DNA of 58,682 nucleotides, taken from the NCBI GenBank assembly GCA_031271205.1, contig JAISWG010000011.1, positions 1 through 58,682 on the forward strand. Reading direction: 5' to 3'. Shown here in pieces: positions 1 through 58,682 of this stretch (positions are counted from its first letter, which is position 1; each line of letters opens with the position of its first letter). Under the pieces are notes generated by a model. It ran no database searches. It had not been told where the DNA came from and was given only the letters and a program-made list of their open reading frames with translations. This DNA is from Endomicrobium sp. (GTDB lineage: Bacteria; Elusimicrobiota; Endomicrobiia; Endomicrobiales; Endomicrobiaceae). Both the position numbers and the translations under genes were made by a program.

Positions 1-335
1 TGGATATTTTGGCAGTTTTAAAAGAAGCGGCACAAACAAAAGCCGCTATTGCAGTTGAGAGAACAAAAGACACAATTAAACTTGTTTCCAGTAAAGAACA
101 AATATTAAAAACTTTAGACAGAAGCGTTTTAAGAAATGCGCAAACGCCTCAAATTTTTGAAACAAAACTTCTGAAAAAAGCATACTCAAAAAAAATTACT
201 GAAGCGACAACTGACGATTCGCAGGTTGTTGAAAGATTAAAAATCAAAATCTCAGCCGTTGAAACTAAGTTTCCTAATTTTAAAGTAACTACAAAGCAGG
301 ATTTTGCATTAGCAGAAAAACTATTAAAAAGGTGA
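1..335 (+). CDS. ispD: 2-C-methyl-D-erythritol 4-phosphate cytidylyltransferase, C-terminal part (cut by window edge)
   Basis: RNAQTPQIF...TDDSQVVE...NFKVTTKQDFALAE motif; frame open to window edge; followed by ispF. Confidence 0.85.
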   Translation, partial: DILAVLKEAAQTKAAIAVERTKDTIKLVSSKEQILKTLDRSVLRNAQTPQIFETKLLKKAYSKKITEATTDDSQVVERLKIKISAVETKFPNFKVTTKQDFALAEKLLKR

Positions 336-338
336 AAA

Positions 339-812
339 ATGTACATTGGATATGGATATGATGTTCACAGATTAAAAAAAGGAAGAAAGCTTGTTTTGGG
401 AGGTGTAGGAATACAAAGTCCTAAAGGACTTGACGGACACAGCGATGCCGACGTTCTTCTTCATGCTTTAATGGACGCATTGCTTGGTGCTGCAGGATTA
501 AACGATATAGGACATTTTTTCCCAAACACTGATATTAAATATAAAAACATATCAAGTCTTTTGCTTTTAGAATATGTTTACAAAGAACTAAAAAAGAAAA
601 ACTATAAAATTAACAATATAGACATTACAGTTATTGCAGAATCGCCGAAAATCTATCCTTTTATTGACGATATGAAAACAAACATCTCAAAAGTTTTAAA
701 CCTTCCAAAACAAAGAATTGGCATCAAAGCAACTACAAACGAAAAAATGGGGTTTTTAAGACGTGCCGAGGGAATAGCCGCAATGGCGGCAGCATCAATT
801 TCTGGAAAATAA
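339..812 (+). CDS. ispF: 2-C-methyl-D-erythritol 2,4-cyclodiphosphate synthase
   Basis: [44 protein letters not shown] motifs. Confidence 0.97.
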
Positions 813-825
813 AAAGGACGCCATA

Positions 826-2217
826 ATGATAAAAGTTCACAATACACTTTCAAATAAAAAAGAAGAATTTAAGCCTCAAAAAGAAAATTTTGTATCAATG
901 TATGTATGCGGTGTAACTCCCTATGACGAAGTTCATTTAGGACATGCAAGAGCATATGTCGTTTTTGACATTATAAAAAGACATCTTTTTAAAAGAGGAT
1001 ACAAAGTAAAGCATGTTCAGAATTTTACAGATGTTGACGATAAGATTATAAAAAGATCTCTGGAAAAGAATATTAAGCCTAACGAACTTACTCAGACTTA
1101 CATAGACGATTATTTTGCTCAAACAGATAAGTTAAATATTTTAAAAGCAGAAATTTATCCGAGAGTAACGCAAATGATACCTGAAATAATAAGTTTTGTA
1201 AAAGAACTTATAGATAAAAAGTTTGCTTATGAAATTGACGGTGACGTATATTTTTCAGTAGCTAAATTTAAAGATTATGGAAAACTTTCCAAGAAAAAGC
1301 TTGATGATTTGAAAGCAGGCACCAGAGCAGGAATTTGCAATGATAAAATTGCGGCATGCGATTTTGCTTTGTGGAAAAAGACAAAAGAAAACGAACCTCA
1401 AGAAGCCTCTTGGGAAAGCCCATGGGGAAAAGGGCGACCGGGCTGGCATATAGAATGTTCCGTTATGTCGTCAACTTTGCTCGGAAACACCATAGATATA
1501 CACGGCGGTGGACAAGATTTGATATTTCCGCACCACGAAAATGAAATTGCTCAAAGCGAAGCAAAAACAGGCAAACCTTTCGTTAAATATTGGATACATA
1601 ACGGCTTTGTTACTGTAAACAAAGAAAAGATGTCAAAATCTTTGAACAATTTTTTTACTTTAAAAACTATATTTGAAAAATATGATCCTAGTGTTGTCCG
1701 TTATTACCTTTTAACGCAACACTATTCTAGCCCTTTGGATTTTTTAGATGCTGGACTTGACACAGCAAAGAATACTTTGCAAGGAATGGTCGACGCGTAC
1801 TTAAGACTTCTTTCTTCTATTAATAGAGAATCAGTCAAAGAAATAACCGACAAGGATTTGCTGGATTTACAAGAAAGCTTTTTACAAGCGCTAGATGATG
1901 ATTTTAACTCTGAAAAAGCATTGTCTTATCTTCATGAATTAAAGAATATAATATTAAAAGAACTGTTTGCTGCAAAACCGCAAAGACTTGCGCAATTAAA
2001 GAATCTTTACGAAGATTTTGCTGAAAATTCTTTAGGAATTCTTTTGCCTAAAGAACAAAATAATAATGAGTTACAGAAACTTTTGAAAGACAGGAATGAA
2101 GCCAGAAAAAATAAAAATTGGGCGGAGTCAGACAGAATTAGAAATATTATAGATGAAAAAGGCTATAAAATAGTTGACAATAAAGACGGTCCATCAGTTC
2201 TTATGAAAAAGATCTAG
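826..2217 (+). CDS. cysS: cysteinyl-tRNA synthetase
   Basis: YVCGVTPYDEVHLGHARAYVVFD, WHIECSVMS, KMSKSLNNFF motifs. Confidence 0.97.
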   Translation: MIKVHNTLSNKKEEFKPQKENFVSMYVCGVTPYDEVHLGHARAYVVFDIIKRHLFKRGYKVKHVQNFTDVDDKIIKRSLEKNIKPNELTQTYIDDYFAQTDKLNILKAEIYPRVTQMIPEIISFVKELIDKKFAYEIDGDVYFSVAKFKDYGKLSKKKLDDLKAGTRAGICNDKIAACDFALWKKTKENEPQEASWESPWGKGRPGWHIECSVMSSTLLGNTIDIHGGGQDLIFPHHENEIAQSEAKTGKPFVKYWIHNGFVTVNKEKMSKSLNNFFTLKTIFEKYDPSVVRYYLLTQHYSSPLDFLDAGLDTAKNTLQGMVDAYLRLLSSINRESVKEITDKDLLDLQESFLQALDDDFNSEKALSYLHELKNIILKELFAAKPQRLAQLKNLYEDFAENSLGILLPKEQNNNELQKLLKDRNEARKNKNWAESDRIRNIIDEKGYKIVDNKDGPSVLMKKI

Positions 2218-2362
2218 TTTTTAACTCTACGCATCTTAGTTGACTCTTAGAGAAATCTTTAAGAATTCTCAACTTAGCAATATCGGCTTAGCCAAATCTA
2301 TGAAATCCGATACACTGTCTTGGATTTTTAGAAAAAAGGAATACTTTTAATTGTGCACCTTC

Positions 2363-3847
2363 TTATATTTCCCAAACAGGTATGGATATAATATCTTTGT
2401 TTGGCAAAGATATTGTTTTTTCGTATAGGCAAACTATAGCACCTGTGCCTATTTTTTTTCTTAAAAACAGATAGCGTTTTAAAACTTTTACAATCTTCAA
2501 TATTTGGGTTTGCAGTTTTCTTAACTTCTATTGGATATAAAGTCATATCTTTTTCAATAATAAAGTCAATTTCTTTTTGATCTGTATTGCGGTAAAAGAA
2601 AATATTCGGTTTATCTCCATTATGTAAATAAGACTTTAGAACTTCGGCAAATACGTAAGTTTCAAGCATGTGTCCGCTTTGCGCTCCGTTCATAAGAGAA
2701 TCTGGGGAATCCCAAGAACATAAAAATGACGCAAGTCCAGTATCAAGAAAGTAAATCTTAGGCGTTTTACAACTCTGCTTGCAATATTTGAACTATACGG
2801 ATAAAGCAACTGAATTACTCCAAAACATTCTAAAATCTCAAGCCACAATTTAGCTGTTCTTACATCAATATGAACATCTCTACTTTAATCGGAATAATTT
2901 ACCAATTGTCCAGTTCTTGCTGCAACAGCAACAAGAAAATTGTAGAAATCAATCTCTGAATCTATATTATAAAAATCTTTAACATCACGTTCTATATATG
3001 TTTGAATATAAGAATCATAAAAAAATTTTCTATCGGCATTTTTGTTGGCTATGATACGAGGGAAAGAGACTTTCCATATTTTTTCAAAAACTTCAGGCGA
3101 TGTAAGAGGTTTTGTTAATCTCTTATTTATAGCCAGTTCTTTAGATGGCAAAAATGGCTTTGATGAAAAAGGCTTTTTGATAATTTCTTTATATGAAAGC
3201 CCAAGCATATCAAGTATTGCAACACGTCCGGCAAGAGATTCTCTTACTCCTTTCATAAGTTTATATTTCTGAGAACCTGTAAGCCAAAATAATCCATCTT
3301 TATTCAATTTATCAGAGTAAACTTTAATATATGTAAACAATTCGGGGGCATATTGTACTTCATCTATTATAACAGGAGTCTGATGTTCTTGAATAAATCT
3401 TTCAGTGTCATTTTTTGCAAGATCTCGCACTTTTTAATCATCTAGCGAGACATATTTTCCTCCCCTTTCCGCTAAATGATTCATTAACCAACTTTTGCCC
3501 ACTTGTCTCATGCCAGTCAACAATAAAATAGGAAATCCCTTACTTACCCTTTCAATTACCGGCTGCATTGTCCTACGACTGCAAATTTAGGTCCTGGTTT
3601 TGCCCTTACTTACCCTTTCAATTACCGGCTGCATTGTCTTTAGAAAACGCAGCTGCTTCTTCCGCCGTCCCTTACTTACCCTTTCAATTACCGGCTGCAT
3701 TGTCTTTGGAAGAAAATGAAGGAACTATAAACAACCCTTACTTACCCTTTCAATTACCGGCTGCATTGTCATGTTTAAACTTATTAACTCAAACAAGCAG
3801 CCCTTACTTACCCTTTCAATTACCGGCTGCATTGTCCGCTTAAACAT
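2363..3847 (-). pseudogene. AAA ATPase of the DUF4143 family, disrupted by stops/frameshifts and by an embedded CRISPR-like array in its N-terminal codons
   Basis: Pieces LLLTGMRQVGKSW (P-loop), VIIDEVQYAPELF (Walker B), FWLTGSQKYKLMKGVRESLAGRVAIL, ARTGQLVNYSD, KEIDFIIEK, PIEVKKT spread over ORFs 2328-2693 and 2885-3430 plus non-ORF segments; in-frame TAA after YVSLDD, stop after NYSD, frameshift near VVK/TPKIYFLDTGL. Confidence 0.85.
3537..3836. CRISPR. CRISPR-like array: 5 identical 36-nt repeats (CCCTTACTTACCCTTTCAATTACCGGCTGCATTGTC), 4 unrelated spacers of exactly 30 nt
   Basis: Repeats at 3537-3572, 3603-3638, 3669-3704, 3735-3770, 3801-3836; spacers at 3573-3602, 3639-3668, 3705-3734, 3771-3800. 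Confidence 0.92.
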
Positions 3848-3884
3848 ACCGACATCTTTTCGGTTAATTATACATAGTTATGCT

Positions 3885-3913
3885 ATTTTAAACGAAAGGA
3901 ATATAGTTGTCAA
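3885..3913 (-). promoter_or_regulatory. Putative sigma70 promoter reading into the ATPase/array (TTGACA-17-TAAAAT)
   Basis: -35 TTGACA at 3913-3908, 17-bp spacer, -10 TAAAAT at 3890-3885, about 38 bp upstream of the reconstructed ATG at 3847. Confidence 0.6.
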
Positions 3914-3925
3914 GAACATGACAAC
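3906..3925. repeat. Inverted repeat GTTGTCA-AGAACA-TGACAAC overlapping the -35 element (operator-like dyad or terminator stem)
   Basis: 7-bp perfect arms, 6-nt spacer. Confidence 0.5.
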
Positions 3926-3934
3926 AATATAATT

Positions 3935-5023
3935 TTAATTCCGCTCTAAAGTTATAACTGCTATTTCGCTTGTGTTAAACAATCTCATAGGCGGTCCCCA
4001 GAGACGAGTTCCAGAAGTTATATACAGATTGGAGTTATTATTTTTGTACAATCCATAGTTATACTTCATAAAAAACTTACGTGCTATTTCAATCGGGGGG
4101 ATTTGTCCGGCATGAGTATGTCCTGAAAGCTGTATTATGCTGATTCCTTGATCTGAAGAAATGTCAAAAGATTCTGGATGATGGCTTAAAAATAATATCG
4201 GATAACGCTTATCAACATTTGATAGGGTTTTTGAGATATCTTCATTGCTTTGGTAATAAATATCGTCTATGCCAGCGACATTTATAATATTGCCAACAAC
4301 TATATTTTCGTTTCTTAAAGATTTAAAGCCCAATTTTTCTGTCATTGGAAAAAATTTATCCGTTCCTATGTAGTAGTCGTGATTACCTGTAACTACAAAA
4401 ACACCGTACTTAGCTTTTAATTTGCCAAACCCATAATTAAGATACTCGTCATTTTTGTTTATGTCCATATCTATAATATCACCTGTAATAACTATCATGT
4501 CAGGATTTAAAGCCATAGCTTTATCAAAAATTTTGTTTATAACTTTTGCAGAAGAAAATTGATTAATGTGTATATCTGAAAGCTGCACAATTCTTAAAGA
4601 GTTTACCGGCAGATTTGGAACTTTCAAATTCACTTCTTTAACGTTTAGAATAAATGCAAAGTTTAACAAAGACCAAATCAAAGAGGCTATGCTTAGAATT
4701 ATTGTCACAAGAGTTGAATAATATCTAAATTTTTTGTTTTTAAATATAATGCGGTTGACTAAATTTACAATATCGTTTATCAAAATAAAAGAAAAGAATA
4801 TACTCCATATGCCCATACAAATATATCCAAACGGTCCTATAATTGACATAATAGAGAGGTTATAGTGGTTGTCTATAAATGGCAAAACGCTTATAATGCC
4901 GAAAACAAAAAACATTGCGTATAAATAAATGTTGTGAGGATGCCGAATGTTTAAGCCTGAAGTTATCCTCCAAGGTATATAGATATATCCGAATAAATAA
5001 AGCGATGATATTAAAACAAACAC
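3935..5023 (-). CDS. Membrane-anchored metallophosphoesterase (YkuE-like)
   Basis: [40 protein letters not shown] calcineurin-type motifs; N-terminal TM segments. Confidence 0.92.
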
Positions 5024-5550
5024 TACTTTCTCCTTACTTTATTCATAAGAGCAGCTCTTGCTTTTAAAAGAAACTCAACGGCTATGGGGGACAAATAATC
5101 AGGATATGACCACGGAAGTTTTATATAGCTGTTTTTTTGATATATTGTCGTAACTTCGCCGTATATTCCTTTTTTTAAATAAATTCTGTGGCTGTAGTCT
5201 TTAGTTGTGGCAAGTATTACATTTGCTGGAGCTATATAGCCCGGATCAATATTTATTTTTCTTTTATTATCTATAGCAGAGCTATTTTCAATAGAATTTG
5301 TAAAAACTTTTATCTCAGCTAAATCCGCAGCAGAAACTAACTTTTCAAAAGAAATCCAAAAACGTTTTAAATTATCGCCCATCTCATGATTGTAATACTT
5401 TGAGAAATCAAAAGGCATCATATCGCTTATTAAATCAATTTTTCCAAGTTCTTCTTCAAGTTTCTCAAATGATTTTCGCTTTATCTCTTCGTTTGAAGAA
5501 ATTATTCCGCAAAACAACTTTACCTGTTTAGGTTCTCCTATAGCACCCAT
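5023..5550 (-). CDS. DUF4416-like protein
   Basis: [19 protein letters not shown] start and [33 protein letters not shown]; longer ORF to 5697 probably over-extended. Confidence 0.7.
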
Positions 5551-5696
5551 CTTTATCCTCTTTGAATTTCTTGCGGGTATATATTTGAGTTTACTACAAA
5601 AGTCTAAATTTGTAAAATCATTGCACCGAATGGGGGTTAGCAAACTTTTTCTGTCTGAATTTATATTATGTAACAATTCTGCAGCAAGGATTGCCA

Positions 5697-6188
5697 ATGA
5701 AAAAATCTTTTATTATTTTAATGTTTACATTTTCTTTTACAATTTCAGCATTCTGCACAAGAGATTTTATTGAAGGAATTGACTATACGATAGATTTTCA
5801 TGAAAAATCTCCTGAAATGGCAGCAACACTCCACGTCAATTTTGTGGGAGTTGTTCCAGAACCTAGCGAGGCTGAAAAAATAGTTAAACAAAAGTTAAGA
5901 ATATACGGTAACAATCTTATAGTAAGCAACAAAGTTATACGCACAGAAAAAAAAGAAACGCACTATAAAAACATTATCGGCTCAGCATGGAAAACAAATA
6001 CTACAGATCCTGCAAATCCAATAAAAATCAAATTCACTGAAGATCTCGCTGCGTATGTATGGCTTGGCAAAACAAAATCCATCGTCCCATTTCCTGACTA
6101 CATGACATTCCTAAAGAAAGAACAAAAAGACTTTAAGAAAAAACAACAACTAAATAAATCAAAAGAAGAAGACTCGACGCTTGCTTAG
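5697..6188 (+). CDS. Hypothetical secreted/periplasmic protein
   Basis: ORF with N-terminal signal-peptide-like MKKSFIILMFTFSFTISAFC. Confidence 0.6.
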   Translation: MKKSFIILMFTFSFTISAFCTRDFIEGIDYTIDFHEKSPEMAATLHVNFVGVVPEPSEAEKIVKQKLRIYGNNLIVSNKVIRTEKKETHYKNIIGSAWKTNTTDPANPIKIKFTEDLAAYVWLGKTKSIVPFPDYMTFLKKEQKDFKKKQQLNKSKEEDSTLA

Positions 6189-6387
6189 TGCAGACTATAT
6201 TTGTTTATTTGATACATATGGATTTCTCTAATAATCTCAATATTTTATAATTGCCGTGAGTTTGGCGACAATACAAGGCGAAAAACGCAGGTAATATTGT
6301 GTCTATATTGGCAAGTTTTTCAATGCTGCAGTGTTGCCAAAGACCCGGTAAGAATATGCGTTGAGGTTTTTAGAGATACCCCTATTT

Positions 6388-7653
6388 TTATTCATCTCTC
6401 ATAGAACAGAACTCGCCGCACATTGTGCAAACATCTTCTTGACGTGGTGGAAGTTTAGCCCTTTCTTTTGCAAACTTAATGGGATCAATGCAAAACTCTT
6501 TTTGCTTTTCCCAATTTCTGGCTTTACGCCATTTAGACATTTCGTTGTCACGTTCTCTTGCACCACAAACTCCTTTTACAATATCTGCCGCGTGGGCTGC
6601 AATTCTTGCGGCAATCACGCCTTCATGGACATCTTGGACGTCAGGAAGCCTTAAATGTTCCGCTGGTGTAACATAACAAATAAAATCTACACCTTTGGCT
6701 GCTGCTAAAGCTCCACCTATAGCAGAAGTTATGTGGTCATATCCAGGAGCAATATCTGTTACAAGAGGTCCCAAAAAGTAAAGAGGAGCATTGTACCCTA
6801 ATCTTTTGGCAAGAGTTACATTAGCTTCAACTTGATCTAACGGAATATGTCCAGGTCCCTCTATCATAGTTTGTACACCTGCAGCTCTTGCTTTCAAAAC
6901 AAGTTCCCCTAGGACTGAGAGCTCTGCAATTTGAGGACCATCTGAAGCATCAAAAAGACAGCCTGGCCTAAATCCGTCGCCAAGACTTAAAGTTATGTCA
7001 TATTTTTTTGCTATTTTTAAAAGTCTGTCATACTGCTCGTACAAGGGATTTTCTTTTCCTGTAGCGTTTATAGCTTTCACCAAAAAAGAACCTCCTCTAC
7101 TTACAGTTCCAGTAAGACGGTCTTGACGTTTTAGTATCTCAGTCGTTTCTTTGTTTATACCACAATGCACCGTAATAAAATCAACACCTTGTTCAGCCTG
7201 TTCTTCTATAATGTCAAACAAGAGTTCGCCATCAATCTGAAATATTTTTTTACCTTTTGCTATAATCCTACAAACCGCTTCATAAATAGGTACTGTGCCT
7301 ACTTGTACTGGACACACAGCAAGTATTTCTTTTCTTATTTGCGTTAAATTACCGCCAGTAGATAAGTCCATAACCGCATCTACGCCAGCTTTCACAGCAA
7401 TGCACAATTTTTGTAGCTCTTCATCCAAATCTATATGATCGGGAGAGGTACCTAAATTGGCATTAACTTTAGTTTTAAGCCCAGCACCAACTGCAACTAT
7501 TTTCTTAAGCGTTCTATTAACATTTTTAGGAATAACTATAGTCCCTGAGGCAACACCTAATCTAATAAAATCTTCACTTAAATTTTCAAAATGAGCAACA
7601 GATTTAATCAAGTCGTTTGTTTTTTTATTTTTTGCATCTTCCATAAGCGTCAT
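6388..7653 (-). CDS. thiC: Phosphomethylpyrimidine synthase
   Basis: DLSTGGNL, VDFITVHCGI, SRGGSF, SLGDGFRPGC, MIEGPGHIPLDQ, C-terminal CTMCGEFCSM cluster motif. Confidence 0.97.
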   Translation of the reverse strand: MTLMEDAKNKKTNDLIKSVAHFENLSEDFIRLGVASGTIVIPKNVNRTLKKIVAVGAGLKTKVNANLGTSPDHIDLDEELQKLCIAVKAGVDAVMDLSTGGNLTQIRKEILAVCPVQVGTVPIYEAVCRIIAKGKKIFQIDGELLFDIIEEQAEQGVDFITVHCGINKETTEILKRQDRLTGTVSRGGSFLVKAINATGKENPLYEQYDRLLKIAKKYDITLSLGDGFRPGCLFDASDGPQIAELSVLGELVLKARAAGVQTMIEGPGHIPLDQVEANVTLAKRLGYNAPLYFLGPLVTDIAPGYDHITSAIGGALAAAKGVDFICYVTPAEHLRLPDVQDVHEGVIAARIAAHAADIVKGVCGARERDNEMSKWRKARNWEKQKEFCIDPIKFAKERAKLPPRQEDVCTMCGEFCSMRDE

Positions 7654-7748
7654 TTTGTTTTCCTTATTTTGAAATATATTTTAATTTTTACTTTCACAGA
7701 TCTTATCTATTCTATATCAATAAACTTAAATATGTCCACTTCCCCATC

Positions 7749-8288
7749 TCAACTATTTTCTATTATAATTTTATCAAAAAATTTTTTATATTTTATATAT
7801 ATTTTTTTTTCTATCATGTAAGTTAAATATCTTTGTTTTTTAAAATCTGCAGATGTTTCAGGGGCAAAGGCCTTTGAATATTCTTCTAAAACTCTCAAAG
7901 ATTCCTCCACTCGTTTAAAATTGGCAATTACTACGGCTGACAATTCTTTTGTTGCTGTCTCTAGTATTTGTCTACCTAAATCTTCAAAAGAATTTCTTTT
8001 TTTTATAAGTTCACCATATTTATTTCTTAAGATTTTATCCAAGCTGTGACGTATAGAGCGAATATTTTTATAAAAAACCTTATCATCAAGAATAAAACGC
8101 AAGCTCTCCTCAATAACTCTTAAGCCTTCGCGACAACGATTTAAATTTGCATCTATTATTCTAAAAACAGATTCTTTGATATTATTTTTTTTTAGTTTTT
8201 TATCAGGAGATATTACATTTTTCTTTACACTGCAAAAATTTAAAGTGCTTAAAAATTTTTTTTTATTTTCCAGAACCATATCTTTCAA
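7749..8288 (-). CDS. ThiD2-like domain protein (stand-alone)
   Basis: RIIDANLNRCREGLRVIEESLRFILDD...RHSLD, matching the N-terminal domain found in some ThiD2-ThiE fusions; exact start uncertain. Confidence 0.75.
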   Translation of the reverse strand: MKDMVLENKKKFLSTLNFCSVKKNVISPDKKLKKNNIKESVFRIIDANLNRCREGLRVIEESLRFILDDKVFYKNIRSIRHSLDKILRNKYGELIKKRNSFEDLGRQILETATKELSAVVIANFKRVEESLRVLEEYSKAFAPETSADFKKQRYLTYMIEKKIYIKYKKFFDKIIIENS

Positions 8289-8760
8289 CTATTAAATTTA
8301 TTAAAGTCATTGTGGATTTTCCTCTTACGCAAGGTGATCTGTAAACTTTTTTTACAAACTCTCTCCCTATTATTTCAGACAACTTATAATCACCACCCTT
8401 TACCAAAATATCTGGACGAATTTCTCTTAAAATTTTCTCGGGAGTATACTCGTTAAACACAACCACATAATCAACTGGTTTTAATGAAAGAATAAATTTC
8501 GCTCTGTCCTTTTCACCAACCAACGGTCTTTTTGGACCTTTAAGAAAACGTAAGGATTTGTCAGAATTTATGGCAACTATTAAAACATCACCCATGCTTT
8601 TAGCTTTTTTTAATAGATTTACATGCCCTAAGTGCAACAAATCAAAACACCCATTTGTGAAAACGACTTTCTTACCTGCTTTTTGGAGTCTTACAACTTC
8701 TAACTTCATTTCTTTTCTTGTTAAAGCTCTATCTAAAGATTTTAAAGCTTTCTTGCACAT
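8263..8760 (-). CDS. rfaE2: D-glycero-beta-D-manno-heptose 1-phosphate adenylyltransferase-like nucleotidyltransferase
   Basis: VVFTNGCFDLLHLGHVNLLKKAKSMGD, KGPKRPLVGEKDRA, DILVKGGDY. Confidence 0.9.
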   Translation of the reverse strand: MCKKALKSLDRALTRKEMKLEVVRLQKAGKKVVFTNGCFDLLHLGHVNLLKKAKSMGDVLIVAINSDKSLRFLKGPKRPLVGEKDRAKFILSLKPVDYVVVFNEYTPEKILREIRPDILVKGGDYKLSEIIGREFVKKVYRSPCVRGKSTMTLINLIVERYGSGK

Positions 8761-8881
8761 TACTTCCTCTTTAAATTAGACTTTAGAATCCTAATTACCA
8801 ACTTATATTATATTATTCTATAGATTTAGCGCATTAATAATAGAAAAGGAGCGCTTTTTGCGCACTGAGAAATTATAACTT

Positions 8882-10360
8882 CTACTTCCATTTTAAAATT
8901 GGTTTTCTGGCAGCTTCTACTTCGTTTAATCTTCTTACAGGAGTATTTATCGGAGCATCCTTTAATTTTTGTAACTCTTGACAAGATTCTTCAAGAATAA
9001 TTTTATTGACGACATTTACAAATTTATCTAAAGTCTCTTTTGATTCAGTTTCCGTAGGCTCAATCATTATAGCTTCATCTACAATCAAAGGGAAATATAT
9101 CGTTGGAGCATAATAGCCATAATCTAAAAGCCTTTTTGCGATGTCTATAGTTCTTATATCATTTTTAAACAAAGGTTTCGGAGAAAGAACAAACTCATGC
9201 ATACACCTATTGCCTGCAGGAACATTAATTTTATCTTTAAATTTGGCAAGCATATAGTTTGCATTAAGAACTGCCTGTTTGGAAACATTTTTTAACCCTT
9301 TTCCTCCAAGCGCCTTCACATACGCATAAGCTCTTAATATCACAGGAAAATTTCCAAAGAATGCTTTTAACTTGCCAATGCTTTTTAATTTCTTATAATT
9401 TAATACATATTTGTCTTTCTTTTTTTCCACCCTAGGAACAGGAAGAAAGGGCTCCAAAAAAGATTTAACTCCAATAGGTCCAGACCCCGGTCCACCACCA
9501 CCATGAGGTGTTGAAAAAGTTTTATGCAGATTTATATGCATAACATCAAATCCCATGTCGCCCGGTCTTACTATTCCCATAACTGCGTTGAAATTTGCGC
9601 CATCATAATACAAAAGACTTCCATTGTCATGAATCAATTTCGATATTTTAACTATGTTTTTTTCAAATATTCCCAAAGTATTTGGAACGGTAAGCATAAG
9701 TGCCGCAACTTCAGAAGTTAAAACTTCTTTCAATTTATCATGGGATACGCTACCATCATCTAACTCAGACTTTAACGGAACAATTTCAAATCCAGCAAAA
9801 GCCGCTGAAGCTGGATTTGTGCCATGAGCAGAATCTGGAACAATTATTTTTTTTCTTTTTTGTCTTATAGATTTAAAATACTTAGCTATTACTAAAAGTC
9901 CAGCAAACTCACCGTGAGCACCAGCCGCTTGCTGCAAAGAAAAAGTATCCATGCCAGTAATTTCGCATAAATCTTTTTCTAATTCATACATAACTTCTAA
10001 AGTACCCTGCATAGTTTCAATAGGCTGATAAGGATGTACATTGTTAAACGCATCGTTTTTGGCTATACGCTCATTTATCAACGGATTATATTTCATAGTA
10101 CATGATCCAAGCGGATAAAAAACTGTACTAAGAGCATAATTTTTTTTTGAAAGATTTGTAAAGTGTCTTAATAAGTCGTTCTCAGTAATGCTTGGCAATC
10201 CCAAAGGAATGCCTCTTTTTAAGTTTTCAGGAACTTGAGCATCTATTGCCACATCGCACTCAACACCATACGCCGACTGACATTCCGAAGATAATTCATT
10301 TAATAATTTTTCCATTTTATATCCTTGTTTATTAACGATACAGATCTGTGCATTAACCAA
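8882..10360 (-). CDS. gcvPB: Glycine dehydrogenase (decarboxylating) subunit 2
   Basis: PLGSCTMKYNP, LQQAAGAHGEFAGL, DSAHGTNPASA, NLHKTFSTPHGGGGPGSGP. Confidence 0.97.
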   Translation of the reverse strand: MVNAQICIVNKQGYKMEKLLNELSSECQSAYGVECDVAIDAQVPENLKRGIPLGLPSITENDLLRHFTNLSKKNYALSTVFYPLGSCTMKYNPLINERIAKNDAFNNVHPYQPIETMQGTLEVMYELEKDLCEITGMDTFSLQQAAGAHGEFAGLLVIAKYFKSIRQKRKKIIVPDSAHGTNPASAAFAGFEIVPLKSELDDGSVSHDKLKEVLTSEVAALMLTVPNTLGIFEKNIVKISKLIHDNGSLLYYDGANFNAVMGIVRPGDMGFDVMHINLHKTFSTPHGGGGPGSGPIGVKSFLEPFLPVPRVEKKKDKYVLNYKKLKSIGKLKAFFGNFPVILRAYAYVKALGGKGLKNVSKQAVLNANYMLAKFKDKINVPAGNRCMHEFVLSPKPLFKNDIRTIDIAKRLLDYGYYAPTIYFPLIVDEAIMIEPTETESKETLDKFVNVVNKIILEESCQELQKLKDAPINTPVRRLNEVEAARKPILKWK

Positions 10361-10433
10361 TTAAATCATCAATTAACACTCTCGGAAATTTTGATCTCAT
10401 CGAATTATTTTATAACGAGCAAAATTATACAGC

Positions 10434-11765
10434 TTATATCTTCATCAAAAGCTCTACAAGTCTATTTATTTCCGCTTCAGTTCTTTGCTCTGTTACACAA
10501 AAAAGGAGACAATTTTTAAAATTGTCTCCGGCATTCGATAAATCTAAAGGTCCCAAAATATTATTTTTAAGTAAAACTTTGTTTATCTTTTTTATATTTT
10601 TACTTGTTTCAATTACAAATTCGTTAAAAAAAGTTTCATTTTCAAACTTGGCCTTGAAGCCGTCCAATGATTTTATTTTTGCAAACGCATATCTTGCTTT
10701 AGAAATATTTGTTTCAGCAAGGTTTGAAAAACCTGCATTTCCCCAACCAGACAAAAATACACAAGCAGCTAAAGCATTCAAAGATGCGTTTGTACAAATA
10801 TTAGACGTGGCTTTTTCTCTTCTGATGTGTTGTTCTCTTGACTGCAGCGTTAACACAAAACCTCTTTTGCCATCTCTATCTGTAGTTTGACCTACAATCC
10901 TTCCTGGCATTTTCCATTCTAAAGATTTTTTTACAGCCATAAAACCAATGGTAGCTCCACCCACACTCATCGAAGAACCCAGCGCTTGTCCTTCTCCAAC
11001 AACTATGTCTGCGTTATATTCTCCGGGAGCCTTAAAAACACCCAAAGACAAAGGATTTATAATAACGATAAATAGAGAATTTTTGCTCTTTATTGCCAAA
11101 GACAACGCGTCCATATACTCAACAATACCAAAATAGTTCGGCGATTGTATTACAACCGCGGCAGTATTGTAATCAGTAAGAGAATCCACAGTATTTTTGT
11201 CCAATCGTCCATTGTCTGACAAAGAAATTATTTCTATTTTCGCTTTAGAATTTTCAAGATAGGTTTTTACAGTTTGAATATATTCTGGATGCACTCCGGA
11301 AGAAATTAATATTTTATTTTTGTCACCTACTCTTAAAGCAAGCAAAACTGCCTCTGCAGCTGCTGTAGCACCGTCATAAAGAGAAGCGTTTGAAACATCC
11401 AATCCAGTCAACGCACATATCAAGCTTTGATACTCAAAAACAGCCTGCAAAGTACCTTGACTCGCTTCAGCCTGATAAGGTGTATATGCCGTCCAAAATT
11501 CTGACCTTCCGATAATTTCACCAACTAAAGAAGGAATAAAATGATCGTAAACGCCAGCTCCTCTAAAAGAAATTAACTTTTTATTTTTAGAAGCTATATT
11601 TAAGAAATAATTTAAAAGTTCTTGTTCGGTCTTTCCACCCGAAATGTTTAAATCTTTAACTTTCAAATGACTGGGAATAATTTTGAACAATTCATCAATA
11701 TTACCAATTCCTATGCTTTCAAACATTTGTTTTTTATCTTTTTGATTTTGCGGTGTATAGTCCAT
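10434..11765 (-). CDS. gcvPA: Glycine dehydrogenase (decarboxylating) subunit 1
   Basis: FRGAGVYDHFIPSLV, AYTPYQAEASQGTLQ, MPGRIVGQT, RGFVLTLQSREQHIRREKATSNICTN. Confidence 0.97.
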   Translation of the reverse strand: MDYTPQNQKDKKQMFESIGIGNIDELFKIIPSHLKVKDLNISGGKTEQELLNYFLNIASKNKKLISFRGAGVYDHFIPSLVGEIIGRSEFWTAYTPYQAEASQGTLQAVFEYQSLICALTGLDVSNASLYDGATAAAEAVLLALRVGDKNKILISSGVHPEYIQTVKTYLENSKAKIEIISLSDNGRLDKNTVDSLTDYNTAAVVIQSPNYFGIVEYMDALSLAIKSKNSLFIVIINPLSLGVFKAPGEYNADIVVGEGQALGSSMSVGGATIGFMAVKKSLEWKMPGRIVGQTTDRDGKRGFVLTLQSREQHIRREKATSNICTNASLNALAACVFLSGWGNAGFSNLAETNISKARYAFAKIKSLDGFKAKFENETFFNEFVIETSKNIKKINKVLLKNNILGPLDLSNAGDNFKNCLLFCVTEQRTEAEINRLVELLMKI

Positions 11766-11780
11766 ATTATATTATCCTGT

Positions 11781-12155
11781 TTATACTAATTTTTTATAAT
11801 CATTAGCTTTCAATAAATCGTCTAATTCTTTTTTATTGAAGAACTCTATTACAAACAAATATCCTTCTTCATAAGGGGAATTATTTACAAGCTCGGGACT
11901 TCCTAAAACATTATTATTTATCTCAACAATTTTTCCACTTACTGGTGCATATATATCAAATGCAGATTTTACAGACTCCACAACTGCTGCAGGTTGTTCT
12001 TTCTTTACACCTGTACCTATTTCAGGAAGCTCTACATGTACTATATCTGTAATTTCATGTTGGGCAAAATCTGTAATGCCAACCTTTATTTTATTCTCTT
12101 CAATTTTCACCCACTCGTGGGTTTTTGTATACAATAAATCTTGTGGAATATTCAT
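11781..12155 (-). CDS. gcvH: Glycine cleavage system H protein
   Basis: YTKTHEWVK, AAVVESVKSAFDIYAPVSGKIVEIN lipoyl-lysine motif. Confidence 0.97.
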   Translation of the reverse strand: MNIPQDLLYTKTHEWVKIEENKIKVGITDFAQHEITDIVHVELPEIGTGVKKEQPAAVVESVKSAFDIYAPVSGKIVEINNNVLGSPELVNNSPYEEGYLFVIEFFNKKELDDLLKANDYKKLV

Positions 12156-12175
12156 CCATACCCTCTTTTTTTGAT

Positions 12176-12673
12176 TTATAAATAATACTTTATGCTGATT
12201 TTTGGAATATTTTCTACATTCGTTCCAACAGAATTTGTTCCTCCGCCTCCTATACTAAAAGAAAGACCTGCCTGAGTAGAGAGAGATAAATTGTCCAGCA
12301 CAAACCATTCAACACCGAACCCTCCTGTAATAATACCGAATGTTTTTTTTCTTCTATATAAAGCCAAACTTACACTAGAAAAAACATTTAACTTTTTATA
12401 AGATTTTATTACATATAAAAATTCTCCTCCCACAATATATCTGTTCTTATCTGCATAATTGTCATCTATTCTAAACCCTAAAAAACCTTCAATACCGACA
12501 AGATCAGTCAACCAGTATCTTGCAGAAAGTACAGGCAAGTGTAGCACAGAAGAATTAAAACCAATTCCAATTTTTTTAGCAAGTTGTCTTTCAGAAACTA
12601 CATTTATTTGAACCGCAATAGCAGAAGATATTAATACACTAACACATAACAACGTTAATATTACCTTTTTCAT
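12176..12673 (-). CDS. Predicted outer-membrane beta-barrel-like protein
   Basis: Signal peptide; alternating beta-strand pattern. Confidence 0.55.
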   Translation of the reverse strand: MKKVILTLLCVSVLISSAIAVQINVVSERQLAKKIGIGFNSSVLHLPVLSARYWLTDLVGIEGFLGFRIDDNYADKNRYIVGGEFLYVIKSYKKLNVFSSVSLALYRRKKTFGIITGGFGVEWFVLDNLSLSTQAGLSFSIGGGGTNSVGTNVENIPKISIKYYL

Positions 12674-12689
12674 TTGATTTATCTCCTAA

Positions 12690-13313
12690 TTATTTTATCT
12701 CATTAATTCTTTTTTGAGCTTTTTCAGCTTCTTGTGTTGCCGGGAAACTAATCAATACTTCATTAAACGTCTTTACAGCTTCGTCTTTGAAACCTGCCCC
12801 AAGATAATACTCAGCTAAATTTAAATAAATATCTCTTATTAAGAAGTGGTCAGGATATTTGTCTATAAATTTTTTTGATACAGTTATAGCGTTGAAATAA
12901 TCTTTCTTAGAGTCATAAATATAAATAATTCTTACTAAAGCCAAAGGTTTTATAGTTTCTGGCTTAGCTTTACTTTCAGTTTCTTTTAGGATATTTAAAG
13001 CCTCATCATAAAACTGAAGTTCCATGAGCATGTCGGCTCTAAATAATTTTGCTTGATATGCTGCAGGGGTTTTTGGATACTTTGCTATAACTTCATCCAG
13101 CATTGCTATGCCTAATTGCTGATTTCTGTTGGCAAAAGCGGAATAGGCTTTTGCCAAGTCTAGTGAAGATGAATTATTAATTTTATAAACTTTTAAACAA
13201 TAAATAAAAATTACAACAATTACAAGCAAAACTACGAAAATTATAATTGCTAAAACTTTTATGGCTGATCTGGCAATAATATCAGGAATTTTTTTTAAAA
13301 AATTGCTTTGCAT
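12690..13313 (-). CDS. Membrane-anchored TPR protein (YfgM/YbgF-like)
   Basis: N-terminal TM helix followed by TPR-like helical repeats. Confidence 0.65.
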   Translation of the reverse strand: MQSNFLKKIPDIIARSAIKVLAIIIFVVLLVIVVIFIYCLKVYKINNSSSLDLAKAYSAFANRNQQLGIAMLDEVIAKYPKTPAAYQAKLFRADMLMELQFYDEALNILKETESKAKPETIKPLALVRIIYIYDSKKDYFNAITVSKKFIDKYPDHFLIRDIYLNLAEYYLGAGFKDEAVKTFNEVLISFPATQEAEKAQKRINEIK

Positions 13314-13965
13314 TCTTACAATCTCCTTTATTAACTAATTCCAAAGAATTCTTTTGCATATCGTCAAAAAAATCTACATAAAGACCCGCGTCAGATAGAA
13401 CTTTTGCTACAAGTCTTTTTGTTAAAAGATTTTCAGGTTCATGAGTGTCAGTATTAATAACAAGTTTTGCTTTATTTTTTAAAGCAATTTGAGCAACTTC
13501 TTTGTTTGTAATACCATGTTTTGATTTTGTAGTAATCTCTATTTTTACATCATTTTTTGCTGCAAGCAGAGCAACCTCATCAGATAAATGGCCTGGATGT
13601 GCTAGTATGTCTATCTTTGCCTCAACAGCAGCCAGATTTGTCCCTTCAGGAACTACTTCTTCAATAGTTTCCCCATGAACTAGAACAACTTTTGCTCCAA
13701 GCGCTTTGCACTCACAAGAAACCTCTCTAATGAGACGAGGAGGAACATATGTAAGTTCAGCACCCGGTAAAACAAATATACCATAGTTTTCAGTCAAAAT
13801 CTTAGCTAATTTCGCAATTCTAGAGATAACAAAATCCATATTTGAGTGGTCAACATGATCTGTAATAGCTATGGCTGTATATCCATACCTTTTAGCTCTA
13901 TAAACAAGTTCAGATGGACTTAAAACCCCGTCTGAAAATAGTGTATGTGTATGTAAATCTATCAT
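13282..13965 (-). CDS. PHP-domain phosphoesterase
   Basis: IDLHTHTLFSDG, AITDHVDHSN, ILAHPGHL, INTDTHEP. Confidence 0.9.
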   Translation of the reverse strand: MIDLHTHTLFSDGVLSPSELVYRAKRYGYTAIAITDHVDHSNMDFVISRIAKLAKILTENYGIFVLPGAELTYVPPRLIREVSCECKALGAKVVLVHGETIEEVVPEGTNLAAVEAKIDILAHPGHLSDEVALLAAKNDVKIEITTKSKHGITNKEVAQIALKNKAKLVINTDTHEPENLLTKRLVAKVLSDAGLYVDFFDDMQKNSLELVNKGDCKNAKQFFKKNS

Positions 13966-14127
13966 AGTTTATTCCCTCGATAAAATTGTAACAAAAACTT
14001 TGAATACAATCAACGAAATGTAAAAACTCTCAAAAACAGCAAACACTATCTACAACAGAATTTGATATGTTTTATTCTATCAATACAATTTTGATTTATA
14101 TTAAAGTAATTACTAAATTACAGCTTA

Positions 14128-14176
14128 AAACCTAAGCACATCGTTTTTATATCCCCTAAAAGAAAAAATAAATTTT
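14128..14176. repeat. Interspersed ~48-bp repeat, copy A
   Basis: AAACCTAAGCACATCGTTTTTATATCCCCTAAAAGAAAAAATAAATTT, 2 mismatches to copy B at 24469. Confidence 0.8.
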
Positions 14177-14384
14177 TTGATGTAATGTTTTAAATTGGAA
14201 ATAGTTTTATGTTTTAGGAAGAAAATTGCTGCAGCAAAAGTCACAAAATCACCAGAAAAAAAACTTCATTTTGTCTCATCGAGACTAACAATAAATCAAA
14301 GAGAATCCTTTGCTCGTAAATTTTTATCAAAAAAAATAGATCATATCGCGCACTCTTAATAAACTATTTAATTAATGCAAGAAT

Positions 14385-14759
14385 CTACCTAACCACGTCT
14401 TTTTTTACAAATCTCTTTGAAGAATCTTCAGCAATTCTTGCAGCTTTTCCTGAAAGATTTCTCAAGTAGTATAATTTTGCTCTGCGGACTTTCCCATGTC
14501 TTACAATTTCAACCTTATCTATACGAGGAGAGTTGATAGGAAAAATTCTCTCTACGCCTATACCAAATGAAATTTTTCTAACTGTAAAAGTTTTTGAAAA
14601 ACCGCTGCCTTTTATGCGAATAACAACCCCTTCAAAAATCTGAATTCTTTCATTTCCGCCTTCAACTATTTTAAAGTATACCTTCACCTGATCACCTGGC
14701 TTAAAAGATACACCTAAATCTCTCTTTTGTAATGATTGAACATACTCTAATAATGACAT
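14385..14759 (-). CDS. rplS: 50S ribosomal protein L19
   Basis: [65 protein letters not shown]. Confidence 0.97.
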
Positions 14760-14827
14760 TTTCTACTCCTATAAATAACAACAACGCGAAAACAAAAAAA
14801 AACACCGCATTTTAATATATCTTCAAC

Positions 14828-15532
14828 TTATTTTATTTTTAGCAAATCAGGACGTCTTTCTTCTGTACGTTTATAAGATTCTTTTTGACGCCAAGACTCA
14901 ATTTTCTTATGATCTCCTGACAAAAGGACATCTGGTACTTTATGACCCTTAAACACAGCGGGTCTTGTATAATGGGGATAATCTAGAAGCCCATTGTAAA
15001 AAGAATCATTAGTTACTGAAGATTTTTCTTTAACAACACCTGGAAGCATTCTGGCCATACTATCAATTAAAACCATCGCAGGAATCTCTCCTCCGGTAAG
15101 AATATAATCTCCTATGGATATTTCTTCGTCAACATAACACATAACACGCTCATCAATCCCTTCATAGTGACCGCATACAAGAATCAAATGTTTAAACTTT
15201 AAAAGATTTTTTAAAATTTCATTGTTTAACGTTTTTCCCTGTGGCGACATATAAATTACACATGATTTGGCATATGGACTTTTATAAAAACCACTCTTTC
15301 TCTTAACGCTTATATTCTTTATAGCATCATAAAAAGGTTGGAGTTTCATAACCATGCCCACGCCGCCACCAAAAGGTCTGTCATCAACTTTTTTATGCCT
15401 ACTCTTAGAAAAAAGCCTTACATCTACCACAGTAATATCAAGAATCTTTTTTTTAGATGCCTTTCCTATCAAACTTTCTGTCAGCACTCCCTGAAACATC
15501 AATGGAAATATTGTAAGAACATCAATCTTCAT
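14828..15532 (-). CDS. trmD: tRNA (guanine-N1)-methyltransferase
   Basis: MKIDVLTIFPLMF, DDRPFGGGVGMV, CGHYEGIDERV, EISIGDYILTGGE. Confidence 0.96.
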   Translation of the reverse strand: MKIDVLTIFPLMFQGVLTESLIGKASKKKILDITVVDVRLFSKSRHKKVDDRPFGGGVGMVMKLQPFYDAIKNISVKRKSGFYKSPYAKSCVIYMSPQGKTLNNEILKNLLKFKHLILVCGHYEGIDERVMCYVDEEISIGDYILTGGEIPAMVLIDSMARMLPGVVKEKSSVTNDSFYNGLLDYPHYTRPAVFKGHKVPDVLLSGDHKKIESWRQKESYKRTEERRPDLLKIK

Positions 15533-15836
15533 ACACATAGTAACCACTATACTCAAGAGCGTCGTCAGCTGATTTTACTTTACCATAAATTTTATCGTGT
15601 TCTTTAGGTAGAACTACAAAAATTTTTTTCCTTGCAGAATTAACTTCTTTTACCACACTCTTTAACGCGGGTATCAAAACTTCCTCATTGTAATACTTTA
15701 CAACCCAAACATCGTTGCTACCTGTTAATATAACATCCGAGAGAACACCTATAAGGTTTCCACGTTGATTAAATACCTCAAAACCTAATATATCTGAGAC
15801 CTTCCATTTTAAATCATTATTTTTATAATCCATCAT
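15522..15836 (-). CDS. rimM: RimM-like protein with only the C-terminal PRC-barrel domain
   Basis: SDILGFEVFNQRGNLIGVLSDVILTGSNDVWVV...EVLIPALKSVVKEVN; 104 aa, N-terminal RimM domain absent. Confidence 0.8.
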   Translation of the reverse strand: MMDYKNNDLKWKVSDILGFEVFNQRGNLIGVLSDVILTGSNDVWVVKYYNEEVLIPALKSVVKEVNSARKKIFVVLPKEHDKIYGKVKSADDALEYSGYYVYED

Positions 15837-16067
15837 TCACTCTACTACTTCTACCGTTGCCCTTTTATCAAGTTTTGCAGAAGCAGAATTCACAATAACT
15901 CTTATTGCCTTAATTATTCTTCCTTCCTTGCCAATAACCTTTCCTCTGTCTCTATCGGCTACTTTTAACTCTAAAACTGTCGTTTTTTCACCTGCAATTT
16001 CTTTGACTTCAGTCTGATCCGGATTATCAACCAAAGCCTTCGCAATCAAAAGCACTAGCTCCTTCAT
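15837..16067 (-). CDS. khpA: KH-domain RNA-binding protein
   Basis: MKELVLLIAKALVDNPDQ...DRGKVIGKEGRIIKAIRVIV; SD GGAGG precedes internal ATG at 16067. Confidence 0.93.
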   Translation of the reverse strand: MKELVLLIAKALVDNPDQTEVKEIAGEKTTVLELKVADRDRGKVIGKEGRIIKAIRVIVNSASAKLDKRATVEVVE

Positions 16068-16120
16068 TGAATCCGCCTCCTCCATTAATTATTTGATTAA
16101 GAGATAGACATTATTTATTC

Positions 16121-16363
16121 TCAGACGCTTGACTCTTTTTTTATCAATACCGCTACAGTCTCGGAAACTTTTGCACCCACACCTAACCAATAATTGACTC
16201 TGTCCATATTGATATTAAGCTTATTGTCTAAGGCCATAGGATCATACTGCCCTAAAATTTCGATAGACTGCCCATCTCTTTTTGATTTCTGATCAATTAC
16301 AACAAGTCTATAATATGGTTTTTTTGGCTTACCTATTCTTTGCAAACGTAGTCGAACTGCCAT
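16121..16363 (-). CDS. rpsP: 30S ribosomal protein S16
   Basis: MAVRLRLQRIGKPKKPYYRLVVID. Confidence 0.97.
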   Translation of the reverse strand: MAVRLRLQRIGKPKKPYYRLVVIDQKSKRDGQSIEILGQYDPMALDNKLNINMDRVNYWLGVGAKVSETVAVLIKKESSV

Positions 16364-16887
16364 CTCTGTAACCTCCCCCCCCCATAGTACCTAATGCAGC
16401 AACCCATCTAAAGGTCAACACCTACATCCCAATCTACGATCACGGAAATTATATATAAATCAGTTAATAATTGTCAACTAATCTTTTACTTGTAGAGGAG
16501 ATGTGTATTCTATACGGCAACATTTACAGCAATAGAAAGATACATACATAAATTATTACCAATCTCATTCCCATGTAGGACTTCACCATTTATGTTGATA
16601 ATTACATAAGCCTTTGGCCACCTTTTTCCATTTCCAAGTAGAAACAGAAAGCGGTGAGATTCGTATTCTTTGCCACCAACTTGACTACACATGCACATAT
16701 TATCCGTTGTGCTTTACGAAAACACAATCTATAACACACTTTCTTTGTTACATCTCATCCTTTTTATTCCCCACCCACTTTTTTAAAGTTTTTACATACA
16801 AAAAAACAGTTTTATCAATAAACAAAACAGGCTAAACTTCTTTACTATTTCAAAAAAATAAAACAAAATGTTTGTCTTGCTACAGAA

Positions 16888-16979
16888 CGGAGGGGGAGAG
16901 ATTCGAACTCTCGATACAGACTTTTATCCGTATACCGGTTTAGCAAACCAGCGCACTAAGCCAACTATGCGACCCCTCC
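16888..16979 (-). tRNA. tRNA-Ser(GCT)
   Basis: Reverse complement GGAGGGGTCGCATAG...TTGCTAA anticodon loop...GTTCGAATC...CCCCTCCG; 7-bp acceptor stem and long variable arm; CCA not encoded. Confidence 0.95.
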
Positions 16980-17340
16980 ATTTTTAGTTTTATCTTTATT
17001 GGTTTTATTTGATGTACCGTTTATCTTTTAGTATAAACATAGCTGCAATTCACAACTTTTAAAATTTAACTATTTAACCAAATCACTTGCTACAATGTTC
17101 ACGAAGCTAATCATCTCTCGGTTAAGTATTATACAAAAAATTCTTGTCTTGTGTGCAATGCGTCAGATTATTTATTTTCAGATTTGTTAACAAAACTTAC
17201 ACAGATTTATGACGTCTTTTTGGCTTTTTCTTAAGCCTATATTAAATCATCCCAGTATATGTTTAAGATTTTACATTCATATCTATTAGTTGATATAATC
17301 TCATTTTGAAATTATGAAATGTCATTTTATGGGAGATACG

Positions 17341-18207
17341 ATGAAACTAATAAACGGCAAAGAAATATCAAACGGCTTAAGATTAGAAATTAAAGATCAG
17401 GTTAAAAAAATCAAACAAGAAACAGGAAATCTTCCAGGCATTGCAACAATTTTAGTGGGAAAAAATCCTGCAAGTCAAATATATATAAAATCAAAAATTA
17501 AGGCTTGCCAAGAAGTGGGGATTCAATCTTTCCACCACAATCTTGGTGAAAATTCTTCAAAAGAAAATATTATCTCTTTAATAAACAAACTAAACAAAAA
17601 CTCCGCGGTTGATGGAATTTTGCTTCAGTTACCACTTCCAAATAATAAATATACTCAAGACTGCATAAACGCAATAAATCCTTTAAAAGATATAGATGGC
17701 CTACATCCTCTTAATGCAGGTCTTTTGAATTTGTCAAAAAACTGGGATGAAATTATCAAAAAAAATATTTTAGTTTCTTGCACCCCATTAGGAATCATAT
17801 ATCTTCTTCACAAATCAAACATATCAATTGAAAGAAAAACAGCAATTGTCATTGGAAGATCTAACTTAGTTGGCAAACCTGTTTCAATGTTATTGCTTGC
17901 AAATAACGCAACGGTAATAATTGCTCACTCCAAAACTAAAAACTTAAAAAAAATATGCAAAAATGCTGACATTGTTATTGCAGCAATAGGGAACTCTAAA
18001 TTTTTAAACAAGAATTTTATAAAAGACGGAGCAACAATCATTGACGTAGGCATCAATAGAACTCCCGACGGACTATGCGGTGATGTTGACTTCAATTCTG
18101 TTAAAAACATGAATGTAACTATAACTCCTGTACCTGGTGGTGTAGGGCCAATGACAATAACAATGCTACTTGAAAATACGCTTAAAGCATTTAAAAATAG
18201 ATGCTAA
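17341..18207 (+). CDS. folD: Bifunctional methylenetetrahydrofolate dehydrogenase/cyclohydrolase
   Basis: GILLQLPLPN, IDGLHPLNAG, GRSNLVGKPVSMLL, TPVPGGVGPMTITMLLENT. Confidence 0.97.
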   Translation: MKLINGKEISNGLRLEIKDQVKKIKQETGNLPGIATILVGKNPASQIYIKSKIKACQEVGIQSFHHNLGENSSKENIISLINKLNKNSAVDGILLQLPLPNNKYTQDCINAINPLKDIDGLHPLNAGLLNLSKNWDEIIKKNILVSCTPLGIIYLLHKSNISIERKTAIVIGRSNLVGKPVSMLLLANNATVIIAHSKTKNLKKICKNADIVIAAIGNSKFLNKNFIKDGATIIDVGINRTPDGLCGDVDFNSVKNMNVTITPVPGGVGPMTITMLLENTLKAFKNRC

Positions 18208-18260
18208 TGACACAATAACAATGCTACTTGAAAATACGCTTAAAGCATTTAAAAATAGAT
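18154..18260 (+). repeat. Tandem duplication of the 3' end of folD (period 58)
   Basis: CAATAACAATGCTACTTGAAAATACGCTTAAAGCATTTAAAAATAGAT at 18155-18202 and again at 18213-18260. Confidence 0.95.
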
Positions 18261-18334
18261 ATTATCTCTTATATTCTTTCAAATTCAAATTAGATGTTTA
18301 TGAATAATTAAAATTTTACTTTTTTGGAGATAAA

Positions 18335-19129
18335 ATGAACTTTGCTTTTTTGACAACATTTCTTTTTCCAATACTAGCAGGATTGATGTATTTTGTCATG
18401 GCTGTTGAAGTGAAACGTACAAGCAAATTTCGTTCAATAATGTTTGGCGATATAGGTTTTAAAAAAATTGAAGGGGCTTTTATAATGTTTGGGATTTATT
18501 TTATAACGAGACCTTTCCAAAATATTTTAGGTCCTCATCCTATGCCTCTAATAGTAAATTGTCTCCGACAATTTTTTCTGATGACTGTAATAGCCCCATC
18601 TATTCTCGTAGCTATTTTTCATTGGGTACCAACACCAAATGGAGCTCCTCGCTCGTCAAAATTTGCCTCTTATACAGTAGGAACATTAATGGGAATAATT
18701 TTTATTTTGTTAAATACTTTAGCAGTAACTGGATCTAAAATTTTGTCAATATGTGGCCCTATAACACTATACGATCCTATATGGTTTAAGTCAGTGAATC
18801 CTCCGATACAACTTATACTTATACACTTGATATGCCAATTTGTTTCTCCAGTTGGATTCTTGCTTCTCGCAGCAACATATGTAAGACACAGACGACATAA
18901 TTATCAACTTGCAAATGTTTACAATCTGATACCAACAAAGTGGAGATATCTTGAAACAAGTCTTATTATTTTTGCAAGCTCGTTTATTATTGCTGGATTA
19001 ACTACACTTTTTGGCGATTATTACACATACATATGGATTATTTACTTTGTAGGAGCTCTTGTGTCGGGTTTTTTTGAAATAAAAAGCATAAAACTTCCAC
19101 CACGAAATAGTCCAAAAGACTTGAAGTAA
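18335..19129 (+). CDS. Polytopic membrane protein, unknown function
   Basis: 264-aa ORF with multiple hydrophobic segments. Confidence 0.7.
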   Translation: MNFAFLTTFLFPILAGLMYFVMAVEVKRTSKFRSIMFGDIGFKKIEGAFIMFGIYFITRPFQNILGPHPMPLIVNCLRQFFLMTVIAPSILVAIFHWVPTPNGAPRSSKFASYTVGTLMGIIFILLNTLAVTGSKILSICGPITLYDPIWFKSVNPPIQLILIHLICQFVSPVGFLLLAATYVRHRRHNYQLANVYNLIPTKWRYLETSLIIFASSFIIAGLTTLFGDYYTYIWIIYFVGALVSGFFEIKSIKLPPRNSPKDLK

Positions 19130-19149
19130 ATTTTATTTTTTATTAGAAT
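19121..19149 (+). promoter_or_regulatory. Putative promoter (TTGAAG-17-TAGAAT) for the Lys-rich microprotein
   Basis: -35 19121-19126, -10 19144-19149. Confidence 0.4.
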
Positions 19150-19232
19150 GTCACCAGCTTTAAACTTTTTCCGCATTTAATGTGCGCGGGGAAATAAAAA
19201 CAAGGGATAACTTCCCAAAAGGAGAGCCGAGA

Positions 19233-19319
19233 ATGGCTTGTGGATGCGTGAAGAAAAAAGCTGTAACTAAGAAAAAGACGGTGAAGAAAAAAGCTGTAAC
19301 TAAGAAAAAGAAAAAATAA
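19233..19319 (+). CDS. Lysine-rich 28-aa microprotein MACGCVKKKAVTKKKTVKKKAVTKKKKK
   Basis: ATG preceded by AAAAGGAGAGCCGAGA (strong SD), internal protein repeat, followed by a strong terminator. Confidence 0.6.
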   Translation: MACGCVKKKAVTKKKTVKKKAVTKKKKK

Positions 19320-19332
19320 GTTTATTTAATTA

Positions 19333-19378
19333 AAAAACACTAAACCGCTTCCATTTAATGAAGCGGTTTAGTGTTTTT
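19333..19378. terminator. Rho-independent terminator, likely bidirectional
   Basis: AAAAACACTAAACCGCTTC-CATTTAAT-GAAGCGGTTTAGTGTTTTT, 19-bp perfect arms, A/T-tract flanks, between convergent genes. Confidence 0.93.
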
Positions 19379-19492
19379 GTGACTAAAACTTTCTCAATAT
19401 TTAACATTGTTAATTTTGCGCAATTTCGGATTTTCTTTTTTTTTCTTTTTACTCAAAAGAGGAATCAGGTTTAAAATTAAGGAGCATTATTA

Positions 19493-20770
19493 TTATCTGT
19501 TTTTTTTTATTATATTAAAACCCGTGTATTTGCGAAGAACATCTGGTATTACGACAGAACCGTCTTCTTTCTGATAGTATTCAAGAATTGCAGCAAAAGT
19601 TCTGCCAACTGCAACACCAGAACCGTTTAATGTGTGTACAAATTTCTTTTTTTTGTCTTTATATTTCACTTTTGTGTTCATTCTTCTTGCCTGAAAATCT
19701 TTAAAGTTTGAACATGAAGAAATTTCCTTGTACACACCATCTCCAGCGAGCCATACTTCCAAATCATAAGTTTTTGATGATGAAAAACCTATATCGCCAC
19801 TAGATAAAAGAGAAACTCTATAAGGAAGACCCAGCAACTCCAAAACATGTCCAGCATCTAAAACAAGCGCCTCAAATTCCTCATCAGAATTTTCCGGCTT
19901 TACAAACTTTACAAGCTCTACTTTATTAAACTGATGATTTCTTATAAGTCCTTTTGTGTCTTTTCCGTAAGCACCTGCTTCCCTTCTAAAGCAAGCGGAA
20001 TAAGAAACAAATTTTCGAGGAAGGCTATCTTCATCTAAAAGTTCGTCCCTATAAATATTTGTAACTGGAATTTCTGCAGTTGATATTAAATATAACTCAT
20101 CATTAGCGCATTTAAAAGTTTCCTCGGAAAATCTAGGAAGTTGACCTGTGCCAAACATAGATTCCCTATTTACAAGATACGGAGTCATTATTTCTTTATA
20201 TCCTTTTTCTTTATGCGTATCTAAAAAGAAGGAAATAACCGCCCTTTCCAAAACACATCCTTCATTTTTCAAAACAACAAATCTTGATCCTGAAATTTTA
20301 GAAGCCGTCACAAAATCAATAATTCCAAGCTTTTCTCCTATTTCCCAATGGTATTTTGATTTGAAAAAAGTTTTTTTAGGTTCACCACCGATATATCTAA
20401 TAATTTTATTATCTCTTTCGTCTTTTCCGACAGGAACGCTTGAGTCAGGAATATTTGGAAGTTCTAGTAAAAAATCTTTTATATGATTTTTCAAAAACAA
20501 AAGATGTTTTTCATGTTCTTGAATTAAATCTCTTATTTCATTCATTTCTTCAAGCACTTCAGGTAGAGGTTCTTTTCCTTCTCTCTTAAGCTTGCCGACT
20601 TCTTCAGAAACTTTATTTCTTTTTAATCTTAACCTTTCATTTTCGTTTATAATAAACTTTCTTTCATCATCCCACTTTAAAAGTTCAGTAAAATCTATTT
20701 CTTTGTTCCTAGTTAATATAGCTCGTTTTACAGCTTCAGGGTTTTCTCTAATAACTTTGATATCTAACAT
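19493..20770 (-). CDS. serS: Seryl-tRNA synthetase
   Basis: [72 protein letters not shown]. Confidence 0.97.
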
Positions 20771-20786
20771 TTTTTCTCCATATAAC

Positions 20787-23700
20787 TTAATTGGAATGTC
20801 TCAGTTCAACAGAATTTTTTATGCCAATAGTCGCTTCTGCATCATTTATAAAGTTATCTGAACAATCGACAAAATACGCAGTTTCTATTGAAAAGTTTTC
20901 GTGCAAAGCATTTTCTAAGTCAATATAAACTTTTGCTTTGCCTTTATTAGAACTAAAAAAATTTTTTAAATTTTCGCTTAAAACATCATTGTACATTGCT
21001 GTTGAAAGTCTTATATGAACTTCACCAGAATTTTGTGGAGATTTCTTTTTTACCTCATCTATAGTTATAATATCTTCAACTATTATTTCAGACTGCCCAT
21101 GTGCACTCATCAGCCGACCTTTTACTACGATAATATTATTTTGCGTTAAATAAGCTTCAAATCTTTCAAAAACTTTAGGGAACAGAACTGCGTCTATACT
21201 ACCATACAAGTCTTCTATTTTAATTCTTGCATACTGCTCTTTTTTAGCTTTTGATATAAATTTTTTAATTGAAACTATCATACCTACAACACGTATAATC
21301 TTAATTATTTTAAGGTCAACATTTTCTTTAGGCTCCGGGAGTTTATCTAATCTATAATTAGAATAAGCTATTATTTCTCCCTCCATTAAAGCAAGAGGAT
21401 GCCCTGAAAGATAAAACCCCAAAACTTCTTTTTCGTATTCCAAAGCTTTAAAAATATCCAAAGATTTCACTTTTTGCAATGACGACACACCAATCATAGT
21501 TTCGATGTTGTCAAATAAAAAACCCTGAGTTGATTCTTTCTCTCTCTTTATTTTTGCAGCTTTATCAACCGACAAATCTATGCTTTGCAGCAAACTTGAT
21601 CTTGTTTCAAGTTTTTCAGAACCAAAAGAATCAAAAGCTCCAGCTTTTGCAAGGCATTCAAAAGCTTTTTTATTAGTAGATTTTAAATCTATTCTCTGTA
21701 AAAAATCATCCCAATCTTTAAATTTGACCTTTTTACCATTAACCAACCTTGCCTGTTCTATAGACTGTGTTAGACCCTCTCCTATGTTTTTAATAGCAAG
21801 AAGTCCAAAACGTATATCTGGACCATCTATTTTGAATTGTCCATAAGAGTGTTGAATATCAGGTGGTAGTACTTTAATGCCAAACAATGCTGCATCATTT
21901 AAATACATTGCAAGTTTACTTTCTTCATTATCTTTTACGGCCGAGCGGCCGATTTCGCTGTTAAGCAAGGCTGTTAAATACTCCAGAGGATAATTTGCTT
22001 TTAAATACGCAGTTCTGTAAGACATCACACCGTAAGCTGCAGAATGTGACTTGTTAAATCCGTATCCTGCAAAAGCTACGATATTATTAAAAACTTTTTC
22101 AGAAATTTTTTTATCTATGCCTTTTGCTTTGGCACCATTTATAAACTTTTCTCTTTGTTTCTCAATAACCTCAGGATTTTTTTTACTCATCGCTTTGCGA
22201 AGGCTATCTGCTTCCCCTGGCGTAAAACCAGCCATAGCAACAGACATCTTCATAACTTGCTCCTGATATAAAATAACGCCATAAGTATTTTTTAATATAG
22301 GTTCTTGCAATGAATGGGCGTAAATAATCGGCGTTTTACCATGTTTTCTATTTACAAAATCGTCCAACATTCCCGAACCCATAGGACCTGGTCTGTGCAA
22401 AGCTATCAAAGCAACGATATCGTCAATATTGTTAGGTTTTAGCTTTCTTATCAATTCTCTCATACCTTTACTTTCAAGCTGAAACACTCCCATAGTTTTT
22501 GCTTCATTGAGAAGTTTATAAGATTGCTCATCATCTAAGGGCATGTTGTCTAAATCAAAATTAGATTTTTTCTTGCGGATAAATTTTACACACTCATCAA
22601 TAATAGTAAGTGTCCTAAGTCCTAAAAAATCAACCTTTAAAAGACCAAGCCGAGGCAATACTACTCCATCATACTGAGTAGTGATAATATTTTTTGAACC
22701 TTTTGAAAGCGGCGAATAATTAGTTATTTCTTCATTGGCTATAACCATACCGGCAGCATGTACTCCCGTATGCCTTTTAAGACCTTCTAGTTTTTGCGAA
22801 GTCTCTATAAGGTTTGCAATGCGCTCATCAGCTTTTACAAGTTTTATAAGATCTGCAGAAGATTCCAAAGCTTCGGCAATACTTACGTTTTGTGGAACAA
22901 GTTTAGCTATATTGTTTGACTCCGTCGGTGTAAATCCCATAACTCTTGCGACATCTTTTATAACAAGTCTGGACTGCATTGATCCAAACGTTATAATCTG
23001 CGCACATTTTTCTTTGCCATATTTGTGACGAACATATTCTATAACCTGCTCTCTACCTGAATCTGCAAAATCTATATCCAAATCTGGCATTGAACGTCTA
23101 TCTGGATTTAAAAATCTTTCAAACAACAAATCATATTTTAAAGGACAAATATCAGTAATACCTAACGTGTAAGCAACCATTGAACCTGCACCTGAACCTC
23201 TTCCCGGACCTACGGGAATCCCATTATCTTTCGCATATTTTATGAAGTCTGAAACTATTAAAAAGTATGATGCAAAACCCATTTCGTTAATAACGGAAAG
23301 CTCGTGTTTTAATCTGTCTTCTTGTTCAGAACCAACGTTTCTGTATCTTTTTATAAGACCCTGACTGCACAAACTTTCTAAATATTCTGAGTCAGACTTG
23401 TATTTCAATGGTACAGGAAACTGCGGTAAAAGCAGATTATCCATATCTATTTCAACATTACATTTTTCGGCAATTTCCAAAGTAGTTTTTAAAGATCGAG
23501 GAATATGCTCAAATGTCTTTGCCATATCCTCAGCACTACGATAATAAAACAGGTCTGAGTCAAACTTTAATCTTTTAGAATCGTTTAACATCCTACCTGT
23601 ACCTATGCAAAGCAAAATATCATGAGTTTTAGCATCTGATTTTCTTAAGAAATGACAATCATTTGTAGCAACGAGCGGAATTGCTATTTTTTTTGAAAGT

Positions 23701-24323
23701 TCAAGAAGATTAGGTATTATTTTTTTTTGCTCTTTAAGCCCATTATCCATAATTTCTAAATAGAAATTATCTTTTTCAAAAATATCTCTATACTCTAACG
23801 CTGCTTTTTTTGCTTTATCAAAATTTCCTTTAAGCAAAAAAGCAGCAATTTCTCCCGCCAAACATCCTGAAAGAGCAATGATCCCCTTATTATATTTTCT
23901 CAGCACTTCCTTATCTACACGAGGCTTATAATAAAAACCTTCGGTAAAACCAATGCTTACTATACGCATAAGATTCTGATAACCTTCAAAATCTTTGGCA
24001 AGTAGCGTTAAATGGTTGTAATTTCTACCATTTTCGACATTTTTATCTATATTTTTATCAAAACGAGATTTCAGAGCTACGTATACCTCACAGCCAAGTA
24101 TAGGTTTTATACCACTCTGTTTTGCAGCCCAATAAAATTCTATAGCCCCATACATGTTGCCGTGATCAGTAATAGCAAGAGCCGACATTTTATATTCTTT
24201 AGCAATTAAATCAAAAAGTTCACCTGGTTTTCCTTTATCGTTACTCAATCTACACGCGCCATCAAGAAGAGAATACTCGGTATGGTTGTGCAAATGCACA
24301 AATTCTGCAGCCATAACAAACAC
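20787..24323 (-). CDS. dnaE: DNA polymerase III subunit alpha
   Basis: [85 protein letters not shown]. Confidence 0.98.
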
Positions 24324-24468
24324 CTGTTTTTTAAGATTTTATAACTTAAGATATCCATTATATCATTTTGTGTTATTATTACCATTTATCATTAAAAACT
24401 CCATAACACCACTTAACTTTTTTGACATATCTATTATAACGAGGATATTACTTTATATCTAAACTTAT

Positions 24469-24516
24469 AAACCTAAGCACATCGTTTTTATGTCCCCTAA
24501 AAGAAAAAAGAAATTT
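24469..24516. repeat. Interspersed ~48-bp repeat, copy B
   Basis: AAACCTAAGCACATCGTTTTTATGTCCCCTAAAAGAAAAAAGAAATTT. Confidence 0.8.
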
Positions 24517-25123
24517 CTAGATACTTAGCTATATTATAAAAATATATCAACAAATATCTACAACTAATTATTTCTTTATATAAATCCATCTTTTCCAGAA
24601 ATACTAGAATAACATATATACTTATATGTATTCATCAGTTAGAACTATTTTTAAAGAATTTTAATATAGCTCAAATCAAAGAACTATATCAAAAGCTCAT
24701 TTTTTAAACTAATTAGAAGTACCGCCAAAATCCCAAAGATTTTGTAATATAGCCTATTATGAAGTCAAATATTAACAAAATAGGTTCAGACGCAAGAATA
24801 TTTATACAAGAAAAAACTTATAAACGAATACTACCTTATAGCAAATCCATGATTTTCTATATGTCGCATAAATTAACGCTTGAAATAAGCAAAAGTTATT
24901 AAAACAAGAGTTTTCTATAATTTTCAATATGAAAAGAAAGTAAAACATAAATCAAAAAAATAACTTTCAGCTGTTTTAACAACTCGGTAACATGTCATTT
25001 GTTATTGTTTTGATTTTTTCTTATCAGATATTCTTTTTCTTGATAAGACAAACAAAACTATGCTAGCATCTTCTGTAAAAATTTAAAACTGCTGCATCGG
25101 AAATAAATTAATAGGACTTTAAA

Positions 25124-26581
25124 ATGATTGTAAAAATATTTTCAAGCCTTATCAACCATGATTTTCACACTGTCATAGCGATTGGAATTTACATTGCATT
25201 GGCTTTTGGAACAAGTGCACACATACTGCTACACAAAAATGATGTTAGAAGCGCAACAGGTTGGATAGCATTAGTTTTTTTATCGCCATTTATTGGAACT
25301 ATCCTTTATATTTTTCTTGGAATCAACAGAGTAAAAAGAAAAGGTAGCCGCTTAAGAAAAAAAATAAACTTGCTAGAAAAATATTCTTATGAAATAATAA
25401 ATAATATTTTTGAAAACTTGCCTATAAACTACAAACAATTCATAACATTTGGACATAACATATATCCTCAAGCGTTTGCTTTTAGCAACTCTGTTGAACC
25501 TTTGCAAAACGGCATTGAGGCTTATCCTAAAATGTTAAAAGCTATAAAAAGCGCAAAGAAAGAGGTTTTAATTTCAAGCTATATATTTGATTACGATAGT
25601 GAAACAATTAAATTCATTGATGCTTTTAAAACTGCCGTTAAAAATGGGGCTTCTGTAAAAGTTTTAGTAGATGGTATTGGAACTTTAAAATTTTTCCACC
25701 GTTCCATAGAGAAAAGGTTATCCAAGATACATGGTGTTGAATGCGGAGTATTTTTGCCACCACATATTCCTATATCTATACCTTTTGTAAACCTACGAAA
25801 CCATAGAAAAATAATGATAATTGACGGAAAGACTGCATTTTTTGGAGGCATGAACCTTTCAAAAAAAAATGTTTTTACGCACAATTTAAAAGATGGAATC
25901 TTAGATATAACATTCGAAGTTAAAGGTTCAGTTATAGAACAAATGGTAGAAATTTTTGAAGATGACTGGGAATTTGCCGTAGGTATAAAATTTCAATCTT
26001 TTGCAAGGACCGTTAATCAGACCAAAGAAGGAACAATTCCAGTAAGAATTATTCCTGACGGTCCTGACAATAAACATGGAATAATAGAGCTTATAATTAC
26101 AGGGGCGATAAATGCTGCTGTAAGAAAAATTCTTATAGTAACTCCGTATTTCCTTCCAGAAAATAATATTTTAACTGCAATTGAAATGGCAGCAATGAAA
26201 GATATTGATATAGAAATAATAATACCGGAAAAAAGCGATCATAAAATTTTAAATTATGCTGTTGAGTCAAATTTTTTGCGATTGATAGAAAGCGGGGTAA
26301 AAATATATCGTACACCTTGTCCTTTTGATCACAGCAAGATTTTTATAGTTGACAACGAATGGATATTTGTAGGTTCAGCAAATTGGGACGAGAGAAGTTT
26401 TAGACTTAACTTTGAATCTAACATGGAAATATTCAGCAAAAGCTTGGCAAAAAGACTCACCGAGATTGCAGAAGAAAAGAAGAAAAACGCCAAACTTACA
26501 ACTGCTTATGAATGTAAGCATTTGCCATTTTTAAAACGTGTTAGAAATAATGCCTACAGATTGTTGACGCCTTACAGTTAA
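25124..26581 (+). CDS. cls: Cardiolipin synthase (two PLD domains)
   Basis: NHRKIMIIDGKTAFFGGMN and DHSKIFIVDNEWIFVGSANWDERSF HKD motifs; N-terminal TM pair. Confidence 0.93.
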   Translation: MIVKIFSSLINHDFHTVIAIGIYIALAFGTSAHILLHKNDVRSATGWIALVFLSPFIGTILYIFLGINRVKRKGSRLRKKINLLEKYSYEIINNIFENLPINYKQFITFGHNIYPQAFAFSNSVEPLQNGIEAYPKMLKAIKSAKKEVLISSYIFDYDSETIKFIDAFKTAVKNGASVKVLVDGIGTLKFFHRSIEKRLSKIHGVECGVFLPPHIPISIPFVNLRNHRKIMIIDGKTAFFGGMNLSKKNVFTHNLKDGILDITFEVKGSVIEQMVEIFEDDWEFAVGIKFQSFARTVNQTKEGTIPVRIIPDGPDNKHGIIELIITGAINAAVRKILIVTPYFLPENNILTAIEMAAMKDIDIEIIIPEKSDHKILNYAVESNFLRLIESGVKIYRTPCPFDHSKIFIVDNEWIFVGSANWDERSFRLNFESNMEIFSKSLAKRLTEIAEEKKKNAKLTTAYECKHLPFLKRVRNNAYRLLTPYS

Positions 26582-26689
26582 ATTATTTCAAATTTAGCTT
26601 TTACGCACATTATCTAGTAGTTTCACAAAATTTGCAATAAGACGTTTGACTATATAAATAAACCTCTCAAATCCAAATTTAAAAATCTA

Positions 26690-27376
26690 TTAAATTTTCT
26701 GTTTTAGATTTAAAAGCTCGCTTATAGTAACAATCTCATACCCATCCATTCTAATTTCATCTATAAAATCTCCAAGAAAAGACAAAATTTTATCATTTTT
26801 AGGCAGGTCGTGCATCAAAAAAATTGCCCCGTTCCTAATAGCTTGTTTATATTTTATATGCATTTCTTGAGCTAATATGTTTTTCCAATCCATACCAAAA
26901 CTCCAATTTATGACATAATACCCTTGTTTTTGAGCAACTTCCAGCCCTTCAGGTTTTGAATATCCGTATGGAAATCTCATCAAATATGTGTCAACACCCA
27001 ACTTGTCTTTTATTACATTTTTTGCTTTTAATATTTCTTTTTCCATCTTGCTTATTTTATCAGCGACTTTGTAAGAATAAAAATTGACATGTTTATATGT
27101 GTGGCTACCTATTTCATGATTGTCAGCAATAACTTTTTTTGCTGTTTCTGTATCATTTTCTACTCTAACACCAAGCATAAAAAACGTAGCTTTGACATTT
27201 TTTTCTTTTAGAATTTCTAAAACTCTTTTTGTAGCTTTTCCCGGACCATCATCAAAAGTCAACGCTACTTTCTTTACTTCGGGACAACCTCTTGTATATA
27301 AAATCTTTGCATTAGAATAACATACAAACAAACAAATTACAGTAAAAACAATATTAATTTTTTTTATTTTGCCCAT
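26690..27376 (-). CDS. Polysaccharide deacetylase (NodB family)
   Basis: VALTFDDGPGKATKRVLEILKEKNVKATFFMLG, IGSHTYKHVNF. Confidence 0.93.
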   Translation of the reverse strand: MGKIKKINIVFTVICLFVCYSNAKILYTRGCPEVKKVALTFDDGPGKATKRVLEILKEKNVKATFFMLGVRVENDTETAKKVIADNHEIGSHTYKHVNFYSYKVADKISKMEKEILKAKNVIKDKLGVDTYLMRFPYGYSKPEGLEVAQKQGYYVINWSFGMDWKNILAQEMHIKYKQAIRNGAIFLMHDLPKNDKILSFLGDFIDEIRMDGYEIVTISELLNLKQKI

Positions 27377-27957
27377 ATTATTACGCTTGAAATTGCTGTT
27401 AAAACTCCAGCGTTAATTATCTGCATCCAAAAATTATCGTTCAATTTCCAAGAAATTGCCTCAATTAAAGTAGCGATAATAGCACCTATTAAAGCAAACT
27501 GTATATTGAAAAGAAACAAACCAATTATAAAACATACAGCAAAACAAGCAAAGCTTCCTTCTAGGCTTTTGCTAGTAAAAATTTTATGCCTGCCTATCGT
27601 TCTGCCTACTAATGCCGCTGCTACATCTCCAAGTGCAAAGTACAAAAGACTTGCAAATACCATACTTTTATTAGAAAATGACACTATTGCTATAAATGCA
27701 CCTGATAAAGTCCAAATTACACCACTTATTTTCTCGGCTTCCTCAGGTCTATAAAAACCCTTAAAATTGTTCTTAAAAAAAATATTAACCTTAGGAAAAT
27801 TAAATCTTATGTATTCCAGCAAAATAACACTAGCCATTGCTACTGCAAGGCCTAAGACAACAATATTCTTAGGCAAATGCCAATATCCAAAAACATAAAA
27901 TAGCGATAATAAATGAAAAAATTTCCTTTTTATTTCGTCTTTTGGAATACAAACCAT
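27364..27957 (-). CDS. Diacylglycerol/dolichol-kinase-like CTP-dependent membrane kinase
   Basis: KRKFFHLLSL, GDVAAALVGRTIGRHKIFTSKSLEGSFACF. Confidence 0.75.
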   Translation of the reverse strand: MVCIPKDEIKRKFFHLLSLFYVFGYWHLPKNIVVLGLAVAMASVILLEYIRFNFPKVNIFFKNNFKGFYRPEEAEKISGVIWTLSGAFIAIVSFSNKSMVFASLLYFALGDVAAALVGRTIGRHKIFTSKSLEGSFACFAVCFIIGLFLFNIQFALIGAIIATLIEAISWKLNDNFWMQIINAGVLTAISSVIIWAK

Positions 27958-28619
27958 ATTTCTTTTACCCCATTGTACATAAATTTATAAATATTAACTA
28001 CGTTGTAGCATGTTTGGAAAAAAATATTTTTGATGCTTACCGCATCTTTAAAAACAAGAGCAATAAGCAATGCAAACACTACTATATTAACAGCCAAAAT
28101 TACAACATAAGAAAAAAATGTTCCGTAAACCTTTAAATCCGGCTGCCCTATAGAAAGGATATAAACTATCAAAGCAATATGAAAAGATACAGAAAAACCT
28201 ACTAAAAAAAAATAATACCCATACAGTTGTTTTATATCTATAAACCAACCTAAACAAAGACAAACTGCTATGATGCCAAGAGTGTATATGGGGAAAAAAT
28301 ATGGAGCAAGTGTTATCCATATATTACCTTTTGTTAAAACAATGCTTCCCGAACTTTTGCCAACATTGAATTTTTTTATTTTTGCCCCGCTTAAAATACC
28401 TGCTATCGCATGAGAAATTTCATGACCAAATATGTAGGTTTTTATAGGCTTATAAAGAACTACTTGAAAAGCTATATAACTAAGAACTCCTACCCAAAAA
28501 GGAATGTACTTACCATCTAATGAGACAGAAAAAAACAAGAAACTCTTAACAACACCATACCCCGCTGCAAAAACTGCAGGAACTGCAAGAAAAGCGATAG
28601 TATTTCTTAAAAATCTCAT
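27930..28619 (-). CDS. Peptidase M50B-like membrane metalloprotease
   Basis: FGHEISHAIAGILSGAKI (HEXXH) in polytopic membrane protein. Confidence 0.7.
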   Translation of the reverse strand: MRFLRNTIAFLAVPAVFAAGYGVVKSFLFFSVSLDGKYIPFWVGVLSYIAFQVVLYKPIKTYIFGHEISHAIAGILSGAKIKKFNVGKSSGSIVLTKGNIWITLAPYFFPIYTLGIIAVCLCLGWFIDIKQLYGYYFFLVGFSVSFHIALIVYILSIGQPDLKVYGTFFSYVVILAVNIVVFALLIALVFKDAVSIKNIFFQTCYNVVNIYKFMYNGVKEIWFVFQKTK

Positions 28620-28706
28620 TGTCCACCTTTAAAATTCATTTCAGGATAACAAATTAAACTTAGCCATCATCTAAAAACAAATTATATAAAGACAAAATTG
28701 AAAGTT

Positions 28707-31118
28707 TTATTTTATTTTCATATCTGTGAAAGATTTAACTACAAATATCACAGCAACTACAAAAAACATTATCGCTAGAGTAGCATTCAATTGTCCTCTT
28801 GATGTAAGAGCTAGAGCGAGCTCTAACGCCAAAAGCCCGAAAAGCGTTGTAAACTTGATTATAGGATTTATTGCAACTGAAGAAGTATCCTTGAATGGAT
28901 CTCCGACAGTATCGCCCACAACACTAGCTTTGTGAAGTTCTGTACCTTTTTCGTGTAAGTCAACTTCAACATATTTTTTTGCATTATCCCAGGCTCCACC
29001 AGCATTTGCCATAAATATCGCTTGGAAAAGACCAAATAAAGCTATGGAAATAAGGTAGCCAATAAAAAAATAGGGCTCAATAAATGCAAATGCAAGAGTT
29101 GTAAAAAAAATCACCATAAACAAGTTTATCATACCTTTTTGAGCATATATTGTGCATATCTCAACAACTTTTTTAGAATCTTCAGCTGAAGCTTTTTGAG
29201 AATTTCCGCCAAGTTTAATATTTTCTTTTATAAACTCAACAGCTTTGTAAGCTCCGCTAGTTACAGCATGGTTTGAAGCTCCAGTAAACCAATAAATTAC
29301 TGATCCTCCTGCTATCAATCCAAGTAAGAAAGGAGCATGCAGCAATGAAAGATTTATTAGTCCTGTTGTGAGACCATCTGTAAGCATAACTATTGTAGAA
29401 AAAATCATAGTAGTGGCTCCAACTACAGCCGTTCCTATAAGAACAGGCTTTGCGGTAGCTTTAAATGTGTTTCCAGCACCGTCATTTTGTTCAAGCAACA
29501 ATTTTGACTTATCAAAAACAGGCTTAACTCCAAAATCCTTCTCTATTTCTTCATCTATATTAGGAATATTTTCAATTAAGGACAATTCATAAACTGACTG
29601 AGCATTATCAGTAACAGGTCCGTAAGAGTCTATAGCGATTGTTACAGGTCCCATACCTAAGAATCCAAAAGCCACGAGCCCAAAGGCAAACACTGCAGGA
29701 GCAATCATAATTTCTCCAAGACCTAAGGAGCCTATTACATAAGCCAATCCCATGAGAACTATAATTGCAACACCCATCCAGTATGCACTAAAATTCCCAG
29801 CTGTAAGACCTGAAAGAATATTAAGGGAAGTTCCTCCATGTCTTGAGGAATTAACAACATTCTGAACAAAAGCCCCTTTTACCGAAGTAAATACTTTTAC
29901 AATTTCAGGTATAACTGCACCAGCTATTGTTCCACAGCTTATAACAAGCGAAAGTTTCCACCAGAGAGTTACGTCCTCCCCTAAATCCCCTATAACAAAC
30001 TTTGAAACAACAAAAGTCAAAGTTATTGAAACTATTGAAGTTACCCATACAAGAGAAGTTAGAGGCGTCTCAAAATTCATTTTATCGACAAGAGCAAACT
30101 TAATTTTTGATATTACAGAGTTTATCCAATAAGAAACCGCACTTGAAATAAGCATTGTTAAACGTATTACAAAAATCCAAACCAAAAGTTTAACTTGTAA
30201 AACAGAATCACTTATAGCCAAAATTATAAACGTTACCAAAGCTACGCCAGTAACACCATAAGTTTCAAAACCATCAGCGGTAGGCCCTACAGAATCGCCA
30301 GCGTTGTCACCTACACAATCAGCTATAACCCCTGGGTTTCTTGCATCATCTTCTTTAATGTTAAACACAATTTTCATTAAGTCAGAACCAATATCTGCAA
30401 TTTTTGTGAATATTCCGCCCGCTATTCTAAGAACTGAAGCTCCTAGAGACTCTCCTATTGCAAAACCTATAAAACAAGCACCAGCAAAATTTGAAGGAAT
30501 AAACAAAAGAATCACAAGCATTATCAAAAGCTCAATGCTTATAAGAAGCATTCCAATGCTCATACCCGCACGAAGAGGAATTGCGTATAAAGGATACGGC
30601 TTTCCTTTTAAACTTGCAAAAGCAGTTCTTGAATTTGCGAAAGTGTTGATTCTCATACCAAACCACGCAACGACATAGCTTCCAAGAATTCCTATAATGC
30701 TACATAAAATAATTGTCACCACTTTTACTGTAGTAAAATGCTCTAGCCAACCAAAATACACAACCATAATAAGAGCAAGAAGCAGTTCAAGAACAATTAT
30801 AAACTTACCTTGTGTTACAAGATAAGTTTTACAAGTTTCATATATAAGTTCAGAAATGTCTTTCATTGAACTGTGTACTGGAAGTTTTTTTATGCTTAAA
30901 AAATGACAAACACCAAACATCAAACCAAAGAAACACACTACAAAACCAAACATCAAAAGTGACTTGCCGTTTATTGCATTTCCAAAAAAGCTGACCAAGG
31001 ACAAATCAGGAACTACCAAGCTTGCTTCACTTGCCAATGTATCACTTACACATACCATAAGTACAATGATAAATAGTGCAACAATTTTCTTAAACAACGC
31101 TCTGTTTAACATACACAA
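28707..31118 (-). CDS. hppA: Membrane-bound proton/sodium-pumping pyrophosphatase
   Basis: IADCVGDNAGDSVGPTADGFETYGVT, GNTFKATAKPVLIGTA, GGAWDNAKKYVE, SVVGDTVGDPFKDTSSVAINPIIKF. Confidence 0.97.
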   Translation of the reverse strand: MCMLNRALFKKIVALFIIVLMVCVSDTLASEASLVVPDLSLVSFFGNAINGKSLLMFGFVVCFFGLMFGVCHFLSIKKLPVHSSMKDISELIYETCKTYLVTQGKFIIVLELLLALIMVVYFGWLEHFTTVKVVTIILCSIIGILGSYVVAWFGMRINTFANSRTAFASLKGKPYPLYAIPLRAGMSIGMLLISIELLIMLVILLFIPSNFAGACFIGFAIGESLGASVLRIAGGIFTKIADIGSDLMKIVFNIKEDDARNPGVIADCVGDNAGDSVGPTADGFETYGVTGVALVTFIILAISDSVLQVKLLVWIFVIRLTMLISSAVSYWINSVISKIKFALVDKMNFETPLTSLVWVTSIVSITLTFVVSKFVIGDLGEDVTLWWKLSLVISCGTIAGAVIPEIVKVFTSVKGAFVQNVVNSSRHGGTSLNILSGLTAGNFSAYWMGVAIIVLMGLAYVIGSLGLGEIMIAPAVFAFGLVAFGFLGMGPVTIAIDSYGPVTDNAQSVYELSLIENIPNIDEEIEKDFGVKPVFDKSKLLLEQNDGAGNTFKATAKPVLIGTAVVGATTMIFSTIVMLTDGLTTGLINLSLLHAPFLLGLIAGGSVIYWFTGASNHAVTSGAYKAVEFIKENIKLGGNSQKASAEDSKKVVEICTIYAQKGMINLFMVIFFTTLAFAFIEPYFFIGYLISIALFGLFQAIFMANAGGAWDNAKKYVEVDLHEKGTELHKASVVGDTVGDPFKDTSSVAINPIIKFTTLFGLLALELALALTSRGQLNATLAIMFFVVAVIFVVKSFTDMKIK

Positions 31119-32087
31119 ATCCCCTGTTCTGTTTTATTACAAACCCATATCTTTGATATTTTTTTCCGTTTCCATATAACTTCTGTATTTTTGTGTCTTT
31201 ATTATATCACTATCATGTTCGTTATATTAAAATCTTTATTTTTTTTGCAACCGCACATAAAATAACCTGTGAAAAAATTGCCCAGTTCTTCTTCAAAATT
31301 TTCTTTATCTCTGTTCTAACGACTTGTTTAACTTCTTCGGCCTTATAAAGAAACGTTTTACAAAACTCTTATGAAATTGTACCATTTCTTTTCTCAATTG
31401 CTCAATACACACAAGCTTATACCTCCCCCATTAACATCTATCAATAAAACCTATAGCGTACTGCTTTTCCTTTACATGGATGGTTTGCTTAATTAACTCA
31501 ATTGTATCTAAATCAATATTGCTTTATCTTGGAACTTTAGATTTTATTGTAAGACGTTGCTAAGAAGTTTATTTTATCAATTGCAGATTTTATAATACCA
31601 CCATATGCTTTTATAATCTCATCTAGATGTATTTTGAATGCGTTTTTTATTATCATAATTAATGCCACACCCACACCTAACACACATACCATGGTAATTT
31701 TGAAACTCTTTTGCATTTTCGTGTACCATAATTAGTCAAAACGTACTTACATTCTCCTAAAAAATTCAAACCTTTGTCACTGCATATGTATTTTTTGCAG
31801 ATAATCTCACTATTAACAAATTTAACAACTTCTGTAAGAGTTTCGAATGAAAAAAACGCTTATAGCCACAACAATTTTCTATCTTAAGATTATCTATATT
31901 TTCAACTTCAAAGTGTACTGGCACAAAATAACTAAAACTGTGTTACTAGAAAAAACACGGTGGTCACGCAAAAATCCAACGTGGCTTACTTACCATACTT
32001 TTTTTGCATTTTCATAGTGCCTCCAAAAATTTAATTAATTATATACATATATATTTTTTTGGCATAAAAGCATGTAGAAAAAAGATT

Positions 32088-33332
32088 TTATAACTTATTT
32101 AGTTCTATTTCAGTCTGTTTTTTATCTTTCATATTTTTTATCAAGACTTTACCATTTTCAAATTCTGTTTTGGCAAAAACTATCACCTTAGATACATGTA
32201 TTTTATTGGCAAATTTAAGCTGATTTGTTAAACTTTTGCCATTTATTGGTCCAAAAACAGATATATCTTTGTTGCCATTAATTCCATCTCTTGTTATCTT
32301 TACGGCAAAAGCAAATGCTTCACTAAAAAATTCTTGATCAGCAATAGCCACAAAAATTTTTTCAGGACTTTTTAGATTCTTAAAAAAACCGACACTTTGA
32401 GCTGCAAGCAAAACTCGTTCAGCTCCAACAGCAAATCCTACAGCAGGTGTGTTTTGACCTCCAATTTCCTTAATAAGATTATCGTATCTGCCACCAGCTG
32501 CAATAGCATCTTGTGAACCTACTGCATCTGAACGAACTTCAAAAACGGTTCTTGTATAATAATCCAATCCCCTTACTAATTTACCATTTACCGTAAAATT
32601 ACAACTTGCTTTTTTTAATAAAAACTGAACCATATAAAAATTATCTTTACAATCGTGACAAAGATAGTCCAACATCTTAGGAAGATCGGTAAGCTTACAA
32701 GAATCAATTTTACAATCAAGAAGTCTTAAAGGATTCTTTTCAAGTCTTCTTAAGCATTCTTCGCACAAATCTTCAACAGAACTAAAATATTCAACTAAAG
32801 CTTCCCTAAAAAAAGGTCTGCATTTTCCGCAGCCCAACGAATTTATATGAATATTTATTTTATCTATATCCAAAGAAGAAAGAACTTCTCGGGCTAAAAT
32901 TATAATTTCCGCATCAGCTGCAGGGGAAGAGCTTGCATAAATTTCGGCGCCTATTTGCCTAAACTGCCTATATCTACCAGCTTGAGGTCTCTCGTAGCGA
33001 AACATCTCGCCTAAATAAAAAAATTTACACGCAGGACTTGAAATATCCATTCTATGTTCAACAAAAGCTCTTGCAAGAGAAGTTGTACCCTCTGGACGAA
33101 GAGCAAATTTTCTTTTCTTCTTATCTTCAAAAACATACATTTCTTTTTCAACAATATCTGTAGCTTGTCCTATTGATCTTGCAAAAAGAGCAGCCTCTTC
33201 AAACATCGGAGTCCTGACTTCCTCAAACCCATGTCTTATAAAAATCTCTTTTGCTTTTTGTTCCAACAAATTTAGTCCTAGTGCTGTTTCCCCGAAAATA
33301 TCGTGTGTTCCTCGTGGAGCCTTATAATTCAT
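32088..33332 (-). CDS. hisS: Histidyl-tRNA synthetase
   Basis: APRGTHDIFG, RPEGTTSLARAFVEH, YERPQAGRYRQFRQIGAEIYG-like, VRGLDYYTRTVFE. Confidence 0.97.
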   Translation of the reverse strand: MNYKAPRGTHDIFGETALGLNLLEQKAKEIFIRHGFEEVRTPMFEEAALFARSIGQATDIVEKEMYVFEDKKKRKFALRPEGTTSLARAFVEHRMDISSPACKFFYLGEMFRYERPQAGRYRQFRQIGAEIYASSSPAADAEIIILAREVLSSLDIDKINIHINSLGCGKCRPFFREALVEYFSSVEDLCEECLRRLEKNPLRLLDCKIDSCKLTDLPKMLDYLCHDCKDNFYMVQFLLKKASCNFTVNGKLVRGLDYYTRTVFEVRSDAVGSQDAIAAGGRYDNLIKEIGGQNTPAVGFAVGAERVLLAAQSVGFFKNLKSPEKIFVAIADQEFFSEAFAFAVKITRDGINGNKDISVFGPINGKSLTNQLKFANKIHVSKVIVFAKTEFENGKVLIKNMKDKKQTEIELNKL

Positions 33333-34012
33333 CTCTTTATGTCCTTTATCTCTTGTATTTCTTCCTTCAACTGTATCTTTTTACTATTCATGTCCATTTC
33401 TATTACACCCACTGAAATAATAAACTGAAATGCTTGCTCAACACTGTGATTGGTATATATAATATCTTCTTCTTTTACTAAAAATAAAAAACCTGTGGTA
33501 GGATTTGGGGTTGTAGGCATAAATACACAAATGCGTTTTTCATTATTAACCTTTTGTTCACCTGTTAAAAAAGCAACAGAATAAACGTCTTTTGTAGGAT
33601 AAGGGACAAAAACAATTTGTTTAAAACTTTTTTTACTGTCTTTGCCAAATATAAAATTTACAAACTGTTTTGCTGCAGAGTGAACTGTCCCAAAGATGGG
33701 AAGTTTTTCTATAAGTTTTTCAATTGAAATTAAAGTTTTCTTGCCAAAAGCCCTGTCTGCAATAAACCCAAGAATTATTATACTTATCAAAGATAAGCAA
33801 AAACTTGAAACCTTACCAACTATTTGTATCCAATAGTTGTCAACTAAAAAATATCTTATAACAGGTAAAGTAAAACCACTTACCCATTTAAAAAGTATCT
33901 CTATTACAAAATACATTAGCCATAATGGAATTATAACTATTAACCCCATTATCATATATTTTTTAATTGAAACACTTAATTTTTCTTTGGCGTTATTTTC
34001 TTCTATTCCCAC
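33329..34012 (-). CDS. DUF502 family membrane protein
   Basis: KYMIMGLIVIIPLWLMYFVIE, VFMPTTPNPTTGFLFLV. Confidence 0.85.
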   Translation of the reverse strand: MGIEENNAKEKLSVSIKKYMIMGLIVIIPLWLMYFVIEILFKWVSGFTLPVIRYFLVDNYWIQIVGKVSSFCLSLISIIILGFIADRAFGKKTLISIEKLIEKLPIFGTVHSAAKQFVNFIFGKDSKKSFKQIVFVPYPTKDVYSVAFLTGEQKVNNEKRICVFMPTTPNPTTGFLFLVKEEDIIYTNHSVEQAFQFIISVGVIEMDMNSKKIQLKEEIQEIKDIKR

Positions 34013-35420
34013 AAATAAAAATCTTCCCCGCTTTTAAAAGTTTATTAAGTTTTGTCTGCGAATCTGATTCCGCATACAGCCTAACAACAGGTTCTGTTCC
34101 TGAGAGTCTAAAACCTATCCAGCTATTCTCGTCCAAAATAAATTTATGTCCATCAATTGTTACATTTTTTTGAATTTTCATCCCGGCCATGCTTTTTGGA
34201 ATTTTCGTCTTTAAAGTTTCTCTAAAAGTATCAATTTGTTCAGCCTGAAGATAAAAGTCAAGTCTTGACGTAAAAACCTCGTTTGTCAACTTCTTAATGT
34301 CTTTGAGCAAGTCTTTTAAAGACTTCTTGTTCATTGCTACGGCTTCCGCCACTAGAAGGCACGCCAAAATACCGTCTTTCTCAGGAGCGTGTCCCCTCAT
34401 TGTAAAACCTCCGGATTCTTCCCCGCCAATTATAAATTTATCAGAATTGTTTACCATAACGTCACCTATATATTTAAAGCCCACCGGTGTTTCTTTCACT
34501 TCTATACCTATTTTTGCAGCTAGTTTGTCTATAAGGTGTGTAGTCATAACACTTCTTGCAACAATTCCTGTCCAACCTCTAGTTCTATTTAAATGATATA
34601 GCAAGACAGTAATAACTTGATTTGGAGTTATAAAAGTTCCGTCAGAATCTATAACACCAAACCTGTCAGCATCACCATCGGTAGAAAAGCCCAACTTATA
34701 AGATTCTTTTTTTACCAAACCTCTAAGCTCAAAGAGGTTTTTTTCTGAAGGTTCCGGAGCCCCACCATTAAACATAGTATCTCTGTTCTTATTTATAATA
34801 ACATTGCACATTCCAGCGCTGTCAAGTAATACATCTAGGTAGCCTACCGCTGTACCGTGTAATACATCTACAGCTACTTTGATTTTTGACTTTTTTAAAG
34901 CTTTAAAATTTACAAGTTCTTTTATCTTTTTTATATAAGCATTCTGAGGATCATACAACTCTATAAATTTATTTTTTACTCCCTCGTCAAAAGACATAGA
35001 TTTTACATTTTTCAACTGAATTAAAGAGCAATAGTTTTCTATTTTTTGCGTTGTTTCGGGAAGAGCATGACCTCCTCGGTCTAGAAAACATTTTAATCCA
35101 TTATATTTGTAAGGATTATGGCTTGCCGTAAAACTGATTCCACCTGCAAGTTTGGAGTGTATTATGTCATAAGCTATTACGGGTGTTGGAGTATTCCTTT
35201 TACAAAACAATGCTTTTATACCATTCCCTGCTAAAATTTCCACTGCGAATTTTGCAAAATCTTCAGACATGAATCTGGTGTCATATCCTACAATTACAGA
35301 AATTTTAGTACCTTGTTCTTTTAACAAATTGACTATTGCTTGAGTTACAACAGCCACATTAGCATAAGTAAAATCATCAGCAATTATGCCTCTCCAGCCT
35401 GAAGTACCAAATTTAATCAT
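33993..35420 (-). CDS. Phosphoglucomutase/phosphomannomutase family protein
   Basis: IKFGTSGWRGIIADDFT, SFTASHNPYKYNGLKC, STDGDADRFGVID, GGEESGGFTMRGH, RLSGTEPVVRLYAE. Confidence 0.95.
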   Translation of the reverse strand: MIKFGTSGWRGIIADDFTYANVAVVTQAIVNLLKEQGTKISVIVGYDTRFMSEDFAKFAVEILAGNGIKALFCKRNTPTPVIAYDIIHSKLAGGISFTASHNPYKYNGLKCFLDRGGHALPETTQKIENYCSLIQLKNVKSMSFDEGVKNKFIELYDPQNAYIKKIKELVNFKALKKSKIKVAVDVLHGTAVGYLDVLLDSAGMCNVIINKNRDTMFNGGAPEPSEKNLFELRGLVKKESYKLGFSTDGDADRFGVIDSDGTFITPNQVITVLLYHLNRTRGWTGIVARSVMTTHLIDKLAAKIGIEVKETPVGFKYIGDVMVNNSDKFIIGGEESGGFTMRGHAPEKDGILACLLVAEAVAMNKKSLKDLLKDIKKLTNEVFTSRLDFYLQAEQIDTFRETLKTKIPKSMAGMKIQKNVTIDGHKFILDENSWIGFRLSGTEPVVRLYAESDSQTKLNKLLKAGKIFICGNRRK

Positions 35421-36600
35421 AATTTTTCCTTAGTCAAAATCTAACATAAAGCAAGTTGCAATTTTTTACTCTCGTTATGCTATCAAAAATTAGAACTACA
35501 GTCTATAATCATATTTTTACATCAACTGTTATTAAGCTACATAATTATTTTGCCACTCTTTTATTTTCGACAAATACTTTCCAATAAATTATAAAGTAAC
35601 ACTTTTCACATAAGAAGCAGGCATTATAAAAAAATCGTCAATTGCTTCCACTTATATATGGTTTATGCCTCTCATCAAACTGCTTTTCTTTCCTAACATC
35701 TTCCAACGCTTGAGGGCATATAACCTGATCTTTTTATCTCAAGGGTAAGGGTACGGGAAATTGATTTATATAAACTTCAAGCACTAGAGTTTCTTCGCAT
35801 GCTTTTTACCCGTTATTGTTAGAGATTTCCATTTCTTATCAGCTTTAATATTTCATCTTTTCATGTTTTGTACCGCAGTTCCGCTTCTGAAATTTATAAC
35901 CTTTCTTTTTACATTTACACCAAACTCTTGACTATTTTCATCTATAACAGAAAATACATTTATAGAAACACTATTACAACTCTTTTATTCTGTTTTTATT
36001 CATCACAAGACAAACACAACAACACTGCCCCATATTAACATAACTGTGTCATTTAAACAATTTTCTTCAACATTCGCATATCAATCAAAAAAATCTGCCT
36101 TGGCTTTTCAGCAATCGTCACAATGTTAGGGACTATTTAAAGAATATCCAAATTCTTCGCACAACTTATATTTTAAAGCATTGGCAAACATGTTTAACGA
36201 AATTATATTTATCCACATAGTCCAAAATAAAACGGGAATATTATCAAAGTTGAAAAAATAAGCTACTCTATTACGGTCTTCTGTTAAAACTTTTATAACC
36301 TCTTGAGAAAACCTCAAAAATCTTCCTCAAAACAGTTGTTTTATTGCTTTTTTTTAATTTAGAGGATAAATATCTTTTCACGACTTTTATTTTTTACTAT
36401 CAATTTCAACTTTAACTTTGCTATCTTATAATATATCGCGCAACGAACAATTTATGTTCATCATAATTGCCAATATCTTTCAGTGTCACGCAATATCAAC
36501 ACTTGTGATAATGTATATCCATAAAGTTACCTCTCTAAGAAAAAGAAAAGTAAGTCTCTGTAAACTCTCTATAAAACAAAGTAAGGATTTACTTTTATTA

Positions 36601-36671
36601 TGGAGCCAGCGGGAATTGAACCCGCATCTTATCGTTGCGAACGATATATTCTCCCATTTAACTATGGCCCC
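36601..36671 (-). tRNA. tRNA-Ala(CGC)
   Basis: GGGGCCATAGTTAAATGGGAGAATATATCGTTCGCAACGATAAGATGCGGGTTCAATTCCCGCTGGCTCCA; loop TTCGCAA; G3.U70 pair; no encoded CCA. Confidence 0.85.
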
Positions 36672-38114
36672 GCATATCAAGAGAGAATTGTTTAAAAATA
36701 TTATGTAAGAAATTTAATACTTTGTATATATTAGTTTAGTTTTCTCAAATACTGCTCAATTTATACAAACCGCTACCAAAATTATTTACTAAAAACAGCG
36801 AGCAAATAAATACGGAAGAAAAAATTAGAATAATTAACATTCATTTGTGTCAAAACAGACACAAACTGTGTTTATTTTGATGAAAGCTTTTTGTGAAATT
36901 CGTTGCAGCAGGCATAATCTTAACACATTGCTCGCAACTAGAAGATTGCTTGAACTTATCATATTTGAAACTAAAATGCTCTATAATGCTTCACATGAAA
37001 AGAAGCACGAAGCACTAACAGTTTCCAAAACTCATAAACCGTGTTTAAACTCAACAAACTTTCTCACTGAAGTTTACGATTTTTCATATTTACTATGCCA
37101 ACTTCAAATATTACTGCTCTTTTGTTTGTGCGTTATATAAAAAATAAAACATAAAGTAAACACTTATTGAAATCTTAATTTCATTACTGCTTCTGCTTAT
37201 ATTTTTATTAAGAAAAACACTTTTTTGGTCTGATTAACTATAGTCTGTCAAGAATACAACGGCTAAACACTTAATGTTGGATTTAATTTTTTTAATCTTT
37301 CAAGATTGCTTTTTTTTAAAGCGATTACAGTTTTTATAAAATCTACACCTTAAGAATCTTGTCTTCTATTTTCTCGTCTAATCTTAACATGGACAAGGTA
37401 CCTGCCATTTTTTAATGTTATGGTTTCTTCTCGCTCTTCTAAATTCTCAAAAACTATAATCTACGCTGGAAATTCAATATTTATAATGTGCCATCTTATT
37501 TCAAACGTAAGAAATTACACAGATAAAATATCACAAAAGAGTCCTTATTCATATTTATTGACAAATACCGTAAATTATAATTTGTTTACTCAAAAGCATA
37601 ACAATAGATAAAGAATTAAAACGCTTATTAGTGTATAGTATTAATAGTAAAAATATTTTACAATCTACACTAAAAGAGATATTTTTAGTTTGGCATAGAT
37701 TAATCTCAATATATTACTGCAAAACAAGAGATTGAAATTATGTTCCGATCAACACTTTAGGCTAACATTCTTTTCCTTGTGTCATTTATGTTTTTAACGA
37801 TCTAAAAAAACTTATAGGTTTCATGCAAACAATGGACGAATAATACCAAAATTTAAAATACAAAAATAGACACACATAAACAAAACTGATATAATCCGAG
37901 ACCGTATGTTTCATTTGCTTCATTGCTATGAAAGGCTAAAAAAGTTATCAAAAATACCTTAACCGATGAAGGAATATAGCTTCTTGAATATAATGTCTGC
38001 ATGACCAGAGAACTCAGTGAATTTGATTTTAAAACCAAAATGCAACTTCCTTTAAGATTCTTCTGGAATAGCTGGATATGGATTAGGTTCTTGTTTTAGC
38101 GCTGGAGGTAAAAA

Positions 38115-38888
38115 ATGAAAGAAGACATTTTAAACATTGCAGGAATTAGTCTTAAAAGCAGATTATTTATCGGTACTGGAAAATTTCCAAATAACAATTT
38201 AATTCCAGATATTCTAAAAGCTTCCGGTGCACAAATAATAACCGTTGCCGTAAGAAGATTTGATTTTGAAAATCCTCTTGAAAATATTTTAAATTTCATC
38301 CCTAAAAACATTTATATAATGCCAAACACTTCCGGTGCCAGAAATGCTGAGGAGGCCATTACTATTGCAAGAATTGCAAAAACAGCATGCCAGACAAGTT
38401 TAATAAAAATAGAAATAATAAACGACAACAAATACTTGTTGCCCGATAATTATCAAACAGCAAAAGCATGCGAAACGCTTTCAAAAGAAGGTTTTAATGT
38501 TTTTGCATATATGAATGCAGATTTATATGCTGCAAGAGATATGCAAAATGCAGGAGCAAAAGCCATAATGCCTCTAGGAGCACCAATAGGCACTAACCGT
38601 GGACTTAGAACAAAAGAAATGGTGCGTATTTTAATTGAAGAAATGAACACACCTATAATAATTGACGCTGGAATTGGCAAAGCATCTGAAGCTTGCAAAT
38701 GTATGGAAATAGGCTGCGCTGCCATAATGGTAAACACAGCTATATCATCAAGCTCTAACGCCGTCCTAATGTCCGAAGCATTTAAAAACGCAGTTATATC
38801 AGGCAGAAAAGCTTATCTTGCAAAACACGGTACAGTTTCGACCATTGCAAGAGCATCATCACCATTAACTGGATTTTTAAGGAACTAA
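38115..38888 (+). CDS. thiG: Thiazole synthase
   Basis: [61 protein letters not shown]. Confidence 0.97.
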
Positions 38889-38898
38889 GAGGTTTTAT

Positions 38899-40011
38899 AT
38901 GAGCTTCTATGATGAAATACAAAAATATAAAAATTTTGACTTTAAAGCTTTTACAGATAAGGTTTTAGACAATGAAATATTAAATATTATTAACAAGAAA
39001 AATTTATCCGAGCAAGACTTTCTTGCTTTGCTTTCTCCAAAAGCACTAAATTATATTGAAAAAATTGCCTGTAAAGCAAATGAAATTGCAGTAAATAATT
39101 TTGGCAAGACTATACTGTTATACGCTCCTTTGTACATTTCAAATTTTTGCATCAACAATTGTTTATATTGCGGGTTTTCCACCAATAATAATATTAAAAG
39201 AGAAATGTTAAGTTTCGAAAAAATAAAAGAAAACTGTAGAATAATTGCCAATTACGGTATACGCCACATTTTACTTGTTTGTGGTGAAAACAGAATAAAA
39301 ACATCTTTGGAGTATCTCAAAAAATCTGTAAAAATTTTAGAAAAATATTTTGATTCCATTGATTTGGAAGTTTACCCTGTTGAAGAAAATGAATATAGAG
39401 AGCTTTTTGATGCTGGGGTTGATGGGCTTACAATATATCAAGAAACTTATGACGAAAATCTTTATAAAATATTACATACAAAGGGTACAAAAGTTGATTA
39501 CAGATATCGCATTGAAACATGCGAAAGAGCCGGAAAAGCAAATTATAGAAACCTCAGTGTTGGAGCGTTGCTTGGATTAAAAGACTTTATAAGCGAAGTT
39601 TTTTTTGCCGGAATACATGCTCAATATTTAAGAAAGGAATTTTCACATGCTGAAATTGGAATATCTTTCCCAAGACTGCGTCCAGCAAAAGGCGGATTTC
39701 AGTCAAAAACAACTGTAACCGACATACAGCTGGTACAAGCCATATGCGCTGTGAGACTTTTTATAAACAGAATAAATATTACAGTTTCTACGCGCGAAAG
39801 TTCTAAATTAAGAAGCAGCATCATTCCTCTTGGAATTACTAAAATGTCTGCAGGATCAAGCACGGAAGTTGGTGGATACGTAAAAAGAATTGCCAAAAAT
39901 GAAATTTTATCAAAAGGGCAATTTACAATAAATGACGTTGCAAGCGTTGCAAGCGTTAAAAATATGATTTACAAGGCAGGATATCAACCTGTGATGAAGG
40001 ATATGTTTTAA
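38899..40011 (+). CDS. thiH: 2-iminoacetate synthase (radical SAM)
   Basis: YISNFCINNCLYCGFS CxxxCxxC; YQETYDENLYKILHTKGTKVDYRYRIETCERAGKA. Confidence 0.97.
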   Translation: MSFYDEIQKYKNFDFKAFTDKVLDNEILNIINKKNLSEQDFLALLSPKALNYIEKIACKANEIAVNNFGKTILLYAPLYISNFCINNCLYCGFSTNNNIKREMLSFEKIKENCRIIANYGIRHILLVCGENRIKTSLEYLKKSVKILEKYFDSIDLEVYPVEENEYRELFDAGVDGLTIYQETYDENLYKILHTKGTKVDYRYRIETCERAGKANYRNLSVGALLGLKDFISEVFFAGIHAQYLRKEFSHAEIGISFPRLRPAKGGFQSKTTVTDIQLVQAICAVRLFINRINITVSTRESSKLRSSIIPLGITKMSAGSSTEVGGYVKRIAKNEILSKGQFTINDVASVASVKNMIYKAGYQPVMKDMF

Positions 40012-40647
40012 ATGAAAAAACAAATACCAAAAGGATTGTATGCTATTACCGCAGAAAATTTTTCAAACGGACGGGACAATATAACAGTTGTTAAAGAAAT
40101 GCTTGATGCAGGTATAAAAATATTGCAATACCGCGATAAATATAAAACAAAACTAGAAAAATTTAAACAGTGTGAAATAATACGCAAATTAACTTTAGAT
40201 TACAATGTATTTTTTGTGATAAATGATGATATAGATATAGCTCTTGCGGTTGAAAGCGATGGACTACATTTGGGACAAGACGATATTCCCATTTCCTGTA
40301 CAAGAAAAAGTGTTGGCAACAATATGATTATCGGGGTTTCAACACATTCACCCGCTCAAGCGCTCACCGCTCAAGAACATGGCGCAGACTATATCGGAGT
40401 AGGACCTATATTTAAAACTTTTACAAAAGATAATATTTGCGCACCCGTTGGTTTTGAGTATCTCAAATATTGCATAAAAACTATTAAAGTTCATAAAGTA
40501 GCCATCGGTGGTATAAAACTTTCTAATATAGACCAAATCTGCAAATTTCACCCAGATAGTATTTGTATGGTAACTGAAATTACTACTTCATCAAACATTA
40601 AAGATATAGTCAGACAAGCTTTAGAGGCTATCAATGATAACAATTAA
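40012..40647 (+). CDS. thiE: Thiamine-phosphate synthase
   Basis: GLYAIT, ILQYRDK, FVINDDIDIALAVESDGLHLGQDD, GADYIGVGPIFKT. Confidence 0.95.
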   Translation: MKKQIPKGLYAITAENFSNGRDNITVVKEMLDAGIKILQYRDKYKTKLEKFKQCEIIRKLTLDYNVFFVINDDIDIALAVESDGLHLGQDDIPISCTRKSVGNNMIIGVSTHSPAQALTAQEHGADYIGVGPIFKTFTKDNICAPVGFEYLKYCIKTIKVHKVAIGGIKLSNIDQICKFHPDSICMVTEITTSSNIKDIVRQALEAINDNN

Positions 40648-40837
40648 GTTAAACGGAAAAAATAAAAATGTAAAAAAAAACCTTTCTCTTCTTAAGCTGC
40701 TAGAAGATAAAAAAATTGTTCCTGACACAGTTGTCGTAGCGTTAAATATGAATGTCGTAAATCAAACTAAACTAGACAAAACTTTTCTTTCAAATGGAGA
40801 TAGTGTTGAAGTTTTAAGATTTGTGGCTGGAGGGTAG
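40634..40837 (+). CDS. thiS: Sulfur carrier protein ThiS
   Basis: 67-aa ubiquitin-like, C-terminal GG. Confidence 0.93.
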   Translation: MITIKLNGKNKNVKKNLSLLKLLEDKKIVPDTVVVALNMNVVNQTKLDKTFLSNGDSVEVLRFVAGG

Positions 40838-40865
40838 ATTTTCGTTGTATATAAGGTTTTAATTT

Positions 40866-41960
40866 ATGCAAAACTTTTATGAAAGACACAAAGATCATAT
40901 ATTGCTTAAAGAGATAGGTGTTTCTGGACAAAAACGCATAAAATCTTCAAGCGTTCTTGTTGTTGGTGTGGGAGGACTTGGCTCACCACTAGCGTTATAC
41001 CTTGCTGCCGCAGGAGTAGGAACTATAGGCATTATTGATTTTGATACTGTTGATGTTTCAAACCTGCAAAGACAAATTCTTTACAATGATGGTGATGTAA
41101 ATAAGAGTAAAATTGAAATTGCCAAAGAACGTATAAAAAAATTAAATCCTAAAATAAAAGTTAACACTTATAACGAAAAACTTACAAGTGTAAATGTTTT
41201 AGATATATTTAGAAATTACAACATTGTTGCAGATGCTGCTGACAATTTTCAGACACGCTATCTTGTAAATGATGCTTGTGCTCTCAGTGGTATTTCTGAT
41301 GTTTGGGCATCAGTGTATAAGTTTGAAGGACAGGTAAGCATTTTTGAAGCAAAGAAAGGGGCATGTTACCGCTGTTTCCATCCTTTTGCACCAAAACCTG
41401 GAAGCGTTCCTTCGTGCGGTGAAGGTGGCGTGATTGGTGCTATAACAGGAATAATAGGCTCCATACAAGCTTGTGAAGTCCTAAAAATTATAACCGGTGC
41501 TGGCACACCATTAGTTGGACGTCTGTTATATTTTGACGCACTTCATATGCTTACAAAAGAGTTTAAAATCAAAAAAGATAAAAACTGTTCTCTATGTGGC
41601 ACAAATTCGTCAACAAAAGAACTTCAAAACTACGATGAATTTTGTCAAATTAATAAGGTTGCTGAAAACGAAATAACTCCTGATAAATTAAAAATAAAGC
41701 TTAAAAATAAAAAAAATATAAAAATAATTACTATATGTGAGGAAAACGAAAAACGAGACTCAATTTTTCCGAATTCTTTACCTGTAACTTTAAATAATAT
41801 TGTGTTTTTAAAAAACAAATTGAATACAAACTTAGAAACTATTTTTGTTTGTAAGTACGGATATAAAAGCATTTACGCTATACAGTTGCTAAAAGAATCA
41901 GGATATAAGGGAAAAATGTATAGCCTTAAGGGTGGAACCAATAAATATCAGTTTTTATAG
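40866..41960 (+). CDS. thiF: ThiF/MoeB-type adenylyltransferase fused to C-terminal rhodanese-like domain
   Basis: VLVVGVGGLGSPLALYLAAAGVG, DNFQTRYLVNDAC, CxxC zinc pairs; C-terminal VCKYGYKSIYAIQLLKESGYKGKMYSLKGGTNKY. Confidence 0.9.
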   Translation: MQNFYERHKDHILLKEIGVSGQKRIKSSSVLVVGVGGLGSPLALYLAAAGVGTIGIIDFDTVDVSNLQRQILYNDGDVNKSKIEIAKERIKKLNPKIKVNTYNEKLTSVNVLDIFRNYNIVADAADNFQTRYLVNDACALSGISDVWASVYKFEGQVSIFEAKKGACYRCFHPFAPKPGSVPSCGEGGVIGAITGIIGSIQACEVLKIITGAGTPLVGRLLYFDALHMLTKEFKIKKDKNCSLCGTNSSTKELQNYDEFCQINKVAENEITPDKLKIKLKNKKNIKIITICEENEKRDSIFPNSLPVTLNNIVFLKNKLNTNLETIFVCKYGYKSIYAIQLLKESGYKGKMYSLKGGTNKYQFL

Positions 41961-43384
41961 ACAGATCTATATTATTTTTATTTGGTTTAAAACTACAGAG
42001 TTGTTTTTCAAATATCTTGTTTTTAACACCAAAAAATTCAAAGATAAACTAAGTTTTTAGATAAGTTTCTATGTATAATTTTAATTTATTTCATTTTTTT
42101 GATAGATCTAAAAATCTTCACTTGCTTTTATATTATAGAGGACATCATTTCAAAAAATGAGGTTTATATTTGTCTTTGTAATTATGGACGCATAAAGCAA
42201 TTTAAATTACTTATTTTTTTCGTAATTTGATCGTAAAAACTTTTTACCCGCTTGGCAAGACAGGTTATTTTTTGAAAATTCTATCAAAAGTTTATCACCA
42301 TAATGAGTTTTAATTTTTTCATCTTATTCTTTTTGTACAATAATTCTTGCCCTACTTCCGCTTCCAACAGAACTCTAGCACTTGTATGAAAATCTTCAAA
42401 ATTGCTCTCTAACATCTAACATCAATTCTCTGATTTTAATAACAGTGTCGAAATGTAAGTTTATATTCACCACTATTTGCTTCAGCGTTTACAGCTTTAC
42501 GTTGTTTTAAAATTGTTATTTAGTATCTCCTATAAATATGCATCCTATAAAAAATAGGTTCTCATGCCACAAAACAACATTCCAATAGTTATTTAAAAAC
42601 TAGCAATATCAAAATCTTTGCCAATAAAGAATATTATATATAAATTTCTTTTACATCAAAAATCGCAACATAGCAATAGCCATTAGCTTTTAAATACCCA
42701 AAGTTCTACTAAAAACTGAATTACTTTATTTTCTTGTTATATTTATCTATACGATAACGAGTAGTTTTACAAATAATCCAAAATTAATATACTATTTTCA
42801 ATTTAAATCTATATCTGTACTTTAAACTTTTCTATAGTATAAATCTTAATAAATACTTCATGGCTTATACAACACACGCTACGCGGTGAATTTATCTTAA
42901 TATTTTTCCCCCAACGCCTATTCATAATGCAATATCTTTCTTAACCATATTATAAAATCACTTGTAATTTTTTAAATCTACTTCCATTGTTTCACACAAA
43001 CCTACTGTTATGATTAAATCGTAATCTAAATAAGTTATCCTTTTTATTTTTAAGTATTAATGTTGTGGAAATTCCTATGCGAGGAACGTGTTTATTGTCA
43101 CATGAAAAACGCATGATATGTGAATACCGTCACTCATTTACTGCACCAAAATAGTGATAAGTAAAATAACTTGTTTATACAGTTTAACAAAGCAAGTAAT
43201 TTTTAATTTATAAGCTAAAACGTGTAACTAATATCTTTTAAAATACAAATTCCAATCCCGTTAGTAAAATGTGTCACATCCAAAACAGTATATACAACCC
43301 TTAATATACATTATGTAATAAGCCATAGCATTCTCGTTTTCTTAATTTTTGATATTGTTATTAACTTTATGCTAGAATATAGGT

Positions 43385-43861
43385 GTGAAAGTGTGCAAGT
43401 TTCCTGCAAAAAACAAAGAACATGCCTATAAGTCTTTTACAGTTAAGCAGAACAATCTTCAGGCTGAGATGTTTGCGTTGGTTCCGTTTAATAAGCGCAT
43501 AGTTTTTGCTCCTCATTGTATGAGAAATGTTTCTGTTTGCACTGCCGTTGACAATGGTGGGTATTACGTTTGTGCAGAATGTGGTGGATGTAAAATAAAT
43601 GCCATAAGTAAACTTGTAAAACAATTGAACTATAAAGCCCTGTATGTTGCTAAGGGTGGAAGAACTATAGAAAAAATAATAGAGAAAAAAAAACCTGAGG
43701 CAATTGTTGGAATTGCTTGCTTTTTTGAAGGAGACCAAGCTTTTAGGGTGTTAAAAGACATGTGTATAGCTTTACAGTTTGTATCTCTCACAAAAGACGG
43801 TTGTACAGCTACAGATACAGATTTAATAAAAGTAGAAAAAATATTAAAGCAGACTAACTAA
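43385..43861 (+). CDS. DUF116-like protein (Cys-rich)
   Basis: IVFAPHCMRNVSVCTAV..VCAECGGCKINAISKL..ALYVAKGGRTIEKII..EAIVGIACFFEG..VSLTKDGCTATDTDL. Confidence 0.75.
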   Translation: MKVCKFPAKNKEHAYKSFTVKQNNLQAEMFALVPFNKRIVFAPHCMRNVSVCTAVDNGGYYVCAECGGCKINAISKLVKQLNYKALYVAKGGRTIEKIIEKKKPEAIVGIACFFEGDQAFRVLKDMCIALQFVSLTKDGCTATDTDLIKVEKILKQTN

Positions 43862-44182
43862 ACTGCTTGTAGAAGAATGCAACATACTATCGCTGTATGA
43901 CTCTTGTTTTTTCATCCTGTCTGCTTCATAAACAATTAAATTTTTTCAATAAAATTTACCAAAGATAAACATATAACAAAAAAAAGTAAATTTTTAGATA
44001 CTGAAAACAATGTAAAACGGTATAAATTAACTTATTTGCTGCAATTTTAGAGTTTTCTCCCATTCTTATGTGAATAATATATAAAACAGCGGCTTTGTTA
44101 AACACTTGTTACTTTAAGACAAAAAAATTACCTTAAAAAAAAATTAAACCATGGAGCTTTGCTCAGAAAGGAATCGTAAAAA

Positions 44183-45856
44183 ATGACAACATTAAAATTT
44201 ACAGAATTAAATTTATCTAGCGAGATAATTAAAGCCGTTTCAGATTTGGGCTTTGAAGAAACCACCCCCATTCAATGTCTTGCCATTCCTAAAGTAATGG
44301 CGGGGCTAGACATAATAGGGCAAGCACAAACAGGCACTGGAAAAACAGCCGCCTTTGGTATTCCTGTTTTGGAAAAAATTGACATAAAAAATAAAAATGT
44401 TCAAGCAATAGTACTATGCCCAACCAGAGAACTCGCAATACAAGTCGCAAAAGAATTGAAACTTTTATCAAAATACAAAACAGGTATTAATATAGTACCT
44501 GTTTACGGTGGGCAGCCTATACAAAGACAAATGATGGCTCTTTTTAAAGGAGCACAAATTGTTATAGGAACACCTGGAAGAGTTATAGATCATTTAGAAC
44601 GTAAAACTTTAAAACTTACATCAACGTTTATAGTTGTTTTGGACGAAGCAGATGAAATGCTTGATATGGGATTTAGAGATGACATTGAATTGATATTAAA
44701 AAGTATGCCTCAAAAAAGACAAACCGTCTTTTTCTCAGCCACTATACCTAAAGAATTTATATTTTTGACAAAAAAATATCAGAAAAACCCTGAGACAATA
44801 AAGGTTGTAAGCGAAAAATTAACTGTTCCTTTAATTGAACAATATTGTTTTGACTTAAAGGAACACCAAAAACTTGAGGCTCTTACAAGATGTCTGGACA
44901 TGTATAATCCAAAGCTTTCTATTGTTTTCTGCAACACAAAAAGAAAGGTTGACGATGTTGCTTCTTTTTTGCAGACAAGAGGATATTCCACAGATGCACT
45001 CCATGGAGATATGAGCCAAGCTCAAAGAGATAGGGTTATGTCTAAATTTAGAAACGGATCTATAGAGATACTTACAGCTACGGATGTTGCCGCAAGAGGA
45101 ATAGATGTTGATAATATAGATATAGTGTTTAACTTTGATATACCCAAAGACAACGAGGACTATGTTCACAGAATAGGAAGAACAGGAAGAGCTGGTAGAG
45201 CGGGAAGAGCTTACAGCTTTATTTCTGGGAAAGATGTTTACAAGTTGAGAGATATTCAAAAATACACAAAAGTAACTATTAAGAGAGCAAAAATTCCTTC
45301 GCTTGTTGATATTGAGAACACAAAAACGGCAATTATGCTTAATAAAGTAAAAGAAATTTTAAAAGAAAAAGATTTAGAAAAATACTCACAAATGATAGAA
45401 TCTTTAATCTCTGATGAAACAACTTTTTTGGATGTGGCGGCGGCGCTTTTGAAAATGACGTTTGTTTCTGAAAAAAAAGACCAAGAAAAACAACAATCAG
45501 ATATATTTGCAAACACGGTTGATCATTACGCAAATACAGGTGCAAGAGAATGTGGAATGGTGAGACTTTTTATAAATATAGGGAAAAAAGATAATGTGCA
45601 AGCCAGGGATTTTGTCAGCACCATAGCAGGCGAAACAGAGATTGACGGAAACATGGTAGGCAACATTAAAATTTTAGAAACCTTTTCTTTTGTTGAAGTG
45701 CCAAGCAAACATGTCGATACAGTAATTAACGCTTTGCATTTAAATAATATAAAAGGTAAAAGAATTTCTGTAAAGCTTGCAAAAACAAAAAAACCATCCG
45801 GTTTTAAAAATGACAGACGTTCTAGTTACAGAAAATACGCGACGTTTATAAAGTAA
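44183..45856 (+). CDS. deaD: DEAD-box ATP-dependent RNA helicase with C-terminal DbpA-type RNA-binding domain
   Basis: TPIQCLAIPKVMAG, AQTGTGKTAAFG, PTRELAIQ, VLDEADEMLDMGF, HRIGRTGRAGRAG. Confidence 0.96.
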   Translation: MTTLKFTELNLSSEIIKAVSDLGFEETTPIQCLAIPKVMAGLDIIGQAQTGTGKTAAFGIPVLEKIDIKNKNVQAIVLCPTRELAIQVAKELKLLSKYKTGINIVPVYGGQPIQRQMMALFKGAQIVIGTPGRVIDHLERKTLKLTSTFIVVLDEADEMLDMGFRDDIELILKSMPQKRQTVFFSATIPKEFIFLTKKYQKNPETIKVVSEKLTVPLIEQYCFDLKEHQKLEALTRCLDMYNPKLSIVFCNTKRKVDDVASFLQTRGYSTDALHGDMSQAQRDRVMSKFRNGSIEILTATDVAARGIDVDNIDIVFNFDIPKDNEDYVHRIGRTGRAGRAGRAYSFISGKDVYKLRDIQKYTKVTIKRAKIPSLVDIENTKTAIMLNKVKEILKEKDLEKYSQMIESLISDETTFLDVAAALLKMTFVSEKKDQEKQQSDIFANTVDHYANTGARECGMVRLFINIGKKDNVQARDFVSTIAGETEIDGNMVGNIKILETFSFVEVPSKHVDTVINALHLNNIKGKRISVKLAKTKKPSGFKNDRRSSYRKYATFIK

Positions 45857-46308
45857 GTATCTTTTTCTTACAACAATATATAGCGCAAAACAGTTTGATA
45901 ACTACTTGATAATATAACAAGAGAACAGCTATGCCAATATTTGAATTTATTTACACTAAATGTAAAAAAATTTTAAGAAACTGGTGTTTCTTTTAATGGC
46001 AAAACAATCAAATGCCCCAAACGTGGCAATAAATGTGAAAAAAACAACTTTTCAAACTTTGCGATAGTATAGTTTTTGGGACTATTTTTCCAGTGAACCG
46101 TTCTTGTTAAAATTTGTGTCTCCAAACAGGCACCAAACACAAGTGTAGATACTGTGGAAGCCGTTGTCCGTTAGTTAGTATGCTGTGTTGTTATTTGTGT
46201 GAAAAAAACAACTTTAACAATGGAAGCTATGTACAAACCCTACTTGGTTTTTTTGTTGATTTTTTTTCTTTAGATTTTATTTTGAACTATTAATTTGGAG
46301 TTTTCAGC

Positions 46309-46584
46309 GTGACTCTTTTTCTAGTTTTAATACTAACCCTTATTTCTGTATTTATTTATACAATGCGCGACGCAAGCGGACTTAAGCATAATCAAGATAA
46401 ATACTTTATTGTTATATCCATTTTACTATATTTTGCAGCTTTGGCTATTTCGTTATGTTCGGTTATAGCAATAGTCTTGCTTATGGGATATGAAATTTCT
46501 AAAGGAAAAAATTTTAAAACATTATCATTAAGAGTGCTCCCCTATGTAATTATTACGATAGTTTCAATATTTTTATTTATATGA
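46309..46584 (+). CDS. Small membrane protein, unknown
   Basis: 91-aa ORF with three hydrophobic segments. Confidence 0.45.
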   Translation: MTLFLVLILTLISVFIYTMRDASGLKHNQDKYFIVISILLYFAALAISLCSVIAIVLLMGYEISKGKNFKTLSLRVLPYVIITIVSIFLFI

Positions 46585-48451
46585 ATATCTGAAAAATGAC
46601 ACTATTCAGTCTTGTTCAACCATAGCTGATAAATCTGCAATTGGTTCTGCTTGAAACAAAATATTTCAGGTTAGCCACACAACTGATAAGCAGGTAAAAT
46701 ACAACTATATTGTTGACAAAGTTTTAAATTTTTTATACAATGTTAGCAAAGATATCTCTTTATACTACTAAGAGTGGAGGGTTTGCTCATAGGTCCTTTA
46801 AAACGACAAAAAAAGAACTATAAGAAGAGCTAGAGCTGTTTTGCGATTTAATAACAAGCAAAAACGCAAGTTCAATCAAAGTTGTGTTAAATAATATTTC
46901 TAGAGCATTTTCTTCAAAAGTTGAAACCATCAAGGATAATATTACAAATTTGATAGCTTTTATGTGAGTTGATTTAGATCACCAGAAGAGATATTTGTGT
47001 CTCTGTCTAAAAAAAGAAAAACCCACAAGGTTTGATTTTTACGTACAAGACACCATAGAAACCTTTTTGAACACTATCCTCAGCAGGAACATGACTGTTG
47101 TTACATAGCTTGCAGATAGTATATAACTATAGATACCATTGAAGGAACCATAGATTGCAAAGGAATTATCTATTACAATAATAAACACTTGTGGTGAGCA
47201 TCAAGGAAAAACAACCATAAAGCTATGCACAAAGCAGGACGTTTTGTTTTGGATTTTTTTAATCTTCTTTTAATTCTTTCAAATTAGATAAAAATAATGC
47301 AAAAATAGTGTGTTTCTTAAAAAATCAGAAATATGTATGCCAGCAATTGCTGTTTTAATAAACCTGACTTATTTTAATTTATTTTAACAGAATAAGCTAA
47401 TTGGATATTTTTTTCATATGTCATCAGAATTTTAGCAAAAACTAAAATGAAATTTTTAATCTATTAGATAAAATTGCAAAAACAACCGGTGCAAACGAAA
47501 CACAAAACGATTATTTAACGATAAATTTCCACTACCGTACCAAACTAACTATTAGGCACCTTAGATGCTTTAACAAAAACAAAAGGGTCTTAAAACTGAA
47601 AATGCTCAAGACTTTTTAATAAAATTTTGGGAACAAGTGTGCTACAAACAAGACGTTTTAGATATAATTTTCTAAAACCTTTGCATAGGAAAACAATAAA
47701 ACATCTTTCTTAAAAAGAAATATTTTTTTAAATTTTATATAAATTTCAAGAAATCTTGCGTACTGTATTATAGTTTTAATAGCACATTGTTTAGCTCATA
47801 CAAATTATTAGAAAAAATTTATAAAATTTGCTTGTGTGTTAGGTTTGAGCGTCGTGTGAGTTTGGGTTTTATCGAAAACAAAGCACTTCATGTAAACAGT
47901 AGAGATAGAGCGCGATAGGTAGGTTATAGTACTGGCTCGTGTTATAAACACCTAAATCAGTGCCGTGTGTATTTTTTGTCCAAAACAAATAGTTTTAATG
48001 TCACATAAATAGTTGGTTATGTAGCGTGTTGTTTTTTTATCACAAAAGCCAAAAAAACAACGCCGCATATAAGATATTATTATATTTTATATTACTACAC
48101 ACCGAAGATGGATGGAAGTTGTGCGTTTATGTACAAAGAGATGGATATATATTGATAAGGAACATATATACTAGGGTAATTTGAAATCTCTGTATAACAA
48201 AATATTTATTATAAAAGAATTTGATTTAAAATGACTGTTGAAAAACATAAAAATATGAAACAAACATGGTTTTGAATAATCGCTGTACTTTTCGGTCTCT
48301 AAACATAAAAGTGATAATAAATATAGAATGGTTTAATTATAGTGCAAAACAATGTATAAATAACTTCATTTTTTTATCTTGTGATAAGCGTTTCAAGCAT
48401 ATGGTTTGATATTTAATACTCTTAACAATTTACAATCTCACGGTATGATTA

Positions 48452-49237
48452 ATGTGGCAAAAATATGGACAAATTTTTTTAATTGATAATAATATATCAG
48501 CTAAAATTGTAAAAGCAACTGATTTGGATTTAATGGACAATATTTTGGAAATTGGTCCTGGTAGGGGTATTTTAACAAAGCTTATGGTGTCTAGTGTTAA
48601 TTTTTTGACTGCTATTGAGATAGATAAAACATTATTTCAACAATTAAGTGACTATTTCTTTCTTAACAAAATTACAAATATTGAGTTGATAAATCAAGAT
48701 TTTTTAAGATATAATATTCCTGATATTAAACGTAAATTTGTCTCTAATCTTCCTTATAGTGTCGGCACGGCTATTATTCAAAAGATTTTGCCTTTGCGAA
48801 ATTGGACTACAGCTGTATTTATGCTTCAAAAAGAAGTTGTAGAACGTTTAGTCGCGAAACCTGGAAATAAATGTTATGGATACATTTCAGCATTTACCTC
48901 ATACTATGCTGATACAGAAGTACTTTTTGACGTTTCGCCAAAATGTTTTAACCCTGTACCAAAAGTTACATCTTCCGTTATAAGATTTAAAAATAAAAAG
49001 GCCAATGTACCAGAACCTGCTCTTTTTGAGTTTGTAAAACACACTTTTAGCATGCGAAGAAAGACAATTTTGAATTGTGTTAGTTCTTTTTGCGATATAC
49101 CCAAAGATATGGTTTCGGATATTTTGAAAAGTTGTGGATTAAATGCATTTTTAAGACCAGACAGTCTGTCTATTCTTGACTTCTTAAACTTGACAAAGGA
49201 GATCAAAAATTATAGAATTTATCGTGCGGGTTTTTGA
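48452..49237 (+). CDS. rsmA: 16S rRNA (adenine(1518)-N6/adenine(1519)-N6)-dimethyltransferase
   Basis: QIFLID, NILEIGPGRGILTKLM, FVSNLPYSVGTAII, MLQKEVVERLVAKPG. Confidence 0.95.
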   Translation: MWQKYGQIFLIDNNISAKIVKATDLDLMDNILEIGPGRGILTKLMVSSVNFLTAIEIDKTLFQQLSDYFFLNKITNIELINQDFLRYNIPDIKRKFVSNLPYSVGTAIIQKILPLRNWTTAVFMLQKEVVERLVAKPGNKCYGYISAFTSYYADTEVLFDVSPKCFNPVPKVTSSVIRFKNKKANVPEPALFEFVKHTFSMRRKTILNCVSSFCDIPKDMVSDILKSCGLNAFLRPDSLSILDFLNLTKEIKNYRIYRAGF

Positions 49238-49284
49238 TTTTTTTGTTTTCAAAAAAACGCTGATTTTTTTACTTGTTAATTACA

Positions 49285-49304
49285 TTATCCACAATTGTGG
49301 ATAA
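49285..49304. promoter_or_regulatory. Palindromic DnaA-box pair TTATCCACAATTGTGGATAA immediately upstream of dnaA
   Basis: Two inverted consensus DnaA boxes (TTATCCACA / TGTGGATAA), 20-bp perfect palindrome. Confidence 0.9.
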
Positions 49305-49316
49305 CTTGGGGATAAA

Positions 49317-50669
49317 ATGAGTTTTTCGGTTTCAGATTTATGGCAAAAAGTTACGGATAACATTAAAGCATCTGTTACACCAGAAACATATAACTTGTGG
49401 ATTTCTCCGCTTAAACCTCTATCTTTTGAAAACAATACATTTATTTTAGAGGTTCCAAACGTTTATTTTTCTCAATGGATAGAAAACAATCAATTAAAAA
49501 ATATTGAAAACATTCTATCAGATTCCTGTGGACAACAAATGATTTTACAGCTAAAACCACAACAAGATATATCGTCAATAATAGAAAAAACCGAAAATAT
49601 TCCTGTTCACATAGATGCTTCAATTCAGGCTCTGCAAAGAGATCAAATAAACCCTAAGTATATATTCACAGGGTTTGTTATAGGTGCATCTAACAGATTT
49701 GCGCATGGCTGCGCTGAAGCAGCAGCAAAAAATCCAGGCAAACAGTTCAATCCTCTTTTCCTTTACAGCGGTGTAGGGTTAGGCAAAACACATCTACTTC
49801 ACGCCATAGGAAACCATGTCAAACAAACTTTGCCAAATTTTAGAGCACTTTATGTAACGTGTGAAAAGTTTGTTACTGAATTTATTGAGTCAATTAGATT
49901 TGACAAGATATCATCATTTAAAAACAAATACAGAAGTCTGGATTGTTTGTTGATTGACGATATTCAGTTTTTGATGGGAAAAGAAAGTTCTCAGGAAGAA
50001 TTTTTCCACATGTTTAATAATTTGTTCAACGCAAAAAAACAGCTTGTTATATCTTCCGATCGCCCCCCAAAAGAGCTTGAGGGTGTTGAAGACAGGCTTA
50101 TTTCAAGGTTTGAGTGGGGCATTATAGCTGATATTCAACAACCTGACCTAGAAACAAGAATTGCTATTTTACGTAAAAAGGCCGAAGAAGAAAAAATTTA
50201 TGTACCAGACGATGTCGTTCTGTATATAGCCACCCAGGTTAAATCTAACATAAGACAACTGGAGGGGTCCCTTTTAAGAATAGCAGCATTTTCCTTGTTC
50301 ACAGAAACACCATTGACTGTTGATTCTGTACAAAAAATGCTTAGAGATATTATAAAGACAGATAAATCTACCCATATAACAATAGAGAGTATTCAGAGGG
50401 TTGTCGCTAGTGAATTCAGTATTGATTTAAGAGATATGAAATCTAAACGCAGAACAGACGTCATAGCTTTTCCAAGACAAATAGCCATGTATCTTGCCAG
50501 AACGCTTAGTGATGAGTTTTCCACAAATACTATTGGCAAAGCTTTTGGTGGTAGAGATCATTCAACGGTCATGCATGCCTGTAACAAAATTAAAGAAAAA
50601 ACAGACTCAGATCCTTATTTTAACGCTAAAATTAACCAAATAATTAAAAAAATTCGTAATTCTAGTTAA
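49317..50669 (+). CDS. dnaA: Chromosomal replication initiator protein DnaA
   Basis: FNPLFLYSGVGLGKTHLLHAIGNHV, LLIDDIQFLMGKESSQEEFFHMFN, GGRDHSTVMHACNKI. Confidence 0.98.
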   Translation: MSFSVSDLWQKVTDNIKASVTPETYNLWISPLKPLSFENNTFILEVPNVYFSQWIENNQLKNIENILSDSCGQQMILQLKPQQDISSIIEKTENIPVHIDASIQALQRDQINPKYIFTGFVIGASNRFAHGCAEAAAKNPGKQFNPLFLYSGVGLGKTHLLHAIGNHVKQTLPNFRALYVTCEKFVTEFIESIRFDKISSFKNKYRSLDCLLIDDIQFLMGKESSQEEFFHMFNNLFNAKKQLVISSDRPPKELEGVEDRLISRFEWGIIADIQQPDLETRIAILRKKAEEEKIYVPDDVVLYIATQVKSNIRQLEGSLLRIAAFSLFTETPLTVDSVQKMLRDIIKTDKSTHITIESIQRVVASEFSIDLRDMKSKRRTDVIAFPRQIAMYLARTLSDEFSTNTIGKAFGGRDHSTVMHACNKIKEKTDSDPYFNAKINQIIKKIRNSS

Positions 50670-50764
50670 AGCTATTTCGTCTAAACGGTTTATATATAAT
50701 TATTTCTTGTTGGTAAGTAAAATAGTGTGTATAACTTTTCAAAAAATTGTATAATCATATTATC

Positions 50765-50810
50765 CGATAACCTTGTGGATAACTATAACGAGTTATCCAC
50801 AAGGTTATCG
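50765..50810. promoter_or_regulatory. oriC-like inverted repeat with DnaA boxes in both arms (dnaA-dnaN intergenic)
   Basis: CGATAACCTTGTGGATAACT-ATAACG-AGTTATCCACAAGGTTATCG, 20-bp perfect arms, 6-nt loop, followed by AT-rich DNA. Confidence 0.88.
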
Positions 50811-50931
50811 TTGAATCGTTCATTTAGTTTTGATTGGAAATTATGGTTTTTTTTTGATACTTACAACTTATCAACAATATACAGAATATTATTACAATTA
50901 AATATATTTCGCTTAAAACATGGAGAAGATA

Positions 50932-52065
50932 ATGAGGGTAATTTGTGGAAAAGAAGAGCTTAGCAAAGGAATGCAAACGGTATATTTTGCAGCATCATCT
51001 AAAAGCATACTTCCAATTCTTTTAAATTTTCTACTTGAGACTGAAGACGGAAAAATAAAACTTTCTTCTACAGACCTAGAAATAATTGTCAAATGTTACA
51101 TTAAGGGAGAAATTTTAGAAGAGGGTAGTATCACAATACCAACTAAAAAATTTTCTGATATTATAAAAGAGTTATCGTTAGAAAATGAAATAAACATAAG
51201 ATCAAATGAAACTAATAATCAAATAAATATAACTTCAGGAAAATCTAAGTTTAATCTTATGGGTATACCAAAAAACGAATACCCTGCAACACTAGATTTT
51301 CCAAACGAAAACAACTTCACTATTAAAAGAGAAATATTTGTATCAATTCTCAAAAAAACCATCTTTGCTGTTTCTAAAGACTCTCAAAGATACGTTTTGA
51401 ATGGTGTTTGTTTTGTCTTGGAACAGGATATTTTAAAAATAATAGCTACCGATGGTAGGAGACTTGCTTATACAACCACAAATGAAATAAAAGGCATTAA
51501 ATTACAAACAAAAATAAAAGCAATAGTGCCAACAAAAGCAATAATACATATATTAAAACTTCTTTCTTCTGATATAAAGACCGAAAATATAAAAATAGGC
51601 ATAACCAGAAATCAAATAGCTTTAGAAATGGAAGATATAACCATTATTTCTACGCTTATAGAGGGTATTTTCCCAAGCTACGAACAAGTAATACCCAAAA
51701 CTTCTGAAATAAGTGTCAGATTAAACGTAAAAGATACCCTGTCTGCTGTGAAACAGGTAGCCCTTTTGGTTGTAGACAAAATATCACTAGACAGACCACC
51801 CGCGGTGAAATTCCACTTTAATTCCAATGTTTTAAAAATTTCAGCCTCTACGGCTGGTGTAGGGTCTGGAGAGGTTGAGGTGGAGGTAGATTACAAAGCT
51901 GAACCAGTAGAAATAAGTTTTAATCCTAATTTTATAAAAGAGGTGTTACAAAATATTGATGAAGAATCAATAATATTTGGGTTTAAAAACTCTCTTAATC
52001 CAGCTACTATAATACCCGAGAAAGATAAAAACTACATTTGTGTAGTAATGCCAATGAGGGCGTGA
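50932..52065 (+). CDS. dnaN: DNA polymerase III subunit beta (sliding clamp)
   Basis: MRVICGKEELSKGMQTV..; position after dnaA; C-terminal YICVVMPMRA. Confidence 0.96.
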   Translation: MRVICGKEELSKGMQTVYFAASSKSILPILLNFLLETEDGKIKLSSTDLEIIVKCYIKGEILEEGSITIPTKKFSDIIKELSLENEINIRSNETNNQINITSGKSKFNLMGIPKNEYPATLDFPNENNFTIKREIFVSILKKTIFAVSKDSQRYVLNGVCFVLEQDILKIIATDGRRLAYTTTNEIKGIKLQTKIKAIVPTKAIIHILKLLSSDIKTENIKIGITRNQIALEMEDITIISTLIEGIFPSYEQVIPKTSEISVRLNVKDTLSAVKQVALLVVDKISLDRPPAVKFHFNSNVLKISASTAGVGSGEVEVEVDYKAEPVEISFNPNFIKEVLQNIDEESIIFGFKNSLNPATIIPEKDKNYICVVMPMRA

Positions 52066-52067
52066 AT

Positions 52068-52343
52068 ATGCCCTGGACTAAAGCGAGTGAAATAATAGAA
52101 CTTTTAAAGAAGAGGTTTGGTTTAAGGGAAGAGTTTTTTACTATTGAAAGGGTTTGGGGAAAAGAGGTTGGTATGGAGGGTGTAGAGATAATAGGCTACA
52201 AAAACGGGACTATTTTTACAAAAACTCAAAACTCTGCTGCTGTTAGTGAACTTACGCTTCGTAAAAAAGAAATTATAAAAAAAATAAACCAGTATATTGG
52301 TACGCAAAAGATAAAAAATATTAAAGTAAAAATAGAAGCATAA
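52068..52343 (+). CDS. dciA: DUF721/DciA-like protein (probable replicative helicase loader)
   Basis: VWGKEVG...GTIFTKTQNSAAVSELTLRKKEIIKKINQYIGTQKIKNIKVKI; location dnaN-X-gyrB. Confidence 0.8.
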   Translation: MPWTKASEIIELLKKRFGLREEFFTIERVWGKEVGMEGVEIIGYKNGTIFTKTQNSAAVSELTLRKKEIIKKINQYIGTQKIKNIKVKIEA

Positions 52344-52368
52344 TTGCTTTAATATTGTGTGTTTTTAA

Positions 52369-54888
<2,520 letters not shown>

Positions 54889-55705
54889 ATGATTTGTGTA
54901 ATAACTATCAATGAGTAGAAAATTTTATTTTGGTTGTAGGTGTATACTCAATTTAAAATAATTTGCTTTTTATTGAATGTGGTGTGGAAAGTTTTGGAAG
55001 ATTTTGATATTCTTTTGTTCAAAAATATCTAAAACAGTGTTTATTTTGATGAATGTTGAGACAAACAGATATAATAAATAGGTGTATTGTGTCTATGTTA
55101 AGACCGTGTGGGGGGGGATAATTAATTATAAGTTTATACATATAAATATTGAAGCGGGAAAATTATATTTACACAATAATGACATGAAGAAGAGTTTTGT
55201 GATGCTACAAAATCACACCTTATGAAATTTAATATACCCTTAAAAACTTATTGCGAATTCTAACTACACTTCTGTCTGGTTAGTGTTTTAATAGAGAGAG
55301 CTACTAAAAACACTAAATAGGTTAATAAAAATATAAGCGATAAAAGGTGTGGAGACAGCCATGCTTTTTGTATTTCAAGCACTTCCAATGGCCTATATTG
55401 GATATAGTTAAAATAAATAATTTTTAAAGTAATTGACGAATATTTTTTCTAACGGTGTAGAGTGGTGTTGTTTTTTTATGAACATGAGTATTATAAAACA
55501 ATTTCCAAAAAATTTTTTGAATAACGTTTATAGTTGTTCAGATAGTAGATAAATACGATTTGAACCTTATTGTTACAATGTGTTTACAAAGCATAACCTT
55601 TGGTTTAAAAAAAGGTAAAGAAGATAAAGAAAAGGCCTATTGACATAGGAATTGTTTTTTTGAAAATACGGTTTTAAATTTAACTAAACTTGTAAGAGGT
55701 TGGGA

Positions 55706-58171
55706 ATGTCAAAAGAAAAAGAAACAAAAAAAGAGCTGGTGGCAGTGGCAAGTATTGTGCCTCGTGATATTGAAGATGAAATGAGAACTTCCTATATAGA
55801 TTATGCCATGAGCGTAATTGTTGGGAGGGCTTTGCCAGATGTTCGTGACGGCCTAAAACCTGTTCATAGAAGAATACTTTATGCTATGAAGGAAATGGGG
55901 TTAAAACATAATACAGCTTATAAAAAATCTGCCAGAGTAGTTGGAGATGTTTTAGGCAAATATCATCCTCATGGCGATTCTGCTGTTTATGGCGCTGTAG
56001 TAAGAATGGCGCAGGATTTTTCTCTAAGATATCCCATGATTGACGGACAGGGAAATTTTGGAAGCGTAGATGGTGATTCTGCTGCTGCTATGCGTTATAC
56101 TGAAGTAAGAATGGACGCAATTACTGAAGAGATGCTTGCGGATTTGGATAAAAATACAGTTGATTTTATATCTAATTACGACGGTTCTTTAAAAGAACCC
56201 CTAATACTTCCTTCAAAAATTCCTAGCCTTTTGATTAATGGATCAGCAGGTATTGCTGTAGGTATGGCTACTGCTATTCCCGCTCACAACATAGGTGAAA
56301 TCAGCGATGCTTTAATCGCTTTAATAGATGATGAGGATTTGCCTGTTTCTGAGCTTGCTAAACATATTAAAGGTCCTGATTTCCCTACAGGTGCCATAAT
56401 TTTAGGCAAAAGCGGAATAAGAAATTATATGGAAAAAGGCAGAGGTTCTGTAAAAATAAGAGCTAAGGTTGAAACAGAAGAATCCAAAAGTGGAAGAGAG
56501 ACTATAATAGTAAGCGAAATTCCATACCAAGTAAACAAATCAAATCTTATAACCTCAATAGCTGATTTGATAAAAGACAAAAAGATTGATGGCATTTTTG
56601 ACTTACGCGATGAATCTGATCGTGACGGTATAAGAATTGTTATAGAGTTAAAGAGAGACACAAACGCTCAAATTGTTTTGAATCAACTTTATAAACACAC
56701 GCAGATGCAGTCATCTTTTGGTGTTATAATGCTTGCACTTGTAAACAATAGACCAAAAATAATGAACATAAAAGAAATTTTAGTTCATCATATTGAACAT
56801 AGAAAGATTGTTATAACCAGAAGAACAAGGTTTGATTTGCGAAAATTTGAAACCAGGGCACATATATTGGAAGGCTTAAAAAAAGCCATAGACAACACAG
56901 ACACTATTATTAAAATTATAAAAGAATCGCTTAATGAAGATATAGCCCGTGTGAATCTTATGAACAAGTTTCGCTTAACAAAGGTTCAATCTGAAGCTAT
57001 ATTGGAAATGAAGATTCGTCAGCTTACCGGATTAAAAAGAAGGGAAGTAGATGAGGAATATTTGGAAACTATAAAGCTTATAGAAAAACTTCATTCTATT
57101 TTAGCGGACCCAAAAAAAATTCTTTTGACAATAAAAGACGAAATCGTTGAAATAAAGAAAAACTATGGTGACAAGAGAAGGACACAAATACAAGCAGCAG
57201 ATGCCGATTTTAATATTGAAGATTTAATTCAACAAGAAGAAGTAGTTGTGACAATGTCCCATGTAGGTTACATTAAACGCATACCTCTTGATACGTATAA
57301 AGCTCAACACAGAGGGGGGCGCGGAATAATTGCAATGAACATGAAAGAAGAAGATTTTGTTAAAAATTTATTTATTACCAGCTCGCATGCCTATATGCTC
57401 TTTTTTACAACCAAGGGAAGATTATACTGGATGAGAGTTTATGAGATTCCCGAAGGAGTAAGAACATCTAAAGGAAAAGCCATAGCAAATCTCTTGCAGC
57501 TACAAAGCACAGAGGAAAAAATTACAGCTGCTATTCCTATAAGGTCGCTTAGTTCTAAAGACATTAAAGATGAATATTTGTTAATGTGTACTAGAAATGG
57601 TACGATTAAAAAAATTGCATTGGATGAGTTCACAAACCCAAGAAGGTATGGTATAATAGCTATTAAGCTTAAAGACGGCGACGTCTTAATTGAAGTAAAA
57701 ACTATAGAGAAAAACCCCGAAGTTATAATCGCAACCAAAAAGGGCATAGCAATAAGGTTTAAAGAAAGTGACGTACGTGCGATAGGTCGCAATGGAATGG
57801 GCGTAAATGGAATTTCTCTTGAGAAAGATGATGAGGTTATAGGTATGGAAGTTCTTTCTTCAGACGACGCTTTCTTGTCAGTTTCAGAAAATGGCTATGG
57901 TAAGAGAACGGAGGTAGGTAAATATCGTTTGCAAAAGAGAGCAGGACGTGGTGTTATTAATATGCAGGCTACAGACAGAAATGGAAGTGTTGTGGGTATT
58001 AAAAAAGCAAATGACGGTGAAGTTATGATTATGACTCAAAACGGTATAACTATAAGATTAAGAGTAAACGGCATTTCTGTAATAGGAAGAAACACTAAGG
58101 GGGTAAGATTAGTAAGACTTAGTAATAGTGACAAGGTTGCGACCATCGCAAGTGTTGTAAAAGATGAATAG
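55706..58171 (+). CDS. gyrA: DNA gyrase subunit A
   Basis: [43 protein letters not shown], six C-terminal beta-propeller blades with GRGGRGI-like GyrA box QHRGGRGI. Confidence 0.98.
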
Positions 58172-58345
58172 AGTGAAGCGATTTAAGGATGGACGTAGAG
58201 AAAAAACTAAAAGTTAAATAAAGCTATAAAAAAACAGCGGAAAACAAAACAAAAATTTGTTTTTCTATCAGAGATAAAATAACCCTCAAGGTTAGTTAAA
58301 GACTAAGTTTTTAACAATTTTGTACGTTATGCAAGCTATAAATAT

Positions 58346-58682
58346 TTAACTATACTGCCCGACGGTTGGGGTGAGCCACAAATTTTTGATTGTTGCTCCA
58401 GCAACCAAAGATGAATCAAAAAATAAAATATACCCACCAGCCAAAATCATTGCACAAATGGCGACTATCTTTATAATTGAAAAAAGAAACTCTATTTCGC
58501 CGTAAGCCTTTACCGTGCACATGTTAATTATGGTTATAACTATAAAAAAAAATAAAGCCGTTCCCCATGTAGGGACACTGGGAAACCAATACTGGGCATA
58601 TGCAGCAACTGCGGTAAGCTCTGCAATGCTTATAAGGATATACAAAACCGAATGGTTCCATCCAGCTAAAAATCCTGGAAAA
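58346..58682 (-). pseudogene. Amino acid permease (APC family) fragment, apparently C-terminally truncated; 5' end beyond window
   Basis: FPGFLAGWNHSVLYILISIAELTAVAAYAQYWFPSVPTWGTALFF...NMCTVKAYGEIEFLFSIIKIVAICAMI, then stop soon after NLW. Confidence 0.7.

Follow-up and report, generated by a model that had tools for sequence, protein, structure and literature searches.

How does a CRISPR array come to lie inside a protein-coding gene, with a repeat that is itself part of that gene? This question is raised by a contig of Endomicrobium sp., a termite-gut symbiont; the window is the whole stretch that was analysed, 58,682 nucleotides in length. Off-target integration of spacers is a leading laboratory model for the origin of arrays with new repeats, and to our knowledge well-resolved natural cases of the birth of a new array are few. 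The window array bears on how such arrays originate: the sequence shows from which gene it arose, exactly which segment was duplicated, that it grew to four spacers, and that two of these have a chromosomal source. A preliminary description of the locus proposed that spacers were integrated into an ATPase gene, that 36 bp were duplicated each time, and that a new array was founded in this way. The proposal is supported by an empty site in a relative, by the array geometry of the genus, and by insertions in a second species, and the array was very probably founded in the ATPase gene by off-target type II Cas1-Cas2 integration with a 36-bp target duplication. All of the evidence comes from metagenome assemblies.

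Array structure and host gene

The array lies at window positions 3537-3836 on the minus strand and features five identical 36-nt repeats and four unrelated 30-nt spacers, as the preliminary description had stated. The repeats start at 3537, 3603, 3669, 3735, and 3801, which gives a period of exactly 66 nt, and the copies are identical at 36/36 positions. Pairwise comparison of the four spacers reveals likeness at only 7-12 of 30 positions. The 5 x 36 nt and 4 x 30 nt arrangement therefore falls within the structural definition of a CRISPR array (at least three near-identical direct repeats of 20-50 nt with unrelated spacers of constant size). The repeat reads CCCTTACTTACCCTTTCAATTACCGGCTGCATTGTC on the plus strand and GACAATGCAGCCGGTAATTGAAAGGGTAAGTAAGGG on the gene strand. 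Its folding stability as RNA is not above that of shuffled sequences, and Rfam models detect only tRNAs in the window. The window belongs to genome G000, a metagenome-assembled genome of 609,713 bases in 29 contigs that is 53.5% complete; a scan of all 609,713 bases gave no further copies of the repeat. The features of the locus are as follows.

3885-3913, minus: promoter-like site TTGACA-17-TAAAAT of the ATPase gene, directed into the array (sequence motif)
3837-3847, minus: first 11 nt of the ATPase gene (ATG TTT AAG CG), start codon to first repeat; same in G027
3801-3836, minus: repeat copy nearest the gene start (repeat scan, G027 alignment)
3771-3800, minus: spacer S4, CTGCTTGTTTGAGTTAATAAGTTTAAACAT; no source found
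3735-3770, minus: repeat copy
3705-3734, minus: spacer S3, TTGTTTATAGTTCCTTCATTTTCTTCCAAA; matches a pseudouridine synthase gene
3669-3704, minus: repeat copy
3639-3668, minus: spacer S2, ACGGCGGAAGAAGCAGCTGCGTTTTCTAAA; no source found
3603-3638, minus: repeat copy
3573-3602, minus: spacer S1, CAAAACCAGGACCTAAATTTGCAGTCGTAG; matches a homoserine-kinase-like gene
3537-3572, minus: repeat copy continuing into the remaining ATPase (GF PILLLTGMRQVGKS...)
3434-3436, minus: first nonsense codon beyond the array; sense codon in the G027 gene
2363-3847, minus: AAA_14/DUF4143 ATPase pseudogene, host of the array; intact 406-aa ortholog at locus L014 of G027, 3959-5179, minus
1-6199, no strand: segment with 94-98% identity to G027; the genome-wide 85-90% applies past about 6.1-7 kb (identity comparison)

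Counting from the ATG, 11 nt of the gene precede the array. The assignment of the host to the DUF4143-type AAA ATPases, with the array at the 5' end of the gene, agrees with the domains of the G027 ortholog (PF13173 and PF13635, with E values of 1e-27 and 1.5e-43), of which the window copy is a pseudogene. Collapsing the array to one repeat restores MFKRTMQPVIERVSKGFPILLLTGMRQVGKSW in one continuous frame, as had been described. In-frame stops are present in S3 and S1, and downstream of the array there are the nonsense codon at 3434-3436, a second nonsense codon in NYSD*, and one frameshift; the ATPase gene is therefore dead in the window.

The empty site in a related genome

Genome G027 is Candidatus Endomicrobiellum devescovinae, a member of the same genus (its contig matches JAIRYK010000022.1). 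The locus and its neighbours are conserved there at 95-96% identity (95.5% for the locus). Window positions 1-3573 align to L014 1603-5169 and positions 3801-6199 align to L014 5133-7548, and the two flank alignments overlap in L014 by only 36-37 nt, which is the repeat. The 36-mer is present there in a single copy that is identical to the window repeat at 35 of 36 positions and forms codons 4-16 of an intact 406-codon ATPase gene. G027 thus carries the empty-site allele, with one copy of the duplicated sequence that is co-linear with both flanks. This is the uninterrupted ortholog that the preliminary description had named as a check, and the alignment bears out its view that the flanks and the repeat are co-linear parts of one ancestral gene.

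Two further species, G016 and G031, have an intact ortholog free of any array; the copy in a third, G041, is damaged and likewise lacks one. The exact empty site and the array-free orthologs indicate that the array arose in situ and that its repeat comes from coding DNA duplicated at the target site. The segment is homologous in G016 and G031, and at the protein level homologs from Treponema and Fibrobacteria share a related N-terminus; together with the single copy in G027 this indicates that the sequence was a gene first and a repeat second. The single difference between the repeat and G027 is an A in G027, and all five repeats differ from G027 at this position. G016 and G031 have A there too, which makes a change in the window lineage, before the repeat was copied, the most likely course.

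An ordinary CRISPR array that was imported beside an ATPase fragment, with a reading frame that is continuous by chance, would also have the normal form seen here, and orphan arrays are common. However, the repeat is part of an intact open reading frame in G027 and has the homologs described above, and the relatives do carry the TMQPVIER-SKG segment; the preliminary description had named the absence of any such sequence ahead of FPILLLTG as grounds for dismissing its reading. A canonical array with the same repeat, which it had given as a further such ground, is found in none of about 100 relatives. The G027 empty site already refutes the import of a finished array, and its probability is close to nil.

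The array-bearing segment

Over its first 6.1 kb or so the window shares 94-98% identity with G027, whereas G000 and G027 are 85-90% identical genome-wide; the first 2.2 kb is also 96% identical to G025. At window positions 6100-7000 the match to G027 drops sharply, from about 96% to about 88% identity, with poor alignment at about 6200-6490. The identity to G027 and G025 places the array-bearing segment in the G023/G025/G027 clade, which also has the best-fitting alleles for S1 and S3, and from its sequence the segment looks like either a recombinant import from the G027 clade or one side of a two-strain contig chimera. Both flanks of the array are inside this segment, so the account of its origin is unaffected and the uncertainty concerns the host strain.

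The same identity step, near the left end of the contig, and the 53.5% completeness of the genome are what could be cited for an assembly or binning artefact, in which strains were joined in one contig and the array is foreign or misassembled. More than 2 kb, however, separate the step from the array, whose flanks both lie within one segment of 95-96% identity. A chimera would change the assignment to a host strain but would not remove the array or its origin, and misassembly would hardly yield five ordered and distinct repeat-spacer units. An artefact is therefore highly improbable.

Sources of the spacers

S1 matches a homoserine-kinase-like gene of G027 (a GHMP kinase, and a homoserine kinase by sequence) at 30/30 positions and its counterpart in the own genome at 29/30. 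S3 matches an RNA pseudouridine synthase gene at 30/30 in G023 and G025, at 29/30 in G027, and at 27/30 in the own genome. Two of the four spacers thus have a 100% identical chromosomal source in relatives, and none was found for the other two. Judging by the genes matched, the sources of S1 and S3 are core genes of the genus Endomicrobium, not phage. Exact copying from the own genome was rejected as their source: the own alleles differ at 1 position (S1) and 3 positions (S3), and both spacers fit the sister alleles better. The phage and plasmid comparison that had been suggested for the spacers gave zero matches for the array region, and S1 and S3 match chromosomal genes instead. For S2 and S4, searched in IMG/VR as 18-22 nt pieces, there were only partial matches, which extend to 19-22 of 30 positions and were taken as chance. 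The two protospacers of S1 and S3 have no evident flanking motif in common.

Two spacers of solo insertions in another genome, G006 (described below), match chromosomes of the genus at 93%. Chromosomal matches occur for 3 of 9 ectopic spacers (S1, S3, and the C24 spacer) and for 3 of 71 canonical type II spacers (Fisher p about 0.02), a small sample compared with the same local DNA for both spacer sets, in a databank that included loci fetched for S1 and S3 and where these two also match G027 and G000. The excess would fit an escape, by spacers that are outside expressed arrays, from the autoimmunity that purges self spacers from working ones. A type II-A system that loses Cas9 cleavage no longer prefers plasmids to the chromosome as the source of its spacers (PMC6990116). 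One canonical spacer of G014, AGAATAGATTTAAAATCAACCAACAAAAAA in the L052 array, is an exact match to the chromosome of the same genome (L202 6662-6691).

Type II systems and array geometry in the genus

Type II-C and I-C systems are found in a minority of Endomicrobia according to a published survey (PMC11257099), and cas1 is present in 8 of the 37 genus members searched. Searches for cas1 and cas9 gave no hit in the own genome, which is 53.5% complete, or in G027, at 92%, so the presumed agent, Cas1-Cas2, is not seen beside its product. G023 and G025 carry type II cas genes. In G006, G014, G024, and G025, every type II array adjacent to cas genes is built of 36-nt repeats that recur every 66 nt, and the lengths of the window duplication (36 nt) and insert (30 nt) equal those of these four genus members.

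The repeat sequence itself is a different matter. Against a reference set of five canonical repeats of the genus and class, among which the array maker's own repeat may be missing, the best match of the window repeat is 14/36, which random genomic 36-mers reach in 12% of cases (p about 0.12). The geometry thus indicates a type II integrase, and repeat similarity gives no backing for site recognition. The preliminary description had called the integration site a pseudo-repeat, which is not borne out. Of the comparison with cas genes and a canonical array that it had suggested, only the geometry agrees; the own genome yielded no cas1 or cas9 and the repeats of the genus are dissimilar. Likeness of the site to the native repeat is frequent in laboratory off-target cases and is not strictly defining.

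In one branch of the type II systems of the genus the Cas9 proteins (L057 6193-9447, L048 5734-8595, and L039 2041-3435) score far higher with the NCBIfam Cas9d model than with the general Cas9 model. The survey labels the type II systems of the genus II-C, and at the Cas9d-like loci cas4 was not noticed beside cas1 and cas2. In G024 a type II cas9 (C19:76432-79212, L056) has five in-frame stops and adjoins cas1 and a short array, and past this array, at the end of the C19 contig, there is an inverted repeat copy.

Solo insertions in G006

G006 has type II cas9, cas1, and cas2 and a 2-spacer array; a second, better-scoring cas1 is located on its contig C7. When 553 kb of this genome were scanned for repeats paired at a spacing of 40-109 nt, four 36+30 duplications and one 36+31 duplication emerged outside the canonical array. 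These solo duplications, 36 nt around 30 or 31 nt, are located as follows.

L039 3152-3253
L163 8766-8867
L176 5265-5366
L178 4413-4514
L161 11054-11156

One of the insertions is in frame inside cas9, and its collapse restores the Cas9 pattern seen in G014 and G009. Uninterrupted homologous DNA is present in G014 for the cas9 site and in G015 for the C22 site. Four of the six non-array repeat pairs of G006 fall on period 66 (binomial p about 6e-7). The C24 site resembles the canonical repeat of G006 at 19/36 positions (p 0.002), and the similarity of the other solo sites is not significant. A further pair on C18 (L175 5537-5645), a perfect 37-nt duplication around 35 nt with a period of 72, does not have the 36/30 geometry and was left out. 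By their form, the solo duplications look like independent off-target spacer integrations. Scans of this kind that covered 443 kb of G027, 364 kb of G014, and the remainder of the own 610 kb gave no solo 36+30 insertions. G014 is free of insertions and has type II cas genes, so the cas genes alone are not sufficient.

Tandem duplication, replication slippage, or a small mobile element might have made the window repeats without Cas proteins, and there are other tandem duplications in the genome. An exact 49-bp duplication with a 9-bp gap, for example, is found at window 18154-18260, where it overlaps the 3' end of a folD-like gene. Such processes do not account for inter-repeat segments that are mutually unrelated, all exactly 30 nt long, and in two cases matched to chromosomal genes, nor for the 36+30 geometry that is shared with the type II arrays of the genus and recurs at period 66 in G006. 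A non-Cas origin is extremely improbable.

Proposed origin and present state of the array

In the proposed mechanism, the type II Cas1-Cas2 of an Endomicrobium-type symbiont would have inserted a 30-bp fragment off-target, 11 nt inside the ATPase gene. The attack would have been staggered, and gap filling would then have copied the 36 bp enclosed by the two cuts. Three more insertions at the same site would then have given five identical coding-derived 36-mers and four spacers, with at least two of the spacers taken from Endomicrobium chromosomes. The geometry points to Cas1-Cas2 as the agent, which may have been the type II system of the G023/G025/G027 clade, the seeming source of the segment.

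An array of the same origin could now be at work: transcription would start at the ATPase promoter, and a type II effector would use the products, perhaps to attack the DNA of sister strains. The strong sigma-70-like promoter-like site directed into the array and the closer fit of S1 and S3 to sister alleles are in line with this. However, there is no Cas9 in the recovered genome, and outside the array the recovered genome half (53.5% complete) has no stretch of more than 12 nt that matches the repeat and could be a tracrRNA anti-repeat. An active array would also be in danger of targeting its own chromosome, since S1 and S3 mismatch the own alleles at no more than 1 and 3 positions, and no flanking motif common to the two protospacers was seen. 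Function as a working array is thus unsupported and very unlikely. With neither Cas9 nor an anti-repeat in the recovered half of the genome, the off-target array is probably a silent relic, and its self-derived spacers would be tolerated because it would yield no working crRNAs.

Relation to known systems

Off-target, or neo-CRISPR, integration by the type I-E Cas1-Cas2 of E. coli was reportedly described by Nivala, Shipman and Church in 2018, who are said to have also listed putative natural cases in Yersinia pestis and Sulfolobus islandicus. Passages of PMC9456107 and PMC11788318 cite their off-target integration in E. coli. The E. coli events and the window have in common a spacer inserted outside an array and a duplication of host DNA of repeat length. 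The window differs in that the genus has type II systems, four successive spacers are found at one site within a protein gene, an intact empty-site allele is present in a named relative, and independent solo events occur in a second species.

The type II-A Cas1-Cas2 of S. thermophilus shows low-level integration at non-CRISPR sites in vitro (PMC6895254), which likewise has a type II integrase acting outside arrays. Those events are likely half-site integrations into a plasmid at sites that resemble the leader-repeat junction, whereas the window and G006 have full integrations kept in natural genomes. The canonical type II arrays of Endomicrobia (PMC11257099) share the genus, the 36-nt repeat, and the 30-nt spacer with the window array, which differs in its unrelated repeat, in having no adjacent cas genes, and in a repeat made of ATPase coding sequence. 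Self-targeting spacers, reviewed in PMC6990116, also match chromosomal genes; in the window, however, the effector is not detectable and the spacers are exact to sister-clade alleles and imperfect to the own alleles. It is unusual that an array has grown to four spacers within a gene whose ancestral allele is also available, and that further events cluster in a sister species.

It is possible, and we propose it tentatively, that the type II Cas1-Cas2 of termite-gut Endomicrobia is a repeated genome-wide insertional mutagen that writes fragments of genus chromosomes into genes, and that some insertions grow into multi-spacer arrays with coding-derived repeats. If true, the insertions in Endomicrobia would be a natural route to CRISPR arrays with new repeat sequences. 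Cas1-Cas2 is a probable mutagen of host genes, cas9 included, and the single-spacer events of G006, which are several and independent, are usable for studies of rate and site preference.
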